Source: Halosimplex halophilum (lineage in GTDB: Archaea; Halobacteriota; Halobacteria; Halobacteriales; Haloarculaceae). From it: a stretch of DNA of 64,000 bases. Shown here in pieces: positions 1 through 64,000 of the stretch. How positions within the stretch are numbered: the stretch's first letter is position 1; each line of letters opens with the position of its first letter. Where the stretch lies: positions 62,001-126,000 of the forward strand of contig NZ_ML214297.1 of NCBI RefSeq assembly GCF_004698125.1, written 5' to 3'. The position numbers were made by a program, and so were the translations under genes. The notes under the pieces are model-generated. The model was not told the origin of the DNA and ran no database searches. It worked only from the letters and a program-made list of their open reading frames with translations.

Positions 1-524
1 GGTTCGGTGCCGGTGATCTTCGTCAGCAGCGCGGCGATCAGGTGGCCGCCGTAGTAGTACTTCACCGGCCGGCCGGCGAACCACATGTCCTCCGGGGGGA
101 GGCGGCCGGCGCGCAGCAGCGACTGCAGCATGCCGAAGTCGAGGAACTTCTCGCCGAGGAACGGGTGGACGCCCGCGTCGACGGCGCGGACGGCGATCAT
201 GAACAGGAACGCGACGGTGAACACGGCTGCGGCCTCGCCGTAACGCCGGCGGTCGAACAGCGGGACGCCGTCCGTCTCGCTGGCGCGGTAGAGGGCGGCA
301 CCGGCGGCGGCCGCCAGCGCGGCGAGGCCGACGAGCAGCCCGGCGGTCAGCGAGAGGTGGCCGACGAGGTAGGCGACGATCCACAGGACGGCCAGCGCCG
401 CCGGGAGCGCGACGCCCGCGCCGCGGTCGGCGAGGCGGGGGAACAGGGTCGCCGCCAGCGGCATCCCCACGGCCAGCAGGGCGAGGTAGGCCACGAGCCA
501 CCAGAGGACCAGACCGTACTCCAT
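1..524 (-). CDS. YYY-type (DUF2298) polytopic membrane protein, N-terminal part
   Basis: The gene reads leftward out of the window, so only about the first 174 residues are visible. It starts at the ATG complementary to 522-524. The N-terminus is a run of hydrophobic helices (EYGLVLWWLVAYLALL, then further segments), followed by a basic, proline-rich loop that leads into KYYYGGH. That triple-tyrosine block typifies the archaeal/Chloroflexi YYY (DUF2298) membrane proteins, which are often found beside glycosyltransferase genes and are suspected GT-C-like enzymes. The divergently transcribed neighbour is a GT2 glycosyltransferase, which fits a role in surface glycosylation. The assignment is from motif and topology only; the substrate is unknown. 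Confidence 0.75.
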   Translation of the reverse strand, partial: MEYGLVLWWLVAYLALLAVGMPLAATLFPRLADRGAGVALPAALAVLWIVAYLVGHLSLTAGLLVGLAALAAAAGAALYRASETDGVPLFDRRRYGEAAAVFTVAFLFMIAVRAVDAGVHPFLGEKFLDFGMLQSLLRAGRLPPEDMWFAGRPVKYYYGGHLIAALLTKITGTE

Positions 525-675
525 TACCAGTGTGGCCGTCTCCGGAGCCTATACCTCTTGTGGACCGCCCGACCGCCCGCGCATTCGCCACCTGCTCCCG
601 GAATTCGGTACCCTTCCGTCGTCGAGATGTCGCGTTCCGAACGGTTTTTACTCGCCGCGGTGGTCACGGCAGACA

Positions 676-1440
676 ATGAGCGCGTCCGTCGGTCTGGTGG
701 TCCCCGCCTTCCGTCCCGACGTGGACCGGCTCGCGGCCTACGTCCGCTCGCTCGACGCCGAACTCGCGCCCGAGGCGATCCGGATCGAACTCGACGACGC
801 CGACGAGCGGGTCGTCGCGGCCCTCGCCGACCTCCCGGCGACCGTCAACGTCTCGCCGTACCGCCGCGGCAAGGGCGCCGCCGTCACCGCCGGGTTCGAG
901 GCGCTGGAGACCGACGTGCTCGGGTTCGTCGACGCCGACGGCTCCACCGCGCCGGGCGAGTTCGCCGACGTGCTCGCCGCCATCGAGGCCGGCGCGGACG
1001 TGGCCGTCGGCTCCCGGCGCCACCCCGACTCGACGATCACCAGCCACCAGACGTTCGCCCGCCGCTTTCTCGGCGATGGCTTCGCCTGGCTCGCCCGCCG
1101 CATGCTCGACGCCGACCTCTACGACTACCAGTGCGGCGCCAAGGCCATCACCGCCGAGTCGTGGGAGGCCGTCCGGCAGCACCTCTACGAACCGGGGTTC
1201 GCCTGGGACGTGGAGCTGGTCGCGATGGCCGGGGCGCTGGAACTCGACGTGGCCGAGGTACCGCTCACCTGGGAGGACAAGCCGGGCTCGACCGTCTCGC
1301 CGGTCCGCACGTCGCTGCGGCTCGCCCGCGCACTGGTCTCCTCGCGCCACCGCGCGAAACAGATCCGGAACAGCCGCGTCCACAACGCCATCGCGGCGAC
1401 CCGCGAGGACCCGACCGCACTGGTGGACAAACATGACTGA
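676..1440 (+). CDS. GT2 family glycosyltransferase (dolichol-phosphate-sugar synthase-like)
   Basis: This 254-residue cytosolic GT-A glycosyltransferase should transfer a sugar from a nucleotide donor, probably to a polyprenyl phosphate. Visible motifs are VPAFRPD near residues 9-15, RRGKGAAV at 63-70, the metal-binding DAD at 86-88 (FVDADGST) and VGSRR at 111-115. No membrane helix is present, as in short Dpm1/AglJ-type enzymes. The ATG at 676 lies about 31 bases after the T-rich box at 642-648 (ggtttttac), which fits a leaderless transcript; an in-frame start upstream would lie before this promoter. It overlaps the next gene (GtrA) by 8 bases, a classic pairing of a polyprenyl-phosphate sugar synthase with a flippase-like partner. 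Sugar specificity cannot be read from sequence. Confidence 0.85.
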   Translation: MSASVGLVVPAFRPDVDRLAAYVRSLDAELAPEAIRIELDDADERVVAALADLPATVNVSPYRRGKGAAVTAGFEALETDVLGFVDADGSTAPGEFADVLAAIEAGADVAVGSRRHPDSTITSHQTFARRFLGDGFAWLARRMLDADLYDYQCGAKAITAESWEAVRQHLYEPGFAWDVELVAMAGALELDVAEVPLTWEDKPGSTVSPVRTSLRLARALVSSRHRAKQIRNSRVHNAIAATREDPTALVDKHD

Positions 1441-1960
1441 CGGCGAGCGGTCGGCGCGGGCGCGTCTGTCGTCGCTCGTGTCGGGGATCCGGTTCGGCAA
1501 GTTCGTCTCTGTCGGGGTCGTCGGTGCGCTCTGCGACACGGCCGTGCTGGTCTTCCTCTCGGAGGTCCTCAAGGCATCCGCGACGCTGGCCTGGGCGGCC
1601 GGCGTCGAGACGGCGATCCTCGTGATGTTTCTGATCAACGAGAACTGGACGTTCGCCGACCACGGCGAGGGAGACCGGGGGTCGTTCCTCTCGCGGCTCA
1701 AGCGTTCGCACGCCGTCCGCGCCGTCGGCGTGACGACCCAGTTCGTCATCTGGTGGAGCATCTACAACCCGCTGTTCGTCGACCTGTCGTTCGGCGACGT
1801 GGCGGTGCTGTCGAACGCGGCCGGCGTCGTCGGGATCGCGTCGGTGCTCTCGGGACTCGACCTGTGGCTGCTCGTGGCGAAAGGCACCGGCATCGCGGTC
1901 GGCATGCTCGTCAACTACGTCTTCGAGAGCCTGTTCACCTGGCAGGTCCACGAGGCGTGA
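1433..1960 (+). CDS. GtrA family membrane protein
   Basis: A 175-residue protein with about four transmembrane helices, the standard size and topology of GtrA/DPMS3 proteins, thought to help move lipid-linked sugars across the membrane. The first helix begins FGKFVSVGVVGALCDT, and the conserved NENWTF and FESLFTW segments follow helices 2 and 4. The ATG lies inside the end of the upstream glycosyltransferase gene (8-base overlap), so translation is probably coupled. Together the two genes look like a unit that makes and flips a polyprenyl-linked sugar for glycans. The flippase role is a family hypothesis, not shown by the sequence. Confidence 0.85.
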   Translation: MTDGERSARARLSSLVSGIRFGKFVSVGVVGALCDTAVLVFLSEVLKASATLAWAAGVETAILVMFLINENWTFADHGEGDRGSFLSRLKRSHAVRAVGVTTQFVIWWSIYNPLFVDLSFGDVAVLSNAAGVVGIASVLSGLDLWLLVAKGTGIAVGMLVNYVFESLFTWQVHEA

Positions 1961-2029
1961 CCGCGGGACTAATTCACGGACGGCGAACGAATCACAACCC
2001 TTAATGGGCGGTCGGGGATATGAACAGGT

Positions 2030-2104
2030 AGCGGGATGGGATAGCCAGGAGATTCCGGCGGGCTCATAACCCGCAGATCGGTAGTTCAAATCTACCTCCC
2101 GCTA
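2030..2104 (+). tRNA. Initiator tRNA-Met (CAT anticodon)
   Basis: The 75-base cloverleaf has acceptor strands AGCGGG (2030-2035) and CCCGCT (2098-2103), discriminator A, anticodon loop CTCATAA, and T loop TTCAAAT. The anticodon stem ends in three G-C pairs (GGG...CCC), and the acceptor has an A1-T72 pair, both hallmarks of archaeal initiator tRNA rather than elongator tRNA-Met. No intron is seen. The encoded gene ends at the discriminator base with no CCA. It is a single tRNA gene; the downstream region carries degraded copies of its 3' arm. Confidence 0.95.
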
Positions 2105-2416
2105 TCATTCTGCGACGCGTTCCTCGCGAGGCGTTTCATCGCCGAGCCCTGCGAACGCGTCGTGATTATCACTCGGAGTAGATTTGAACTGGACGAGTCG
2201 CGCGCAGCGAACGGAGCGGGCGAGCACGTCCGCCTCCGGTTCGAATCTACCTCCCTGTATTCCCGCAACATCACCGCCCAGCGAGGCGATTCGGACCGCC
2301 CGACACGAGCGCCGGGAGACTGGTCCCGGGGCTGTCACGACTTCGCGGGCCGACTTCACGGCTGAGTGACCACAAACGGAGAGTACTTAGGGCCTCGCGA
2401 CACAGACACGTCACGT
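2105..2416. other. Non-coding stretch with degraded tRNA T-arm copies
   Basis: No convincing gene is present in these 312 bases. At 2238-2259 the sequence repeats the 3' end of the preceding tRNA (GGTTCGAATCTACCTCCC, then TGTA), and at 2175-2192 an inverted, slightly diverged version (gtagatttgaactgg) occurs. The rest is GC-rich. A weak TATA-like tacttagg at 2384-2391 lies about 30 bases before the HtpX start. Confidence 0.6.
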
Positions 2417-3241
2417 ATGCGTCACCCGAGTCTCACCGCGCGGATGGCGATCGTGGGATCGATCCTGTTCGCGTTCTACGCCGTCGCCGCGGTCGTGGCG
2501 ATGGGCGCGTTCTCGGTCCCGCTGTGGCTGGTACTGGTCGGCAGCGTCCTGTTCGTCGGCGTCCAGTACAAGGTCGGCAAGTGGGCCGCGATCCGCAGCG
2601 TCGGGGCCGAAGACATGCCCGAGGAGCAGTACCCGGAGATCCACCGCCAGGTCGAGGCGCTCTCCGAGGAGATGGGCATCGACAAACCCCGGCTCATGAT
2701 CGCGCGGATGGGCGTGCCCAACGCCTTCGCCGTCGGCCGGAAGGGCGCCGGGACGGTCGTCGTCTCGCGGGAGCTGCTCGCGACGCTCGACGCCGACGAG
2801 GTCGAGGGCGTCCTCGCCCACGAGCTGGCCCACATCGCGAACCGCGACGTGGTGATGATGGTGCTCGGCCAGGGGATCGCTTCCATCGTCGCCATCGTCG
2901 CCCAGTGGGTCGTCCTGCTGACCGGCGACAACGACATCGCGGACTTCTTCCTGGCCATCGTCGTCGGCCAGATCGTCCAGATGCTCGTCATGCTGTTCGT
3001 GATGGCCATCTCGCGGTACCGCGAGTACGTCGCCGACAGCGACGCCGCGGGCGCCATCGGCTCCGGCGAACCGCTCGCACGCGCGCTGGAGAAGATCAGC
3101 CGCGGCAACGAGCGCGCCAGCGACTCGGCGATCGACGAGCAGGTCAACGCGCTGTGTATCTTCGGCGAGGAGCGCGGGCTCGCGCGGCTGTTCGCCACCC
3201 ACCCGCCGATGGAGAAGCGCATCGAGAAGCTGCGGAGCTGA
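2417..3241 (+). CDS. htpX: HtpX-like M48 family zinc metalloprotease
   Basis: A 274-residue membrane protease expected to degrade misfolded membrane proteins, with its active site facing the cytoplasm. Two helices occupy roughly residues 10-30 and 34-52, the zinc site HELAH is at 135-139, two more helices follow, and the third ligand lies in the SRYREYVADSDAA segment, the usual HtpX order. Length matches the family. The ATG at 2417 lies about 30 bases after a TATA-like element; an in-frame upstream start would precede that promoter and has no helix. A small membrane protein gene follows after one base and may be cotranscribed. A more distant M48 paralogue lies at 26.8-27.9 kb. Confidence 0.92.
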   Translation: MRHPSLTARMAIVGSILFAFYAVAAVVAMGAFSVPLWLVLVGSVLFVGVQYKVGKWAAIRSVGAEDMPEEQYPEIHRQVEALSEEMGIDKPRLMIARMGVPNAFAVGRKGAGTVVVSRELLATLDADEVEGVLAHELAHIANRDVVMMVLGQGIASIVAIVAQWVVLLTGDNDIADFFLAIVVGQIVQMLVMLFVMAISRYREYVADSDAAGAIGSGEPLARALEKISRGNERASDSAIDEQVNALCIFGEERGLARLFATHPPMEKRIEKLRS

Positions 3242-3242
3242 G

Positions 3243-3482
3243 ATGGACTACCGCACGCTCCTGGCCGCGGTCCTCGGCGCCGGCCTCGGCGCCGTCCTGA
3301 TCGCGGTGCCGGAGGCCGTCGTCCGCGCGCACACGGTCGGGCGCGTCCCGGGCGATCGGGGCGGCGAGTACGGCAGCGACGACGAGTTAGACGGCCGGAT
3401 CCGGCGGCTCGTGCAGGCAGTGGGCGCGGCGCTGATCCTCGCGGGGCTGTACTTCGGCGCGGTCGCGGCGGGAGTCGCGTAG
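3243..3482 (+). CDS. Small two-helix membrane protein of unknown function
   Basis: A 79-residue protein beginning one base after the HtpX stop codon. It has a hydrophobic N-terminal helix (about residues 6-25), a charged central loop with GDRGGEYGSDDELDG, and a second helix in the last 22 residues. No enzyme motif is visible. Tight spacing implies cotranscription with the protease, so it might be a partner or substrate, but that is inference from position only. Haloarchaeal genomes contain many such small membrane proteins; I do not recognise a named family. Confidence 0.7.
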   Translation: MDYRTLLAAVLGAGLGAVLIAVPEAVVRAHTVGRVPGDRGGEYGSDDELDGRIRRLVQAVGAALILAGLYFGAVAAGVA

Positions 3483-3501
3483 AACGGAAGCGGCTACCGG
3501 G

Positions 3502-4071
3502 TCAGTCGTCGCCCTGGTCGTCGACGATGACGACCTCGCCGTCCTCGACAACGACGTTGATGAGCGTCTTGGCCTCGTAGCCCGCGTCGGCGAGCTTGTT
3601 CTGGCCGTCGTCTTTCTTGATGACGCAGACGATGTCGACGATGTCGGCGCCGATCTCCTCGAGGGCGCCGGTGATGCCCGAGAGGGTGCCGCCGGTCGAG
3701 AGCACGTCGTCGAGGACGAGCACGCGGTCGCCCTCGTAGACGTCGTTGACGTACATCTCCGACTCGGAGTAGCCGGTGACCTGCGAGAGCGCGACCTCCC
3801 CGTCGAGGCCGTACTGGCGCTTGCGGACGACGACGATGGGGATGTCGGTCATCAGGGAGACGGCGGTGGAGATGTGGATGCCCATCGCGGCGGGGGTGAC
3901 GATCTTGTCGACGTTCTCCAGCTCGGCCTTGCGGATGATCTTGATGACGATCTCCCGGAGCAGCTCGGGGTGGAGCATCGGCACGCCGTCGCTGATCGGG
4001 TGGACGAAGTAGTGGTACCCCTCTTTTTCGACGATCGGGGCGTCGAGCAGCGACTGCTTCAGGCGGTTCAT
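3502..4071 (-). CDS. hpt: Archaeal HGPRTase-family purine phosphoribosyltransferase
   Basis: A 189-residue type I phosphoribosyltransferase that joins a purine base to PRPP in the salvage pathway. The PRPP-binding loop is [14 protein letters not shown], preceded by a flexible region with VVVRKRQYG; the N-terminal segment ([21 protein letters not shown]) is characteristic of the archaeal hypoxanthine/guanine enzyme. The start is set at 4071 because a T-rich box near 4095-4105 (minus strand ggcttttgg) lies about 28 bases upstream, which leaves no room for the nine extra residues of the longer frame. Base specificity (hypoxanthine, guanine or adenine) cannot be decided from sequence. Confidence 0.88.
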
Positions 4072-4110
4072 GCCCGGGGAATGACCACGGGGGGCCAAAA
4101 GCCTGACTAG

Positions 4111-6087
4111 CTACGCCGACGCCAGCAGGTCCGCGAGCCAGTCGACGACCGGCAGGACGTGGGGCCCGTACCGGAAGTACACGAGCGCCGAGCAGAGCGC
4201 CAGGTCCGTTCCGAGCGCCGCGGCGAGCCCGCCGGCGGCGGCCGTCGCCGGGTCGAACCGCTCGTCGAGGGCGCTGCCGGCGGCCGACAGGGCGAACGCG
4301 CCGCCGACGACCAGCCCGACGACGGCGTGGAGCTGGAAGGCGCCGCCGCGGCCGAACGAGCCGACCGTGACGACGACGAACAGCAGCTGCGCGCCCAGGA
4401 GGACGCCGCCGAGGTAGCTCCACAGGACCGTCCGCCCGCGCTCGGCGAGGACCCGGCGGGCCCACCGCTGGCGGGCCAGCGCGTAGACGGCCAGGACGTA
4501 CACCGGCAGGAGGTACCGGACGGTCACCTGCGCGAACAGCGGGAGACTCGGGAGGTAGACCAGCGTGAACAGCACGGCGAGGACGGCGACGAACGCGTCG
4601 GTGGCCGTCGTCGGAGCCGTGCGGACGGTCCGGACCGTCCGTCGAACGCGGGCGCCGAGCGGTTCGGCCGCGTCGCGGCGAACGGCGACGGCCGCCCGGC
4701 GGCCGCCGGTCGCGGCCAGCGCGGCGACGCCCGCGAACAGCGGCGCCGATTCGAGGACCGAGAGGTTGATCGCCTGGTCGTTGTCGTGGCGGCCGATGTA
4801 GCCGTCGTAGCCGGCGCGGACGAACGTCCGGTACAGCGACTCGGGGTCGGAGACGAGCGACTTCGCGCCGGCGACGAACGGGCCGAAGAGGAGCCCGAGC
4901 CGCTCGACGGCCGTCGCGGCGAGCGCGCGGACCGGGGCCGGCAGGAGCGGCGCGGCGCCGCCGCCGCTCGCGGCGCTCCCGTCCCCGGCGCCGTTCCCAC
5001 CACTACCGCCGCCGAACGTGGCGTCGGCGGTGGGGGCGCCGAACTCCGAGAGCATCCGCGGGGGGCGGACCGGGTCCCCGGAGATGGCTGTGTTCGTCAC
5101 GAAGAAGGGGACGAGCGACGCGGCGAAGGCCGCCCCGACGACGGCGAGGGTCCGCCGGTCGTTCGACGGCGCGGTCGGCAGGTCGACGGCGACCAGCGCG
5201 AGGAAGAGGACGAACGCCTCGCCCGCGTGGACCCAGGTGCAGAGCCCGACGAGGGCGTAGGCCAGCGCGCGGAACCCGGTCGGCGAGAGCAGCGGGTCTC
5301 CGGCGGCGTCGGCGCCCCGGGCGTCCGAACGACTCCGGTAGAACGCGTAGACGACGCCGACGACGAGCGCCGTGACGGTGACGTGGCGCTTCGGGATGGC
5401 CGCCCAGAACGCGACGGGCGTCGCGAGCGCGGCGCCGACGGCCGCGGCGACGCCGACCCGGCGGTCGTGGACGCGCGCGAGGAGTCGATAGACCGTGGTC
5501 GCGATGAACGCCGCGGCGAGGACGGTCCCGAGCTGGAGCGCCGCGAGCGCCAAAAGCTGTGCGGGGATCGGTTCCGCCAGCGCGGCGTTGCCGGCGAACG
5601 CAGCGAGCGCGAGGACGGCACCCGCGGTCCCGAGGAGCGACTCCCGGCCGACGAGACGGCCGACCTGGACGGCGAACGCGAGCGCGAGCAGCGACCACGC
5701 TGTCGCGAAGACGAGCCCCGGGTCTGCGACCGCCGTCGCGGCCCGCAGGCCCCACAGCAGCGGGAGGGCGAACGCGACCTGCCCGTAGTTGCGTCCGTAG
5801 AGCCGCCCGTCGTGGACCTGCATCCCGGGCGCTTCGAGCGACCCGTAGACCGCCTCGTCGACGACGAGGCTCCCGTCGGCGAGCGCGACCAGCGCGTTCG
5901 CCAGCGTGTAGCTGTCGTTGATGAACACGCCGAGCCGCCAGGTGGTCCCGACGGCGAGCAGCGTCCCGAGGAAGACGACGAGGCCGAGGCGGTCGCCGAC
6001 GAGCGCGCGGACGAGCAGCGTCCGGGCCGCTCCCAGCCGCTCGCGGGCGTCTGCCGTGGCGAGCGCCCGGCCCCGTCCCGTACTCAT
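4111..6087 (-). CDS. Large polytopic membrane protein, possible GT-C fold glycosyltransferase
   Basis: A 658-residue protein with around 12 hydrophobic helices. After the first helix comes an extracytoplasmic loop (GVFINDSYTLANA..., then YGRNYGQVAFALPLLW) that resembles the first loop of mannosyltransferase-like GT-C enzymes, where an acidic residue is catalytic. A glycine/serine-rich linker lies near residues 350-380. It overlaps by four bases (ATGA) the upstream gene for a small membrane-anchored protein, so the two are translationally coupled. A glycosyltransferase role is an inference from topology; no diagnostic motif fixes a family, and this could equally be a haloarchaea-specific transporter-like protein. 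Confidence 0.6.
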   Translation of the reverse strand: MSTGRGRALATADARERLGAARTLLVRALVGDRLGLVVFLGTLLAVGTTWRLGVFINDSYTLANALVALADGSLVVDEAVYGSLEAPGMQVHDGRLYGRNYGQVAFALPLLWGLRAATAVADPGLVFATAWSLLALAFAVQVGRLVGRESLLGTAGAVLALAAFAGNAALAEPIPAQLLALAALQLGTVLAAAFIATTVYRLLARVHDRRVGVAAAVGAALATPVAFWAAIPKRHVTVTALVVGVVYAFYRSRSDARGADAAGDPLLSPTGFRALAYALVGLCTWVHAGEAFVLFLALVAVDLPTAPSNDRRTLAVVGAAFAASLVPFFVTNTAISGDPVRPPRMLSEFGAPTADATFGGGSGGNGAGDGSAASGGGAAPLLPAPVRALAATAVERLGLLFGPFVAGAKSLVSDPESLYRTFVRAGYDGYIGRHDNDQAINLSVLESAPLFAGVAALAATGGRRAAVAVRRDAAEPLGARVRRTVRTVRTAPTTATDAFVAVLAVLFTLVYLPSLPLFAQVTVRYLLPVYVLAVYALARQRWARRVLAERGRTVLWSYLGGVLLGAQLLFVVVTVGSFGRGGAFQLHAVVGLVVGGAFALSAAGSALDERFDPATAAAGGLAAALGTDLALCSALVYFRYGPHVLPVVDWLADLLASA

Positions 6088-6572
6088 TCGCGCACCTCCA
6101 CCGGGACCGTCCGGTTGGCGACGACTGACTTCCCGTTGCTGTCGCGCACCACGAGCGACAGTTCCCCCTCGTAGCGGTCGGCGTCGACGGCGTCCTCGGC
6201 GAAGGTGTCCTCGCGCAGCGACAGCGAGGCCCAGCCGGCGTCGCCGTCGCGCAGGAAGTGCGTCGTCGACCGGGAGTAGCCCAGCGCGGGGATGTCGATC
6301 CCGTAGGCGACGGTCGGCTTGCCGTCGACGGCCGCGAGGCGGACCCGCGCGTCGGGGACGGTGAGGTAGTACGACCGGGACTGGTAGCCGCGGTCGAGCG
6401 AGACCGAGGCGGGGAGGTCGACCTCGTCGACGGCGACCGACCCCTCGCCGAGGCCGGACATGTCGTATCGCGGCGTCGTCAGGTCGACGAGGCCGACGGC
6501 GGGGCCGCTGAGGACGGTCACCGCGACGATGACCGCGGCGGCGGCGTAGACGGCGACTCGACCCCGATCCAT
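6084..6572 (-). CDS. Membrane-anchored secreted protein of unknown function
   Basis: A 162-residue protein with one N-terminal hydrophobic segment (residues 5-27, an uncleaved anchor or signal), followed by a beta-rich domain with repeated tyrosines (GYQSRSYYLTV, YEGELSLVVRD). There is no lipobox cysteine. The start at 6572 puts a short basic stretch (MDRGR) just before the helix. The gene overlaps the downstream 658-residue membrane protein gene by four bases, so they probably act together at the outer face of the membrane. No family recognised. Confidence 0.72.
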   Translation of the reverse strand: MDRGRVAVYAAAAVIVAVTVLSGPAVGLVDLTTPRYDMSGLGEGSVAVDEVDLPASVSLDRGYQSRSYYLTVPDARVRLAAVDGKPTVAYGIDIPALGYSRSTTHFLRDGDAGWASLSLREDTFAEDAVDADRYEGELSLVVRDSNGKSVVANRTVPVEVRE

Positions 6573-6660
6573 TGGCGGATGACTGCGCCCGACCGGAATA
6601 AAGCCGACGGCCGCGGCCGGCGACCGTCGAAACCGCAAAACCGAGAAGCGGTGGCCCGAA

Positions 6661-7203
6661 TCAGGCGTCGGGGCCTTCCTGCTCGTTGAGCGTCGAGGAG
6701 GTGTCGCCCTCCTGGGCCTGGTAGACGACGCTGATCTCGTAGTCCGAACTCGCGTAGACGCCGGCGCGGTCGCCCGAGACGACGGCGCTGTCGTCGCCGC
6801 TGGCCGTGCCGTTCCAGGCGCCCGCGCTGGTGTGGTGGATCTGCGGGCCGCCGCTGTTGCGGACGAAGGTCTCCAGATCGGTCCCGCTGTCGATCGTAGT
6901 CCCACTTATAGCCGTCCCGTTGAACCCGCTCCCGCGGATGTACAGTTCGTTACTCGAGACGGAGTCGCCGCCGTCGTGCGAGACGACCAGCGCGCCCCAG
7001 TTCGAGCCCCCCGAGTTCTCCTCGATCTCCTCGTAGTCCATCCCGATCGTCGCAGTCGGTGCGCCCTGCTGTGCCTGGTTCCCCAGTCCGAGGACGAACG
7101 AGGCGATGACCGCCGCCAGAATGACCGTGATCGCTACCATCAGGATGACGCCGATGACCGGCGACACCGCGTCGTCGTCGTTGAGTAGTTGCTTGAGTCT
7201 CAT
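6661..7203 (-). CDS. Type IV pilin (archaeal pilin, first of two)
   Basis: A 180-residue secreted pilin subunit. The N-terminus MRLKQLLNDDDAVSPVIGVI carries the archaeal class III signal peptide with the prepilin-peptidase site before AVSPVIG, followed by the hydrophobic polymerisation helix. The rest is a serine/glycine/aspartate-rich beta domain. It would be processed by a PibD-type peptidase and assembled into adhesion pili. The start at 7203 places this motif at the N-terminus; a TATA-like gattaagta lies near 7281-7289 on the minus strand. The first 115 bases of the gene are almost identical to those of the pilin gene at 8242-8712. Confidence 0.88.
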   Translation of the reverse strand: MRLKQLLNDDDAVSPVIGVILMVAITVILAAVIASFVLGLGNQAQQGAPTATIGMDYEEIEENSGGSNWGALVVSHDGGDSVSSNELYIRGSGFNGTAISGTTIDSGTDLETFVRNSGGPQIHHTSAGAWNGTASGDDSAVVSGDRAGVYASSDYEISVVYQAQEGDTSSTLNEQEGPDA

Positions 7204-7440
7204 GTGTGCCTGCACCCCGTCCGGCCGGCGCGAGCCCGCCGCGAGCCGGGAATGCTGTCGGCACCTCCGGCGGTATCAGTACTTAATCCCGACCACCGTT
7301 CACCGGGATCCGTGGGTTCAGACGCACCTTGAGCGGAGGCCTTCCAGATATCAGTTCGGAAAATTGGGCGCGAAGGCGTCGCAATCGCCGGGTCCGGCCG
7401 TGCCGAGCCGTGACGACAGGTCGACCGGACCGCCGGTGTG

Positions 7441-8025
7441 CTACCGGTCGAACTCGTCGGGGACGTACTCGTCGTCGCCGAGCTGCATGTCGGCGCCGCT
7501 GTAGGTGTGGTAGGCCGCGGCGACGGTGAACGTCGCGGCGATGACTGTCGCCCACTCCAGCGGCGTCAGCAGCGTGAGCGGGTAGAGGTCGGTCCACAGC
7601 GCGGCGACGACGGCGCAGCTGATCGACCCGAGCGAGAGGTAGAACTCCCGCCAGGGGAACTCCGAGCCCGGGACGATCTCCAGGTACACGGTCAGCTCCT
7701 CGGTGTAGGGCGTCCGCGCGACCGTGTTGTTCTCGGTGTCGTACTCGACGATCCCGGCCTCCTCCATCCTGCAGAGGTGGGTCTGCTGGAGGGTCGTGTA
7801 GACCCGCTTCTTCTGGTCGTTGGTCACCTCCTCGACCGGCCGCTGGTACTCCCAGGCGGCGACCTGGGTGGCCAGGTCGCTCAGCCCCACCGGCTCCTCG
7901 AAGCGCTTGAGATACTCCAGGACGTACCGCCGGCGCTGGTTCTGCAACACGTCGAAGATCTCCCCCTTCGACAGCTCCTCGTTCCCGTCCGCTCCGGTCG
8001 AAAACCGTCTCGTCTCGTTGCTCAT
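7441..8025 (-). CDS. Winged-helix protein with C-terminal membrane helices (DUF7344-like)
   Basis: A 194-residue protein. The first 110 residues form a helix-turn-helix domain (GEIFDVLQNQRRRYVLEYL, LSDLATQVAAWE, then VYTTLQQTHLCRMEEAGIVEYD) as in haloarchaeal DUF7344 proteins. Two hydrophobic helices follow at about residues 128-147 and 152-172, then an acidic tail, so it is probably a membrane-tethered regulator. It lies between two pilin genes on the same strand, and control of pilin expression is a reasonable guess. The family number is recalled, not searched. Confidence 0.78.
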   Translation of the reverse strand: MSNETRRFSTGADGNEELSKGEIFDVLQNQRRRYVLEYLKRFEEPVGLSDLATQVAAWEYQRPVEEVTNDQKKRVYTTLQQTHLCRMEEAGIVEYDTENNTVARTPYTEELTVYLEIVPGSEFPWREFYLSLGSISCAVVAALWTDLYPLTLLTPLEWATVIAATFTVAAAYHTYSGADMQLGDDEYVPDEFDR

Positions 8026-8241
8026 GTGTCAGACCCGTCCTCGTGAGAGGTCGTCTCCGCCCCGTCGATGATGTGTGATTCTATGGGCATGTGCTAAGAG
8101 CGTTTCGGAGCCGTCGGTCGAGACTAGGGGTCGAAACCGTGACCGATCTCAGTTCTCACGAGTGAGACCGGCGCGAGAAATCAGAACCGAGAGATGAGGT
8201 CGGACCGCCCGGGCCACCGGGCGGAGAGTGGACGCCGTCGG

Positions 8242-8712
8242 TCAGGCCGTGGGGCCGGTCCACTCTTTCAGCGTGGTGGAGCTCTCGCCGGTCGAGCTCT
8301 GCCAGACCAGGCTGATCTCGCCGTCCGAACCGATGTAGTCGACGCTCGCGGTCATCCCGGCCTGGACCTCGGAGGTCGGGCCGGCCGAACTGTACTCGTT
8401 CCAGCTCTGTCCGAGCGCCGGGTCGGCGTCGTTGCTTCCGGCGCTCCCCTCCGACCCGCGGAGGTAGAGGTTCTGGGCCTGGATCGTCTCGCCGCCGTCG
8501 TGCGTGACGCGCAGCGTCGCTTCCTCGCCGCTGGCGCCGTTCCACTCGAAGCTGAACGATGCCTGGGGGGAGGTGTTGCTGACCTGGTCGCCGAGTCCGA
8601 GGACGAAGGTCGCGATGACGGCCGCCAGAATGACCGTGATCGCCACCATCAGGATGACGCCGATGACCGGCGACACCGCGTCGTCGTCGTTGAGTAGTTG
8701 CTTGAGTTTCAT
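8242..8712 (-). CDS. Type IV pilin (archaeal pilin, second of two)
   Basis: A 156-residue pilin with N-terminus MKLKQLLNDDDAVSPVIGVI, the class III signal and polymerisation helix shared with the pilin at 6661-7203. The mature domain is different and shorter, ending SSTTLKEWTGPTA; both have a QxSxxGE(S/D)(S/T)STTL(K/N)E-like C-terminal element. A minus-strand TATA-like cttatgtg near 8832-8839 lies about 120 bases upstream, so the transcript probably has a leader. The two pilins may be alternative or co-assembled subunits. Confidence 0.87.
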   Translation of the reverse strand: MKLKQLLNDDDAVSPVIGVILMVAITVILAAVIATFVLGLGDQVSNTSPQASFSFEWNGASGEEATLRVTHDGGETIQAQNLYLRGSEGSAGSNDADPALGQSWNEYSSAGPTSEVQAGMTASVDYIGSDGEISLVWQSSTGESSTTLKEWTGPTA

Positions 8713-9120
8713 GGGTTGTCGTCACGCCCGATGCGTGGGGGGATCCCCAGCGAGGTCGCCGGCCGGACCGAGCCATCCTCGACGGTCCCGGCGGCGTTCG
8801 GTGCGTGTCACCTGTGACTCTCCCAGCACGACACATAAGGCTCACTACCGTATTATCAAAATCGCAAATTCAATCCCGGCTATCCGCGTATCGAAAACTG
8901 ATTCTGGCGGGGTCCGGTCGACCGACGTGCGGTGACCCGGGGCGGCGACGGCGACCGGCGGTCGGACGAACCGCCGACGGCCGGGCGGAGACCGGACAGA
9001 TCGACGCGCTGTCGGGGGAGAAAGAAATCCTTTAACGAGTTCCGGATAAGAACCAACCGAACGATTGATGCCAGCTATCTTCGTCCGAACGGCGCCGGTC
9101 GAACCGGGTGGGTCGGCCCA
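8713..9120. other. Divergent promoter region between pilin and antiporter operon
   Basis: No gene is seen in these 408 bases. The left part is the leader and promoter of the second pilin (minus strand TATA-like sequence near 8832-8839). The A/T-rich block 8850-8900 stands out from the surrounding GC-rich DNA. On the plus strand ctttaacg at 9030-9037 is the best TATA candidate for the antiporter operon, giving a leader of roughly 60 bases before the GTG at 9121. Confidence 0.5.
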
Positions 9121-10161
9121 GTGAGCGGAGCCCGCCTGCTCGTGCCGGTCTCGGAGTCGCCGACGCTCCGGAACACCGTCGCGTACGCGGTCGGGGAGGC
9201 GCTCGACGCCGCCGACGCGACGGGCGACCGCGCCGCGGTCCACTTCGTCTACCCGGTCTCCGAGCGGCTGACCATCGGTGAGGACTCCCGGGAGACCGAG
9301 CGGGCGCGCGAGCTCCTGGAGAAGGTGACCGTCTGGGCGGAGGAGGACCTGGGCGACGACGCCGGGGCGGTGGCGGTCGAGACCGGTCTCGTCGGGACCG
9401 GCGAGTACCTGTTCAGCCCGGGCGACTACGCCGAGGTGCTCACCAGCTACGCGGACGGCCACGACCTCGACCGCGCGGTGTTCGACCCGGAGTTCAACCC
9501 CCTGGGGACGACGCCGCTGCTCCCGCCGCTGGAGGGCGAGGTCCGGCGGGCCGGCCTCGACGTCGAGGAGGCTCCGGTCCAGCGCCAGCGGCGGAGTCCG
9601 CTGCTGGTCAAACGCGGGACCGTCGCGCAGTTCTTCGCGCTGTTCGGCGTCTCCTTCCTCTTCTATCTGCTGCTGGCCGGGTCGCTGGCGAGGTTCGAGC
9701 TCGTCACGGGCGCCATCTCGGCCGGCATCGTCGCGGTCGCGCTGTGGGGCGTCTCGCTGACCGAGCCGGTCGAGCCCGTCCGGACGGTCCAGCGGCTCGC
9801 GCGGTTGCTGCTGTACGTGCCGTACCTGCTCTGGGAGATCGCCCTGGCGAACCTCAGTATCGCCTACGTCGTGCTCCACCCGTCGCTGCCGATCGACCCG
9901 AAGATGGTCGAGTTCGACGCCGCCGTGTGGTCGCCGCTGTCGGTCACGACGCTGGCCAACAGCATCACGCTCACGCCGGGGACGCTGACAGTCGACGTGT
10001 CCCGGCGGCACTTCACCGTCCACACGCTGACGCGGGACGCCCGGGAGGACCTGTTCGGCGGGTCGCTGGAGCGGGCGGTCCGGTTCGTCTTCTACGGCCG
10101 GGGCGGCGCGCGCATCCCCTCGCCGAAGGAACGTTCGACGGAGGAGGGTGAGGAGTCGTGA
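9121..10161 (+). CDS. mrpE: Mrp-type antiporter subunit E with N-terminal stress-protein-like domain
   Basis: A 346-residue protein fused from two parts. Residues 1-155 resemble a universal-stress-protein-like alpha/beta domain (GARLLVPVSESPTLRNTVAYAVGEALDAAD). Residues 165-346 are the membrane MnhE/MrpE subunit: helices around KRGTVAQFFALFGVSFLFYLLLAG, then LLLYVPYLLWEIALANLSIAYVVL and the typical NSITLTPGTLTVDV. Bacterial MrpE has only the second part (about 160 residues). GTG at 9121 is chosen because the conserved domain begins there and no ATG in frame is near. It overlaps the next gene by four bases. First gene of the nine-gene operon for sodium/proton exchange. Confidence 0.85.
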   Translation: MSGARLLVPVSESPTLRNTVAYAVGEALDAADATGDRAAVHFVYPVSERLTIGEDSRETERARELLEKVTVWAEEDLGDDAGAVAVETGLVGTGEYLFSPGDYAEVLTSYADGHDLDRAVFDPEFNPLGTTPLLPPLEGEVRRAGLDVEEAPVQRQRRSPLLVKRGTVAQFFALFGVSFLFYLLLAGSLARFELVTGAISAGIVAVALWGVSLTEPVEPVRTVQRLARLLLYVPYLLWEIALANLSIAYVVLHPSLPIDPKMVEFDAAVWSPLSVTTLANSITLTPGTLTVDVSRRHFTVHTLTRDAREDLFGGSLERAVRFVFYGRGGARIPSPKERSTEEGEES

Positions 10162-10433
10162 CGCTCGTCGAGAACGTCCTGCTGGGGGCCGCCGCCGCGT
10201 TCGTCCTCACGTCGCTGGTCGCGCTCTACCGGATCGTCGACGGGCCCACGATGCCCGACCGGGTCATCGCGGTCAACGTCATCGGGTCGAACGTCGTCAT
10301 CGTCATCGCGCTGCTGGCGGCCGCGATCGGCGAACCCGGCGCGCTCGACATCGCGCTGGTGTACGCGCTGCTGAACTTCCTGCTGAGCATCGCCATCTCG
10401 AAGTTCACCGTCGAGCGCGGGGGGGTGCTCTGA
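10158..10433 (+). CDS. mrpF: Mrp-type antiporter subunit F
   Basis: A 91-residue protein with three transmembrane helices and the family signature YRIVDGPTMPDRVIAVNVIG between helices 1 and 2, the conserved MrpF/MnhF loop. It begins with GTG overlapping the stop of subunit E (GTGA) and its last base is shared with the start of subunit G, so translation is coupled. A small structural subunit of the membrane complex that exchanges monovalent cations for protons, important for sodium and pH balance in a halophile. Confidence 0.92.
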   Translation: MTLVENVLLGAAAAFVLTSLVALYRIVDGPTMPDRVIAVNVIGSNVVIVIALLAAAIGEPGALDIALVYALLNFLLSIAISKFTVERGGVL

Positions 10434-10747
10434 TGACGCCCCGCGAGCTCGCGGTGCTGGGCCTGGCCGCCGGCGGCGTGTTCTTCGCGCTGGTCGCCGC
10501 TGTCGGACTCGTCCGGCTGCCGGACCTGTACACGCGCGCCCACAGCACCTCCAAGAGCGAGACGCTCGGCGCCGTGCTGACGCTCTCCGCGGTCGCCCTC
10601 TCCTTCGGGACGACCATGTCGACCGTGAAGGCGGTGCTCCTGCTCGTATTCATGTTCATCACGAACCCGACCGCCGCCCACGCGATCACGCGGGCGGCCG
10701 CCGAACAGGGGATCGAACCGTGGACGAAGGAGGACGACGGACAATGA
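10433..10747 (+). CDS. mrpG: Mrp-type antiporter subunit G
   Basis: A 104-residue protein with three transmembrane helices and the MnhG signature VRLPDLYTRAHSTSKSETLG after helix 1. The last helix contains ITNPTAAHAITRAA, also standard for the family. It starts at the ATG overlapping the stop codon of subunit F and ends overlapping the next gene (ATGA), within the tightly coupled antiporter operon. Confidence 0.93.
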   Translation: MTPRELAVLGLAAGGVFFALVAAVGLVRLPDLYTRAHSTSKSETLGAVLTLSAVALSFGTTMSTVKAVLLLVFMFITNPTAAHAITRAAAEQGIEPWTKEDDGQ

Positions 10748-11280
10748 CCGGGCTGCTCGAGGTCGGACTCGTGGTCTTCGTCCTGGGCTGTGCCCTCGCG
10801 ACGGCCATGCTCCGGGACGTGCTCGGGTCGATCATCGCCTTCGGGGCGTACAGCCTCGGGATCGCCGTCATCTGGGTGTTCCTCCGGGCGCCCGACGTGG
10901 GCCTCACCGAGGCGGCGGTCGGCGCCGGGATCATGACGATCCTCCTGCTCCTGACCATCGCGAAGACCGTCCGGCCGTCCGACGAGGCGGTCCTGGAGTC
11001 GGTGGACCTGCGCGCGCTGGCCGTCTCGGTCGCGCTCGTCGCGGCCCTGTCGACGACGCTCGTCGCGCTCCCGGCGGTCGGGTCGGCCGACTCCGCGGTC
11101 GCGACCGACAACGTGACCGAGTACTACCTCGACAACGCCTACGAGGAGACCCAGGTGCAGAACGCGGTGACGGCCGTGCTCGCGGCCTACCGCGGGTTCG
11201 ACACGCTCGGCGAGGCGGTCGTCGTCTACTCGGCGGGGATCGGCCTGCTGGTCGTCCTCGACAGGGAGGTGCTCGGATGA
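10744..11280 (+). CDS. DUF4040-domain antiporter subunit (MrpA C-terminal/MbhD-E-like)
   Basis: A 178-residue membrane protein. The first 90 residues are a DUF4040 domain (three helices; LRDVLGSIIAFGAYSLGIAVIW, then the loop APDVGLTEAAVGAGI), equivalent to MbhD and to the segment after the core of bacterial MrpA. The remainder has a helix, an extracytoplasmic segment with NVTEYYLDNAYEETQVQNAV (MbhE-like) and a last helix. In haloarchaea the giant bacterial MrpA is split; this gene supplies its C-terminal functions. Four-base overlaps exist on both sides. Confidence 0.87.
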   Translation: MTGLLEVGLVVFVLGCALATAMLRDVLGSIIAFGAYSLGIAVIWVFLRAPDVGLTEAAVGAGIMTILLLLTIAKTVRPSDEAVLESVDLRALAVSVALVAALSTTLVALPAVGSADSAVATDNVTEYYLDNAYEETQVQNAVTAVLAAYRGFDTLGEAVVVYSAGIGLLVVLDREVLG

Positions 11281-11771
11281 GCGACGCGGAGGGGGCGCCC
11301 GTCGAGGACGAGCCCGTGGCCGAGAGCGGCGAGGGGCTCTACGTCGAGAGCCCGATCATCATGACCACCGTCCGGGTGATCACGCCGTTCGTCTTCACGC
11401 TCGGGCTGTTCGTGATGTTCCACGGGGCCGACTCCTCCGGCGGCGGGTTCCAGGGCGGCGTCATCGTCGGGACGGTCGTGCTCATGCTCGGGATCGCCTT
11501 CGGCATCGAGACGACCCGCGACTGGGTCGGCCCGCGCCTCGCGGTCGCGCTGGTCGGCCTGGGCGTGCTCGCGTTCCTCCTGATCGGACTCGGGTCGGTC
11601 GCGCTCGGCGGGGACTTCCTGGAGTACGAGGTCTACGGCATCTACCACGCCACCAAGTACGGCATCGAGCTCGTCGAGCTGGCGATCGGGCTGGTCGTCT
11701 CCGGAATCGTGACCGGCCTCTTTTTCGTCATCGCCGCGGGAGTGGGCGACAGTGGGAGTGATCTCGCATGA
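11277..11771 (+). CDS. mrpB: Mrp-type antiporter subunit B (MnhB domain)
   Basis: A 164-residue protein with four helices and the MnhB signature GADSSGGGFQGGVI near residues 50-63. An acidic, cytosolic N-terminal tail of about 25 residues (EGAPVEDEPVAESGEG) precedes the first helix, a typical haloarchaeal addition. It overlaps the previous and next genes by four bases each. Part of the cation/proton antiporter membrane arm. Confidence 0.92.
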   Translation: MSDAEGAPVEDEPVAESGEGLYVESPIIMTTVRVITPFVFTLGLFVMFHGADSSGGGFQGGVIVGTVVLMLGIAFGIETTRDWVGPRLAVALVGLGVLAFLLIGLGSVALGGDFLEYEVYGIYHATKYGIELVELAIGLVVSGIVTGLFFVIAAGVGDSGSDLA

Positions 11772-12124
11772 TAGACCTCCTCGCCGACCGCCTCTACTAC
11801 GTCGTCTCGTTCCTGCTGCTGGGCGTCGGGACGTACACCCTGATCGGCAGCCGCAACGTCGTCAAGAAGGTGATCGGGATGAACGTCTTCCAGACCGGCA
11901 TCTTCCTGTTTTTCATCACGTCGGCGTTCGTGACCGGCGCGAGCCCGCCGCTGCTCACCGCGCCCGCGCCGCGCGTGAGCCCGCTCCCCCACGTCCTCAT
12001 CCTCACGGCCATCGTCGTCGGGGTGAGCCTCACGGCGGTCGCGCTCGGGCTCGTCGTCCGCGTCTACGAGGCGTACGGCACGCTCGACGAGGACGCCATC
12101 AGGCGGGTGAGCCACGATGAGTGA
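11768..12124 (+). CDS. mrpC: Mrp-type antiporter subunit C (NuoK-like)
   Basis: A 118-residue protein with three transmembrane helices, homologous to NuoK of complex I. Conserved features are the Gly-rich first helix (LLLGVGTYTLIGSRNVVKKVIGMNVF) and helix 3 (ILTAIVVGVSLTAVALGLVVRVYE). It overlaps subunit B by four bases and subunit D by eight. It should contribute to the proton or sodium pathway next to the D subunit. Confidence 0.93.
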   Translation: MIDLLADRLYYVVSFLLLGVGTYTLIGSRNVVKKVIGMNVFQTGIFLFFITSAFVTGASPPLLTAPAPRVSPLPHVLILTAIVVGVSLTAVALGLVVRVYEAYGTLDEDAIRRVSHDE

Positions 12125-13682
12125 CCTGCCCGCCCTCGTCGTCGCGCTCCCGATCCTGGGGTCGGTCGCGGTGCTGCTCGCCGGGCTCGTCCGCCCGCGG
12201 ACCGGCTGGCCGATCACCGTCCTCGCCGCGGTCGGCCAGGTCGTCGCGGTCGGGGCGCTGGCGACCCGCGCGTTCGGCGACGACCCGGTCCGCTACGTCG
12301 TCGGCGGGTTCACCGCCCCCTTCGGGATCGAACTCTACGTCGACGGGCTGTCGGCCTCGATGGCGCTGCTCGTCGCGGTCGTCTCCGTCGGCGTCCTCGC
12401 GTACGCCCGCACCGCGGGCCCGCGGTCGAACCCCTTCTACGCGACCTACCTCCTGCTGGTCGCCGGCCTGACCGGCATGAGCATCACCGGGGACGTGTTC
12501 AACATGTACGTCTTCCTGGAGATCACGGGGCTGACCGCCTACGCCCTGGTCGCCAGCGGCGAGGGCGGCCGCTCCGCGCTGGCGGCGCTGAAGTACCTGC
12601 TCGTCGGCACGGTCGGCGCGTCGCTGTTCCTGCTGGGGATCGGCTACGCCTACGTCGCGACCGGGACGCTCAACATGCACGACCTGTCGACCCAGCTCGC
12701 CGATGTCGGTTACGCGGACCCGCTCGTCCAGGCCGCGTTCGGCCTGCTCGTCGTCGGCCTGTTCGTCAAGGTGGCGGTGTTCCCGGTCCACACCTGGCAG
12801 CCGACCGCCTACGCCGGCGCGCCCGACTCCGTGAGCGCGTTCATCTCGGCGCTGGTCTCGACGGTCGCCGCCTACGCCCTGATCCGGATCGTCTTCACCG
12901 TCTTCACCGTCGACTTCCTCGCCGCGAACGGCTTCGCGGGGACCCTGCTGGCCGCGGCGGCCGTCGTCAGCATCGTCGCCGGGAGCGTCCTCGCGGTGAG
13001 CCAGACGGAGATCAAGCGGATGCTCGCCTACTCGTCGGTGTCGCAGTTCGGGCTCGTCCTCGCGGCGGTCGCCGTCGCCAACACCACCGCGCTGACGGGC
13101 GCGGCGATCCACCTCGTCGGCCACGCCGTCATGAAGGGCGGCCTGTTCCTGACGAGCGGGCTGATAGCGACCGAGACGGGCGCCCGCTCGATCGACGGCT
13201 ACGACGGGCTGGCCGAGCGCCTGCCCGCCGGCGCGGGGGCGTTCGGCGTCCTCGCGCTCGCGATGGTGGGCGTCCCGCCCGCCGTCGGGTTCGTCGGCAA
13301 GTGGTACGTCGCCCTGGGCGCCGTCGAGGCCGAGGCCTGGCCGCTCGCGGTCGTCATCTTCGCGAGCACGCTGCTCACGCTCGCGTACTTCGCCCGGATC
13401 GTCGAGCGGATGTACTTCCGCGAGGCGCCCGCGGCCGACGCGAACGTCGAACCGGCCGGCGCCGAGCGCGGGACCCGGACGGCCGTCGCCACCGACGGCA
13501 CCGGGCCGACGGGCGACGAGGCCGGCTCGTCCCCCGCCGGCGACGCGCTCGCCGCCGCGCGCGTCTCCCTCGGGATGCGCGCGACGGTCGTCGCCGCGGC
13601 CGTCCTGGCTATCGTCCTCGGCGTCGCCGCGTTCCAGTACGGACAGCTCCTCGAACCGACCATCGAACGGCTCCTGTCATGA
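12117..13682 (+). CDS. mrpD: Mrp-type antiporter subunit D (first of three NuoN/L/M-like subunits)
   Basis: A 521-residue, 14-helix ion-translocating subunit. The core holds the conserved acidic helix (YVFLEITGLTAYALVASGEG) and lysine helices (LKYLLVGTVGASLF; VFPVHTWQPTAYAGAP; EIKRMLAYSSVSQFGLVL). A charged, glycine-rich cytosolic loop occupies roughly residues 435-480 before the last helix. It is followed by two more D-like genes, so the complex has three antiporter-type channels. Four-base overlap with the next gene. Confidence 0.93.
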   Translation: MSDLPALVVALPILGSVAVLLAGLVRPRTGWPITVLAAVGQVVAVGALATRAFGDDPVRYVVGGFTAPFGIELYVDGLSASMALLVAVVSVGVLAYARTAGPRSNPFYATYLLLVAGLTGMSITGDVFNMYVFLEITGLTAYALVASGEGGRSALAALKYLLVGTVGASLFLLGIGYAYVATGTLNMHDLSTQLADVGYADPLVQAAFGLLVVGLFVKVAVFPVHTWQPTAYAGAPDSVSAFISALVSTVAAYALIRIVFTVFTVDFLAANGFAGTLLAAAAVVSIVAGSVLAVSQTEIKRMLAYSSVSQFGLVLAAVAVANTTALTGAAIHLVGHAVMKGGLFLTSGLIATETGARSIDGYDGLAERLPAGAGAFGVLALAMVGVPPAVGFVGKWYVALGAVEAEAWPLAVVIFASTLLTLAYFARIVERMYFREAPAADANVEPAGAERGTRTAVATDGTGPTGDEAGSSPAGDALAAARVSLGMRATVVAAAVLAIVLGVAAFQYGQLLEPTIERLLS

Positions 13683-15436
13683 CGGAACTCACATCGCTCA
13701 GACCGGTCGCCGCAGTGCTCGTATCGGCAGTCGCCATCGTCCCGATCCTCGCCTCGCGCGGGCGGCCCAACCTCCGCGAGGCCTGGACGGTGCTCGCGGC
13801 GCTCGCCAAGCTGGGGATCGTCGCCAGCATGGTGCCGGGCGTGCTCGCCGGCGACACCTACGTCACCGACTTCGGCACGTTCGTCCCCGGCGTCCAGTTC
13901 GTCCTCCGGGCGGACTCGCTTGGGATCCTCTTCGCTCTGCTGGCGAGCCTGCTGTGGCTGGTGACCAGCTTCTACAGCATGGGCTACATGCGCGGGCTCG
14001 ACGAACACAGCCAGACGCGCTACTTCGCGGCGTTCGCCGGTAGCCTCGCGTCGGCGATCGGCATCGCCTTCGCCGGCAACCTGCTCGTGCTGTTCGTCTT
14101 CTACGAGCTGCTGACCGTCGCTACCTACCCGCTGGTCGCCCACGACGAGACCGACGAGGCCCGCGCCGCCGGCCGGAAGTACCTCACCTACACCTTCGGC
14201 GGCGGCGTCGCCGTCCTCGCGGGCGCGGTGCTGGTCTACTGGCTGACGAGTTCGCCCGCCGGCCCCGGGACGACCGCCTTCGCCGCCGGCGGGATCGCCG
14301 ACCTGGCGACGGCCGACCCCGTCGTCGCCCGCGTCGCCTTCGCCCTGCTGATCACCGGCTTCGGCGTCAAGGCCGCGCTCATGCCGATCCACTCGTGGCT
14401 GCCGGACGCGATGGTCGCGCCGACGCCCGTCTCCGGCCTGCTGCACGCGGTCGCGGTCGTCAAGTCCGGCGTCTTCGGCATCGCGCGCGTTGTGCTCGAC
14501 GTGTTCGGGCCGGACCTGGTGGGCGAGCTCGGGATGGGGACGATACTGGCGTCGATCGCCGCGTTCACGCTCGTCACCGCCAGCGTCATCGCGCTCCGCC
14601 AGGACAACCTCAAGCGCCGGCTGGCCTACTCGACGGTGAGCCAGCTCTCCTACATCGTGCTCGGACTGGCGGTGTTACACCCGTACTCGCTGGTCGGCGG
14701 CCTGCTGCACATCCCCGCCCACGCGTTCATGAAGCTCACGCTGTTCTTCTGCGCGGGGGCGATCCACGTCGAGACCCACACCGACGACATCTCCAATATG
14801 GCCGGCATCGGCAGGCGAATGCCGCTGACGATGACCGCCTTCGGCGTCGCGTCGATCGGCATGGCCGGCATCCCGCTGGCCGCCGGGTTCGTCAGCAAGT
14901 ACTTCCTGCTCATCGGCACCGTCGAGACGGGCGATATCGTCTTCACGCTCGCGCTGCTCGTTTCCGGAATCCTCAACGTCGCGTACTTCTGGCCGGTCGT
15001 CTACACGGCCTTCTTCGAGTCGCCCGGCGAACAGGACCCCAAACCACTCGTCGAGGCCGTCCTCGGCGGCCGCTTCGGCGAGCGCGACGTGGCCGCCGAC
15101 GGCGGGCGGCCGGACGACGACCCCGACGGTGAGTCGGCGGGCCCGGCCGACGACCGCGGCCACGCCGACGACCACGGCTACGCCGACGACCACGAGGGCC
15201 AGGGGCCGCTCGACGACGCCGAGGCCGCGGCCCACATCGAGCGCGAACACGGTCCCGACGAGCGCCCGGCCTGGGAACACCGCCGGTGGACCGGCGAGGA
15301 GTCGACCTGGCTGATGCTCGGCCCCATCTGCTTCGCCGCGACCGGCTCCGTCGTCCTCGGGATCGTCCCCGACGCCGCCGTCTTCCTGCGGATCGTGAGA
15401 CTGGTCGTCTCCGGCGTGACGGGGGTGAGCGTCTGA
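13679..15436 (+). CDS. Antiporter D-like subunit 2 with His/Asp-rich loop
   Basis: A 585-residue NuoN/L/M-like subunit. The core is conventional: FVFYELLTVATYPLVAHDETDEARAAG, PIHSWLPDAMVAPTPVSGLLHAVAVVKSG, and LKRRLAYSTVSQLSY. Between the penultimate and last helices (about residues 450-550, bases 15030-15320) lies a long hydrophilic insert unusually rich in Asp and His (several DDH and DDHGYADDHE clusters). The start at 13679 overlaps the previous stop. It probably forms one of the ion channels of the complex; the insert might bind metal or interact with a partner, but that is a guess. Confidence 0.9.
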   Translation: MTELTSLRPVAAVLVSAVAIVPILASRGRPNLREAWTVLAALAKLGIVASMVPGVLAGDTYVTDFGTFVPGVQFVLRADSLGILFALLASLLWLVTSFYSMGYMRGLDEHSQTRYFAAFAGSLASAIGIAFAGNLLVLFVFYELLTVATYPLVAHDETDEARAAGRKYLTYTFGGGVAVLAGAVLVYWLTSSPAGPGTTAFAAGGIADLATADPVVARVAFALLITGFGVKAALMPIHSWLPDAMVAPTPVSGLLHAVAVVKSGVFGIARVVLDVFGPDLVGELGMGTILASIAAFTLVTASVIALRQDNLKRRLAYSTVSQLSYIVLGLAVLHPYSLVGGLLHIPAHAFMKLTLFFCAGAIHVETHTDDISNMAGIGRRMPLTMTAFGVASIGMAGIPLAAGFVSKYFLLIGTVETGDIVFTLALLVSGILNVAYFWPVVYTAFFESPGEQDPKPLVEAVLGGRFGERDVAADGGRPDDDPDGESAGPADDRGHADDHGYADDHEGQGPLDDAEAAAHIEREHGPDERPAWEHRRWTGEESTWLMLGPICFAATGSVVLGIVPDAAVFLRIVRLVVSGVTGVSV

Positions 15437-17196
15437 TGGTCGACCCCCTCGTCCCGCCGTTCCTCCCCGTCGCCGTCGCGGCGCTGCTGCTGCCGTTCCT
15501 CGGCCGGAAACTCGGCCACGCGCTGGGCGCCCTCGCGTCGGCCGCGGTCGTCCCCTACGTCTGGCTGACCGACGCGGGGACCCACTGGGAGGTGTCGCTG
15601 TTCGGCTTCCGGGCGGTGCTGTACAACGTCGACGAGTTCTCGACGCTGATGGGCCTGATCTTCGGGTTCATCGCCGCCGCGGCGGTGGTCTACTCCTACT
15701 ATTCGGAGGCCGACTCGGTCCAGACCGCCTTCGCGCTGAGCTACGTCGCCGCCAGCCTCGGCGCCGTCTTCGGCGGCGACTGGCTGTCGCTGATCTTCTT
15801 CTGGGAGCTGATGGCCGTGACCAGCACGCTGCTGGTCTGGTACTACGGCGGCCGGGCAGTCCGCGCGGGCTTCCGCTACGCGCTGCTGCACGGCGTCGGC
15901 GGGACGCTCCTGCTGGGCGCCGTGATCTGGCACTACGTCGAGGTCGGATCCTTCCTCTTCTCTGCCGCAGAGGGCGGGATGGCCGGCGAGGTCGCCCCCC
16001 TGCTGGCGGCGGTCGGCATCGGCGTCAACGTCGGGTTCGTCGGCCTGCACGCCTGGCTGCCCGACACCTACCCGCGCCCGCACGTCGCCGCCAGCGTCTT
16101 CCTCTGCGTGTTCACCACGAAGACCGGCGTCTACGGCATGTACCGCGCGTTCCCGGACGGCCACGTCGCCGTCGCCTACATGGGTGGTATCATGGCTGTC
16201 TTCGGCGCGACCTTCGCGCTGTTCCAGAACGACATGCGCCGCCTGCTGTCCTACCACATCCAGTCGCAGGTCGGATACATGGTCGCCGGCGTCGGCATCG
16301 GCACCGCGCTCGGCCAGGCCGGCGCGATGGCCCACGTGTTCAACCACATCCTCTACAAGGGCCTCCTGTTCATGACCGCCGGCGTCGTCATCTACCGGAC
16401 GGGCAAGGAGAGCCTGAAGAAACTCGGTGGCCTCGGCCGCGAGATGCCGATCACCGCCGTCTCGTTCGCCGTCGCCGCGCTGTCGATCGCCGGCTTCCCC
16501 GGGTTCAACGGCTTCGTCAGCAAGGGGATCGTCATCTCCGCGAGCCACTACGAGTTCCCGGCGGGCCCCCTCGCTATCGGCGACTTCCACACCCTGGAAC
16601 TGCTCCTCCTGGTCGGGGGCGTCGGCACCTTCCTCTCGTTCATCAAGTTCGGCTACTACGCGTTCCTCCACGGCGAGTACGACGGCAGCGTCCCCGACGC
16701 CAACCGCGGCCAGGCCGTCGCGATGGTCACGGTCGCCGCCCTCTGTGTCTTCTACGGGCTGTTCGACGGCGCGCTGTTCGCGATCCTCCCCTTCGACGTG
16801 ACCAGCGACGCGGCCGTCGGCCATGTCTACGAGACGTACACCGTCGACCACGTCGTCGAGGGCGTCGCGCTGGCCGCGATCGGTCTCGTCGGGTTCGTCC
16901 TCATCAAGAAGCCGCTGTCGAAGGTGGGCCGGGTCCCCGACATCGACAGCCTGTACAACCCCGCGGCGCTGTACGGCACCCGCGCGCTCGTCGTCGGCGT
17001 CACGGAGCTGTACGCCGCGGCCGACCGCGCCGTCGTCGGCCTCGCCGAGCGCTCCGTCGCCGTGACCACGCGGCCGCGGGAATCCATCGAGGGGACGACC
17101 GGCGACGCGCCCGACTCCCTGCGGGCGGGCATCGGCACCAGCGTCGTGCTCGTGGCGCTGGTCGCCGTCGCCGTCCTCTTCGTCCTGATCGTCTGA
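15436..17196 (+). CDS. Antiporter D-like subunit 3
   Basis: A 586-residue NuoN/L/M-like subunit, last gene of the operon; its ATG shares one base with the preceding stop codon. The core has SLIFFWELMAVTSTLLVWY, GLHAWLPDTYPRPHVAASVF, FTTKTGVYGMYR and MRRLLSYHIQSQVGYM, with MAHVFNHILYKGLLFM carrying the conserved His and Lys. A hydrophilic segment with ADRAVVGLAERS precedes the C-terminal helix. The TYPRPH variant of the usual APTPVS loop sets this paralogue apart from the other two, typical of haloarchaeal mnh clusters. Confidence 0.9.
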   Translation: MVDPLVPPFLPVAVAALLLPFLGRKLGHALGALASAAVVPYVWLTDAGTHWEVSLFGFRAVLYNVDEFSTLMGLIFGFIAAAAVVYSYYSEADSVQTAFALSYVAASLGAVFGGDWLSLIFFWELMAVTSTLLVWYYGGRAVRAGFRYALLHGVGGTLLLGAVIWHYVEVGSFLFSAAEGGMAGEVAPLLAAVGIGVNVGFVGLHAWLPDTYPRPHVAASVFLCVFTTKTGVYGMYRAFPDGHVAVAYMGGIMAVFGATFALFQNDMRRLLSYHIQSQVGYMVAGVGIGTALGQAGAMAHVFNHILYKGLLFMTAGVVIYRTGKESLKKLGGLGREMPITAVSFAVAALSIAGFPGFNGFVSKGIVISASHYEFPAGPLAIGDFHTLELLLLVGGVGTFLSFIKFGYYAFLHGEYDGSVPDANRGQAVAMVTVAALCVFYGLFDGALFAILPFDVTSDAAVGHVYETYTVDHVVEGVALAAIGLVGFVLIKKPLSKVGRVPDIDSLYNPAALYGTRALVVGVTELYAAADRAVVGLAERSVAVTTRPRESIEGTTGDAPDSLRAGIGTSVVLVALVAVAVLFVLIV

Positions 17197-17315
17197 CCGG
17201 CGACCCCGTCCGGTGGTCGGGACCGCCCGACCGAAGTGGCCGTCCGCCGTCCCGGTCCCGCCACGGGTTCTCACACCGCCGCGTCGCTTTTCACACCGGC
17301 CGTCGACCCGCCGGT

Positions 17316-18083
17316 ATGACCCACTGGACCGAATCGGTCTACCGCGAGAACCCCGACGTGTTCCGCCGCCACCTGGAGGACCGCGTCGACGACGCCGCCG
17401 AGGAGACCGAGGCCCTGCTCGCACTGCTGGCCGAGCACGGGATCGAACCGGCGTCGGCGCTGGACGTGGCCTGCGGCATCGGCCGCCACGCGGTCGAACT
17501 CGGCGAGCGCGGCGTCCCGGTCCGCGGGATCGACATCTCCGAGTCGTACCTCGACCGGGCGCGCGAGCGGGTCGTCGAGCGCGGCGTCGGCGACGCGGTG
17601 ACCCTCGAACGCGCAGACATGCGCGACCTCGACGAGCGAACGGACGAGTACGACCTCGTCGCCAACATCTGGACCTCCTTCGGTTACTACGACGAGGCGA
17701 CGAACCGCGAGATCCTGGCCGGCATGGCGGAGCGCACTGCCGAGGGCGGCGCGCTCGTCCTCGAACTCGTCAACCGGGAAGGCGTGCTGGCCGACTTCCG
17801 GCCCGCCGCCGTCCCCGAGGACGACGACGCCCTCGTCGTCGAATCCGCCGAGTACGACCCCGAGACGGCCCGGATGGAGACGACCCGGCGCGTCTTCGCC
17901 GAGACCGACGAGGGGTACGACTACGAGGGCGAGATGGTCTACGACGTGCGGCTGTACGCGCCCGCCGAACTCGCGGCGCTGTGTCGCGACGCCGGCTTCG
18001 GGTCGGTCTCGCTGTACACCGGTCTCGACGGCGACCCCCTCGAACGGGAGTCGACGCGGCTGGTCGTCGTCGCCGAGCCCTGA
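17316..18083 (+). CDS. Class I SAM-dependent methyltransferase
   Basis: A 255-residue cytosolic methyltransferase. The SAM-binding motif I is ALDVACGIGRHAVELGERG (about residues 49-67), followed by the acidic end of beta 2 (IDISESYLDRARERV) and motif LERADMRDL; VANIWTSFGYYDE lies at the motif IV position. A T-rich box near 17286-17291 is about 28 bases before the ATG, fitting a leaderless start. It is a single gene, apparently separate from the antiporter operon (119-base gap). Substrate is unknown. Confidence 0.87.
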   Translation: MTHWTESVYRENPDVFRRHLEDRVDDAAEETEALLALLAEHGIEPASALDVACGIGRHAVELGERGVPVRGIDISESYLDRARERVVERGVGDAVTLERADMRDLDERTDEYDLVANIWTSFGYYDEATNREILAGMAERTAEGGALVLELVNREGVLADFRPAAVPEDDDALVVESAEYDPETARMETTRRVFAETDEGYDYEGEMVYDVRLYAPAELAALCRDAGFGSVSLYTGLDGDPLERESTRLVVVAEP

Positions 18084-18204
18084 CCGCGGGTCGAACCCCG
18101 AGCGGACCGCCGTTTATCACCACCGAAATCGCCCGACTGCGAAGGATCAAAGAGGTATTTGATAGCAAGGAAAACACTCATACGACCCGACAGTAGCGCC
18201 GACC

Positions 18205-19545
18205 ATGTCCCTGCTGCGGAGGCTGTGGGCGCGCCGCCGCGAGCGGCCGGCGCTGGTCGCCGTCGCCGCCCTCCTCGCGGTCTCGCTGGCGGCCTACCCG
18301 GTCGTCGACTGGTGGCTCCGGGCGACCTTCGAGTTCGCTTCGGACTTCCGGTTCGGCGACTTCGGCGCCTACGCCGGCGCCGTCGACCGCTGGCAGGAAG
18401 GCGAGCCGCTGTACCGGCGGACCGACGACGGCGGGTTCTGGGGGACGTACCTCTACCCGCCCGTGGTGGTCCTGCTGTTCTGGCCGTTCGAGGCCCTGCT
18501 GGCCTTCCGCGACGGGGCGATGGCGTGGCTGCTCGCGACCGGCGTCTTCCTGTGGACCGGTCTCCAGGCGCTGGTCGCGGCGCTGGGCTACGACCTCCGG
18601 TGGTACGAGCGACTCGGGCTGGCGCTCCTGGTCGCGGGCTTCCACCCCGTCGTCCTGACCGCGAAGCTCGGCCAGACGGCGCTGTTCATGGGCGGGCTGC
18701 TCGCGTTCGCCGGGGCCGCGCTGGTCCGGGACGGCCGCTCGCGGCGCCCGACGGACGGACCCACCGACGCCGACCTGTGGGACCGTCCGCTCGCGCTGCT
18801 CGCCGGCGCCGCCACCGCCGTCGTCGGGGTCGTCAAGTTCGCCTGCGCGCCCGTCGGCGCGCACCTCCTCCACGACCGGCGGCGGCTGGTCGGCGCCGTC
18901 CTCGTGGTCCCGCCGGTCGTCTGGCTGTCGATCCGGTTTTTCGGCGTCGACGCGCACCAGACCTACCTCGACGTGCTGCGGTGGGGCGTCTCCCAGGGGA
19001 GCGACGGCGCCCGCTCGCCGACGCTGTGGCTCGCGCCGTACTACAAGCCGCTTGCGTGGCTCCCCGCGAACGCGACGCTCGGGACGGCTCAGGCGTTCAG
19101 AGTCGCCGCTTCCGCCGCTATCGCCGGCCTCGCCGTCCTCGCGCCGCCGCGAGCGCGCCGGACCGCCTTCGCGCTCGGCGTCGCGGCGTTCCCCCTGCTC
19201 ACCCCCCAGACCTACACCTACTACTTCGTCGCCCTGCTGCCGGCGGCGGTCGTCCTGCTCGCCGTCGAAATCGAACGCGACGGGTCCCCCGAACTCGTCC
19301 TCCTGGGCGTCCTCCTGTTGCACGTCCACGCCTACGGGCTGCGCTTCCTCGTGGTCACCGTCCCGAACGCCGTCCCCGCCTTCGAGGCGCTGCGGCCCGT
19401 CTATCTGCTCCTCCAGCCCGGCCTGTGGGGCAACGCCGTCCTCGTCGGCCTCGCCGCCGTCCGGGTCGTTCAGGCGACCGACCTCTCGACGGACCTCCTG
19501 CCCGTCGGGAACACGTCGGCGGCCGGCGCGGCCGACGGGGACTGA
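18205..19545 (+). CDS. GT87 (DUF2029) family membrane glycosyltransferase
   Basis: A 446-residue GT-C-type protein with about ten helices. After the first helix comes the family's extracytoplasmic loop with FGDFGAYAGAVDRWQEGEPLYRR and TYLYPPVVVLLFWPF, containing the acidic residues thought to be catalytic. It would transfer a mannose- or arabinose-like sugar from a polyprenyl phosphate at the outer membrane face. A start further upstream lacks support; the ATG at 18205 gives a short basic stretch before helix 1. The last 20 residues are hydrophilic. Confidence 0.85.
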   Translation: MSLLRRLWARRRERPALVAVAALLAVSLAAYPVVDWWLRATFEFASDFRFGDFGAYAGAVDRWQEGEPLYRRTDDGGFWGTYLYPPVVVLLFWPFEALLAFRDGAMAWLLATGVFLWTGLQALVAALGYDLRWYERLGLALLVAGFHPVVLTAKLGQTALFMGGLLAFAGAALVRDGRSRRPTDGPTDADLWDRPLALLAGAATAVVGVVKFACAPVGAHLLHDRRRLVGAVLVVPPVVWLSIRFFGVDAHQTYLDVLRWGVSQGSDGARSPTLWLAPYYKPLAWLPANATLGTAQAFRVAASAAIAGLAVLAPPRARRTAFALGVAAFPLLTPQTYTYYFVALLPAAVVLLAVEIERDGSPELVLLGVLLLHVHAYGLRFLVVTVPNAVPAFEALRPVYLLLQPGLWGNAVLVGLAAVRVVQATDLSTDLLPVGNTSAAGAADGD

Positions 19546-19576
19546 AAAGCACTGGACCGGGTGGGGAACGAACCCC

Positions 19577-20734
19577 TCAGTCCAGTTCCGCGGCGAGTTC
19601 CTCGGCGATCCGCGCGCCGAGCGCCGCCTTCTCGCCCTCGAACTCGGTCACGTCGTCGGGGCGGACGACCAGCGCCCGGGTGCGGTCGGCGGCCATCACG
19701 CTCGCGTCGTTGCCGACGACGAACGCCATCCCCGCACGCTCCAGCAGCTCGCGGGCCTGCGCGACGATGGCGTCGTCGTCCCCGCCGGTCTCGGCCTTGA
19801 ACCCGACGATGGGGAGGTCGGGGTGGTCGTCGCGAACCGTGTCGACGAGCTTCGGCGTCGGTTCGAGTTCGAGCGTCAGCGACTCGGCGCCCGAGCGGAT
19901 CTTCGAGTCGCGCCGCTCGACGGTGTAGTCAGAGATGGCCGCCGCCGAGACGAGCGCGTCGGCGTCGGCGACCGCCCCGCGCGTGGCTTCGAGCATCTCC
20001 GCGGCCGACTCGACCGACTCGACGGCGGCGTAGGGCACCTCGTCGCCGTCGTGGACGAGGGTCACGTCGGCGCCGCGGACGTAGCAGGCGCGGGCGACGG
20101 CCCGGCCGGTCTTGCCCGACGCCCGGTTCGAGAGCGTCCGGATCGGGTCGATCGACTCCGTGGTCGCGCCGCTGGTGACGACGACGTGACGGCCGGCCAG
20201 GGGGTCCGGCGTCGCCGCGCGGGCGGTCGCCAGCGCGATGGCGTCCGCCGTGGCGATCTTGGCCTTGCCCTCCTCGACGCGCGGGTCGACGAACTCGACG
20301 CCCCACGACTCGACGCGGTCGATCGCGTCGAGGACCCCGGGGTGGTCGTACATCGGCTCGTGCATCGCGGGCGCGACGACGACCGGCACGTCCGCGCCCA
20401 GGGCGGTCGTCGCGCAGGTGGTGACCGGCGTGTCGTCGACCGCGGCCGCGATCTTGCCGACGGTGTTGGCGGTCGCCGGCGCGACCAGCAGCACGTCGGC
20501 CCAGCCCTCGCGGCCGCAGAGCTCGACGTGCTCGACGGCGCCGGTTATCTCGGTGACGACCGGGTTGTCGGTCGCGAACTCGACCGCCCACGGGTGGACG
20601 ATCCCCTCGGCGGCGTCGGTGGTGACCGCTCTGACATCGGCGCCGCGGCGGCGCAGCTCGTGGGCGAGTTCGACCGTCTTCACCGCGGCTATCGAGCCGG
20701 TGACCCCCAGCGCGACGTTGACGCCGTCCAGCAT
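19577..20734 (-). CDS. coaBC: Bifunctional phosphopantothenoylcysteine decarboxylase / phosphopantothenate-cysteine ligase
   Basis: A 385-residue fusion catalysing two steps from phosphopantothenate to phosphopantetheine in coenzyme A synthesis. The N-terminal flavoprotein half (CoaC) has GVTGSIAAVKTVEL, APAMHEPMY and the ATANTVGKIA segment; the CoaB half has VTSGATTESIDPIRTLSNRASG, KTGRAVARAC and the loop containing SKIRSG. Length is normal. The start at 20734 lies about 29 bases after a strong TATA box (minus strand cttataag), so the transcript is leaderless. CoaD, for the next step of the pathway, lies unlinked at 36.2 kb. Confidence 0.94.
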   Translation of the reverse strand: MLDGVNVALGVTGSIAAVKTVELAHELRRRGADVRAVTTDAAEGIVHPWAVEFATDNPVVTEITGAVEHVELCGREGWADVLLVAPATANTVGKIAAAVDDTPVTTCATTALGADVPVVVAPAMHEPMYDHPGVLDAIDRVESWGVEFVDPRVEEGKAKIATADAIALATARAATPDPLAGRHVVVTSGATTESIDPIRTLSNRASGKTGRAVARACYVRGADVTLVHDGDEVPYAAVESVESAAEMLEATRGAVADADALVSAAAISDYTVERRDSKIRSGAESLTLELEPTPKLVDTVRDDHPDLPIVGFKAETGGDDDAIVAQARELLERAGMAFVVGNDASVMAADRTRALVVRPDDVTEFEGEKAALGARIAEELAAELD

Positions 20735-20758
20735 CGCCCCCACCTTGGCCGCGCCGCG

Positions 20759-20768
20759 ACTTATAAGA
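20759..20768 (-). promoter_or_regulatory. TATA box of coaBC
   Basis: The palindromic cttataag (20760-20767) in otherwise GC-rich DNA lies 29 bases upstream of the coaBC start codon, the spacing of a leaderless haloarchaeal promoter. Confidence 0.7.
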
Positions 20769-20876
20769 GGTGGCTCGCGCGGCCGGGAAGCGGGCGACGG
20801 CGACCCGGGAGACCCGCCGCTGGTCGGGTCGAGAGACGAGAGCGGGGACCGAGAGAGGGGGGAGAGTGGGTGCCCG

Positions 20877-20910
20877 ATCCGATGGGGGATGCCTCTGACA
20901 CCCATCGGAT
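20877..20910. terminator. Perfect 10 bp hairpin in 3' region of the flavoprotein gene
   Basis: ATCCGATGGG at 20877-20886 is followed after 14 bases by its exact complement CCCATCGGAT at 20901-20910. The flavoprotein gene at 21044-21829 reads toward this hairpin, so it may act in transcript end formation or RNA stability. No clear T-tract follows on the minus strand, so a classic terminator is uncertain. Confidence 0.45.
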
Positions 20911-20957
20911 AGTCGTCGCGAGCGACCTATTCAGTGTTCCGTTCGTTCATCGGGCGC

Positions 20958-20983
20958 GCACGACCGCTGGATCGCGGTTGTGC
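20958..20983. terminator. Second hairpin downstream of the flavoprotein gene
   Basis: GCACGACCGC and GCGGTTGTGC flank a six-base loop and pair over ten positions with one G-T wobble. It lies 60 bases downstream of the flavoprotein stop codon and just before the hairpin at 20877. The rest of 20769-21043 shows no gene. Confidence 0.4.
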
Positions 20984-21043
20984 GGCGCTCCGGGGCCGCA
21001 GCGGCGGATATTCGACCGCCCGGTTCCGCGACTGTCCGGGGCC

Positions 21044-21829
21044 TCACTCCTCGTCGGCGACGCTTGGGTGCATGGTCGGCTCGTCGGGGTGAGGGTCGGC
21101 CACGGACTCCCGGATAGCCGCGCGGGCCTCGTCCTCGCGGCGGCGCCGCTCGGCCTCGTCGATCTCCTCGCAGCCCGGCGGGACCTCCCGGTCGCGGCCG
21201 GTGAAGTATCCCTCCGGGACGACCCAGTCGTGGTAGAAGGGGCGGTCCGAGTCCTCGACGAGGGTGATCGCCACCTGGGCGCCGTGGCCGGCCGCGACGA
21301 CCGCCTGGTGGTACTGCTTCGCGAGTCGCCCCGCGGCGTACAGCCCGTCGACCTCCGTCCGCCCGAGGTCGTCGACGCCGACGAACTGCTTGGACCCGCG
21401 CTGGACCAGCGACACGTCGAGGTCGTCGAGGTACGACGGGTCCGACCACGACGCGGCGACGACGTACGTGGCCGTGAGCGCGTCGCCGTCCGGCACCGAG
21501 ACGGTGAATCCCGCCGTCTCGTCGGCCGGGCCGAGGTCGCCGTCCTCGGGGTAGGAGGGATCGTCGGGGTCGAGCGGCGAGACCCGCTCGACGCGGGCGT
21601 CGGTGAACCGGACCCCGTTGCGCTCGGCCTGCTCGCGCGTCGAGTCGAGCAGCAGCCGCGGGTTGACGCCGGCGGGGAAGCCGGGGAAGTTCTCCAGGTG
21701 GGCGTTGCGCCGGAGGATCGGTTCGCCGGTCGAGACCACCCGGGTGTCGAGGCCCGCGCGGGCCGTGAACAGCGCCGCCGTCAGGCCGGCCAGGCCGCCG
21801 CCGACCACGAGCACGTCCTCGTCGGTCAT
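21044..21829 (-). CDS. FAD/NAD(P)-dependent oxidoreductase, thioredoxin-reductase-like without CxxC
   Basis: A 261-residue flavoprotein. The dinucleotide-binding motif VVGGGLAGLTAALFTARAGL starts at about residue 7, and the C-terminal FAD motif is VDGLYAAGRLAKQYHQAVVAAGHGAQVA, as in thioredoxin reductases. The redox CxxC of real thioredoxin reductases is absent; the protein has a single cysteine. The NAD(P)-binding domain is also short, and the C-terminus adds a charged tail of about 50 residues. It probably reduces or oxidises a small-molecule or protein partner; the substrate is unknown. Confidence 0.8.
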   Translation of the reverse strand: MTDEDVLVVGGGLAGLTAALFTARAGLDTRVVSTGEPILRRNAHLENFPGFPAGVNPRLLLDSTREQAERNGVRFTDARVERVSPLDPDDPSYPEDGDLGPADETAGFTVSVPDGDALTATYVVAASWSDPSYLDDLDVSLVQRGSKQFVGVDDLGRTEVDGLYAAGRLAKQYHQAVVAAGHGAQVAITLVEDSDRPFYHDWVVPEGYFTGRDREVPPGCEEIDEAERRRREDEARAAIRESVADPHPDEPTMHPSVADEE

Positions 21830-21873
21830 GGGAGTCGGTTCCCCGGGTGTCCGGTTAAGCGATGCGGCCGCGG

Positions 21874-23316
21874 CTACTCTCGCAGCGCGACCGCGAAGGA
21901 GACCAGCGAGACCATCACGAGCGCGAGCGCGACCGTCGCCCGCTCGTCGGGCACCCGGACCGGGACCGCGAAGTAGCCGACGACGAGCGCGACCGCGACG
22001 GCGACGGCCAGCACGCCCCCGGTCGCGGTCGCGTGGACGAGTTCGGTCCGCGTCGGCGGCCGCACGCCCCGCAGGTCGCGTTCGAACCCGACGGCGTGGA
22101 CGCCCAGGTCCCAGACGGCGAGCGCACCGGCCGCGCCCGCCACGACGACGAGCGTCGGCAGCGCGTCCGCGAGCAGCGCCGTCCCGACCACCAGGAGGGC
22201 GGCGCCGACCGCGAAGCCCTCCGCCCGGCGGACGAGCGTCGCCGTCGCGAGTCCCAGCCCCCGGACGAACGCCAGCACGGCCACGAGCGCACACAGCGTC
22301 GCCACGAGCGCGGAGACGGCCACGACGACCGGGCCCGGGACCGTCCCCGTCCCGACCGAGCGGTCGAGCGCGAGCCCGGCGGCGACGCTCGCGAGGTAGG
22401 TGACGGCCACCGCGACGAGCCCGCCGGCGGCGTAGCCCACGGTGTCGCCCGGGGAGTAGCCGGTCCAGAAGACGACCGCCCGGTGGAGTGCCGGCGCGGC
22501 GGCGACGCAGAGCGACAGCGCCAGGACGACCCCGAGCGTCGCGTGGGCGACGCCGGTGAGCAACACCGCGTCGACGACGCGGCCGACCAGCGGGCGGGCG
22601 GCCAGCGCCGACGCGACCGCGTCGCGGACGAGCGCCGTCGACCCCAGGAGGAGGACGACGACCAGCGTCGCCACGTACCACCGCGGCACGTCGGCGAGCG
22701 TCAGCCTGAACGCCGCGGCCAGGTCCGACTCGGGACCGCTCCGACCGGGCACCAGCGAGTCGAGCGCGCGGGCGGCCCGGTCGGCCGCGAGGCCGGCGGC
22801 GACGCCGACCACCTGCAGCCAGACCGCGGCGGCGACGGGCGTCGCGGTCGCCCCCTCGAACGCCAGCAGGACCGCCGCGGGCGCGAACCCGGTCCCGACG
22901 AGCAGGAACCACCCGACCGCGAGCCCGAGCCCCACCAGGGCGACGAACCCGGACTCCGAGACGGTGCGGGTCAGCCGGTCGAACGTCTCGCCGTCGAGCC
23001 CCGCCAGCGCCGCGACCGCGACGGCCGCCACGCCCGCGAGCACCACCGCGTGGCCCGCCCGGCCGCGGGCGACCACGAGCCCGACCCCCGCCGCGAGCGC
23101 CCCGGTCCCGACCACCACCGCGACGCTGCCCGCGGCGAGGCGGCGCGTCCGCGACGGGTCCAGCGCCCCGACGCCCCACCCGAGCAGGAGGGCGCCGACG
23201 AGTCCGACGGCCGCGGGTCGTCCCCCGGAGAGCGCGAGCACCGCCGCCGCGACGACCGTGGCGACCGCGAGGGCGCCCCGCGCCGACACGACGCCGGCCC
23301 GCGGGTGCCCGTTCAT
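21874..23316 (-). CDS. Polytopic membrane protein of the DUF58/DUF4129 operon (DUF7519-like)
   Basis: A 480-residue protein of about 12-14 hydrophobic helices with alanine- and valine-rich composition and no catalytic motif. The start at 23316 overlaps the stop of the DUF58 gene by four bases (ATGA), so the alternative GTG nine bases upstream is less likely. Similar membrane proteins end haloarchaeal DUF58/DUF4129 clusters; the DUF7519 label is from memory. It is the last gene of a four-gene coupled unit. Function unknown, presumably at the cell envelope. Confidence 0.75.
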   Translation of the reverse strand: MNGHPRAGVVSARGALAVATVVAAAVLALSGGRPAAVGLVGALLLGWGVGALDPSRTRRLAAGSVAVVVGTGALAAGVGLVVARGRAGHAVVLAGVAAVAVAALAGLDGETFDRLTRTVSESGFVALVGLGLAVGWFLLVGTGFAPAAVLLAFEGATATPVAAAVWLQVVGVAAGLAADRAARALDSLVPGRSGPESDLAAAFRLTLADVPRWYVATLVVVLLLGSTALVRDAVASALAARPLVGRVVDAVLLTGVAHATLGVVLALSLCVAAAPALHRAVVFWTGYSPGDTVGYAAGGLVAVAVTYLASVAAGLALDRSVGTGTVPGPVVVAVSALVATLCALVAVLAFVRGLGLATATLVRRAEGFAVGAALLVVGTALLADALPTLVVVAGAAGALAVWDLGVHAVGFERDLRGVRPPTRTELVHATATGGVLAVAVAVALVVGYFAVPVRVPDERATVALALVMVSLVSFAVALRE

Positions 23317-24908
23317 CGCTCCCACCTCGCGGCCGCGCGGTCGACCGCGACCCGGAGCGGTTCGGCGGGCGACCAGTCGACGATTCGCGCGCGGCGAGTG
23401 CCCGTCACCGCGCGGACGCGGGCGGACCGCTCGATCCGCTCGACCGCCGCGCCGGCCGTCCCCCGCCCCGTCAGGTCCGGGCTGACGACCGTCGTCGCGT
23501 GGTCGTGCGCGACCAGCCGCTCGACGACCCGGACCGCCTCGTCGTCCAGCAGCGGCGAGACGAAGACGACCTGCGCGCCGGCCGGGAGGCCGTCGGTCAG
23601 CCGGCGCCGTCCGCCGGCGATCCCCCGGTGCCCGTCCGTCCGCCCGGCGCGGCCGGCCGCGTCGGCGCCGCCTGTCGCGGCGGACGACCGTCCGACCGTC
23701 TCGTCCAGGTCGTCCACCGTGACGTCGAGCTTCGTCCGCAACAGCGCTCGCAGGCGCAGCGACTGTTCGGTCCCGGTCGCGGGCGGAACGGTGCCGCCCG
23801 TCGCGAACCGGTCGCCCCGGCCCGTCGCGAGCACCGCGGCCCCGACCTGCGTCCCCTGGTTGAGGAGGTCGTCGGCGAGCCTGACCGCCGCGTAGCCACA
23901 GAGGTCCCGGGCGTCGGGGTCGCCCGGCGCGGCCCGCCGCCGGAGCCGGCCGTCGACGAGGAACACGACCGTCGCGGCCTTCGACTCGCGGTAGGTGACC
24001 GTCGTCAGCTCGCCCGTCGACGCGTAGCGGTTCCAGTCGACGCGGCTGGCCGAGTCGCCCGGCGCGTACTCCCGGGTGGCGTAGAACTCCACGCCCTCGC
24101 CGCCCGAGTCTGTCTCGACCCGGCCCGCGCCGATCCCCGTCTGGGCGGCCAGCGGCAGCGAGTCGACCGTCGCGTGACAGACCAGCGACTGGCCCGCCTC
24201 GAAGGTCGTCCGCCGGACCGCCTCGCCCGCCGCGCTGCGCGCGGCCGCCGTCACGTCCCCGAACTCGTGTCTGCCGCGGGCCGCCCGGAGCTCGTACTCG
24301 ACCGTCAGGTGGTCGTCGGGCTCGACCGTCCCCGCCCCGCGGGCGTCGCCCGTGACCACGTCGAGGTCAGCGGGCGGCTCGTCGGCGACGCGCACGTCCG
24401 CCAGCGGGACCTCGCCGGCGTTCTCGACCCGGACCGTCACCGCGATCCGGTCGCCCGGGTTCGGGTCCGCCGGGTCGACGCGCCGTTCCGCGACCAGCGA
24501 CGGCGACGGCGGCCGCGAGACCGACCCGTACGCCGCGTAGACGAGCCCGACGATCGCTGCGAGGAAGAGGCCGGTGTTCGACAGGAACACCCCCAGGGCC
24601 ACCGACGCGAGCGCGAACACCGCGCCCGCGAGCCAGCGGTCCTCGACGCCCGAGGCGGTCGTCTCCGACCCGGTGGTCGCCGCCAGCGTCACGCCCGACC
24701 CGTCGCCCGAGAGCGACGACCCGGTCTCCGCGTCGGGTTCGGCGTCCGTGCCCGCGTCCGCGTCGCCGCTCCGCTGTTCCGCGGCCGTCCCGTCGGTATC
24801 TGTCGGTCCCTCGACCTCGTCGGCGTCGGTCCGCTGGTCGCCCCCGTCGCGGTCGGCCGGTCCCTCGGCCTCGTCGGCGTCGGTCGTCCCGGTAACCGTG
24901 TCGCTCAC
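23313..24908 (-). CDS. DUF58 domain protein with acidic N-terminal extension
   Basis: A 531-residue protein. The first 80 residues are a repetitive Asp/Glu/Thr-rich tail, then two hydrophobic helices (about residues 90-125). A beta-sandwich region typical of secreted or surface domains follows, then the DUF58 core with YATREYAPGDSASRVDWNRYA, which corresponds to the family signature (REY-PGD--R-IDW). DUF58 proteins work with MoxR AAA ATPases in bacteria, but no MoxR gene lies in this operon. GTG at 24908 is preferred because it overlaps the upstream stop (GTGA), matching the coupling seen between all genes here. Confidence 0.85.
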   Translation of the reverse strand: MSDTVTGTTDADEAEGPADRDGGDQRTDADEVEGPTDTDGTAAEQRSGDADAGTDAEPDAETGSSLSGDGSGVTLAATTGSETTASGVEDRWLAGAVFALASVALGVFLSNTGLFLAAIVGLVYAAYGSVSRPPSPSLVAERRVDPADPNPGDRIAVTVRVENAGEVPLADVRVADEPPADLDVVTGDARGAGTVEPDDHLTVEYELRAARGRHEFGDVTAAARSAAGEAVRRTTFEAGQSLVCHATVDSLPLAAQTGIGAGRVETDSGGEGVEFYATREYAPGDSASRVDWNRYASTGELTTVTYRESKAATVVFLVDGRLRRRAAPGDPDARDLCGYAAVRLADDLLNQGTQVGAAVLATGRGDRFATGGTVPPATGTEQSLRLRALLRTKLDVTVDDLDETVGRSSAATGGADAAGRAGRTDGHRGIAGGRRRLTDGLPAGAQVVFVSPLLDDEAVRVVERLVAHDHATTVVSPDLTGRGTAGAAVERIERSARVRAVTGTRRARIVDWSPAEPLRVAVDRAAARWER

Positions 24909-25585
24909 GCCTCGACCACCTCCGTCTCGACGCCGGCGCGGGCCGCAAGCTCCGCGACGGTCGCCTCGACCCGCCGGCGGTGGGGGTCGCCGCTCGCCCA
25001 GTCGGTCACGCGGATCCGGACCGGAACGGCCACGTCCTCGCCGAGATACGCCGCCGCGCGCGGGTCGTCCGTCCACTCGCCGGTCTTCAGGAGCCGCGCC
25101 GCGTCGTCGGCGTCGCCGTCGACCTCCGCTTCGAGCACGTCGACTGCGACCCCGCGGATCCGGTTCCGTACGTCGGCGCGCTTCCAGCCGTTCCGGGGCG
25201 CCTCCGGGTCGGTGAGCGCGTCGAGCGCACCGTCCACGTCGTCGCCGACCAGCTGTTCGCCGTCGCGGTCGGCGTCGTCGGGCGCGGGTAGGGACACGTC
25301 GGGACCGCCGCCGGTCGAGCGGGCGCGCCACAGCGACCACGCGCCGAGGACGAGCGCGAAGTGCGCGACGAAGTACACGAGCGGGCGGGCCGGCCAGACG
25401 ACCGCGTCGACCGCCTCGGCGAACCGCTCCCCGCCGACGCCCGCGACGAGCGCCGCCGCCGTCGCGAGCGCGAGGGCGCCGACCGCGGCCGCGGCGAGTC
25501 GAGTCCGGCGACCGCCGATCCCGAGGTCGACGTCCATCGGCCGGCTGCGCCCGCGGTCCGGCCCAACCGACGGCGGCAGGTTCAT
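24905..25585 (-). CDS. Membrane protein between DUF4129 and DUF58 genes (DUF7269-like)
   Basis: A 226-residue protein with two hydrophobic helices (about residues 34-52 and 66-87), a charged linker, and a C-terminal soluble domain (PRNGWKRADVRNRIRGVAVDVLE, then a segment ending VRIRVTDWASGDPHRRRVEATVAEL). It overlaps both neighbours by four bases. Its place in the order DUF4129, this gene, DUF58 matches haloarchaeal clusters whose middle gene is DUF7269; that label is recalled and not searched. No enzymatic motif is visible. Confidence 0.75.
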   Translation of the reverse strand: MNLPPSVGPDRGRSRPMDVDLGIGGRRTRLAAAAVGALALATAAALVAGVGGERFAEAVDAVVWPARPLVYFVAHFALVLGAWSLWRARSTGGGPDVSLPAPDDADRDGEQLVGDDVDGALDALTDPEAPRNGWKRADVRNRIRGVAVDVLEAEVDGDADDAARLLKTGEWTDDPRAAAYLGEDVAVPVRIRVTDWASGDPHRRRVEATVAELAARAGVETEVVEA

Positions 25586-26694
25586 CCCTCGTCCTCCCGC
25601 CGGGCGAGCACGGCCCTGGCGGCCTCGACGGCGGCCCGCGTCCGGTCGTCGGTCGCCGGCGCGCCGCCGTAGCGCACGTCCCTGAACACGTCCCTGAGCC
25701 GCTCGACGGGCTCGCGCGGGTCGCCCCGCTCGACCGCCGCCCGCGCCAGTTCGCCGGGCGTCCGCGCCTCGGGGTCGGCGACCGGCAGCGGGTCGGCGAA
25801 CGCCGCCCACGCGCCCTCGACCGTCCGGATCGGGTCGTCGTCGGGTTCGGGCTCGACGGGCGCGGTCGCCCGCGCGTCGGCGTCGGGCGCGCGGCTGGCC
25901 GGACCGTCGGAGCCGCCGGTCGCCAGCCCCGACAGGACGCCGGTGACCGACAGCAGCGAGCCGCCGGAGACCGAGAACAGTCCACTCAGGCCGGCCAGCA
26001 GGCCGCCGGTCGCCCGCGACCCGCCGGCGACGACGGTCGCGAGCGCCGAGGCGGTGTCGCTCGCGGCCGACCCCGCGGTCGAGAGCACCCGCGCCGTCCC
26101 GGTCGAGGCGCCGACGAGCGCGACCATCGTCGCCTGCGGGACCCGCTTGACCAGCCCGGCCGGCGAGACGCCGGCGTCGCCGTCGCCGCCACCGCCGAAC
26201 GGCCAGGGCAGGGAGACCGGCCCGAGACCCGGACCGGAGCCGGAGCCGCCCCCCGAACCGAAGGACAGTCCGCCGAGCGCCGCCGCGGCGACGACCGCGG
26301 CCACCACGCCGGCGAGCGCCCACAGCCCCAGCGCGAGGCCGCCACTGCCGGTGTCGCCCCCGTCGGATCCGGGCGTCGGCGTCGCTGTCGCCGTCGCCGT
26401 CGGCGTCGCTGTCGCCGTCGGCGTCGTCCCGTCGACGACGGTCGACGAGACGGTCGTGGCCGTCGGCGGCGCGTCGTCGTTCGCCGGCTCCGGTGCGTCG
26501 GTCACCGCCCGGCCGGCCCGTTCGGGCGTCGCGTCGGCGGCGTCACCGGGGTCGCCGGCGGCGTCGACGCCGACGAGGTCGGTCTCGTCGGCGGGCGCCG
26601 AGCCGAACCCCGAGGCCGGGAAGAGGGCGCCGCCCAGTGCGACCGCGAGGACGGCCAGCGCTACGAGGACGGTGCGGGGACCCGTCTGCTTCAC
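25582..26694 (-). CDS. DUF4129 domain-containing secreted membrane protein
   Basis: A 370-residue protein with an N-terminal signal or anchor helix (residues 8-27), a Thr/Pro/Ala-rich external stretch with TATATPTATATATPTPGS, a membrane helix near residues 125-145, a glycine-rich linker, and a C-terminal soluble domain ending in the DUF4129-like helix with EPVERLRDVFRDVRYGG. The Thr-rich segment could be glycosylated. The start is GTG at 26694, just before a basic residue and the signal helix; an ATG two bases away is out of frame and hits a stop at once. First gene of the operon. Confidence 0.78.
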   Translation of the reverse strand: MKQTGPRTVLVALAVLAVALGGALFPASGFGSAPADETDLVGVDAAGDPGDAADATPERAGRAVTDAPEPANDDAPPTATTVSSTVVDGTTPTATATPTATATATPTPGSDGGDTGSGGLALGLWALAGVVAAVVAAAALGGLSFGSGGGSGSGPGLGPVSLPWPFGGGGDGDAGVSPAGLVKRVPQATMVALVGASTGTARVLSTAGSAASDTASALATVVAGGSRATGGLLAGLSGLFSVSGGSLLSVTGVLSGLATGGSDGPASRAPDADARATAPVEPEPDDDPIRTVEGAWAAFADPLPVADPEARTPGELARAAVERGDPREPVERLRDVFRDVRYGGAPATDDRTRAAVEAARAVLARREDEG

Positions 26695-26788
26695 ATCGGA
26701 CAGTCGGGGCTCCCCGTCAAAACCTTTCCGTCCGGGACACAGTTCAGCGACCGTACAGTTTTTCACCCGACGGGGTGTACGGGAGCGC

Positions 26789-27853
26789 GTGTCCCTCCGG
26801 AACGACCGCGGGCTCGCCGTTCGGATGGCCGCGGCGCTGGTCGTCGTCGTCGCCGCGAACGCCCTGTTCGTGGGCGTCCTCCTCACGCTGGCCGCCCCGT
26901 GGCTGGGCGCCCTCGCCGAGCGGGTCGCCCGCTCGGTCGGCCTCCCCGGGTCGGTCGCCGCGCTGTGGTGGCTCCCGGTGGCGGCCGCGCTCGTCGCCGC
27001 CAGCGTCTGGGCGCAGCTGCGCTACGTCCGCCGGGAGACCCTCGCCGCCGTCGACGCGGAACCCGCCGACCCCGACGCGTACCCCGACCTGGACAGCCGG
27101 ATAACCCGGCTGGCCGCGCAGGCGGGGGTCCCGGCGCCCGACTGCCACGTCGTCGACAGCGAGACGCCCAACAGCTTCGCGCTCGACGGCGCCGGCCCGC
27201 CCGCGGTCGTCGTCAGCACCGGCCTGCTGGAAACGCTCGACGGCGACCGGCTGGACTGCGTGCTCGCCCACGAACTCGCCCACCTCCAGCACCGCGACGC
27301 GACCGTCATGACCCTCGCCTCGTTCCTCCCGGCGCTGACCGGCGACCGCTACTCCCTGCTGGATTCCCTCGGTCCGTGGGCCCGCAGCCGCGCCGCCTGG
27401 GCCGCCGGCGTCGCCGCGCTCTACCTCCTGGGCGCGGTCACAACGGGGACGACTCCCCTCGACCCCGGTTACGCGCTGGGCTTCGCCGGCGGACTACTCG
27501 CCGCGGTCGTCCTCGGCGGCGTCGCCCTGGGCGTCTTCGCCACGGCGACGACCGCCGTCGCCCGTCGGCTATCACACTACCGCGAGTTCGCCGCCGACCG
27601 GGCGGCCGGACGGCTCACCGGTGACCCCGCCGCTCTCGCCGACGCGCTCGCGACGCTGGACGACGAGACGGCCGCGGCCCCGACCGTCGACAAGCGCCTC
27701 GCCTACGACGAGGTGCGCGGCCTCTGTCTGCTTCCCGCCGGGTTCGGCGCCGACGAGCCGGCCGACCCCGACGAGTTCCACGTCGAGACGCGGTCGCACC
27801 CGCCCACCGACGAGCGGGTCGCGCGGCTGCGCGAGTTGGTCGACCGGCGGTGA
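26789..27853 (+). CDS. M48 family metalloprotease (second paralogue)
   Basis: A 354-residue membrane protease. Two helices lie in the first 75 residues, followed by a loop with SRITRLAAQAGVPAPDCHVVD, the zinc motif VLAHELAHLQHRD, two more helices, and the third zinc ligand in YREFAADRAAG. It is larger and more diverged than the HtpX-like protein at 2.4 kb. GTG at 26789 fits the T-rich box near 26757-26764 (acagttttt), about 28 bases upstream, and the arginine-rich segment before helix 1. It is divergent from the DUF4129 operon, sharing a 94-base promoter region. Confidence 0.87.
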   Translation: MSLRNDRGLAVRMAAALVVVVAANALFVGVLLTLAAPWLGALAERVARSVGLPGSVAALWWLPVAAALVAASVWAQLRYVRRETLAAVDAEPADPDAYPDLDSRITRLAAQAGVPAPDCHVVDSETPNSFALDGAGPPAVVVSTGLLETLDGDRLDCVLAHELAHLQHRDATVMTLASFLPALTGDRYSLLDSLGPWARSRAAWAAGVAALYLLGAVTTGTTPLDPGYALGFAGGLLAAVVLGGVALGVFATATTAVARRLSHYREFAADRAAGRLTGDPAALADALATLDDETAAAPTVDKRLAYDEVRGLCLLPAGFGADEPADPDEFHVETRSHPPTDERVARLRELVDRR

Positions 27854-27892
27854 GGATGGCGATGCGACCGCGGGCGGGGGACCGGCGAACCG

Positions 27893-29050
27893 TCAGGACA
27901 GGTCGAACCGCTCGGCGGCGGTCTCCATGTCCTTGTCGCCCCGGCCGCTGAGGTTGACGAGGATCGTCTCGTGGTCGGTCTCCTCGGCGACCCGCTTTGC
28001 CATCGCCAGCCCGTGGGCCGTCTCCAGCGCCGGGATGATCCCCTCCTCCTCACTGAGCGCGCGGAAGGCTTCGAGCGCCTCGTCGTCGGGGATCGCCCGG
28101 TACTCCGCACGGCCCATCTCGCGGAACATGGCGTGTTCCGGGCCGACGCCCGGGTAGTCCAGCCCCGCCGAGACGGAGTGGACCTCGGTGTCGTCGTCGA
28201 TGACGCGGGTCTTCATCCCGTGGAGCACGTCCTCCCGGCCGTCGTCCAGCGGCGCGGCGTGGCGGCCGGAGTCGGCGCCCTCCCCGCCGCCCTCGCCGCC
28301 GTAGAACGCCACGTCGTCGTCGCGGAACGCGTGGAACAGGCCGATGGCGTTCGACCCCCCGCCGACGCAGGCGACGGCCGCGTCGGGCAACTCGCCCACC
28401 CGCTCCAGGAACTGCTCGCGCGCCTCGCGGCCGATGACCGACTGGAACTCCCGGACCATCCGCGGGAACGGGTCCGGGCCGACCACGGAGCCGACGAGGT
28501 AGTGCGTGTCGTCGATGTTCTCGACGAAATCTTCGAGGGCGGCGTCGACCGCCTCCGAGAGGCCCTGGCCCTCGCGCTCGACCTCGTTGACCTCCGCGCC
28601 CATCAGGCGCATCCGGAAGACGTTCATCCGCTGGCGCCGGGCGTCTTTCTTCCCCATGTAGATCTCCGTGTCGAGGTCGAACAGCGCGCCGACCATCGCC
28701 GTCGCGGTGCCGTGCTGGCCGGCGCCCGTCTCGGCGATGAGCCGCGACTTGCCGGCCTTTGCCGCGAGCAGCGCCTGCCCGACGGCGTTGTTGATCTTGT
28801 GGGCGCCGCCGTGGAGCAGGTCCTCCCGCTTGAGGTAGATCTCCGCGCCGTAGCGCTCGCTGAGGTTCTCCGCGTGGAAGACCGGTGTCGGCCGCCCCGC
28901 GTACTCTTCGAGGATCGCGCGGAACTCCGCGCGGAACTCCTCGGTCTGTGCCACCGTCTCGAAGGCGTCGGCCAGCCGCGCCAGCGGCTCCTGCATCGGT
29001 TCCGGAACGTGTCGGCCGCCGAACTCGCCGAACTCCTCGCTGTCGCTCAT
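27893..29050 (-). CDS. trpB: Tryptophan synthase beta chain, free-standing
   Basis: A 385-residue PLP enzyme that condenses indole with serine. The PLP lysine sits in HGGAHKINNAVGQAL; further signatures are FGGRHVPE near the N-terminus, ETGAGQHGTATA, and the phosphate-binding GGGSNA. Length is normal for TrpB1-type proteins. No trpA or trpC is adjacent: neighbours are a protease and a stress protein. It may be the only TrpB, an extra copy, or a salvage enzyme acting on free indole; the window cannot tell. The ATG at 29050 begins a short acidic lead before the conserved FGGRH. Confidence 0.92.
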   Translation of the reverse strand: MSDSEEFGEFGGRHVPEPMQEPLARLADAFETVAQTEEFRAEFRAILEEYAGRPTPVFHAENLSERYGAEIYLKREDLLHGGAHKINNAVGQALLAAKAGKSRLIAETGAGQHGTATAMVGALFDLDTEIYMGKKDARRQRMNVFRMRLMGAEVNEVEREGQGLSEAVDAALEDFVENIDDTHYLVGSVVGPDPFPRMVREFQSVIGREAREQFLERVGELPDAAVACVGGGSNAIGLFHAFRDDDVAFYGGEGGGEGADSGRHAAPLDDGREDVLHGMKTRVIDDDTEVHSVSAGLDYPGVGPEHAMFREMGRAEYRAIPDDEALEAFRALSEEEGIIPALETAHGLAMAKRVAEETDHETILVNLSGRGDKDMETAAERFDLS

Positions 29051-29101
29051 ACCCGCCCCTGTCCACGCTCTCGACAATAGGTCTATCGGGCGGGCGCGGC
29101 G

Positions 29102-29141
29102 GGTCCGTCGGGCCGCCACAAGAGGTCCGTCGGGCCGCCAC
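29102..29141. repeat. Short direct repeat
   Basis: An 18-base unit, GGTCCGTCGGGCCGCCAC, occurs at 29102-29119 and again at 29124-29141, a 22-base period, in the divergent region between trpB and the universal stress protein gene. No function is apparent. Confidence 0.6.
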
Positions 29142-29236
29142 CGGACCCTTCCGGCACCCACCGGGGGCCACGCTCCGGTTCTCAGCGAGGGGGAACGGCC
29201 GGAGGCGATTATAGCGTCGGCGGCGAACGGTCGGGT

Positions 29237-29659
29237 ATGCACTACCTCGTCGCAACGGACGGGTCGACAGTCAGCGACCGCGCCGTCGAACACGCCGCCG
29301 ACGAAGCGAGCGTCCGGGACGCGGACCTGGAGGTCGTCCACGTGCTGACCCCGGAGACGAAACTGGTCGACGGGGACATCGTCCTTCCGGGCGAGGCCTC
29401 GGCCGTCGACCACGCCGAGGGGATCCTCGACGCCGCCGTCGAGACGGCCGCGGACGCCGCCGAGGGCGGCGCCGTCGCGATCGAGACGCAACTGTTGACC
29501 GGACGGCCTGCGAGCGCGATAACCGAGTACGCCGAGAACGCCGGCGTCGACGCCGTCTTCGTCGGTCACCGCGGCCGCTCCGAGACGCCGGGCGCGGTCG
29601 GGAGCGTCGCCAAGAGCGTCATCGACAAGGCGTCGGTCCCGGTGACCGTCACGCGGTGA
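29237..29659 (+). CDS. Universal stress protein (UspA family)
   Basis: A 140-residue cytosolic protein with the Usp fold: MHYLVATDGS at the N-terminus, alternating strands and helices, and the ATP-binding signature GHRGRSETPGAVGSVA near the C-terminus, matching the G-2x-G-9x-G-(S/T) pattern. It is therefore expected to bind ATP. A TATA-like gattatag at 29208-29215 lies about 25 bases before the ATG (leaderless). Single gene, divergent from trpB. Precise role unknown, as for most Usp proteins. Confidence 0.9.
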   Translation: MHYLVATDGSTVSDRAVEHAADEASVRDADLEVVHVLTPETKLVDGDIVLPGEASAVDHAEGILDAAVETAADAAEGGAVAIETQLLTGRPASAITEYAENAGVDAVFVGHRGRSETPGAVGSVAKSVIDKASVPVTVTR

Positions 29660-29757
29660 CCGCCGGCGCGGCCGGACACGGAATATCGGGTCTCAGAGCC
29701 CGAAGCGGGGACGAACTGGCACATAGCTTTATCGTGTGAGCGAGCGTACACTTCCTC

Positions 29758-30222
29758 ATGGCTACGAGATCCGACTCGTTCGTCGAGCGCCGCGAGGGTG
29801 ACTTCTGGGTAAACGCGCTGATCGGCGCGGTCGTGATGGTGGTCCTGTCGTGGATCCCGTTCGCGACGGTGCTGGGCGGCGGCGTCGCGGGCTACCTCCA
29901 GCGGGGCACCCGCACGGAGGGCGCCAGGATCGGCGCGGTCTCCGGGCTGCTCGCCGCCGTGCCCGTCTTCGCGGTGCTCGTACTGGTGTTCAGCGTGTTC
30001 AGCTTCGGCGCGGTCGCAGGGGGCGAGGCGTTCGGGGCCGCCGTCTTCGCCGCGATACTCCTGTTCGCGCTCGCGGTCACCGCCGCGGTCGTCGCCGGGA
30101 CCGGCGCCGTCGGCGGCTACCTCGGCGTCTACCTCCGGGAGCGCACCGACGACGACGCCGACGACCACGGGCCGGCCGCCGTCGATCCGACCGTCGAGGT
30201 CGACCCCGAGACCGCGCCCTGA
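29758..30222 (+). CDS. DUF5518 family membrane protein
   Basis: A 154-residue protein with about four transmembrane helices: AVVMVVLSWIPFATVLGGGVAGYL, then GARIGAVSGLLAAVPVFAVLVLVF and a final pair before a hydrophilic acidic tail. The SWIPF...GGGVAGYLQ followed by G-R-GA-SG is the pattern I associate with haloarchaeal DUF5518 proteins. A gctttatcg box at 29727-29735 precedes the ATG by about 27 bases. Monocistronic by spacing; function unknown. Confidence 0.78.
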   Translation: MATRSDSFVERREGDFWVNALIGAVVMVVLSWIPFATVLGGGVAGYLQRGTRTEGARIGAVSGLLAAVPVFAVLVLVFSVFSFGAVAGGEAFGAAVFAAILLFALAVTAAVVAGTGAVGGYLGVYLRERTDDDADDHGPAAVDPTVEVDPETAP

Positions 30223-30320
30223 GCGGCGACCGACCCCGTTTTCCTTCCCTGCCGTCCGCACGATCCGTTCGAAACGCCCGCGTCGCGAGGCTATTAGTAC
30301 CAGCGGGCCCCAGGGCGGGT

Positions 30321-30851
30321 GTGGACGAAGTCGAGGTCAGCACGGTCATCCACGTGCCGCCCGCGGAGGCCTACGAGTTCATCGTCGACTTCCCGCGGTA
30401 CGCCGACTACTCCGAGTATCTGGAGGAAGTCCGCCGCGACGGCGACGGGTCGCCCGGCACCCGCTACGCGCTGCGCTTCGCCTGGTGGAAGCTCACCTAC
30501 ACCGCCCACACGGAGGTCGTCGACGCCGACCCGCCCCAGCGCCTCGACTGGCGCGTCACCAGGAACATCGACGCCGACGGCCACTGGCGCATCGAGGAGG
30601 CGGCCGACGAGGCGCCCGACGGGGTCGAGGCGGCCTCGCGAGTCTCGTTGCGTATCGAGTACGACCCCGGCTCCGTCAACGCCGGCAGCATCGACCTCCC
30701 GCGGTTCGTCTCGCTGTCGTGGGTCGTCGAGAAGGTCAAGCCGCTGATCCAGAAGGAGGCCGAGCGCGTCGTCGAGCGGATCGTCGCCGACATCGAGGGT
30801 CGGCCCCGCGAGGTCGACCTGACGGTCCACACCCGCCCGGACGCGCTGTGA
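30321..30851 (+). CDS. SRPBCC family (START/polyketide cyclase-like) protein
   Basis: A 176-residue soluble protein. The opening VEVSTVIHVPPAEAYEFIVDFPRYADYSEYLEEV is typical of Coq10/START-like domains that bind hydrophobic ligands, followed by alternating strands and the long C-terminal helix (KPLIQKEAERVVERIVADIEGR). GTG at 30321 is supported by a TATA-like ctattagta at 30291-30299, 26 bases upstream, which rules out longer frames. It stands alone; a role in lipid or quinone handling is possible but unproven. Confidence 0.82.
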   Translation: MDEVEVSTVIHVPPAEAYEFIVDFPRYADYSEYLEEVRRDGDGSPGTRYALRFAWWKLTYTAHTEVVDADPPQRLDWRVTRNIDADGHWRIEEAADEAPDGVEAASRVSLRIEYDPGSVNAGSIDLPRFVSLSWVVEKVKPLIQKEAERVVERIVADIEGRPREVDLTVHTRPDAL

Positions 30852-30881
30852 GCCGAGCGGAGAGACCGGGACTGCCCCAGT

Positions 30882-31550
30882 CTACTCGTCGTACTCGCCG
30901 TAGTCGCCGCCGTACTTGACGAAGAAGTAGGCGAGCCCGAGCGTCGCGGCCATCCCGAAGCCGGTGGCGATACCGAGCGACTTCGCCGCGTCCGGGACCT
31001 CCGGGCGGGAGCCCCCGCCGCCGCCGGTGTCGACCTCTTCGGTCTCCACGTCGCTGCCGACGGCGATGGCGCCCTTCATGCCCTGGCCCGCGTGGGGCGC
31101 GCAGTTGTACGTGTACATCCCGCCGGTCTCCAGCGTGACCTCATAGGTCTGGCCCGCGGCGATCGTGGCGAACTCGCCGCCCTCGGTGCCGTCGAGGCCC
31201 CCGCCGTCGGGCTGGCTCTCGGGCTTGACGTTGTGGCCCGCCTCGACGAACTCGAAGACGACCGTCGTGCCCGAATCGATCCAGATGTTGGTGGGGCCGA
31301 ACGCGAACCCGCCGGAGCCGACGCCGACCTCGACGGTCGCCTCGGACTGGCCGCGCAGGTCCTCGTAGTCGCCCCCGTTGGCGTCGCTGACGTAGTCGGG
31401 CCACACGGGCCTGACGTTGCCGCCGCCACCGCCGCCGGAGTCGGTCCCCTCCTGTGCGGCCGCGGTGCCCGCACCGGCCGCGGCTGCTGTGGCGCCTGCG
31501 CCGGCGCGCAGGAACGCACGCCGTGACACGTCCGCGCTCTGGTCGCTCAT
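30882..31550 (-). CDS. Halocyanin domain blue-copper protein, membrane-anchored (first of two)
   Basis: A 222-residue secreted electron carrier. The N-terminus has a twin-arginine signal (SRRAFLRAGAGA), then a glycine-rich linker and the cupredoxin domain with type 1 copper ligands His106 (EAGHNV), Cys150 and His153 (NCAPH), and Met158 (GMKG). A C-terminal membrane helix follows (MAATLGLAYFFVKYGG), ending in an acidic tail. It would shuttle electrons on the outer face of the membrane. The downstream-facing neighbour gene at 31677-32477 is a paralogue with the same C-terminal tail. Confidence 0.9.
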   Translation of the reverse strand: MSDQSADVSRRAFLRAGAGATAAAAGAGTAAAQEGTDSGGGGGGNVRPVWPDYVSDANGGDYEDLRGQSEATVEVGVGSGGFAFGPTNIWIDSGTTVVFEFVEAGHNVKPESQPDGGGLDGTEGGEFATIAAGQTYEVTLETGGMYTYNCAPHAGQGMKGAIAVGSDVETEEVDTGGGGGSRPEVPDAAKSLGIATGFGMAATLGLAYFFVKYGGDYGEYDE

Positions 31551-31676
31551 GCCCGGCCGTATGGACCCGCCCGTAGTGAATCCACCGGAACGGCGCCGGG
31601 CTCACGGTGATATCTCCGGCCCCGCCACACTCCCCGCGATCGGATGTTGAGGGCGTCTCCGGGCGGGACCGGCAAC

Positions 31677-32477
31677 TCAGGCCTCCTCGAACTCGCCGTA
31701 GTCGCCGCCGTACTTGATGAAGAGGTACGTCAGCCCGAGCGTCGCGGCCATCGCGACGCCCGTGGCGACCCCCAGGGTCCGCGCCGCGTCGGGCACCTCC
31801 GGGATCCCGGGGCCGCCCCCGCCCCCGCCGCCCCCGCCGGCGTCGACCGTCGGGTAGTCGGTTCCGACGACGACCGCCCCCTTCATCCCGAGCTGGACGT
31901 GCGGCTCGCAGACGTACGGGTAGATGCCGTCCTCCTCGAAGGTGTACTCGAACGGTGAGGCCCCCTCGCAGCCGGGCTCCCCGGAGTCGAAGACCGCCTC
32001 GTCCTCGACGACGTTGTGCGGACAGCCCTCCCCGGTCCAGGTCCAGGTGAGCGTCGCGCCGTTCTCGACGTGGACCGCGGGCGGGCCGAACCCGAAGGCC
32101 CCGCCGTTGGCCTCGGTCCCGACCTGGACCTCCGGGTCCGACTCGTCGCGCAGGTCGACGACCTCGCCGGTGTAGTTGCCCACGCCCTCGAACCAGCCGT
32201 CGAAGTCCGGCTGGCCGCCCCCGCCACCGCCGGCCGTTCCGCCGTCCGCGGCCCCGCCTCCGCCGTCGGCCGTCCCCCCGTCGGTCGCCGTGCCGGCCGC
32301 CGTCCCACCGTCGGTCGCCGTGCCGTTCCCCCCTCCGGTCGGCGTCCCCTCCCCGGTCGTCGTGTCGCCGCCGCCGTCGGTTTCGGTCTCCTGGGCGGCC
32401 GCGGTCGCGCTCGCCGCTCCGGCCGCGCCGACGCCGGCCAGGCCGGTCACGAAGCCGCGTCGCGTGGTCTCTCGCAT
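31677..32477 (-). CDS. Halocyanin domain blue-copper protein, membrane-anchored (second of two)
   Basis: A 266-residue paralogue of the preceding halocyanin. It carries a twin-arginine signal (TTRRGFVTGLAG), a long Gly/Thr/Asp linker of about 60 residues, the cupredoxin domain with His154, Cys190, His193 and Met198 (CPHNV; CEPHVQLGMKG), and a C-terminal helix ending FIKYGGDYGEFEE. Extra cysteines (Cys152 and Cys170) flank the domain and could form a disulfide outside the copper site. Same strand as the other copy, 126 bases apart, so each may have its own promoter. Probably arose by tandem duplication followed by divergence. Confidence 0.9.
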   Translation of the reverse strand: MRETTRRGFVTGLAGVGAAGAASATAAAQETETDGGGDTTTGEGTPTGGGNGTATDGGTAAGTATDGGTADGGGGAADGGTAGGGGGGQPDFDGWFEGVGNYTGEVVDLRDESDPEVQVGTEANGGAFGFGPPAVHVENGATLTWTWTGEGCPHNVVEDEAVFDSGEPGCEGASPFEYTFEEDGIYPYVCEPHVQLGMKGAVVVGTDYPTVDAGGGGGGGGGPGIPEVPDAARTLGVATGVAMAATLGLTYLFIKYGGDYGEFEEA

Positions 32478-32695
32478 ACCCCCGATCGGTCGGCGACGCG
32501 CGTGAGTCCGCGGCTTGCAACGCCAACCGGTCGGGGTCCGACCGTCCGGCGCAGTTTCCGCGCCCCCCGTCCGACCGCCGGACGGTATCGCCAGCCGCCG
32601 GACGACCTCCCGAGCCCCGAGCCCCGACCGCCGGCCGGCGGGCGACGCGCCCGCGGTGCGGTGCCTTTTTGCCGAGTCACCGCCACGCTCCGGTG

Positions 32696-33439
32696 ATGAG
32701 CGATAGCCCGCTCGTCGGCGTCGTGGGGCCCGACGCCGACGCGGCCGTCGCGGCCGTCGAGTCCGCAGGCGGCCGCGCGACCGCGGGGACGGCCAGCCGC
32801 GTGGTCGACGGGAGCGACGCCGTCGTCGCCGTCGGAGAACCCGCGCTGCTCGCGGTCGCCCGCGCCGGCACGGACGCCCCCGTCCTCCCGGTCGAGGCCG
32901 GCGCCGGCGTCTGCTCGGTGCCCCGGGCGGCGGTCGCCGACGCCGTCGCCGACCTGGTGGCCGGCGACTACGAGCGCGCCTCGCACCCGCTGGTCGACGT
33001 GCGCGTCGCCGACCGGACCCGCGCCACGGCGCTGCTGGACCTGATGCTCGTCAGCGCCGAGCCCGCACAGATATCGGAGTACACGGTCGAACGCGGCGAC
33101 GACCGTGTGGCCCGGTTCCGCGCCGACGGCGTCGTCGTCGCCACCCCCGCTGGCTCGTCGGGCTACGCCAGCGACGCCGGCGGGCCCGTCCTGGCGCCCG
33201 ACACCGACGCCGTCGCCGTCGTCCCCGTCGCGCCCTTCGAGACGGACATCGACCACTGGGTCCTCCCCGCCGACGGCCTCGGCGTCACCGTCGAACGCGA
33301 CGAGACCGCCGTCCACCTCCTCGCCGACGACAGGGTCGTCGGCCCGGTCGAGCCCGACGAGCCCGTCCGCGTGGTCCCCGCGGGGTCGGTCTCGGTCGCC
33401 GTCGTCGCCGCCGGCCGGTCGCCGTTCCCCCCGGCCTGA
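32696..33439 (+). CDS. NAD kinase-like protein lacking the GGDG motif
   Basis: A 247-residue protein. The C-terminal half keeps the NAD kinase signature VVATPAGSSGYASDAGGPVL (residues 147-166) and the following beta domain. In the N-terminal domain, however, the expected GGDGT catalytic loop is replaced by AVGEPALL (residues 45-52), so the acidic residue that activates the reaction is missing. It may bind NAD or ATP without phosphorylating, or act as a regulator; it is unlikely to be the cell's main NAD kinase. The ATG at 32696 lies about 28 bases after a T-rich box (ccttttt). Confidence 0.75.
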   Translation: MSDSPLVGVVGPDADAAVAAVESAGGRATAGTASRVVDGSDAVVAVGEPALLAVARAGTDAPVLPVEAGAGVCSVPRAAVADAVADLVAGDYERASHPLVDVRVADRTRATALLDLMLVSAEPAQISEYTVERGDDRVARFRADGVVVATPAGSSGYASDAGGPVLAPDTDAVAVVPVAPFETDIDHWVLPADGLGVTVERDETAVHLLADDRVVGPVEPDEPVRVVPAGSVSVAVVAAGRSPFPPA

Positions 33440-33571
33440 GCGCGCCCGCCCTTCGCTGTGGGGCCGTCACGGGTCGTCCCGCACCGCCTCGCACACGTTC
33501 GGCGCGCGAGCGGGGCCGAGAGCGCGCGGGATTGGAAAAGCTCTAATGGGCGACGGACGGATCTTCCCGGT

Positions 33572-34021
33572 ATGGTTGCATACGAGCTGTTCGGACCGGT
33601 CGACGCGGTCCTCGACAGCCACATCACCGGGGAGGTCCTCGTGATCGAGGCGGTCCTCCTCGGTCTGGTGGTCCTGAACATCGCGGCGCGCGCGCTGGCG
33701 CACCGACGCCACCTCTCCCAGGCCGAGAGCGGCGACGCCGACGAACTCTCCCGGCACCCCTTCCACGTCCTCACCAACGTCGCCCTGGTGCTCGGTGGCT
33801 TCTACTACCTCACCGTCGCCCACCACCCCGGGATGGTCTTCTCCGTCATCGCCGTCTTCGTCCTCCTGACGGACATCTTCGAGTTCGAGTCCCGCAAGGT
33901 CGAGGTCCGCCGCGAGATCGACGTCGAGCGCCCCAAGGCCGCCATCGGCGCCTCCGTCGTCGCCCTGCTGTACGTCGCCTACGTCACGTTCTTCTACGGC
34001 CCCCTCGGGCAGTTCCTGTAG
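33572..34021 (+). CDS. Conserved membrane protein of unknown function, four helices
   Basis: A 149-residue protein: a short lead, helix 1 (EVLVIEAVLLGLVVLNIAARAL), a cytosolic histidine-containing loop (HRRHLSQAESGDADELSRHPFH), two close helices (about residues 62-102) and a final helix near the C-terminus preceded by a basic/acidic amphipathic stretch (VEVRREIDVERPK). A TATA-like box at 33536-33545 lies 30 bases before the ATG. Its clean length and promoter indicate a real gene; I do not recognise a characterised family. Confidence 0.75.
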   Translation: MVAYELFGPVDAVLDSHITGEVLVIEAVLLGLVVLNIAARALAHRRHLSQAESGDADELSRHPFHVLTNVALVLGGFYYLTVAHHPGMVFSVIAVFVLLTDIFEFESRKVEVRREIDVERPKAAIGASVVALLYVAYVTFFYGPLGQFL

Positions 34022-34165
34022 GCCCGCTCTCCCCCGGTTTTCCGCTCGCGACTCGCAGACAGGTATCGGAGAGACAGGGCGCGGTGCGGTCGGCGCGCGG
34101 TGACGCTGGCGGCCTCCGTGCCGCGAAGGGAAATTTTTAGCGCCGTCGACCCGTCGTACGGAGCG

Positions 34166-35248
34166 ATGGACCGGGGCTCGCGCGAGGCGTTCAGCCGGAT
34201 GGGCACGATCGGCATCGAGGAGGAGTACTACGTCGTCGACGACGAGGGCCGGCCGACCTCGGGCACGGACGAACTCGTCTACGAGTCCGAGCCGCCCGAA
34301 ATTCTGGCGGGGCGGCTCGACCACGAGCTGTTCAAGTGCGTCATCGAGTCCCAGACGCCGGTCATCGAGGACCTCGCAGACGCCCGCGAGCAGTTGCTCG
34401 CGGTCCGCGAGGCGCTGGTCGACCACGCCACCGCCCGCGGGTTCGACATCGCGGCCGCCGGGCTGCACCCGCTCGCGAAGTGGCGCGAGCTCGAACACGC
34501 GGAGAAACCCCGGTACAAGGCACAGCTCGACCGCATCCAGTACCCCCAGCACCGCAACACGACGGCGGGGCTGCACGTCCACGTCGGCGTCGACGACGCG
34601 GACAAGGCGGTGTGGATCGCGAACGAGCTGCGCTGGCACCTCCCGGTGATGCTCGCGCTGTCGGCCAACTCCCCGTACTGGAACGGCTTCGACACGGGGC
34701 TCCAGTCGGCGCGGGCGAAGATCTTCGAGGCGCTCCCGAACACCGGGATGCCGACCGCCTTCGAGGACTACGACGCCTTCGACGACTACGAGCGGCGGAT
34801 GCTGGAGACCGAGAGCATCGACGACCGCGGGGAACTGTGGTTCGACGTGCGCCCCCACTCGGGCCACGGCACCGTCGAGGTCCGGACGCCGGACGGCCAG
34901 GCCGACCCGGACGTGGTGCTGGCGTTCGTCGAGTACACCCACGCCCTGGTCGAGGACCTGGCCGCCCGCTACGAGGACGGCGAGTCCGGCACCGACGCCC
35001 GGCGGGAGCTGTACGACGAGCACAAGTGGCGCGCGATGCGCCACGGCCACGACGCCGCGCTGCTCGACCGATCGTTCGAGTCGACGGTCGACCTCGGTGA
35101 GCTCGTCGACCGGGAGGCCGAACGGCTCGGCGTCTCGGGCATCCGCGAGGTCTACGACGCCGAGAGCGGCGCCGAGCGCCAGCGCCGGCTGCGCGAACAG
35201 GAGGGCGTCGACGCGCTGTGTGACTCGCTGCGGCTGCAGTACGAGTGA
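34166..35248 (+). CDS. gshA: Glutamate-cysteine ligase (haloarchaeal GshA)
   Basis: A 360-residue ATP-dependent ligase joining the gamma-carboxylate of glutamate to cysteine; haloarchaea use gamma-glutamylcysteine as their main low-molecular-weight thiol. The GCS2-type signature [13 protein letters not shown] lies at residues 12-24, with the metal/glutamate site in [11 protein letters not shown] and the ATP-site region around [12 protein letters not shown]. No downstream GshB is present, as expected for organisms that stop at gamma-glutamylcysteine. Start supported by the T-rich box at 34131-34139, 30 bases upstream; a start 22 codons earlier would precede it. Confidence 0.92.
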
Positions 35249-35269
35249 CGCCGGGGCACCGGGCCGGGC

Positions 35270-35335
35270 ACGGGTCGGCTCCGGGTGCGAGTCGGCTCCG
35301 GATCGGGCGCGGGTCGGATCCGGGTCGGGCGCGGA
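35270..35335. repeat. Imperfect GC-rich tandem repeats
   Basis: The intergenic sequence after gshA is a run of variants of CGGGTCGGCTCCGGGT / CGGATCGGGCGCGGGTCGG with no regular period. It has the look of slippage-prone low-complexity DNA; no gene or promoter is seen here. Confidence 0.55.
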
Positions 35336-35471
35336 CGACGGGACCGGCCGCCCGTCGCGGGACGGCGGGGCCCCGACCGGTCGCTGGTGCGCTATCCCGA
35401 GATTTCGGGCGCGTGGGAACGTCGGCAAGATTTTTACCCGGCTGGGGCTTTCGTCCTCGTAGAGGCGACGT

Positions 35472-36128
35472 ATGTCTACAGACGATCCTGCGGACGACGG
35501 CGAGGGGAGCGACGAGCCCGAGGCGGACCCACAGGACGGCGGGAACGTCCGCGAACGGCTGGAACAGGAGGCCGACAGGGCGGTGACGGGCTTCGACGAG
35601 GGGATCGTGGACATGCTCTCGTGGGTGCTGGAGACCGAGACCCGCGCCCGCATCTACGTCTTCCTCCGGCAGAACCCCGACAGCACGAGCGACGAGATCG
35701 CCGAGGGGACCGGCCTGTACCCGAGCACGGTCCGGGAGGCCCTCGCGGAACTCCACGACGAGGGGAAGGTCACCCGGGGGAAACGCGAGAACGACGGCGC
35801 CGGCAACAACCCCTACGAGTACGCGGCGATGGCGCCGAGCGACCTCGTCGGCAACGTCGTCGACGACGTGCAGGCGGAGCTCAACACCGTCTTCAATCTC
35901 GACGAGATCCTCGGCAGCGACGACGACCACCCCACCGTCGACTCCGAGCCCGTCACCATCACCGTCGAGGACGACCCCGGGGCCGCCGACGGAGACGGCG
36001 ACGAGGCCGGCGACGGGACCGACGAGTGGGGCGCCACGGGCGAAGCCGGGGACACGGACGAGGGACCGACCGACGACGCGGACGGCGCCGAAGCGGACGA
36101 GGACGGCGACGACGCGACCGACGGCTGA
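35472..36128 (+). CDS. Winged helix-turn-helix transcriptional regulator with acidic tails
   Basis: A 218-residue protein. An acidic N-terminal tail (about 30 residues) precedes the DNA-binding domain at residues 45-120: LSWVLETETRARIYVFLRQNPDSTSDEIAEGTGLYPSTVREALAELHDEGKVTRG, in which TSDEIAEGTGLYPSTVREAL is the helix-turn-helix and the following basic wing is complete. The last 90 residues are a low-complexity Asp/Gly tail. A strong TATA-like gatttttac at 35429-35437 lies 38 bases upstream of the ATG. Targets unknown; no adjacent operon suggests them. Confidence 0.83.
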   Translation: MSTDDPADDGEGSDEPEADPQDGGNVRERLEQEADRAVTGFDEGIVDMLSWVLETETRARIYVFLRQNPDSTSDEIAEGTGLYPSTVREALAELHDEGKVTRGKRENDGAGNNPYEYAAMAPSDLVGNVVDDVQAELNTVFNLDEILGSDDDHPTVDSEPVTITVEDDPGAADGDGDEAGDGTDEWGATGEAGDTDEGPTDDADGAEADEDGDDATDG

Positions 36129-36211
36129 CCGTCCGGAGACCGTTCCGTTCGGTGGTGTGGCGGGCACCGGAAGCCGAAGGCACTTTACCGGCCTGGCCCG
36201 ACTGAGCCAGT

Positions 36212-36814
36212 ATGAAGGTCGCGCTGGGTGGCACCTTCGACCCGGTTCACGACGGGCACCGCGCGCTGTTCAGGCGCGCCTTCGAGCTGGGCGACGCGAC
36301 GGTCGGTCTGACGAGCGACGACCTCGCGCCGAAGACTCGCCGCGAGGACCGCTACGTCCGCCCGTACGACCGGCGCCACCGCGACCTCGACGCCGAACTC
36401 GCCGAACTCGCGGAGGAGTACGACCGCGACTACGAGATCCGCCGGATCGACGACCCGACCGGCTTCGCACCCGAGCCGCAGTTCGACGCCATCGTCGTCT
36501 CCCCCGAGACGGTGACCGGCGCCAAGCGCATCAACGAGATACGCCGCGACGACGGGGTCGAACCGCTGGACATCGAGGTCGTCGACCACGTCCACGCCGA
36601 GGACGGCGAGATCATCTCCAGCACCCGCATCGTCCGCGGCGAGATCGACGAGCACGGCAACCTCACCCCCGACCGCGACGGCCGCGACGCCCCCGGGGAG
36701 ACCGACGCCGAGACCGCCAGCGGCGCCGTGGACGCGACCGAACCAGTGGACGCGACCGAGGCTACGGACGCGACCGCCGACGGCGGCCCCGGCGCGGACT
36801 CCGACGACGCCTGA
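36212..36814 (+). CDS. coaD: Phosphopantetheine adenylyltransferase, archaeal type
   Basis: A 200-residue nucleotidyltransferase that adenylates 4'-phosphopantetheine to dephospho-CoA. The ATP-binding motif GGTFDPVHDGH starts at residue 6, and ISSTRIV near residue 135 matches the ISSTxxR motif. The catalytic domain ends around residue 150; the rest is a repetitive acidic tail rich in DATE and TDA, unusual compared with the roughly 160-residue family length. Start confirmed by a TATA-like actttacc 28 bases upstream. With coaBC at 19.6 kb this gives three of the last CoA steps. Confidence 0.9.
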   Translation: MKVALGGTFDPVHDGHRALFRRAFELGDATVGLTSDDLAPKTRREDRYVRPYDRRHRDLDAELAELAEEYDRDYEIRRIDDPTGFAPEPQFDAIVVSPETVTGAKRINEIRRDDGVEPLDIEVVDHVHAEDGEIISSTRIVRGEIDEHGNLTPDRDGRDAPGETDAETASGAVDATEPVDATEATDATADGGPGADSDDA

Positions 36815-36849
36815 GTCGCGGGCGCGCCGCCGACGACCGCCGACTCGAC

Positions 36850-37158
36850 CTACCAGCCCGGCGCGTCCAGCCCCTGATTCTCCAGCATCGCCTCGTAGCG
36901 CTGGGAGATGGTGAGCCGGGACACGTCCGCGGCCTCGGCGACGCGCTGCTGGCTGCGGCTGTCGCCCTCGACGAGCCCGGCGACGTAGACGCTCGTCGCG
37001 AGGACGGCCCGCTTCGAGCGGTCGGTCTCCGGGACGTTCGAGAGGAACAGATCGGCCGCCCGCGAGCGGGCGGCTTCGTCCATGTCGAGGCGCTCGGCGG
37101 TCGCCTCGATCTCGTCGAGCCACTCCGCGTTCTCGACCTGGTCGCGGGCGCTGTACAT
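36850..37158 (-). CDS. Single cyclin-repeat protein related to transcription factor B
   Basis: A 102-residue protein that matches only the second cyclin-like repeat of archaeal TFB: RAADLFLSNVP, a conserved helix with RAVLATSVYVAGLVEG, then QQRVAEAADVSRLTISQRYEAML, the helix-turn-helix that contacts the BRE in full TFB. The zinc ribbon and first repeat are absent. The start at 37158 is fixed by a TATA box (37182-37190) 29 bases upstream; the GTG 36 bases earlier lies inside that box. It may be a TFB-derived DNA-binding regulator. Confidence 0.78.
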   Translation of the reverse strand: MYSARDQVENAEWLDEIEATAERLDMDEAARSRAADLFLSNVPETDRSKRAVLATSVYVAGLVEGDSRSQQRVAEAADVSRLTISQRYEAMLENQGLDAPGW

Positions 37159-37181
37159 CACCGTGACGTTCGCGTTCGGGA

Positions 37182-37190
37182 TACATAAAT
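37182..37190 (-). promoter_or_regulatory. TATA box of the TFB-like gene
   Basis: Minus-strand sequence catttatgtat (37181-37191) is a clear TATA element in GC-rich DNA, 29 bases before the ATG at 37158, so the messenger is probably leaderless. Confidence 0.65.
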
Positions 37191-37237
37191 GCACGACGCG
37201 CCCCGAATCGTTCGGTTCGTTCTGCGAGTCGAGTAGT

Positions 37238-37739
37238 GGTTTCTGGTGGGCTTGTCGGGGAGGGAAGTCGTCTCGGAGTGGCCGCAGTCGCCGGTGAGCG
37301 CTGAAAGCCCTCGGCCCGCTCGCTATCTGGAGTCTCTACTGCAGGGGACAGCAAGCGTTGAAAGCCCTCGACGCGCTCGCGGTCGCTGTCGCCGAAAATC
37401 GAAGATTTTCGGGATGACGAGAGAGCGGAGCTCTCTCGAACCAAGCGGGATATCCGCGCTCTCCGCACCGCCCGCGCGGATAGTGCCCGCTCAGGCGACT
37501 CTCGGCGCGAGCGCGCCTCGCCCTTTCAGTCCGCCAGGACCGCACCGCACTGCACCGCAACCACCCCGCACAGCACCCCAACCACCCCGCACGGCACCGC
37601 AGACGGCCACGAGCCTCCCCAGCCGATTCGCGACACGCGAGTCGCGAATCCCTCGCGCGGTGTCGTCGCGCGCACAAGAGCGCGCTCCAGCGCGCGCCAA
37701 CCGCACCGCAACCGCTCACTACAACAGCCGTCACCTGCA
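37238..37739 (+). repeat. Dispersed composite palindromic repeat, copy 1
   Basis: A 500-base non-coding element sharing ordered blocks with copies at 48.0 and 58.9 kb. It begins with TTTCTGGTGGGCTTGTCGGG, contains GAAAGCCCTCG (twice, at 37303 and 37361), AGCGGGATATCCGCGCTC at 37444-37461, the CGCGAGCGCGCCTCGCCC/CAGTCCGCCAGGA block at 37505-37539, the GACGGCCACGAGCCTCCCC block at 37594-37628, and ends CCGTCACCTGCA. Between blocks sit palindromes: a 19-base hairpin at 37393-37411 and a 26-base hairpin (10 bp arms) at 37625-37650. Reading frames across it are low-complexity and not shared as protein between copies, so it is not annotated as coding. The remaining 37159-37237 and 37740-37825 show no gene. 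Confidence 0.85.
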
Positions 37740-37825
37740 CCGAACACGCAGACGCGACAGCGCGGAGAGTCGCCGCTCGAAACAGATGAGTAAGCGTGAT
37801 TGGGGCCCACTCCCTACTTGCGGGC

Positions 37826-38446
37826 GTGACTCAGTGGGTCGAGAATCCGACGGGCGGGCGGGACCGGGGAGCGGTCGCACTCGCGCGCGCGTGGGCGGAG
37901 GTGCTGGTCAGGCCCCGTCGGCTGTTCCGGTCGGGCGTGGCGCCGGGCGACCAGGCTCCCGGGCTGGTGTTCGCCGGCGCGGTCGTCCTCGCGGAGGAGC
38001 TGACCCGGGTCGCGTCGGGGGCGGCCGCCTACCCGGTCCTGGGCGGGCGGCCCCTCCTCTCGACGCTCCTCTTTCTGGCGCTGGCGGTCGTCCTCGTCGC
38101 GCCGGCGGCGCTGCACCTGACGGCGGCGCTCCAGACGCTGATCCTCATCGCGGCGGCGCCGGACCGCGCGGGCGTCAGCGAGACGGTGCAGGTCATCGCC
38201 TACGCCGCGGCGCCCTGTGCCTTCGCCGGCCTCCCCTATCCGGGCGTCCGCGTGGCCGCGACCGCGTACGCGAGTGTCCTCCTCGCGGTCGGCGTGAGCG
38301 CCGTGCACGACGTGTCGCTGCCGAGGGCCGCGGTCCTGACGGCCCTCCCGGCGGCGCTCGTCTTCGGCTACGGCTTCCGGGGGTTCGCCGCGCTGTCGGA
38401 ACTGACCGGCCTGACGTGGGCCGACGTGCTCGGGGCTCTCGGGTGA
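37826..38446 (+). CDS. Yip1 family membrane protein
   Basis: A 206-residue protein with five or six membrane helices. The opening TQWVENPTGGRDRGAVALARAWAEVLVRPRRLFRSGVAPGDQAPGLVFA is the usual start of haloarchaeal Yip1/YIF1-like proteins, with the amphipathic PRRLFR stretch before helix 1. GTG at 37826 is chosen because homologous proteins begin here; a reading frame 30 bases longer starts inside the end of the repeat region. Yip1 proteins in archaea have no assigned function. It follows repeat copy 1 by 86 bases. Confidence 0.82.
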   Translation: MTQWVENPTGGRDRGAVALARAWAEVLVRPRRLFRSGVAPGDQAPGLVFAGAVVLAEELTRVASGAAAYPVLGGRPLLSTLLFLALAVVLVAPAALHLTAALQTLILIAAAPDRAGVSETVQVIAYAAAPCAFAGLPYPGVRVAATAYASVLLAVGVSAVHDVSLPRAAVLTALPAALVFGYGFRGFAALSELTGLTWADVLGALG

Positions 38447-38548
38447 CGGCTCCGTGCCCGGCCGACGCGGGCCCGGTCGGTGGCCGCACGCGGCGCCGCG
38501 CCCGAGGCGACCACGGCCGTTTAAGCGCGCGCCGGTCGGATCGCCGGT

Positions 38549-38812
38549 ATGCTCACGCTGGACTTCGAGGAGTTCGCGTTCGAACTCAAGGACGGCGCGG
38601 TCAAGCACGTCGGCCCGTCGAACTCGGCGGCGACGGCGAAGCTGTACGACGTGGAGGGCGTCGAGGTGCGGGAGTTCGGCGACAAGCGCGTCAAGCTCGC
38701 CTTCGCGGACGAGGACGGCAACGAGGTGGAGGTCGCGCTGTTCCCGGAGGCGGCCGCGGAGGTCGCACGCGGGATCGAGGCGCTCGAAGACGACAGTCCG
38801 GTCTTCGAGTGA
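38549..38812 (+). CDS. Small conserved acidic protein of unknown function
   Basis: An 87-residue soluble protein predicted to be mostly beta with a C-terminal helix (LTLDFEEFAFELKDGAVKHVG, EVEVALFPEAAAEVARGIEALE). The composition is strongly acidic like other haloarchaeal proteins. A TATA-like gtttaagc at 38519-38526 lies 27 bases before the ATG, supporting the start and the gene. No motif identifies a function; monocistronic by spacing. Confidence 0.75.
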   Translation: MLTLDFEEFAFELKDGAVKHVGPSNSAATAKLYDVEGVEVREFGDKRVKLAFADEDGNEVEVALFPEAAAEVARGIEALEDDSPVFE

Positions 38813-38946
38813 TCCGTGGCGGCCTGTTTGCCGGTTTTCGGGCCTGAGGGCGCGAATATCGTGCGGCACGCGAGCGCCGGAACGTGCGGACGAGCGACGG
38901 ACGCGTTTCGACAACCGTTTTAGGCCCGGGGCATTTCTACCTGCCA

Positions 38947-41160
38947 ATGGGTTCGTGTATCATCTGCGGGAAGTCTGTCGACGGTCGCATCTGCGACCTC
39001 CACGAGGAAGACGTCGTCTTCGAGTTCCGCGGGAACCAGCCCGACCAGCTGACGGTCGACCGCTACTACCGCGGGACCGTCGACGGCTACGCCGAGTTCG
39101 GCGTGTTCGTCGACATCGGCGACAGCGTCACCGGACTGCTCCACCGGAGCGAGCTCGACCAGCGGCTCGAGAGCCTCGACTGGGAGTCCGGCGACACCGT
39201 CTTCGTGCAGGTCCAGCAGGTGCGAGACAACGGGAACGTGGACCTGGGCTGGTCGATCCGCCAGGCCGAAAACGAGTTCCGCGGCACCCTCGTCGACGAC
39301 CCCGAGCAGGGCGCACCGTATCTCAAAGAGGACGAGTCGGGAAATGAGGACGCGGCAGCCGACGACGGTTCGGCTGCCGACGCGTCCGACACCGACAGCG
39401 ACGCCGGAGCCGGGTCCGACGACTCCGACGTGACGACCCGCGGCGACGACTCGGAGTCGGAGACGACCCGCGGCGACGAGCGCGACGACGCGGCCGCCGA
39501 ACCGCCGCCCGCCGCCGCGGCCGCGACCGAGACGCCGGCGACGGCGACCGACGGCGACGCCGGGGCCGGCTCGGGCGAGGGCGGCGCGGCGGCCGCCAGC
39601 GGGGGCGGCGCGACCGCCGTCTCCGGGGAAGAGCCGGACGCCGAACCGGACGCGGAGCCGACACACGTCGCCGTCGAGACGCTCGACGACCGGGTCGGCG
39701 AGACGGTTCGACTGGAGGGCGTCGTCGAGAGCGCGCGCCAGACGAGCGGTCCGACGGTCTTCGAGATCCGCGACGAGACCGACAGCGTCGAGTGCGCCGC
39801 GTTCAAGGAGGCGGGCGTCCGCGCCTACCCCGAGATCGACACCGACGACGTGGTCCGCCTGGACGGCGAGGTCCGCGAGCGACGCGGCGAGCTCCAGGTC
39901 GAGACCGAGGCGCTGGTGAAACTCGAGGGCGAGGAGCGCGAGACCGTCGCCGACCGGCTGGCCGACGCGCTGACCGCGCAGGCCGAGCCCGACGCGGTCG
40001 AGCCCATCGCCGCCGACGAGACGGTCGAGGCGCTGAGCGAGGACGTGCGCGAGGTCGCGACCGCGGTCCGGCGCGCGGTCCTCGAGGAGCGGCCCGTCGT
40101 CGTCCGCCACGCGGCGACCGCCGACGGCTACGTGGGCGGCGTCGCCCTGGAGCGGGCGACGCTCCCGCTCGTCCGCGACCAGCACGACCAGCACGACGCG
40201 GTCTACCACTACTTCGACCGCCGGCCGCTGGAGGAGGGCGTCTACGACATGGACGACGCGACGAAGGACGCGACGCGGATGCTCGAAGCGCGCGAGCGCC
40301 ACGACGAGAAGCTGCCGCTGTTCGTCTTCGTCGCCGCCGGCGCCACCGGCGAGTCGCTCGACGGCTTCGAGCTGCTCGACCTGTACGGCGCCGGCCGCGC
40401 GCTGGTCGACGACGTGGCGGTCGACCCCGAGATCGAGGCGGCGGTCGACGCCGCCGTCGCGCCCGAGGGCACCGACGCGCCGGAGACGACCGCCGCGACG
40501 CTGGCCGCCAACGTCGCCGCCCACGTCAACGACGGCGTGCGCGAGGACCTGCAGCACCTCCCGGCGGTGAGCTACTGGGAGGACACCCCCGAGGCCTACG
40601 CCGAGGCCGCGGACGAGGCGGGCTACGACGAGGCGGCCGTCCGCGAGGTCCGCGAGGCCGTCGCGCTGGAGGCCTACTACCAGTCCTACGAGGACAAGCG
40701 CGAACTCATCACGGACCTCCTCTTTGGCGAGGGCGACGGCCCCGGCGGGCTCGCGGGCCACGTCAGCGAGCAGTTCCGCGAGAAGCTCGACGCGGAGATC
40801 GAGACCGCGGAGGCCAACCTCGACACCCAGACCGTCGAGGGGACCGACATCGCGGTGCTGGACACCGACGCGTTCACCCACCGCTACGAGTTCCCGCCGA
40901 CGACGCTGCTGCTGGACGAGCTGCACCGCCGCCACCGCGACGACGTGAGCGCGGTCATCGGCGTCTCCGACGACGAACTCCACATCCGCAGCGACCGCGC
41001 CATCGACGTGCGCGACGTGGCCGACCGCGCCCGCGAGTGGGTGCCCAACGCCGGCCTCACGGCCTCCTCCGCCCGCGACGGCAAACTCGAATACATCGCC
41101 GGCGAGCGCTCGGCGGTGCTCGACACCGTCATCGACGTGGTCGCCGACGAAGTGGCCTGA
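38947..41160 (+). CDS. RecJ-like DHH-family protein with zinc finger, S1 and OB domains, catalytic motifs degenerate
   Basis: A 737-residue multidomain protein of the archaea-specific RecJ-like (COG1107) type. Order: zinc finger (Cys4, Cys7, Cys16, His19); S1 RNA-binding domain at about residues 35-105 (YYRGTVDGYAEFGVFVDIGD); acidic low-complexity linker (120-235); OB fold (240-330, VRLEGVVESARQTSGPTVFE); DHH-like domain from about 365. Where active members have RHHxDxDGY, this one has RHAATADGY; the second motif Asp is replaced (VAAGATGES) and the DHH triad reads DDV (about residue 486). It may therefore bind nucleic acid without cutting it. Start supported by gttttagg 31 bases upstream. Confidence 0.82.
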   Translation: MGSCIICGKSVDGRICDLHEEDVVFEFRGNQPDQLTVDRYYRGTVDGYAEFGVFVDIGDSVTGLLHRSELDQRLESLDWESGDTVFVQVQQVRDNGNVDLGWSIRQAENEFRGTLVDDPEQGAPYLKEDESGNEDAAADDGSAADASDTDSDAGAGSDDSDVTTRGDDSESETTRGDERDDAAAEPPPAAAAATETPATATDGDAGAGSGEGGAAAASGGGATAVSGEEPDAEPDAEPTHVAVETLDDRVGETVRLEGVVESARQTSGPTVFEIRDETDSVECAAFKEAGVRAYPEIDTDDVVRLDGEVRERRGELQVETEALVKLEGEERETVADRLADALTAQAEPDAVEPIAADETVEALSEDVREVATAVRRAVLEERPVVVRHAATADGYVGGVALERATLPLVRDQHDQHDAVYHYFDRRPLEEGVYDMDDATKDATRMLEARERHDEKLPLFVFVAAGATGESLDGFELLDLYGAGRALVDDVAVDPEIEAAVDAAVAPEGTDAPETTAATLAANVAAHVNDGVREDLQHLPAVSYWEDTPEAYAEAADEAGYDEAAVREVREAVALEAYYQSYEDKRELITDLLFGEGDGPGGLAGHVSEQFREKLDAEIETAEANLDTQTVEGTDIAVLDTDAFTHRYEFPPTTLLLDELHRRHRDDVSAVIGVSDDELHIRSDRAIDVRDVADRAREWVPNAGLTASSARDGKLEYIAGERSAVLDTVIDVVADEVA

Positions 41161-41240
41161 TACGGAGTATTGCAAGACATTCCGAGATCGACCGCACGCG
41201 GTCGTGCGGTCGACTCGGTAAACGCTTGCAATACTCCGTA
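41161..41240. repeat. 80 bp palindromic MITE-like element
   Basis: TACGGAGTATTGCAAG at 41161-41176 is exactly mirrored by CTTGCAATACTCCGTA at 41225-41240. Inside, CGACCGCAC and GTGCGGTCG form a second stem within CCGAG...CTCGG, so nearly the whole 80 bases can fold into one long hairpin. It begins at the base after the stop codon of the RecJ-like gene. It encodes nothing and could be a non-autonomous transposon remnant or a structural transcript end. Confidence 0.75.
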
Positions 41241-41309
41241 TGAGCGGCCGAGTATCACAGCCGACAGTCGCGGCCGAAGCTTTTTCCCCATCATTTCGTT
41301 CGTGTCGGT

Positions 41310-41702
41310 ATGTCCGTCGTCGCCGACATGGCAGAGATCACCGCCGACCACGCCGGCGAGTCGCTCAGGTACTTCGCGGAAGTCGAGCCGGAGTCGCGGG
41401 CGGTGACCGTCCACCACCGGCGGGACGGGCTCGACTGGACCGACGCCCGCGAGCGCGAGGTCGAGGAGGAGCTCCACGAACTCACCGCGAAGGCGTCCTA
41501 CGAGGCGGCGATGGACGCGACGAACGTCAACCAGATCATCAAGGTCGCCGACGACAAGGTGCTGTTCACGGGGTTCGTCGAGGACACGGTCGCGGTCGCC
41601 GCCTTCGACCGCGGGATCTTCGCGACGCTGCCGGCCATCGTCGCCGACTTCCGGGAGTACATGATCGAAGAGGACATCGAGTTCGTCTCCCTGGAACTGT
41701 AG
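41310..41702 (+). CDS. Conserved soluble protein of unknown function
   Basis: A 130-residue acidic alpha/beta protein. The start at 41310 rather than the internal Met six residues later is supported by a T-rich box (gctttttcc) at 41278-41286, about 29 bases upstream. The best conserved-looking part is the second half, VNQIIKVADDKVLFTGFVEDTVAVAAFDRGIFATLPAIV, ending in a helix and short strand. There is no membrane segment and no catalytic motif. The clear promoter and normal codon use argue for a real gene. Confidence 0.75.
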   Translation: MSVVADMAEITADHAGESLRYFAEVEPESRAVTVHHRRDGLDWTDAREREVEEELHELTAKASYEAAMDATNVNQIIKVADDKVLFTGFVEDTVAVAAFDRGIFATLPAIVADFREYMIEEDIEFVSLEL

Positions 41703-41738
41703 CGACGGTTTTTGTCGGTCGCGCCGCTGGGTCGAGCC

Positions 41739-42263
41739 ATGAGCGACGACAGCGAGGACGCGACCGTCGTCTCCGAATCGGACCTCGAGTGGGACGAGTA
41801 CGACCACGGTGACCGGCAGTTCCGTCGGAAGCAACTCGGCGTCGCGGCCGGCGGCGAGGAGTTAGGAACGAGCCTCTACGAACTCGAACCCGGTAATCGC
41901 ACGTGGCCCCGCCACTACCACGCCGGCAACGAGGAAGCCATCTACGTGCTCGGCGGCGAACTGACGCTGTATCTGGAGCGCGGCGCGGACGAGAACGACG
42001 GCGAGGTGAGTGAACACGTCCTCGAACCGGGCGACTACGCCGCCCTGCCGAGCGGGCCGGACCACGCCCACGAGGTCGAGGCGCGCGGCGACGAGACTGC
42101 CCGATTTCTCGTTGTCTCGACGATGAACGAGCCCGACCTGTCCGTCCTCGTCGAGCGCGACGCGGCGATGCTGTTCGCGGGCGGCGCGCCCGGTAACTAC
42201 GAGGACCGATACATCTCGAAGACCGTGGACCTGGACGCGGAGGTCGACTACTGGGACGGGTAG
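41739..42263 (+). CDS. Cupin domain protein
   Basis: A 174-residue single-cupin protein. The metal-binding motif HYHAGNEEAIYVLGGELTLYLE (around residue 66) gives His, His and Glu ligands, and the second motif LEPGDYAALPSGPDHAHEVEARGD supplies the remaining His. The domain is extended at both ends by about 40 residues. Start supported by cggtttttg at 41705-41713, 29 bases upstream. Possible roles include isomerase, dioxygenase or sugar-binding protein; nothing nearby selects one. Confidence 0.82.
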   Translation: MSDDSEDATVVSESDLEWDEYDHGDRQFRRKQLGVAAGGEELGTSLYELEPGNRTWPRHYHAGNEEAIYVLGGELTLYLERGADENDGEVSEHVLEPGDYAALPSGPDHAHEVEARGDETARFLVVSTMNEPDLSVLVERDAAMLFAGGAPGNYEDRYISKTVDLDAEVDYWDG

Positions 42264-42322
42264 CTCAACGGTCTAGTTGAGCCAACGGAAGCCGTTTTCC
42301 GGTGGGGAACGACTCGACGGGT

Positions 42323-42904
42323 ATGCGACGACGCGCCTTCGTGGCCGCCCTGGCGCTCGGGTCGGCGGGCTGTCTTGGTCGGAGCGGGCCGGGGGACGAC
42401 GGGTCGACCGACAGCGGAACCGACACCGAGCGACCGTCCGCGAGCGACGGGAGGACCCGAACCGTCGAACCGGCCGAGCAGCGCGCCCCCCAGTCGGACC
42501 CCGAAGCGGAATCGCCGGACGAGACGTACCGGCTCGGCGACGGGCCGCCGAGCGGCGCGCAGGCGCACGAACTCGTCGTCTGGCGGGACGGCCCGGTGCG
42601 CCCGGTGACCGTCGAGGTGTCGGCGCCGGCGGCCGACATCGCGGTTTCGCCGACGCCCCAGCTGGAACCCGGCGCGTACCTGTTGTTCGAGCTGACGGAG
42701 CGAGTCGACTACGAGGTGGCCGTCCACGTGAAGGGCGGGACGTGGTACGGGTTCGACATCGCGGCGAGCTACGTCGACTGCAACGACTCGCGGACGACCG
42801 TCCGGGTCCCCGAGTCGGATCCGGTCGAGTACGGGACGTTCACCACGTCGATGGCCTGTTCGGTCGGTACGGCGTCGGAGCCGACGGCAGACGGCGGCGA
42901 CTGA
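42323..42904 (+). CDS. Secreted lipoprotein of unknown function
   Basis: A 193-residue protein with a signal peptide MRRRAFVAALALGSAGC; the cysteine at the end of GSAGC is the lipid-attachment site and the double arginine suggests Tat export. A 60-residue Ser/Asp/Glu-rich spacer is followed by a beta-rich domain (HELVVWRDGPVRPVTVEVS; KGGTWYGFDIAASYVDC). Two further cysteines near the C-terminus could pair. Start at 42323 matches a TATA-like gttttccgg 30 bases upstream. No family recognised. Confidence 0.75.
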   Translation: MRRRAFVAALALGSAGCLGRSGPGDDGSTDSGTDTERPSASDGRTRTVEPAEQRAPQSDPEAESPDETYRLGDGPPSGAQAHELVVWRDGPVRPVTVEVSAPAADIAVSPTPQLEPGAYLLFELTERVDYEVAVHVKGGTWYGFDIAASYVDCNDSRTTVRVPESDPVEYGTFTTSMACSVGTASEPTADGGD

Positions 42905-42964
42905 CGGCCACAGACTCGGCCGACCCGCCGGCGGTGGTCCGTTCCTCGCTCCGGCCGCCCGCGC

Positions 42965-43342
42965 TCACTCGCCTGGGTCGAACACGCCGCGGCGTAGCCC
43001 CTCGCGGACGGGGTCGTGTTCGGCGTCGGTCGGCGGCGGCGCGGTCACGAGCAACGCCTCCAGCCGACCGCCCCCGTCGGCCTTCACGCCGCGGTCGACC
43101 CCCGCGGGGACCGCCACCACGTCGCCGGGGGCGACCTCGTGGTCGGTGTCGCCCTCGCGGACGACGCCCGTGCCCTCGCGGACGTGGACGACCACGTCGC
43201 TGTCGGGCGCGTGGACCGGGATGAACTGGCCGGGCTCGAAGTAGCCACAGACCGCCTTCAGGTGGTCGCTCTTGAAGACCCCCTGCGCGGAGAACTGGTC
43301 GTCGTCGTACTCCCGTTCGGCGTCGAAGTCCGTCGCTGGCAT
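42965..43342 (-). CDS. Small cupin domain protein
   Basis: A 125-residue cupin. VCGYFEPGQFIPVHAPDSDVVVHVREGTGVV carries the first motif, though the usual pair of histidines is reduced to one (VHAPDSD), and VAPGDVVAVPAGVDRGVKADGG is the second motif, where the His expected after PAG is Asp. The metal site is therefore unusual and may be absent. A T-rich box lies about 28 bases upstream on the minus strand. Role unknown. Confidence 0.77.
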   Translation of the reverse strand: MPATDFDAEREYDDDQFSAQGVFKSDHLKAVCGYFEPGQFIPVHAPDSDVVVHVREGTGVVREGDTDHEVAPGDVVAVPAGVDRGVKADGGGRLEALLVTAPPPTDAEHDPVREGLRRGVFDPGE

Positions 43343-43417
43343 GGCTAGAACGTCGACGCCGCGCGGAAAGGCCGCTGGGCCGAATCGGTTCGGTCCCGTC
43401 GACGGGCGCTCTCCGAC

Positions 43418-43747
43418 CTATCCGGTGTGGAGATACGTGTTCAACTCCCGGCGCACCTCGTCGACGGTCGCATCGGTTGCTTCCGCGGGTTGTTTGTCGA
43501 CCATCCAGTCTTTGAGCGTCACGACCGACCACGGGGAGACGTAGGAGGTGCGCGGCAGCCGTCCGCGCTCGAACCTGTCGTCGGTGAGTTCGACGGCCTC
43601 GTCCCGGGCCGTCGTCGTGACGACCGCCGCGACGTACTCCTGGCCGTGGAAGGGAACGGTATCGTTCGAGAGCACCAGGTACGGGCGCTTCGGATTGTCG
43701 CCGAACGGGTCAGTCGCGACGACGACCGCCCCCTGCGAGTACGCCAT
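43418..43747 (-). CDS. PemK/MazF family toxin
   Basis: A 109-residue protein of the PemK/MazF fold: GAVVVATDPFGDNPKRPYLVLSNDTVPFHGQEYVAAVVTTTAR contains the strand-loop-strand with the conserved Arg and the Thr/Ser after the third strand, active residues in RNA-cleaving MazF. It is immediately preceded, without a gap, by a winged-helix gene, the expected antitoxin or regulator. The pair would form a type II-like toxin-antitoxin module; RNase activity is inferred from the family only. Confidence 0.8.
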   Translation of the reverse strand: MAYSQGAVVVATDPFGDNPKRPYLVLSNDTVPFHGQEYVAAVVTTTARDEAVELTDDRFERGRLPRTSYVSPWSVVTLKDWMVDKQPAEATDATVDEVRRELNTYLHTG

Positions 43748-44119
43748 TCAGTCCCGCTCCTCGTCGCTCAGGTCGGGCAACTCCTCGGCCCAGCCGTCGT
43801 TCCGCGCGTACCAGTCGTCGCCGTACGCGTCGGCGGCCGCCTCGACCCCGAGGAAGGAGGCAGCGGCCGACGCGATCCGGTCGTCCTCGGCGGCCGCCCA
43901 GTACGGTTCTTTGTGTCGGACGAGCCCCGCGGATTCGAGCCGGTTCAGCGTCGGGCCGACACTCCCGCGGGGAACGCCGGTCTCCTCCGCCAGTTCCGCC
44001 GGCGTGTACCCCACGGTCGGCGTCTCCAGCAGGAACTCCAGCAACCGCCGCGCGTTGGTACCCTCTGACAGGTCGATGCGCGGGTCCCCGGGGTCGTGCG
44101 TCTCGAAGTCGACGGGCAT
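43748..44119 (-). CDS. MarR-like winged-helix protein, likely antitoxin partner of PemK
   Basis: A 123-residue protein with a complete winged helix: NARRLLEFLLETPTVGYTPAELAEETGVPRGSVGPTLNRLESAGLVRHKEPYWAAAEDD. The C-terminal third (YGDDWYARNDGWAEELPDLSDEERD) is acidic and aromatic, resembling the toxin-binding tail of antitoxins. Its stop codon abuts the PemK start, so translation is coupled. Two AAYTGTA repeats one helical turn apart lie just upstream and could be its operator. Confidence 0.8.
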   Translation of the reverse strand: MPVDFETHDPGDPRIDLSEGTNARRLLEFLLETPTVGYTPAELAEETGVPRGSVGPTLNRLESAGLVRHKEPYWAAAEDDRIASAAASFLGVEAAADAYGDDWYARNDGWAEELPDLSDEERD

Positions 44120-44126
44120 ATACGAG

Positions 44127-44149
44127 AATTGTACGCGAACTGTATTAGG
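44127..44149 (-). promoter_or_regulatory. Candidate promoter and operator of the MarR-PemK pair
   Basis: Minus-strand cctaataca at 44141-44149 is a TATA candidate about 25 bases before the ATG at 44119. Overlapping it, the plus strand has AATTGTA (44127-44133) and AACTGTA (44138-44144), exactly 11 bases apart. Repeats on one face of the helix next to the start suggest autoregulation. Confidence 0.45.
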
Positions 44150-44224
44150 CGTTCGGAGCGTCGCACGTCACGACCAGCGAGGGGGCTCGGAGTCGCCCGC
44201 CCGCGTTCCGGGAGCGGCCGCGAG

Positions 44225-44359
44225 TCAGTCCCGGACCGCGCGGATCCCCTTCTTCGCGCCGTAGTAGGCCCACTCGGCCGAGTAACAGAAGACGCAGCCG
44301 CGGAACTTCGGCCTGCTCGGCCCTTCGTCCGACTCGTTCGCGTCGGCTGTGGCGATCAT
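44225..44359 (-). CDS. Small cysteine-containing protein of 44 residues
   Basis: A short frame with protein-like composition unlike the arginine-rich shadows typical of this GC content. The C-terminal half, RPKFRGCVFCYSAEWAYYG followed by AKKGIRAVRD, holds a CxxC pair and many aromatics; the N-terminal part is acidic. The CVFC pair could bind metal with a partner. It is divergent from elp3. It could be a small haloarchaeal protein of the kind often missed in annotation, but no promoter is clear. Confidence 0.5.
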   Translation of the reverse strand: MIATADANESDEGPSRPKFRGCVFCYSAEWAYYGAKKGIRAVRD

Positions 44360-44485
44360 GGTCGAACGGGAGGACTCGCCGGGCAAGAAAGTACCGTCGA
44401 TGTGCGCGGCGACCGCACGGGTCGCCGGCGGCTCTCGGGCGAGCGACACGCTTATTCGCGCCAGGCGACGATCCCTGACAACGCG

Positions 44486-46168
44486 ATGAGCACCGAGACG
44501 CCGGACGCGACCGACTCCGAGCCCGACGAGCCCGAGGCCTTCCTGCAGGCCTGCCGGGAGCTCGTCGACCGGATCCTCGCGGGCGAGATCGAGAGCGAGG
44601 AGGTGGAGAGCGCGAAGAAGGAGGTCTGCGGCAAGTACTCCTCGCCGAAGGTGCCGCGCAACTCCGACCTCATCGACTTCGGGCCCGACGACCGCCGCGA
44701 GGAACTGGCGGAGGTCCTCCAGCGCAAGCCCGTCCGGACCGCCTCGGGCGTCTCGCCGGTGGCGATCATGACCTCGCCGAAACGGTGTCCCCACGGGAAG
44801 TGTCTCTACTGTCCCGGCGGCCCGGACTCCGAGTTCTCCAGCGCGCAGAGCTACACGGGCCACGAGCCCGCGGCCGCCCGCGGGGTACAGAACGACTACG
44901 ACCCCTACGGGCAGGTGCGCCTGCGGCTCGAACAGCTCCGGCAGATCGGCCACCCCGTCGACAAAGTAGAGCTGATCCTGATGGGCGGGACGATGACCGC
45001 CCGGAGCCACGACTACCAGGAGTGGTTCGTCAAGCGCGCCCTGGAGGCGATGAACGAGTACGACCCCGAGGGCGAGCCCGAACCGGCCGAGGACGAGAGC
45101 TTCGCGCAGGACCCCGAGGAGTACGAGTTCAGCTACCTTGAGGACGTGATCGCCGAGAACGAGACCGCCGACGTGCGCAACGTCGCGACCACCTTCGAGA
45201 CCAAGCCCGACTGGTGCGACCCCGAGCAGATCGACCGGATGCTCGACCTCGGCGCGACGAAGGTCGAGGTGGGGGTCCAGACCACCTTCGAGCGGATCAA
45301 CCGGGAGATGCACCGCGGGCACGGCGTCCAGGCCTCCATCGACGCCAACCGACGGCTGCGCGACTCGGGCTTCAAGGTCGGCTTCCACATGATGCCCGGC
45401 CAGCCCGGGATGAGCAAGGAGATGTGCCTGGAGGACTTCCGGCGGATCTTCGAGAACACCGACTGGCGGCCGGACTTCCTGAAGATCTACCCCACCCTCG
45501 TCGTCGAGGGGACGGTCACCTACGACTGGTGGCGAAAGGACGAGTTCGAACCGCTGGACAACGACGAAGCCGCCGAACTCGTCGCGGAGATCAAGTCCAT
45601 GATCCCCGAATACACGCGCCTCCAGCGCGTCCAGCGCGACATCCCCGCCGACTTCATCGAGGGCGGCGTCTGGAAGTCCAACCTCCGCCAGCTCGCCCGC
45701 CAGCGCATGGACGAGCACGGCTGGTCCTGCGACTGCATCCGCTGTCGGGAGGTCGGCCACCACGACGAGGAACCCGATGAGGTCACGCTCGACACCGACA
45801 CCTACGAGGTGGCGGGCGGCCGCGAGCACTTCATCAGCTTCGAGGACCGCGAGAAGGGGATCCTCGTCGGGTTCTGCCGGCTGCGGTTCCCGAACGACCC
45901 CGTGCGCCGCGAGTTGCAGGACGCCGCCGTGGTCCGCGAACTCCACGTCTACGGGAGCGAAGTCGGTGTGGGGCAGTCAGCGGGCGACGGCGACGGGAGC
46001 CACCAACATCAGGGGTACGGCAGGCGACTCCTCCGGGAGGCCGAGCGGCTGGCCGCCGACGCCGGCTACGGCAAACTGGCCGTCCTCTCTGGGATCGGCG
46101 TCCGGCAGTACTACCGCGAGAAGCTCGGCTACCGTCAGGACGGCCCGTACGTCAGCAAGCGACTGTGA
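44486..46168 (+). CDS. elp3: Elp3 tRNA uridine(34) acetyltransferase / radical SAM enzyme
   Basis: A 560-residue enzyme that adds a carboxymethyl-type group to wobble uridine of tRNAs. The radical SAM cluster is Cys101-Cys106-Cys109 (CPHGKCLYCPGG), followed by the archaeal Elp3 core (VELILMGGTMTARSHDYQEWFVKRALE; EVGVQTTFERINREMHRGH) and a C-terminal GNAT domain (ELHVYGSEVGV, then HQHQGYGRRLLREAERLA as the acetyl-CoA loop). A normal, complete archaeal Elp3, which works alone without the eukaryotic Elongator partners. A gcttattcg box at 44450-44458 fits a leaderless start. Confidence 0.95.
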   Translation: MSTETPDATDSEPDEPEAFLQACRELVDRILAGEIESEEVESAKKEVCGKYSSPKVPRNSDLIDFGPDDRREELAEVLQRKPVRTASGVSPVAIMTSPKRCPHGKCLYCPGGPDSEFSSAQSYTGHEPAAARGVQNDYDPYGQVRLRLEQLRQIGHPVDKVELILMGGTMTARSHDYQEWFVKRALEAMNEYDPEGEPEPAEDESFAQDPEEYEFSYLEDVIAENETADVRNVATTFETKPDWCDPEQIDRMLDLGATKVEVGVQTTFERINREMHRGHGVQASIDANRRLRDSGFKVGFHMMPGQPGMSKEMCLEDFRRIFENTDWRPDFLKIYPTLVVEGTVTYDWWRKDEFEPLDNDEAAELVAEIKSMIPEYTRLQRVQRDIPADFIEGGVWKSNLRQLARQRMDEHGWSCDCIRCREVGHHDEEPDEVTLDTDTYEVAGGREHFISFEDREKGILVGFCRLRFPNDPVRRELQDAAVVRELHVYGSEVGVGQSAGDGDGSHQHQGYGRRLLREAERLAADAGYGKLAVLSGIGVRQYYREKLGYRQDGPYVSKRL

Positions 46169-46187
46169 CCGGCGGTCCCGGTCACAG

Positions 46188-47117
46188 CTACGGCGGCGTC
46201 TCCGCCGGTCGCGTGGGGCCGTCGTCGTCGGTCACGTAGCTCCCGTAGTCGATCTCGGCCCAGTAGAGCCGGCCGTCGTAGCGGACAACGTAGGAGCCGC
46301 CGTAGTCGGTCTCCTCGACGGGCTCCTGTGCGCGGAACCGGTCGACCAGCGAGTCGAACGCCTCGTTGTCGCTGTCCTCGATGTAGTTGGTGCCGTTCAG
46401 CGCGTCCTCGACGACAGTCCGCTCGGCGTCGGAGAGGCCCGAGAGCTCGAACTCGTGACGCTCCCGGAGCGACTCGGCGTAGGCCTCGTGGCTCTCGGCG
46501 ACCAGTTCGGCCTCGTAGCGGTAGACGGTCAGCGTCTCCCGTTCGGCCTCCACGTCGATGGGATAGACCTCCCCCTCGTATCTGACCGCGTCGTACTCCT
46601 GTGTCGGGGCCAGCACCGACGACTCGGCGTCGCTCTCCGTGTAGGTGGCGCCGACGCCGAAGTCGTACCCCGGTTCGAGGCGCTCCTCGTCGGGCGGCTC
46701 CTGGGAGAGCACGAACTCCAGGGTCTCCCTGTCGACGGCCGGCAACTCGTCGTAGTCGACGACCGTCCCGTCGACCGCCGAGGCGTTGAAGTCGATCCGG
46801 ATCCCGACGTCGTATCCCGGTGCGGTCCCGTTCTCGGCGTAGTCGACGGCGTAGAAGCGCCCGTCGTAACGGAAGGGCAGTCGCTCGTCGACGGGCGGGT
46901 GGTCACCGACCGCCGTGGCGGTCCCGTTGTCGATCGCTCGCTGCACCACGCCTTCGTCGGCGTCCGGCGGCGCGTCGGTGGGTGCGGGACGGCTCGCTTC
47001 CTCGGCGAGCGCCCGGTCGTCGACGGGGGTAAGCGAGAGCGACCCCGCCGCCGAGCACCCGCCCAGTCCCGCGAGGAGGGCGACGAGCGCGAGAGCGAGG
47101 GTCGTCCTGCGTCTCAT
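46188..47117 (-). CDS. Secreted lipoprotein with repeated Tyr-rich beta domains
   Basis: A 309-residue exported protein. The start at 47117 gives a short basic stretch and signal helix ending in the lipobox GLGGC; a start eight codons upstream would only lengthen the basic end. The mature protein has repeats of a motif ending VRYDGRLYWAE, VRYEGEVYPIDVE and FRYDGRFYAVDYAENG, so three similar beta modules of about 90 residues appear to be tandemly arranged, the middle one with a helical insert. No catalytic residues identified. It converges on elp3 with 19 bases between stops. Confidence 0.75.
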   Translation of the reverse strand: MRRRTTLALALVALLAGLGGCSAAGSLSLTPVDDRALAEEASRPAPTDAPPDADEGVVQRAIDNGTATAVGDHPPVDERLPFRYDGRFYAVDYAENGTAPGYDVGIRIDFNASAVDGTVVDYDELPAVDRETLEFVLSQEPPDEERLEPGYDFGVGATYTESDAESSVLAPTQEYDAVRYEGEVYPIDVEAERETLTVYRYEAELVAESHEAYAESLRERHEFELSGLSDAERTVVEDALNGTNYIEDSDNEAFDSLVDRFRAQEPVEETDYGGSYVVRYDGRLYWAEIDYGSYVTDDDGPTRPAETPP

Positions 47118-47258
47118 ATCAGAGAGTCGTGGCTTCGACATGAATGTCTTGTGTAGACCCAAACCGGGATTTGACTCTCGGTCCGCGACCGCCCGACGGG
47201 TCCCGGACCGGGCGCGGCCAGTACCGTTTTCCCGCTCGATCGCCAACCACAGACAGAG

Positions 47259-47948
47259 ATGCCAACGGAACTCGCGGACGGGGTCTGGCTGCTCGACATC
47301 GGGCTGGTGCCGCCGTTCGCGACCAACGGCTACCTCGTCGACGACGGGACCGTCACCCTCATCGACCCCGGCCTGCCCTGGAACCGCCCCTCGCTCGGGT
47401 CGGAACTGAGCGAGATCGGCTACGAGGTCGGCGACATCGACCGCGTGTTCCTCACCCACTACGACATCGACCACACCGGCGGCCTGCGGGCGCTCGACGG
47501 CGCGTTCGACGGCCCCGTCTACATCGGCGCCGACGATCTCGAGCTCGGCAGCGGCGAGCGCGACCCGAAGCTGCTCCACCACAAGGGTCTCTTTCACCGT
47601 ATCGCACGGCGGATCTACCCGCTGCCCGACCACATGGACATCCGCGGCGTCGAGGACGGCGAGGAGATCGGCCGGTTCACCGCCTACCACACGCCGGGTC
47701 ACAACCCCGGCCACACCGTCTTCGTCCACGACTCCGGGGCCGCCTTCCTCGGGGACCTCCTCTGGGAGGACGACGGCCGGCTCACCCCGCCGTTCTGGCT
47801 CGACTCCTACGACATGCGGGCGCTGACCGAAAGCATCCGCGACCTGAGCGAGCGGGTCCCGCCGTTCGAGGTCGCCGCGATGGGCCACGGCACGCCGCTG
47901 GTCTCGGACGGCCGCCGGGCGCTGCTGGAGTGTGCCGCCCGGTTGTAG
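47259..47948 (+). CDS. Metallo-beta-lactamase-fold hydrolase
   Basis: A 229-residue MBL-fold protein. The main metal motif is LTHYDIDHTGG (HxxxDH), with the upstream Asp in LIDPGLP, the later His in YHTPGHNPGHTVF, the bridging Asp in AAFLGDLLW, and the final His in AAMGHGTPL. All five positions needed for a two-metal site are present. Similar proteins include glyoxalase II-type and lactonase-type hydrolases; the substrate is not determinable. gttttccc 30 bases upstream supports the ATG at 47259. Confidence 0.87.
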   Translation: MPTELADGVWLLDIGLVPPFATNGYLVDDGTVTLIDPGLPWNRPSLGSELSEIGYEVGDIDRVFLTHYDIDHTGGLRALDGAFDGPVYIGADDLELGSGERDPKLLHHKGLFHRIARRIYPLPDHMDIRGVEDGEEIGRFTAYHTPGHNPGHTVFVHDSGAAFLGDLLWEDDGRLTPPFWLDSYDMRALTESIRDLSERVPPFEVAAMGHGTPLVSDGRRALLECAARL

Positions 47949-48023
47949 GACATGGACCTGATTCGAGCAGTTCGTGACGTGGTGTCTCGGGTAGTCGGCC
48001 CGGATGGGCCCGAGTGACCGTGA

Positions 48024-48415
48024 CTGCAACTGACAGCAAGCGTTGAAAGCCCTCGGCGCGCTCGCGGTCGCTGTCTTCGAAAATCGAAGATTTTCGGGAT
48101 GCCGAGAGCGCTCCGCTCTCTCGAACCAAGCGGGATATCCGCGCTCTCCGCACCGCCCGCTCACGGCAGAGCCGTTCGCTTCGAGGCGCCAGCGCCTCGC
48201 ACCGCGCGGATAGTGCCCGCTCAGACGACTAAAATGAACGCGAGCGCGCCCCGCCCGTTCAGTCCGCCAGGAACAGCACCGCAGACGGCCACATACCTCC
48301 CCAGCCGATTCGCTCGTTCGCTCCGCTCACTCACTCATCCCTCGCGCGGTTCCGTCGCGCGCATGAACCCGCGCGCGACAGCACGCGCCACTGCGGTTGG
48401 TCGGTAGCCGTCCTG
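48024..48415 (+). repeat. Dispersed composite palindromic repeat, copy 2
   Basis: A 390-base element sharing blocks with copies 1 and 3: GACAGCAAGCGTTGAAAGCC at 48032-48050, the 19-base hairpin at 48078-48096 (identical to copy 1), AGCGGGATATCCGCGCTC, GCGGATAGTGCCCGCTCAG, the CGAGCGCGCC/CAGTCCGCCAGGA block at 48240-48272 and the GCAGACGGCCAC...CCAGCCGATT block at 48276-48310. It lacks the first block seen in copies 1 and 3. It carries its own extra palindromes, such as CGAGGCGCCAGCGCCTCG and ACGGCAGAGCCGT near 48164-48200. The 3' end (TAGCCGTCC) is diverged. 47949-48023 and 48416-48459 have no gene. Confidence 0.85.
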
Positions 48416-48459
48416 TACTGACGGCAGGTGACCGTGAACGCGTCGGGTCCGGGTCCGTC

Positions 48460-49035
48460 TCAGAACTTCGCGGCGCGGAGCGCGGTCTCGATGTGGTCGT
48501 AGGGGTCGTCGGTGACGCTGGGGCCGTGGCCGGTGTGAATCTCGGCGAGTTCCGGCGAGACGGTGTCGCGGAGGTACTCGATGCTGTCGACCAGCGTGTC
48601 GCGGTCGCCCTCCGGGAGGTCCGTCCGGCCGAAACTCCCGTTGGCGAACACCAGATCGCCGGCGAACAGGACCTCCGGGCCGGCGGCGTAGAAGCAGAGG
48701 TGGTCGTCCTTGTGGCCGGGGGTGTGCAGCGCCTCGTAGCTGTGGTCGCCCAACTGGAGGGAGTCGCCGTCGGCGACGGCGTGGTCGACCAGTTCGTGGT
48801 CGGGGTCGAACCCCCACACGTCGCAGCCGAACGCCTCGGCGAGGGCGGCCGTGTTGCCGACGTGGTCGGGGTGGGTGTGGGTGAGGACGACGGCGTCGAG
48901 GGCGGCGTCGCGGTCGCGCACCTCGGCGGCGGCGTCGAACTCGCTGCCGGCGTCGACGAGGACGGTGCGCTCGCCGGTGACGAGGAAGGCGTTGCTGGTG
49001 AAGACCTGCTGGCCCCGGGCGACGTTTTCGATCAC
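48460..49035 (-). CDS. Metallo-beta-lactamase-fold hydrolase (glyoxalase II-like)
   Basis: A 191-residue compact MBL-fold enzyme. The metal motif is LTHTHPDHVGN, with SDAGSE-type Asp at VLVDAGSEF, the later His in LHTPGHKDDHLCF, Asp in LFAGDLVFANGSFGRTDLPEGD and the final His in IHTGHGPSV. The GD-VF..GS.GR.D segment is characteristic of the glyoxalase II/persulfide dioxygenase-like group. Cellular substrate unknown; hydrolysis of a thioester of gamma-glutamylcysteine is a possibility given gshA in the window, but this is speculative. Confidence 0.87.
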   Translation of the reverse strand: MIENVARGQQVFTSNAFLVTGERTVLVDAGSEFDAAAEVRDRDAALDAVVLTHTHPDHVGNTAALAEAFGCDVWGFDPDHELVDHAVADGDSLQLGDHSYEALHTPGHKDDHLCFYAAGPEVLFAGDLVFANGSFGRTDLPEGDRDTLVDSIEYLRDTVSPELAEIHTGHGPSVTDDPYDHIETALRAAKF

Positions 49036-49187
49036 GGCCGCCCGTACTCGCGCCGGGGCGGTGAGCGTGTCGGTTCGCGACCGGTCGCCGGTCGCGGCGC
49101 CCGGCCGCGGCGGATCGACGCAGACCGCGAAAAACCGCCCGACTGCAGCTATCAGGCGCGCGAGCCGGACCCACAGGGCTATGTGTG

Positions 49188-49799
49188 ATGAACGACAACG
49201 ACGCCGTAGAGAGCAGAATGACAGGATCGGAAACGCCAGTCGTGCTCATCGTCGAGGACGAGCCCGACGTCGCCGAGACGTACAATCTCTGGCTCGCCGA
49301 CGACTACGAGGTTCGGATGGCCGGGAGCGGCGACGAGGGGCTGGCCGAACTCGACGACGAGGTCGACGTGGTCCTCCTCGACCGGATGATGCCGGGGCTC
49401 TCCGGCGACGAGGTCCTAGAGCGGATCCGCGAGCGCGGGCTGGACTGTCGGGTGGCCATGGTGACCGCGGTCGAACCGGACTTCGACATCCTCGAGATGG
49501 GCTTCGACGCGTATCTCTGCAAACCCATCCGGAGCCAGCAGCTCCACGAGACCGTCGAGAACCTGCTGGACCGGTCGGCCTACGACGACCTGCTGCAGGA
49601 GTACTACTCGCTGGTCGAGAAGCAGGCGACGCTCGAGGCGACCAAGAGCAGCGCCGAACTCGCCGACAACGAGGAGTACCTCGAACTGCGCGAACGGGTC
49701 GAGGAGCTGGAGTCGGAGCTGTCCGACACCCTGGGTGGCATCGACAACGACGAGGACTTCATCGCGACACTGCGGGGTCTCGGCGATGTCGAGGAGTAG
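49188..49799 (+). CDS. HalX domain response regulator
   Basis: A 203-residue two-component regulator. The receiver domain (about 15-130) has acidic pocket residues (VEDEPD), the phospho-acceptor Asp65 (VVLLDRMMPG), the switch Thr (MVTAVEPD) and conserved Lys (LCKPI). The C-terminal HalX domain is a helical coiled coil (LLQEYYSLVEKQATLEATK, LRERVEELESELSD) specific to haloarchaea. ATG at 49188 follows a GTG directly; a Met ten residues later is also possible. The next gene overlaps or follows closely, encoding a RecA-fold protein that may act with it. Confidence 0.9.
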   Translation: MNDNDAVESRMTGSETPVVLIVEDEPDVAETYNLWLADDYEVRMAGSGDEGLAELDDEVDVVLLDRMMPGLSGDEVLERIRERGLDCRVAMVTAVEPDFDILEMGFDAYLCKPIRSQQLHETVENLLDRSAYDDLLQEYYSLVEKQATLEATKSSAELADNEEYLELRERVEELESELSDTLGGIDNDEDFIATLRGLGDVEE

Positions 49800-49812
49800 T
49801 GATTCCGAGACG

Positions 49813-50472
49813 ATGTACGACCTGACCGACGTGCTCGACTTCGAGGCGCTGGAGTCGGTCCGCCCGGGGTCGAACATCCTCGTCTCCGGGCCGGCCATGA
49901 GCGGCAAGGAAGACCTGGCGATGTCGATGCTGGCCGACGGCGCCGAGCACGGCCAGGGCTCGCTGATCGTCACGACCGGCGACCGCGCCGAGAACGTCCT
50001 CGAGGACTTCCTCGAACGGGCGCCCGACGCCGACGAGTCGACCGTCAGCGTCGTCGACTGCCGCGGCGACGGCAGCCGCCGGGGCGAGGCCACCGCCACC
50101 GGCAGCTACGTCTACCACGTCTCATCGCCCGGCGACCTGACCGGCATCGGCATCGGGATCACCGAGTGTCTCGAGTACCTCCACAACAACGGCGCCGAGA
50201 GCGGCCGCTTCGCGCTCACGTCGCTGTCGACGATGCTCACCTACACCGACCGCAAGACCGTCTTCAAGTTCTGCCACGTCCTCTCCTCGCGGTTCGACTC
50301 CGCCGGCTACCTCGGCCTCTTCACCATCGATTCGTCCGCCCACGACGACCAGACGCTGCAGGTCATCAAGCAGGCCTTCGACGGCATGATCGAGATCCGC
50401 GAGGACGAGGGCCGCCGCGAGGCCCGCGTCCTCGGCCTCGCCGGCCAGCCGACCGAGTGGCAGGAGTTCTGA
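49813..50472 (+). CDS. RecA/KaiC-fold protein with altered Walker A (DUF7504/Rad55-like)
   Basis: A 219-residue protein. The start MYDLTDVLDFEAL, then VRPGSNILVSGPAMSGKEDLA, matches haloarchaeal KaiC-like proteins that pair with HalX regulators. The P-loop at residues 26-33 is GPAMSGKE: the Ser/Thr after GK that holds magnesium is replaced by Glu. Later strands carry DRAENVLEDFLERAP and LTSLSTMLTYTDRKTVFKFCH. An in-frame ATG nine codons earlier overlaps the HalX gene by 14 bases and is an alternative start. It may be a signalling partner that binds nucleotide weakly. Confidence 0.8.
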   Translation: MYDLTDVLDFEALESVRPGSNILVSGPAMSGKEDLAMSMLADGAEHGQGSLIVTTGDRAENVLEDFLERAPDADESTVSVVDCRGDGSRRGEATATGSYVYHVSSPGDLTGIGIGITECLEYLHNNGAESGRFALTSLSTMLTYTDRKTVFKFCHVLSSRFDSAGYLGLFTIDSSAHDDQTLQVIKQAFDGMIEIREDEGRREARVLGLAGQPTEWQEF

Positions 50473-50634
50473 CCGCCGTCGCAGTCCGGTGTCCCTGTCT
50501 CCCGAGTCCCGGCCGAAGCCAGCGGCTCGCCGCGCGACCTCGCGGGCTCGAACTCAACCGACTGACGATCAATCGTAACGATAATTTCCGGACGAATAAT
50601 CGATATTAGGTCCTACAACTCACCTTGTGGAGAA
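50473..50634. other. Intergenic sequence before the candidate RNA
   Basis: These 160 bases hold no supported gene. The second half is notably A/T-rich (aataatcgatattagg, gataattt) compared with its surroundings and leads into the TATA element at 50635. The stretch 50850-50968 after the candidate RNA contains only the promoter (tttaat at 50938-50943) of the dehydrogenase. Confidence 0.4.
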
Positions 50635-50642
50635 GATTTATA
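50635..50642 (+). promoter_or_regulatory. TATA box with no gene immediately downstream
   Basis: gatttata at 50635-50642 is one of the best TATA matches in the window, yet no plausible protein starts within 300 bases. Transcription would start near 50665. Confidence 0.5.
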
Positions 50643-50664
50643 CACAGAAACGGAAGATATTGAG

Positions 50665-50850
50665 ATGCAACGGTCGAACGCGAGCGCGTTCGGCCGGGCA
50701 CGTTCGAGCCACCGGGCTGACGCCCGGACCGAACCGACGAGCATCGCGCGCCAACCAGCCACTGCCAGCCACTGCAGCCACCATCACCACCGGCCTACCA
50801 CCGTGGTGCTGTCATCGGATAGGCTACTCGGCCCCGAGTAGTCGTTTTCG
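50665..50850 (+). ncRNA. Candidate small structured RNA
   Basis: Downstream of the orphan TATA box the sequence holds three hairpins: CGAACGC/GCGTTCG at 50675-50692, CCGGGC/GCCCGG at 50712-50727, and CTACTCGG/CCGAGTAG at 50824-50841, the last followed by tcgttttcg, which resembles an archaeal terminator. The only open frame here is Arg/Pro-rich and unconvincing. I see no match to SRP, RNase P or tRNA. Expression and ends are unverified. Confidence 0.35.
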
Positions 50851-50968
50851 ACATCGCGACGGGGCGGCGGCCTCGCCGTCCACCCCCGTCGAGCGATCCC
50901 CGTCAGGCGATTCACGTTCCGCCAGCGATGGCCGGGCTTTAATCCGACGAACCGCGTAGCCGTCGGGC

Positions 50969-53900
50969 ATGGGAACGAGCGACCGGCCGGAGGGCGACCC
51001 CGCCAGCGACCCCCGGATGGACTACGACTACGCGGCGGACGCGGTGGCGCGACCGGGACTGGTCGCGGACCTGGACGAGCGGGTCGCGGGCGAGGTGCGG
51101 TTCGACGACTACTCGCGGGAGCTGTACGCGACGGACGCGAGCATCTACGAGGTGACGCCCGTCGGCGTCGTCTACCCGGAGTCGACCGCCGACGTGGCGA
51201 GCGTCGTCTCCTACTGCGCCGAGCGGTCGATCCCGGTGCTCCCCCGCGGGGGCGGCACTTCGCTGGCGGGCCAATCGGTCAACGAGGCGGTCGTCCTCGA
51301 CTTCACGAGGCACATGGACGCCGTTCTCTCGGTCGACCCCGACGAGCGGCTGGCCCGCGCCGAACCGGGGGCCATCCTCGGGGAGCTGAACGCCGAACTC
51401 GCCGCCCACGACCTGAAGTTCGCGCCCGATCCCGCCTGGGGCGACAAGTCCGCGCTGGGCGGCGCCATCGGCAACAACTCGACGGGCGCCCACTCGCTGC
51501 AGTACGGCAAGACCGACGCCTACGTCGAGGCCTGCGAAGTCGTCCTCGCGGACGGGACCGTCACCCGATTCGGCGAGGTGACGCTCGACGAACTCCGCGA
51601 GCGGGCGGACCCCGAGGGGGACCTCGAAGCCCGGATCTACGCCGAACTCGCCCGGGTCGTCGACGAGGAGATCGAGGCCGTCGAGGCGGCGTTCCCCGAG
51701 CTGAAGCGCAACGTCTCGGGCTACAACCTCGACGCGTTCGTCGCCGAGGCCCGGGAAGCGCTGGACGCCGAGAACGGCGACGACGCCGCGGCTGGGGACA
51801 GCGAGCCGGCCACCGTCAACGTCGCCCGCCTGCTCGCCGGTAGCGAGGGGACGCTCGCCATCGTCACGGAGGCGACCGTCTCGCTGGAGCCGGTCCCCGA
51901 GACGAAGGGGCTGGCGCTGCTGACCTACGGGAGTCTGCTCGACGCGCTGGAGGACGTGGACCCGATCCTCGAACACGACCCCGCCGCCGTCGAGGTGCTC
52001 GACGACGTGTTGCTGGACCTGGCCGCCGAGACCGAGGAGTTCGGCGACCTGGTCGACTCGGTGCTCCCGGAGGGGACCGGCTCGGTCCTGCTCGTGGAGT
52101 TCTACGCCGAGAGCGACGAGGAGGGGCGCCAGCGGGTCGCCGATCTGATCGCCGACCGGGTGGGCGCCGCTCAGGGCGCGAACGTCGTCGACGCGGCGAC
52201 GACGGAGGCCGACCCCGCCGAGGGCGCCGTCGACGTAACCGACACCCCGGTCCGGGCGTTCGCGGCCCGGGAGGCCCACGAGGAGGCCGAGCGGGCGCGA
52301 TTCTGGAAGCTACGCAAGAGCGGGCTGCCGATCCTCCTCTCGCGGACGACGGACGCGAAACACATCGCCTTCCTCGAGGACACGGCCGTCCCGCCCGAGA
52401 ACCTGCCGGACTTCGTCGCCGACTTCCAGGCCGTCCTCGACGAGCACGACACCTACGCGAGCTTCTACGCACACGCGGGTCCGGGCTGTCTGCACATCCG
52501 CCCGCTGGTGAACTCGAAGACCGTCGACGGCGTGGCCGCGATGGAGTCTATCGCCGACGAGGTGACCGACCTCGTGGTCGAGTACGGCGGCTCGGTCTCC
52601 GGCGAACACGGCGACGGTCGCGCGCGCACCCAGTGGAACCGGAAACTGTACGGCGAAGACGTGTGGGACCTGTTCCGCGACCTGAAGGCGACCTTCGACC
52701 CGGACTGGCTCCTCAACCCGGGCCAGGTCGTCGGCGTCGACGCGGCCGACGTGGAGGCGGGCGAGGCGCCCGACCGCGCCCGCACGGTCGACATGACCGA
52801 GAACCTCCGGTTCGACCCCGACTACGCCTTCGACGCGGGGTTCGAGCCGGAACTGAACTGGGAGAACGACAACGGGATGCAGGGCATGGTCGAGCTCTGT
52901 CACGGCTGCGGCGGCTGTCGCGGCGGCCAGGACACCACCGGCGGCGTGATGTGCCCGACCTACCGCGCGGCCGACGAGGAGGTCACCGCCACCCGCGGCC
53001 GGGCGAACATGCTCCGTCAGGCGATGAGCGGCGACCTCCCCGACGACCCGACCGACGACGAGTTCGTCAGCGAGGTGATGGACCTCTGTATCGGCTGCAA
53101 GGGCTGCGCGAAGGACTGCCCGAGTGAGGTCGACATGGCGAAGCTGAAGGCGGAAGTCGAACACGCCCACCACGAGGAACACGGCACGAGCCTGCGCGAG
53201 CGCGTCTTCGCCAACGTCGACCGCCTGAGTGCGCTGGGGAGCGCCACCGCACCGGTCTCGAACTGGCTCCAGAAACTGCCCGGCAGCGGGCTCGTCGCCG
53301 AGCGCCTGCTCGGCGTCGCGCGCGAGCGGACGCTCCCGACCTTCGAGCGGGAGTCGTTCGTCGACTGGTTCGCCGGCCGCGAGGCGGGCGTCTCCGAGGA
53401 CGAGGCCGAACGCAAGGCGCTCGTGTTCCCCGACACCTACACCAACTACAGCCACCCCGAGGCGGGGAAGGCGGCGGTCCGCGTCCTCGAAGCGGCGGGC
53501 GTCCACGTGGACGTGCCCGACGACGTGGCCGCCAGCGGCCGCGCGGCTCACTCGAAGGGCTTCCTCGACACCGCCCGCGAGCGCGCCGAACGCAACGTCG
53601 AGGAACTCGCCCCGCGGGTCGCCGACGACTGGGACCTCGTCGTCGTCGAGCCCTCGGACGCGGTGATGTTCCAGCACGACTACCTGGACCTGCTCGCCGG
53701 GGCGGCCGCCGAGACGGTCGCCGCCAACGCCTACGGCGTCTGCGAGTACCTCGACCGGTTCCGCCTCGACGAACGGATCGAGTTCGACGCGCCCGCGGAG
53801 GCGCTGACCTACCACGGCCACTGCCACCAGAAGGCCACCAAGAAGGACCACCACGCCGTCGGCGTGCTCCGCCGGGCCGGCTACGAGGTGGACGCGCTGG

Positions 53901-54130
53901 ACTCGGGCTGTTGCGGCATGGCCGGCTCGTTCGGCTACGAGGCCGAACACTACTCGATGAGCAAGGCGATCGGGTCGATCCTCTACGACCAGGTCGCGGA
54001 CAGCGACGGCGACGCGGTCGTCGCACCCGGCGCCTCCTGTCGGTCGCAACTGGCCGACCGCGAGGGGGGCGAATCGCCCCCTCATCCCGTCGAGCGGGTC
54101 GCCGACGCGCTCGACACCGCCCCGGAGTGA
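50969..54130 (+). CDS. FAD- and Fe-S-containing D-2-hydroxyacid dehydrogenase (GlcD-GlpC fusion)
   Basis: A 1053-residue flavoprotein, likely oxidising D-lactate or glycolate and passing electrons to the quinone pool. The N-terminal FAD_binding_4 domain has VLPRGGGTSLAGQSV and DPAWGDKSALGGAIGNNSTG; the FAD-oxidase C domain ends in SGEHGDGRARTQWN. Two 4Fe-4S sets follow (CHGCGGCRGGQ...CPTYR; CIGCKGCAKDCPSEV), then CCG-type cysteines (HCHQKAT, CCGMAGSFGYE). All are normal for the haloarchaeal fused enzyme. Start: ATG at 50969, 30 bases after tttaat. Substrate cannot be fixed by sequence. Confidence 0.9.
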   Translation: MGTSDRPEGDPASDPRMDYDYAADAVARPGLVADLDERVAGEVRFDDYSRELYATDASIYEVTPVGVVYPESTADVASVVSYCAERSIPVLPRGGGTSLAGQSVNEAVVLDFTRHMDAVLSVDPDERLARAEPGAILGELNAELAAHDLKFAPDPAWGDKSALGGAIGNNSTGAHSLQYGKTDAYVEACEVVLADGTVTRFGEVTLDELRERADPEGDLEARIYAELARVVDEEIEAVEAAFPELKRNVSGYNLDAFVAEAREALDAENGDDAAAGDSEPATVNVARLLAGSEGTLAIVTEATVSLEPVPETKGLALLTYGSLLDALEDVDPILEHDPAAVEVLDDVLLDLAAETEEFGDLVDSVLPEGTGSVLLVEFYAESDEEGRQRVADLIADRVGAAQGANVVDAATTEADPAEGAVDVTDTPVRAFAAREAHEEAERARFWKLRKSGLPILLSRTTDAKHIAFLEDTAVPPENLPDFVADFQAVLDEHDTYASFYAHAGPGCLHIRPLVNSKTVDGVAAMESIADEVTDLVVEYGGSVSGEHGDGRARTQWNRKLYGEDVWDLFRDLKATFDPDWLLNPGQVVGVDAADVEAGEAPDRARTVDMTENLRFDPDYAFDAGFEPELNWENDNGMQGMVELCHGCGGCRGGQDTTGGVMCPTYRAADEEVTATRGRANMLRQAMSGDLPDDPTDDEFVSEVMDLCIGCKGCAKDCPSEVDMAKLKAEVEHAHHEEHGTSLRERVFANVDRLSALGSATAPVSNWLQKLPGSGLVAERLLGVARERTLPTFERESFVDWFAGREAGVSEDEAERKALVFPDTYTNYSHPEAGKAAVRVLEAAGVHVDVPDDVAASGRAAHSKGFLDTARERAERNVEELAPRVADDWDLVVVEPSDAVMFQHDYLDLLAGAAAETVAANAYGVCEYLDRFRLDERIEFDAPAEALTYHGHCHQKATKKDHHAVGVLRRAGYEVDALDSGCCGMAGSFGYEAEHYSMSKAIGSILYDQVADSDGDAVVAPGASCRSQLADREGGESPPHPVERVADALDTAPE

Positions 54131-54190
54131 CCGCGGTCGACGCCGGCCCGCGCGACGTGTGGTAGCACACCACTCGCCGACCCGCCAGGT

Positions 54191-54197
54191 TTTAATA
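54191..54197 (+). promoter_or_regulatory. TATA box of the cold-shock gene cluster
   Basis: tttaata at 54191-54197 lies 29 bases before the first cold-shock ATG. No other TATA box precedes the second and third genes, which follow with two-base gaps, so one promoter probably serves all three. Confidence 0.7.
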
Positions 54198-54222
54198 GGG
54201 GCATCACCTCTGGCTAGTTGCA

Positions 54223-54417
54223 ATGGCGACCGGTACGGTTGACTTCTTCAACGACACTGGCGGTTACGGTTTCATCGACACTGACGATGCGGAAGAGGAC
54301 GTCTTCTTCCACATGGAGGACGTCGGCGGTCCTGACCTCGAGGAGGGGCAGGAAGTCGAGTTCGACATCGTTCAGGCAGACAAAGGCCCGCGCGCCGAGA
54401 ACCTGGAGCGCCTGTAA
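54223..54417 (+). CDS. cspA1: Cold-shock domain protein, first of three tandem copies
   Basis: A 64-residue single-stranded nucleic-acid-binding protein of the CspA family, with RNP1-like GGYGFIDTDD and RNP2-like DVFFHMEDV. Acidic overall, as in haloarchaea. It differs from copies two and three at five positions (Thr3, Thr5, Glu24, Val50 and Glu59 here). Two bases separate its stop from the next start. These proteins are RNA chaperones that aid translation at low temperature or during growth shifts. Confidence 0.95.
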   Translation: MATGTVDFFNDTGGYGFIDTDDAEEDVFFHMEDVGGPDLEEGQEVEFDIVQADKGPRAENLERL

Positions 54418-54419
54418 TC

Positions 54420-54614
54420 ATGGCGAAAGGTAAGGTCGACTTCTTCAACGACACTGGCGGCTACGGCTTCATCGACACCGACGACGCGGACGAAGACGTC
54501 TTCTTCCACATGGAGGACGTCGGCGGCCCCGACCTCGAAGAGGGTCAGGAAGTCGAGTTCGATATCGAGCAAGCGGACAAGGGTCCCCGAGCGACCAACC
54601 TGGAGCGTCTCTAA
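54420..54614 (+). CDS. cspA2: Cold-shock domain protein, second of three tandem copies
   Basis: A 64-residue cold-shock protein with KGKVDFFNDTGGYGFID and DVFFHMEDVGG motifs. Its amino acid sequence is identical to the third copy although the two genes differ at many silent sites. It has no promoter of its own: the start follows the previous stop after two bases. Expected to bind single-stranded RNA and DNA. Confidence 0.95.
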   Translation: MAKGKVDFFNDTGGYGFIDTDDADEDVFFHMEDVGGPDLEEGQEVEFDIEQADKGPRATNLERL

Positions 54615-54616
54615 CG

Positions 54617-54811
54617 ATGGCGAAAGGTAAGGTCGACTTCTTCAACGACACCGGCGGCTACGGCTTCATCGACACCGATGACGCCGACGAGGACGTCTTC
54701 TTCCACATGGAAGACGTCGGCGGTCCGGACCTCGAAGAGGGACAGGAAGTGGAGTTCGACATCGAGCAGGCCGACAAGGGCCCGCGCGCGACGAACCTCG
54801 AACGCCTGTAA
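54617..54811 (+). CDS. cspA3: Cold-shock domain protein, third of three tandem copies
   Basis: A 64-residue cold-shock protein, identical in amino acid sequence to the second copy and carrying the same RNP motifs. It follows the second gene's stop codon after two bases and ends the three-gene transcript. Nothing resembling a gene occurs in the 189 bases downstream. Confidence 0.95.
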   Translation: MAKGKVDFFNDTGGYGFIDTDDADEDVFFHMEDVGGPDLEEGQEVEFDIEQADKGPRATNLERL

Positions 54812-55000
54812 CTGCGGATCCTGCCGCATTCGCGGCACGTCCGTCTCACCGGCGAGCGGCCGCGCCGTCCGCGACGAGTAACGTCCGGCCGGGGTTGGCC
54901 CGCTCGCAGTCCGAATATCTTCGGCGAGCGGCGCCGCTCGCCGGCATTCTCCGGGGCGATACCGTGGGACACAAGAGCCAGCGCCTCGCAGGTACGAGCA

Positions 55001-55414
55001 ATGAGCGACGCAGACGCCGTCGACACGGACCTCTACCAGCGCGCCCAGGCACTGCTCGAACCCGGCGAGATCGAACTCGTCGGCGTGATCGTCCACACCG
55101 ACCTGTCTGGCGACCAGGAGCCGACGCTCCACGAGGCGACCCTGGAGATCGGCAACTACATCGCCGAGTACTCCGGGATCGAGCCGACCGACACCTACGT
55201 CTACTCCGGCAACGACGACCCCGAGTTCGGCGTCAACCAGCACCAGGGCCTGACGCTGGACGGCGACGAGTTCGTCTGGGAGTGCCAGCAGCTGCTCCGC
55301 GAGGGCACCTTCGACGTGGTGTTCTACTACGAGGCCGACGTGGACCAGGACGGACTGGTCGAGGCGCTCCGCGGGGCCGGCTACGACGCCGTGGGCGTCG
55401 AACCCGACGAGTAG
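55001..55414 (+). CDS. DUF5778-like soluble protein
   Basis: A 137-residue acidic alpha/beta protein: an N-terminal helix (VDTDLYQRAQALLEPGEIELVG), a strand-rich middle (TLEIGNYIAEYSGIEPTDTYVYSG) and a C-terminal helix pair (YYEADVDQDGLVEALRGAGYDAVGV). The pattern fits haloarchaeal DUF5778 as I remember it, not verified. No membrane segment or catalytic motif. It converges on a zinc-ribbon gene with 15 bases between stops. Confidence 0.75.
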   Translation: MSDADAVDTDLYQRAQALLEPGEIELVGVIVHTDLSGDQEPTLHEATLEIGNYIAEYSGIEPTDTYVYSGNDDPEFGVNQHQGLTLDGDEFVWECQQLLREGTFDVVFYYEADVDQDGLVEALRGAGYDAVGVEPDE

Positions 55415-55429
55415 CGGGCTGACCGTTCG

Positions 55430-55726
55430 TCACTGAAGCTCGGACAGGCAGTGCCGACAGTAGTCGACCCCGGCCCGGTTCTCGGCACCGCAGGACGGAC
55501 AGGTTACCGTTTCGCGGTCGCGGGCGGCGGCGACGGCGGTGGCGGGGTCGATCGAACTCGCGGCCCTGCCCCCCGGCGACTCCGTCTCGAACTCCCCCCG
55601 TTCGACGCGGGCGACGAGTTCGTCGTGGGCCATCCGGTCGATGAGCCGAAAGAGCCCGACGAAACACAGCGCCGGCAGGACGGCGAGGACGGCGACCGCG
55701 AGCAGTCGCGCGAGCGCCGAGTCCAT
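55430..55726 (-). CDS. Small membrane protein with C-terminal zinc ribbon
   Basis: A 98-residue protein: a membrane helix (LLAVAVLAVLPALCFVGLF) near the N-terminus, a hydrophilic linker, and a zinc ribbon at the C-terminus (CPSCGAENRAGVDYCRHCL, four cysteines as CxxC...CxxC). Single-helix proteins with a cytosolic zinc ribbon are common in haloarchaea. Start at 55726 places the helix close to the N-terminus; a longer frame reads through GC-rich shadow. Function unknown. Confidence 0.8.
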   Translation of the reverse strand: MDSALARLLAVAVLAVLPALCFVGLFRLIDRMAHDELVARVERGEFETESPGGRAASSIDPATAVAAARDRETVTCPSCGAENRAGVDYCRHCLSELQ

Positions 55727-55811
55727 GACGGGTGTTACCGTCCAGCATGCAAGACGGTTTCGCCCCGAATCCGCCCCAGTCCTTTTCCGGGTCGGCGGAG
55801 ACGCTACGGCC

Positions 55812-56486
55812 GTGCATCGGAGAGCCCTCCTCGGGGCCGTCGGGACGGGCGTCGCCGGCCTCGCCGGCTGCCGAACCACCGCGGTCACGGGTGACTCCGG
55901 CGGGACGGCGACGCCGCCGACGTGTGACGGGCCGGTTCCGCGGCGGGTCTCGCTGGTCGACACGGGCGACATCACGGCGGTCGACGGGCTCGCCGTCTCG
56001 GCGACCGTACCGCGGGCGCGCAGCGACGCCGAGGAACCGGCGCGTCTGCGGACTACGGTCGAGAACGCCGGCGACGAGCCCCGCGAACTGAACGTCCACG
56101 AGGACGACCGGTGTCACCTGTTCGACCGGGACGGCCGGAGCGAACCCCGCGGACTCCGGCTCTACCACCCGGACGACACACCGACCGACCGGGCCGGCGA
56201 GTGCTGGACCAGCGACGCCGTCCCGCCGGACTCGGTCGAGGACCCCCTGTACGGCTGTACGACGGCCGAGCTGGGTCCCGGCGAGTCGCTGACGACGACC
56301 TACGAGGTCTGGGACGACTACACGGCGGACGGATACCTCCCGACCGACACCTACCGCATCGCCACGGGCTTCAAGATCCGGGCGAACGGGGACGACGCGG
56401 CCCGAGCGACGGATCCGGGACGCCCGTTCGAACGCGTCGAGTGGTGGCTCGACCTGCGGGTCGAACAGCCGTCCGACGGGGAGTGA
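55812..56486 (+). CDS. Secreted lipoprotein of unknown function (second)
   Basis: A 224-residue protein with a twin-arginine signal (HRRALLGAVGTGVAGLAGC) ending in a lipobox cysteine. GTG at 55812 starts it, with RR close by; longer frames lack a signal. The mature part is a beta-sandwich-like domain (LRTTVENAGDEPRELNVHEDD; GESLTTTYEVWDDYTADGYLP) with four cysteines that could form two disulfides. It resembles CARDB/adhesion-type surface domains, but no family is firmly recognised. Divergent from the zinc-ribbon gene. Confidence 0.78.
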   Translation: MHRRALLGAVGTGVAGLAGCRTTAVTGDSGGTATPPTCDGPVPRRVSLVDTGDITAVDGLAVSATVPRARSDAEEPARLRTTVENAGDEPRELNVHEDDRCHLFDRDGRSEPRGLRLYHPDDTPTDRAGECWTSDAVPPDSVEDPLYGCTTAELGPGESLTTTYEVWDDYTADGYLPTDTYRIATGFKIRANGDDAARATDPGRPFERVEWWLDLRVEQPSDGE

Positions 56487-56489
56487 GGA

Positions 56490-58682
56490 TCAGTCGTCGA
56501 CCATCCGGCTGCCGCCCGGCGGGAGGAACTCCTGGATGCGGTCGGCGCTGGCGACCTTCCGGACGAACGCGTCGTCGGCGAACCGGCCCTTGAACTCCCG
56601 GTAGAGCCGCATCGCGATGTCGTTCTGCGCGTACTGTCCCGGTTCGACCTCGATGGTCGTCTCGGCCTTCGGCTCGATGGCCGCCGGCGGGCCGCCGATG
56701 ACCCGCGTCTCGGGCTCGCAGGTGATCCCGACGGCGACGCCGACCTCCGTGCTCTCGTAGTAGGTGCGGTCGCCGCGGATGGCGAACCCGCCCTTCTCCA
56801 GGAACTCGCCGCTCTCCGGGGTCTTGGACACCTGGTCCGATCCGACCTCGTACACGTCGCCGGCGAACTTGCCGTCCTTCCAGACCGACGAGTACGAGAC
56901 CGCGAACTGCGCGGCCTCGCGCTTGCTCGACTCGGGGATCTCCACGTCGCCGTCGTACGATTCGGAGGGGCCGGTGGCCTTGAGGATCGTCGCGGGGCCG
57001 CCGTGGGCCTGGGCGTGGAAAAAGCGGTCCCCGCGGTCGAGGTACTTCTTGACCAGATCCTCGTTGTCGTCGGCGTCGCGCCCGCCGATGACGAGGAAGC
57101 CGTCGCTGGTGTGGAACCACCGGTAATCCTCGTACCAGTGGTCGGACTGGCGGACCGGGATCGACGGCTCGGCCAGCCAGTCCACGTCCTCGTCTTCGTC
57201 GTCCTCGTCGCTCCCCTCACCTTCACCCTCGCCGCCCGCGCTGGACTCGCCGGCGTCGGCGGCCTCCCACTCCTCCTTGCGTCGCTTCACTTCCTCCAGT
57301 TCTTTCCGGGTCTGCTCGATGGCCTCCTCGGCGCCCTCCTTCTTGCCCTCGATGCGCTTGGCCTCGCGGTAGAGCCGGTCGGCGTTCTTCTCGACGCCCT
57401 CGCTCGCCGTTAGCGTGACTCGCTCGCCGTCGATCTCGACCGTCACGGTGCCTTCGCTGCCGTCCAGCGAGACGACCGCCTCCGCCGCGGGGATGCCACG
57501 GTCGGCCCCCTCCGCGAAGCGCTCCTCGATGTCGTCCCACGAGCGGTCCTCGGCGCGGGCCGCCCGGATCGTCGAGAGGATCTCGTCGACGAGGTCGTAG
57601 TTGGCGTACAGGGCCTCGGCGTTCTCCCGCTCGCGCTCGGCCTGGGCCTCGAAGTCCTCGATGGCGCCCTGCTGTTGCTCGATGATCCGCTCGTGTTTGG
57701 CGATCTCCGACTCGAAGTCCGGGCGCCCGCGGTCGCCGCCCGCGTCGTCGCCGCCCTCCTCGTCTTCGTCGCTGGCGAACGTGAAGTAGTCGTCCAGCGC
57801 CTCGTTGAACGAGTCGAACGGCTCGCCGTAGCGGTCGTCGTACTCCGCCAGCGGGATGGGCGTCACGTCGACCCGCCGGCCCTCGATCTCCCCGGCATCG
57901 TCGGTCGGGTCCTCCGCGTCGGGCTCGTCGAGTTCGTAGTAGACTCTGGGGTCGAGGTCGCTGTCGGCCAGCCGGTCGGCCAGCCGCCGGACGGCGTCGT
58001 ACAGCGCCCGCAACTGCTCGTCGGTCGCCTCCTCGATCGGGACGTTGTAGTCGACGCCCGCGAGCGTGCAGAGTTCCTCGCCGTAGAGGCCGCCGAAGTT
58101 GAGCTGGGTCGCGAGCGTCCGCACGAGGTCGGAGTCGGAGTCGCGCATCCGCGCCTCGAAGGCGTCGTAGTCGACGCCGAGCGGATTGAACCGCGCGCTC
58201 GGGAACTCGTACTGGCTCCCCGGCGCGACGGTCCGGGACTTCAGGCGCACAGTTTCGAGACAGTCGATCACCTCGCCGGTGCCGTCGAGGATGGCGACGT
58301 TGCCGTCGCCGAACAGCTCCGCGACGACGGTCGTCGTCTCCTCGTCGCGCTCGAAGGTCAGCTCGAGGATGCGGTCGAACTGGAACTGCGACACGTCGAC
58401 TAGCTCGGCGCCCTGCATCCGATTCCTGAGCATCATCGCGAAGTTGGGCGGCCGCTCGGGCGCCTCCGGGAGGTGGTCCGGGTCGGTGACGTTGACCCGC
58501 TTGTCCTCGCCGACCTCGACGAGCAACTCGGTCCGGCCGCGGTCGTAGTGGCGCATCCGGAACCGCAGCAGGTCGCGGTCGGGGTAGAGGTAGACCTTCC
58601 CGACGCCCGCGCCCTCGTAGGCCGACAGCTCGCCGGCGAGCGCCGCGAGGTCGACGCTCGTCAGCTCCCGCTTTCTGTCCAT
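56490..58682 (-). CDS. rqcH: Ribosome rescue protein RqcH (Rqc2/NEMF family)
   Basis: A 730-residue protein that binds stalled 50S subunits and tRNA-Ala/Thr-like tRNAs to tag nascent chains. Order: NFACT-N domain (1-230) with the tRNA-contacting Asp103-Arg104 pair (FQFDRILEL), helix-hairpin-helix region, a long coiled coil (roughly 370-480, ERIIEQQQGAIEDFEAQAERERENAE), an acidic low-complexity linker near 490-530, and the NFACT-R domain (WYEDYRWFHTSDGFLVIGGRDA). The Asp-Arg motif needed for C-terminal tailing is present. The start at 58682 follows a T-rich promoter-like stretch. Function is by family. Confidence 0.92.
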   Translation of the reverse strand: MDRKRELTSVDLAALAGELSAYEGAGVGKVYLYPDRDLLRFRMRHYDRGRTELLVEVGEDKRVNVTDPDHLPEAPERPPNFAMMLRNRMQGAELVDVSQFQFDRILELTFERDEETTTVVAELFGDGNVAILDGTGEVIDCLETVRLKSRTVAPGSQYEFPSARFNPLGVDYDAFEARMRDSDSDLVRTLATQLNFGGLYGEELCTLAGVDYNVPIEEATDEQLRALYDAVRRLADRLADSDLDPRVYYELDEPDAEDPTDDAGEIEGRRVDVTPIPLAEYDDRYGEPFDSFNEALDDYFTFASDEDEEGGDDAGGDRGRPDFESEIAKHERIIEQQQGAIEDFEAQAERERENAEALYANYDLVDEILSTIRAARAEDRSWDDIEERFAEGADRGIPAAEAVVSLDGSEGTVTVEIDGERVTLTASEGVEKNADRLYREAKRIEGKKEGAEEAIEQTRKELEEVKRRKEEWEAADAGESSAGGEGEGEGSDEDDEDEDVDWLAEPSIPVRQSDHWYEDYRWFHTSDGFLVIGGRDADDNEDLVKKYLDRGDRFFHAQAHGGPATILKATGPSESYDGDVEIPESSKREAAQFAVSYSSVWKDGKFAGDVYEVGSDQVSKTPESGEFLEKGGFAIRGDRTYYESTEVGVAVGITCEPETRVIGGPPAAIEPKAETTIEVEPGQYAQNDIAMRLYREFKGRFADDAFVRKVASADRIQEFLPPGGSRMVDD

Positions 58683-58722
58683 ACAGTGGGGTCCGCCCTC
58701 GAAAGCAAAGGGCTTGCGACAC

Positions 58723-58790
58723 CATCTTTTTCGACCGGGGGTGTCCTCGCGCCCAGAGGGCGGTGCGGGCACCCCCGGTCCAAAAACATG
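58723..58790. repeat. 68 bp palindromic element with 21 bp imperfect inverted ends
   Basis: CATCTTTTTCGACCGGGGGTG at 58723-58743 and the complement of CATGTTTTTGGACCGGGGGTG at 58770-58790 differ at two of 21 positions, with 11 bases perfectly paired at the inner end. It lies 40 bases upstream of the rqcH start codon, so it may affect that promoter. It resembles the 80 bp element at 41.16 kb in architecture but not in sequence. Confidence 0.65.
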
Positions 58791-58801
58791 GGTGAAAAAG
58801 A

Positions 58802-58834
58802 CCGCCTCCGCGGGGCTTCGCCCCGCTCTGGCGG
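58802..58834. terminator. Very stable GC hairpin near repeat copy 3
   Basis: GCGGGGC and GCCCCGC pair around a TTC loop, extended by CCGCC/GGCGG after a small bulge. It sits between the 68 bp element and repeat copy 3. Without a T-tract on either side it may be a structural remnant of a repeat instead of a terminator. Confidence 0.35.
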
Positions 58835-58868
58835 ATGAACCGCGCGCCTGTGGCGCCCGGATGCTACC

Positions 58869-59232
58869 TGCAGGTGACGGCTATTGCGGTGAGCGGGCGC
58901 GGTGCGGTTGGCGCGCGCTGGAGCGCGCATGAACGCGCGCGACCGTAGCCGCGCGAGGGATGAGAAGCGCAGCCTGCGAGCATCGCAATCGGCTGGGGAG
59001 GCTCGTGGCCGTCTGCGGTGCTGTGCGGTGCCGTGCGGTGCGGTCGCGCGGTCCTGGCGGACTGAACGGGCGAGGCGCGCTCGCGCTTGCTTGGTCGCCT
59101 GAGCGACCTCTACCCGAGCGGAGCGCGGATATCCCGCTCAGCGACCGCGAGCGCGCCGAGGGCTTTCATCGCCTGTGGTTGACTGCGCTCTCCCCGATAC
59201 GACTTCCTTCCACGACAAACCCACCAGAAACA
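58869..59232 (-). repeat. Dispersed composite palindromic repeat, copy 3 (inverted)
   Basis: Read on the minus strand it starts TTTCTGGTGGGTTTGTCGTG and contains GAAAGCCCTCGGCGCGCTCG, GCGGGATATCCGCGCTC, the CGAGCGCGCCTCGCCC/CAGTCCGCCAGGA block (59052-59086), the GACGGCCACGAGCCTCCCC block (58987-59021), CATCCCTCGCGCGG and the terminal CCGTCACCTGCA, in the same order as copy 1. It lacks the 19-base hairpin found in copies 1 and 2 and has different sequence at each variable site. The remainder of the 765-base gene-free stretch 58683-59447 holds the two hairpin elements described and, at 59415-59424, the gttttagag promoter of the next gene. Confidence 0.85.
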
Positions 59233-59447
59233 CCCGATCAACTCGCCACTCGAACGGAACACGACACGGGTCACGAACCGGTCGTACGGTCCGCTCGCCG
59301 ACCCGACGGCCCGACGGTCCCGGGGGGACTTCCGCATCTCCGACGATCCAGCGGAAACACGCCCAGACGGACAAAAAACGCGGCGACGACTCCCGGGAGA
59401 GTGGAAGAAACGGGGCGTTTTAGAGTCGGCAGTCCGAACCGGTTCGT

Positions 59448-60518
59448 ATGGCTCAAGCGACACAGGAGTTCGGCGACTGGCCGCTCAAGCGGCTGATGAC
59501 CGAGGTCGTCGGGTCGGGACACAAGTCCGCCGACGACATGACCCGCGAGCAGGCCCGCGAGGCGTTCCAGCGGATCCTGGCTGGGGAACCGGACCACACG
59601 ACGCTGGGGGCGTTCTGGCTCGCCAACCGCTGGAAGCGCAACAACGCCGAGGAGCTGGGCGCCTACGTCGACGTGATGCGCGAGGAGTCGGTCGTCACCG
59701 CCGAACCGGACGCCGACCCCGTCGACTGCGGGGCCAACTACGACGGCAAGGGCCGCTCGGCCATCCTCGGCGTCGCGGCGGGCGTCGTCGCCGCGGCGGC
59801 GGGCACCCCGGTCGTCGTCCACAGCGGCGACCGCGTCCCCACGCAGAAACAGGACAGCTACAAGCAGATCCTCGACGAACTCGGCGTCCGCACCGAGATC
59901 GAACCGGCCGAGAGCGCCGACATGGTCGACGAGGTCGGCTTCGGCTACTACTACCAGCCGGAGTTCAACCCCGGGATCCACGCGCTGTGGGACCGACGGG
60001 ACAACATGGGCGTCCGCACGTTCGTCAACACCGTCGAGACGCTCGCCAACCCCGCCAACGCCGACGTGCACCTCGGCTCGTTCTACCACCTGCCGTTCGC
60101 GGTGAAGATGACGGACACGCTCCAGGCCGCCGAGAGCCAGGACGTGTCCCGGACGCTGTTCTTCCAGGGCATGGAGGGGTACGACGACGTGCGCCCCGGG
60201 ACGACGGTCGTCGGCGAGTGGTCGGAGGGCGACGAGGAACTCGACGACTTCGAGATCAAGACGGCCGAGTACGGCATGGACTTCGAGAGCGAGGATCTGG
60301 AAGTCGAGGACGTGGCCGCCGACTCCGCGGCGATCACCGAGGAAGTGGTCGCGGGCGAGCGCGGCGACCAGTTCGCCGACGCCGTCGCGCTCAACGCCGC
60401 CCTGCGGATCTACGCCCGCGAGGACGCCGACTCGATCGACGAGGGGCTGGAGACGGCCCGCGACGCGCTGGAGAGCGGCGAGGCCGAGGCGGTGCTGGAC
60501 GACCTGCGGGACTTCTGA
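59448..60518 (+). CDS. TrpD2-like protein (glycosyl transferase family 3 fold, YbiB-like)
   Basis: A 356-residue protein with the anthranilate phosphoribosyltransferase fold: N-terminal helices (LMTEVVGSGHKSADDMTREQAREAF), then the alpha/beta domain. The PRPP loop GTGGD of true TrpD is absent; instead YDGKGRSAILGVAAGVVAAAAGTPVVVHSGDR occurs, matching the TrpD2/YbiB branch, whose E. coli member binds nucleic acid and lacks phosphoribosyl transfer. It is not next to other trp genes. Annotation pipelines often call it trpD; I would not. The promoter is a gttttagag box 29 bases upstream. Confidence 0.8.
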   Translation: MAQATQEFGDWPLKRLMTEVVGSGHKSADDMTREQAREAFQRILAGEPDHTTLGAFWLANRWKRNNAEELGAYVDVMREESVVTAEPDADPVDCGANYDGKGRSAILGVAAGVVAAAAGTPVVVHSGDRVPTQKQDSYKQILDELGVRTEIEPAESADMVDEVGFGYYYQPEFNPGIHALWDRRDNMGVRTFVNTVETLANPANADVHLGSFYHLPFAVKMTDTLQAAESQDVSRTLFFQGMEGYDDVRPGTTVVGEWSEGDEELDDFEIKTAEYGMDFESEDLEVEDVAADSAAITEEVVAGERGDQFADAVALNAALRIYAREDADSIDEGLETARDALESGEAEAVLDDLRDF

Positions 60519-60605
60519 GCGGGTCGCCCGACTCCGCCGGCCGGGATCCGAAGTCCGGACCCCGTTCGCGACAGATTCTTGCGAGCGGAGGCTGATTCGT
60601 TCCCC

Positions 60606-61787
60606 ATGGACACCTTCGACGGCTACCGCCGACCGGACGGCCGGGTCGGCGTCCGCAACCACGTCGCCGTCCTCCCCACGTCGGTCGCGGCGAGCCCGGT
60701 CGCCGACCGGGTCGCCGACGACGGGGGCCGGTGGGCGCGGGCGACGCCCCACCAGATGGGGACGAGCCAGCCCGACGCGGGCCGCGAACGCACGCGCGAG
60801 GTGCTGGCGGGGATCGGGGCGAATCCGAACGTCGGCGCGGCGCTCGTCGTCGAACTCGGGACCGAGGACATCGAGGCCGACGACGTGGCCGACGACATCG
60901 CCCGGTCGGGCAAGCCCGTCGAGACGCTGACGATCCGGGAAGCGGGCGGGACCGCCGGCGCGCTCGACGCCGGCGCCGAGACCCTCGCGGACCTGTGGGC
61001 CGAGGTGGGGAGTCAGACTCGGGAGGAAGCCGACGCGAGCGAACTCGTCTTTGCGGTGGAGTGCGGTGGCAGCGACGCGACCAGCGGCATCGCGGCGAAC
61101 CCGGCGCTCGGCGACGCATCCGACCGGCTGGTCGACGCGGGCGGCGCGGTCTGCATCTCCGAGACGCCGGAGTTCATCGGCGCCGAGCACGTCGCCGCCG
61201 AGCGCTGCGCCGACGAGGAAACCCGGGAGAGGCTGCTGGACCGCGTCGACCGCCGCGAGCGCCTGGCGGACCTGATGGGCGTGGACATGCGCGGCGCCCA
61301 GCCCTCGCCGGGCAACCAGGAGGGCGGGCTCACCACGATAGAAGAGAAGAGCCTCGGCGCGCTCGCCAAGTGCGGCACGCGGCCGATTCGCCACGTCGTC
61401 GACTACGGCGAGGCGATCCCCGTGGGCGGCGGCGTGTCGGTGATGGACTCGCCGGGTTACGACGTGGAGAGCGTCGTCGGCAAGGTGGCCGGCGGCGCGC
61501 AGGTCGTCGCCTTCACTACGGGGCGCGGGTCGACGACCGGCAACCCCATCGCGCCGGTGATCAAGGTGACCGGCAACCCGCGGACGGCCGAGCGGCTCGC
61601 CGCCAACGTGGACGTGGACGCCAGTACCGTCATCGACGGCGAACCGCTCGGCGAGGCCGGCGAGCGGATCTACCGGACGCTGCTCGCGGTGGCCGGCGGC
61701 GCGGAGACGGCCGCCGAGGCGCGCCGGCTGGAGGAGTTCGCGATCAACGAGCGCCAGCCGCGGGAACTCGCCGCGGAGGGGTCATGA
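60606..61787 (+). CDS. UxaA-family hydro-lyase large subunit, C-terminal-site paralogue
   Basis: A 393-residue protein of the altronate/galactarate dehydratase (UxaA) family. It keeps the second metal-site block ECGGSDATSGIAANPALG (Cys153) and the C-terminal TTGNPIAPVIKVTGNP, but the first block, usually H-HGCG...GCE, reads HQMGTSQ (49-55) and LGTED (84-88), so two of the usual cysteines are missing. It is followed by an SAF-domain gene and a second UxaA paralogue with the opposite loss. The substrate is a sugar acid or hydroxyacid, unidentified. Confidence 0.83.
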   Translation: MDTFDGYRRPDGRVGVRNHVAVLPTSVAASPVADRVADDGGRWARATPHQMGTSQPDAGRERTREVLAGIGANPNVGAALVVELGTEDIEADDVADDIARSGKPVETLTIREAGGTAGALDAGAETLADLWAEVGSQTREEADASELVFAVECGGSDATSGIAANPALGDASDRLVDAGGAVCISETPEFIGAEHVAAERCADEETRERLLDRVDRRERLADLMGVDMRGAQPSPGNQEGGLTTIEEKSLGALAKCGTRPIRHVVDYGEAIPVGGGVSVMDSPGYDVESVVGKVAGGAQVVAFTTGRGSTTGNPIAPVIKVTGNPRTAERLAANVDVDASTVIDGEPLGEAGERIYRTLLAVAGGAETAAEARRLEEFAINERQPRELAAEGS

Positions 61788-61818
61788 GCGGCGACCGAGC
61801 GCCGCGGCGGGGGCGACG

Positions 61819-62151
61819 ATGAAGGGCGAAGTGCTGGACGGGACCGCGCTGGTGATGGCCCCCGAGGACAACGTGGCGACGGCGCTCGAAGACCTCGACG
61901 CGGGCGACCGGCTGGCCGACGCGGATCCACCGGTGACCGTCGCCGAGGAGGTGCCGTTCGGGCACAAGGTCGCGCTCGTGGACATCGACGCCGGGGACCC
62001 GGTCCGCAAGTACGGCGAGGTGATCGGCGAGGCCACAGAGCCGATAGCCGCCGGCGAGTGGGTTCACACCCACAACTGCGAGAGCCGGCGCGGCCGGGGC
62101 GACCGGGCGGCCGAGGCGGCGGACGGACCCGGAAGGGGTGAGTCGGCGTGA
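61819..62151 (+). CDS. UxaA-family small subunit (SAF domain)
   Basis: A 110-residue SAF-domain protein, the stand-alone equivalent of the N-terminal domain of altronate dehydratase: VMAPEDNVATALEDLDAGD, then VTVAEEVPFGHKVALVDIDAGDPVRKYGEVIG, the segment that contributes residues to the substrate and metal pocket. The hydrophilic tail after residue 92 is unusual. It begins 31 bases after the previous gene and overlaps the next by four bases, so the three genes form an operon. Confidence 0.85.
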   Translation: MKGEVLDGTALVMAPEDNVATALEDLDAGDRLADADPPVTVAEEVPFGHKVALVDIDAGDPVRKYGEVIGEATEPIAAGEWVHTHNCESRRGRGDRAAEAADGPGRGESA

Positions 62152-63281
62152 GCCTGCGGCAGGGGTTCGAGGCGGTCGACCGCGGGGACCGCGGCGTCGG
62201 CGTGCGCGAGAAGGTCCTCGTGCTCCCCTCGGTCATCTGCTCGCGGGAGGTCGCCGACCGGATCGCCGACCGGGTACAGGGTGCGGTCAGCGCGCCCCAC
62301 GACCACGGCTGCGGGCAGATCGGAGCGGACAAGGCACAGACGCTGCGGGCGTTCCTCGGGGTCGGATCGAACCCAAACGTCGCCGGGACGGTCGTCGTCG
62401 GCCTGGGCTGCGAGTCGATCCAGAGCGACGACGTGGCGGCCGACCTCGCCGACCTGGGCGTGCCCGTCCGCGAGGTCGCGATCCAGGACGCCGGCGGCAC
62501 CGACGCGACGGTTGAGGCGGGCGTCGAAGCCGTCGAGGAACTCCGCGGGCAGTCTACCCGCGACGGCCGGGGGACATCGGACGACGGCCGGGGAGCCACC
62601 ACGGCGGACCTCTCGGATCTCACCGTCGGCGTCGTCTCGGGCGACCTCGCCGAGTCGACCCGCGAGACGGCGGACCCGCTGGTCGGTGCGGTGGTCGACG
62701 ACCTGGTCGACGCGGGCGCGCGGGTGGTGGCGGCCGGGAGCGAGCGCGTCGTCGCCCATCCGGAAGCGGCGGCCGCGCGGGCCGACGACGAGGCGGCGGC
62801 CGCGGACCTCCGCGAACTGGCCGAGCGCCACCGCGGCCGGCCCGCGCGGGCGTCGCGGGTCGGACGCGAGGCGCGGGACCACGAGTTCGCGGCGGTGACG
62901 CGGGCGTGGGGCGACCGGCCGGTCCGGGCGGTACTGGACTACGGCGAGCGGGCGATCCACGACGAGGGGCTGGCGGTCGTCGACGCGCCCTCGCGGTTCG
63001 CCGAGGCGGCGACCGGCCTCGCGGCGGCCGGAGCGCAGGTCGTCGTCCACGTCACTGGCGAGGGCGTGGCGACCGGCCACCCGGTCGCGCCGGTGGTGAA
63101 GGTCTCCGGCGATCGGACGACGCTCGACGCCGTGGGCGACGACATCGACGTGGACGCGACGGCGACCGACCCCGCGGCCCTGCTCGGGCGCCTGCGGGCT
63201 GTCGCGGGCGGCGAGCGCGTGCGCGCGGAGGAACACGGGCTCGTTTCCTCGGCGATCACGCGGGTCGGCCCGTCCATGTGA
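62148..63281 (+). CDS. UxaA-family hydro-lyase large subunit, N-terminal-site paralogue
   Basis: A 377-residue UxaA-family protein starting with GTG that overlaps the SAF gene's stop (GTGA). The first metal block is intact: HDHGCGQ (Cys55) and LGCES (Cys88). The region that should contain the ECGGSD block is replaced by an alanine/arginine-rich segment of about the same length with no such cysteine, while the C-terminal [14 protein letters not shown] is kept. Together with the paralogue at 60.6 kb it could form a complete site across a heteromer. Function by family: dehydration of a hydroxyacid. Confidence 0.83.
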
Positions 63282-63394
63282 GCGGGGCCGGCGCGGGGAC
63301 GGGCGGTTCGCCGAGGGGTCGCCGCCGTCGGTCGATACCCGTCGGTGCGGACGGTACCACCAGCGTTTTCTCCGCGGCGGGCTTCCGACCGGGT

Positions 63395-63943
63395 ATGAGT
63401 GACGAGTTGACAGCGACGCTCCACACCTCCGAGGGCGACATCGAGGTGCGGCTGTTCGAGGACAGGGTACCCAACACCGTCGAGGCGTTCGTCGACCACG
63501 CGACCGAGTCCGACTACGAGGCGGCCGAGGTCGGCCCGGGCGAGGGCGCCTGGGAGGACCCCGAGAGCGGCGAGAAGCGGGTCGACCCGCTGTACGACGA
63601 CATCGAGTTCCACCGGGTCATCGAGGACTTCATGATCCAGACCGGCGACCCGACCGGCACCGGCCGGGGCGGCCCGGGCTACACCTTCGACGACGAGTTC
63701 CACGAGGACCTGCGCCACGACGAACCGGGCAAGCTCTCGATGGCCAACCGCGGCCCCGACACCAACGGCTCGCAGTTCTTCATCACGCTGGACGCCCAGC
63801 CCCACCTCGACGACAAACACGCCGTCTTCGGCGAGGTCGTCGACGGCATGGACGTGGTCGAGGCCATCGGCTCGGTCGACACCGACCCCAGCGATCGACC
63901 CATCGACACGGTCGTCCTCGAATCGGTCGAGATTCACCGGTAA
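63395..63943 (+). CDS. Cyclophilin-type peptidyl-prolyl cis-trans isomerase
   Basis: A 182-residue soluble PPIase: [29 protein letters not shown], the active-site block [31 protein letters not shown] (Arg, Phe, Gln) and [35 protein letters not shown]. An insert of about 25 acidic residues ([21 protein letters not shown]) is typical of haloarchaeal cyclophilins. All catalytic residues are present. A gttttctcc box about 30 bases upstream supports the ATG. It accelerates proline isomerisation in protein folding. Confidence 0.94.
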
Positions 63944-64000
63944 TACCGACCGTTCATCGCAGCTTTTGCCCAGTACGCTTATATTCCCTTAAGCCGTCAG

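Follow-up and report, generated by a model that had tools for sequence, protein, structure and literature searches.

The SMR-A and SMR-B elements of Haloquadratum walsbyi measure 80-110 bp, produce no target duplication and carry inverted terminal repeats unlike those of any transposon, and SMR-A is known to target IS605/PATE palindromes (PMC3119063). It is also known that a 2-bp TA target duplication is characteristic of the IS630/Tc1/mariner group (PMC2170065). Here we describe an 80-bp element in a 64-kb stretch of Halosimplex halophilum DNA, the whole of which is referred to below as the window. It resembles the SMRs in size, inverted ends and haloarchaeal host but, on the published description of the SMRs, it is set apart from them by a target duplication and by ends that match a transposon. 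Like the MITEs of bacteria and archaea (PMC10969869), it is short and non-coding, has terminal inverted repeats, occurs in multiple dispersed and polymorphic copies and has a target site duplication, and by analogy it would be moved in trans; it differs from them in that its family is of fixed length (79-80 bp), consists entirely of hairpins and resides strongly at stop codons. Considering that its ends and the length of its duplication are those of a transposase-bearing element, we are confident that it is a non-autonomous MITE that borrows its ends from a haloarchaeal clade of the IS630 family (Tc1/mariner-like). A search of the open-access full-text literature, a scope that leaves ISfinder outside, gave no account of this 80-bp family, of IS630 elements with a TNA duplication or of IS630 elements with haloarchaeal MITEs.

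Structure of the element and empty sites

The perfect 16-bp inverted ends that had been predicted from the sequence are exact, and the element does begin at the base after the stop codon of the upstream ORF, with the same TGA again directly 3' (Table 1). In shuffles of the window the TACGGAGTATTGCAAG inverted pair had a mean of 0.05 matches and two were never seen; the repeat is the longest short-range inverted repeat of the 64 kb. The predicted internal palindrome is present as the CCGAG...CTCGG stem and the whole element folds, its RNA reaching -66.9 kcal/mol vs -32.0 +/- 3.6 for shuffles (z = -9.7), with pairing that goes one base further, to A41160/T41241. The inner stem is conserved between copies and the loop is often inverted. 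A covariance-model search of the element against Rfam yielded chance-level matches only, none above the gathering score.

Table 1. Coordinates of the element, its parts and the neighbouring features in the window
Feature	Position	Strand	Remarks
80-bp element, very probably an IS630-type MITE of the TNA class	41161..41240	.	Inverted repeat, fold, 8 genome copies, empty site in G006
Left terminal inverted repeat, 16 bp, perfect	41161..41176	+	TACGGAGTATTGCAAG
Right terminal inverted repeat, 16 bp, perfect	41225..41240	-	Exact reverse complement of TACGGAGTATTGCAAG
TGA ending the upstream gene as its stop codon, also left copy of the target site duplication (3 bp)	41158..41160	+	ORF end; empty allele has a single TGA
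TGA, right copy of the duplication	41241..41243	+	Sequence; empty-site comparison
Subterminal TTTACC, nt 19-24 from the right end, as in IS630 transposon ends	41217..41222	-	
Left-end equivalent of TTTACC	41179-41184		ATTCCG, degenerate
Inner stem-loop	41182..41218	.	CCGAG-A-TCGACCGCACG, loop CGGT, CGTGCGGTCGA-CTCGG
Upstream gene ending in the shared TGA	38884..41160	+	S1 + OB-fold domains; start uncertain
Native T-tract, between element and downstream ORF	41279-41285		GCTTTTT
Next downstream ORF, small protein	41310..41702	+	Without Pfam match

A search of the genome disclosed a dispersed repeat, with many copies in relatives and eight canonical ones in H. halophilum, each measuring exactly 80 bp from TACGGA to TCCGTA; the others are 85-89% identical to the window copy. 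All eight lie directly 3' of a stop codon (TGA in seven, TAA in one) and have TGA at both flanks save where one side has mutated. Since four of them face one way with respect to the stop codon and four the other, the TGA is part of the target and not of the element.

The window site was found empty in genomes of the same genus, most clearly in G006, which has the two flanks joined and uninterrupted with one TGA. The element has therefore been inserted here and has duplicated a 3-bp TGA target. The other relatives' genomes examined at this gene end are also without the element, and their downstream sequence differs. Clean empty sites were likewise obtained, by comparison with congeners, for three copies of Halomicrobium katesii (L321:10144, L322:9378 and L323:9965), the closest relative aligning over 160 bp without gaps at 94-99% identity and with a single TCA or TGA. 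Further empty sites were located by a joined-flank search, and two more copies of the window genome support this evidence; for L006, L011 and L013 of the same genome the downstream sequence is too diverged for exact placement of the junction. The sequence is thus neither unique nor conserved at one gene end, the observation that had been proposed to tell a MITE from a terminator, and the original reading of a MITE, or of a 3' end borrowed from one, is supported by the dispersed copies, the empty sites and the matching transposase-bearing family described below. As a minor observation, in L006 (G000:C1:689070-689149) the terminal A of the element and the TG of the duplicated TGA make an ATG (ATGACC...) that could start the downstream frame, and L063 is similar.

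Distribution of the family

We built a covariance model on 50 copies and scored with it up to 32 candidates in each of 146 genomes of the family Haloarculaceae. Relatives in sequence and structure were found in at least 94 of the 146 genomes and at least 19 of the 22 genera, the hosts including Halomicrobium katesii, Halomicrobium mukohataei, Halorhabdus, Halapricum, Haloarcula species and several MAGs; genome G033 alone carries about 146 copies. Subfamilies are distinguished by the inner stem and by outer ends that read either TACGG or TAGTG, and the length is constant at 79-80 bp. Searches for the element gave chance matches only in viral contigs and none in phage records. These elements, widespread in one archaeal family, may lead to misplaced gene ends and repeat artefacts when genomes are annotated.

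Longer elements with the full 16-bp ends of the 80-bp element were sought in G000, G031, G023, G033, G001, G006 and 74 GTDB stretches, and none was found. A 3.2-kb pair of ends in G023 proved to consist of a truncated copy and a whole one flanking a valyl-tRNA synthetase-like gene. At L225:1477-5741, a copy of the element contains an insertion sequence whose GAGGGTGTCATAG ends are partly duplicated; this insertion sequence at first resembled an autonomous element and was rejected.

Target site and residence at stop codons

Identical 3-bp TNA flanks were found in 142 copies, and in 141 of them the triplet was TGA. The logo of these 141 intact TGA duplications reads G (61%), A/W, C (85%), TGA, G (63%), A/W, C (61%), that is, a symmetric GWC-TNA-GWC target with a C-TNA-G core, mostly CTGAG. 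Since it is the same for insertions at stop codons and elsewhere, the logo is due to insertion and not to codon usage.

Stop codons, counted with an ad hoc gene caller, were occupied by 65 of the 112 copies with intact duplications (58%), about 2.5-fold the 24% expected once the target preference is taken in (13% without it; p = 1e-14). By set, the copies at stop codons were 40/63 in the GTDB stretches, 20/44 in G033 and 22/45 in Halomicrobium katesii. With RefSeq annotation, five of the approximately seven recognisable copies on plasmid pHmuk01 of Halomicrobium mukohataei adjoin annotated stops, vs 11.5% expected. No copy was found within a called gene in the GTDB stretches, G033 or Halomicrobium katesii, though coding sequence accounts for about 58% of the preferred sites; survival explains this absence, the insertions within genes presumably having been lost. 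That stops are occupied in excess of other non-coding sites may be due either to harm to promoters or to targeting. That the machinery of transposition or retention prefers gene 3' ends beyond CTNAG itself, for example because it is coupled to where transcription ends or because the host benefits, which would make the family a stop-codon-homing class with IS630 transposases and a 3-nt stagger, seems to us rather unlikely.

For the non-autonomous MITE that we favor, the proposed sequence of events would be as follows. An IS630 transposase would bind both ends through TACGG or TAGTG plus TTTRCC at nt 19-24, excise the element and join it at CTNAG with a 3-nt stagger. CTGA is taken to be a common gene end in high-GC haloarchaea, and insertion there would duplicate the TGA, restoring the stop codon and leaving the length of the gene unchanged. 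The window copy would then have been inserted long ago where the upstream gene ends, in a genome from which the mobilizing transposase has seemingly been lost. By duplicating the stop codon that it hits, the element illustrates how simply a transposon can avoid doing harm in a gene-dense genome.

The likely IS630 partner transposons

The transposase gene with the same ends, which the original prediction had also called for, was found in relatives, as a family matching in both ends and duplication, and not in the window genome. There, no match was obtained to the partner IS630 transposase (E <= 1e-8) or to PF01609, PF13586 or PF13358; for this reason, and because of their 85-89% identity, the copies of H. 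halophilum look like fossils, immobile now. The likely partner in Halomicrobium katesii is a transposon of the IS630 family that measures about 1.14 kb, has the ends TAC[A/G]GTCGTGC...GCACGACCGTA and is bordered by TCA on both sides in three copies. Its transposase matched NF033545 with E values of 1e-27 and 1e-21, each half ORF being below the 100-bit cut-off, and PF13358 with E = 3e-30, above the cut-off. In L304, L306, L308 and L309 this transposase is in two ORFs (HTH and DDE parts), possibly a programmed frameshift, and the same split is seen in annotated plasmid copies.

A family-wide protein search showed partner relatives with TACGGTCG or TAGTG ends and TCA, TGA, TTA or TAA duplications; in many genomes the ends of the partner transposons are TACGGTCG or TAGTGATTA, and plasmid copies of the clade in Halorubrum, Natrarchaeobaculum, Halovenus and Natribaculum have the same ends and duplications. 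TTTRCC stands at exactly nt 19-24 in most ends of the clade and in the 80-bp elements. The latter thus share with the haloarchaeal IS630 copies (for example those of Halomicrobium katesii, Halorubrum ezzemoulense and Halovenus salina) the TACGG/TAGTG terminal bases, this subterminal motif, the TNA duplication and the C-TNA-G target; the intervening sequence is not shared, and the partners are 1.0-1.15 kb long with a gene, whereas the MITE has 80 bp and none. On the basis of these shared sequences, the clade is the likely mobilizer. The fixed 80-bp length and conserved inner stem are unusual for a simple deletion derivative. As candidate mobilizers, the DDE_Tnp_1 transposons of G006, G031 and G033 were discarded on account of their unrelated ends, and DDE_Tnp_1_2 was absent from the five genomes tried. 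Some partner copies have flanks that do not match (for example TGA/TCA in L306), possibly through recombination between copies.

Characterized IS630 members duplicate the 2-bp TA (PMC2170065), and as the 80-bp element duplicates a 3-bp TNA instead, we file it under a variant clade of IS630 and not as a canonical member. A sister family of 80-bp elements, found in G001 and G006 and ending in TAGTAGAATTTG, has the same length, architecture and inner-stem sequence as the family of the window element, but shows the TA duplication of IS630, at CTAG, and has few copies at gene ends. It matches a second, TA-duplicating IS630 clade with TAGTAG ends. What argues most strongly for the IS630 assignment is that MITE and transposon match in two separate pairs, which differ in the length of the duplication. 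A TNA clade beside a TA clade, each with 80-bp MITEs, would show that the stagger of strand transfer can change within IS630, and both pairs are natural substrates for testing it. Sister copies (TAGTAGAATTTGAAAG ends) are seen at L081, L084, L085, L105 and, in G001, L168-L187; those of G001 are many and near-identical, and the sister family is mostly off stop codons.

A mobile hairpin of unknown mobilizer, like the Haloquadratum walsbyi SMRs, would agree with the similar size of HqIRS41 (80 bp) and with the transposase not being found in the same genome; the TNA duplication and the IS630-like ends, neither of which is described for SMRs, make this improbable.

Hairpin arms and loop

Across 50 distinct copies, 13 of the 16 outer pairs had changed on both sides, with a covariation of 0.282, where shuffles gave 0.138 and slid controls 0.04-0.08. 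Such compensatory changes, together with the strong hairpin and a location directly after stop codons in excess of expectation, are what might be seen in a structural 3' end, i.e. a terminator or an mRNA-stabilizing hairpin held by selection and not mobile. However, outer-stem mismatches on the gene strand were equally common as G.U (29) and A.C (32), so that the outer stem can be explained without selection for an RNA hairpin, and RNA selection is not supported as the source of its covariation; in the inner stem there were 140 G.U vs 57 A.C, a count made unreliable by shared ancestry. Moreover, the native T-tract 3' of the upstream gene is kept in filled and empty alleles alike, which does not support a terminator. 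Taken with the empty site in G006, the exact TNA duplication and the location of about half of the young copies off stop codons, this makes a structural 3' end very improbable. An IS200/IS605 single-strand element of the PATE or REP-like type, although small, palindromic and known from haloarchaea (PATEs), is hardly credible given the true terminal inverted repeats, the insertion either way round with respect to the target and, above all, the 3-bp duplication at empty sites, since IS605-type elements make none.

For the MITE, we infer that the arms are kept matched by template switching between them or by one protein recognizing both ends. The loops of Halomicrobium katesii read TACTCCGTGGC in 12 copies and its reverse complement in 7, and elsewhere CAGT and ACTG are found. 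We take this loop inversion as a sign of inversion via the hairpin or of template switching. Both orientations occur among otherwise alike copies at L205-L277 of Halomicrobium katesii and at G033 loci, for example TACTCCGTGGC and GCCACGGAGTA.

Two further observations concern the flanks. In L148:6357 and L167:7482 the left flank is TGA and the right one TCA, inverted and not direct, possibly through recombination between copies. Finally, TGATACGGTCG, which is like the end of the IS630 partner, recurs directly 3' of the right TGA in L155, L159, L153, L101, L211 and L251, and in L159 it forms a short palindrome, TGATACGGTCGCACGACCGTATCA.
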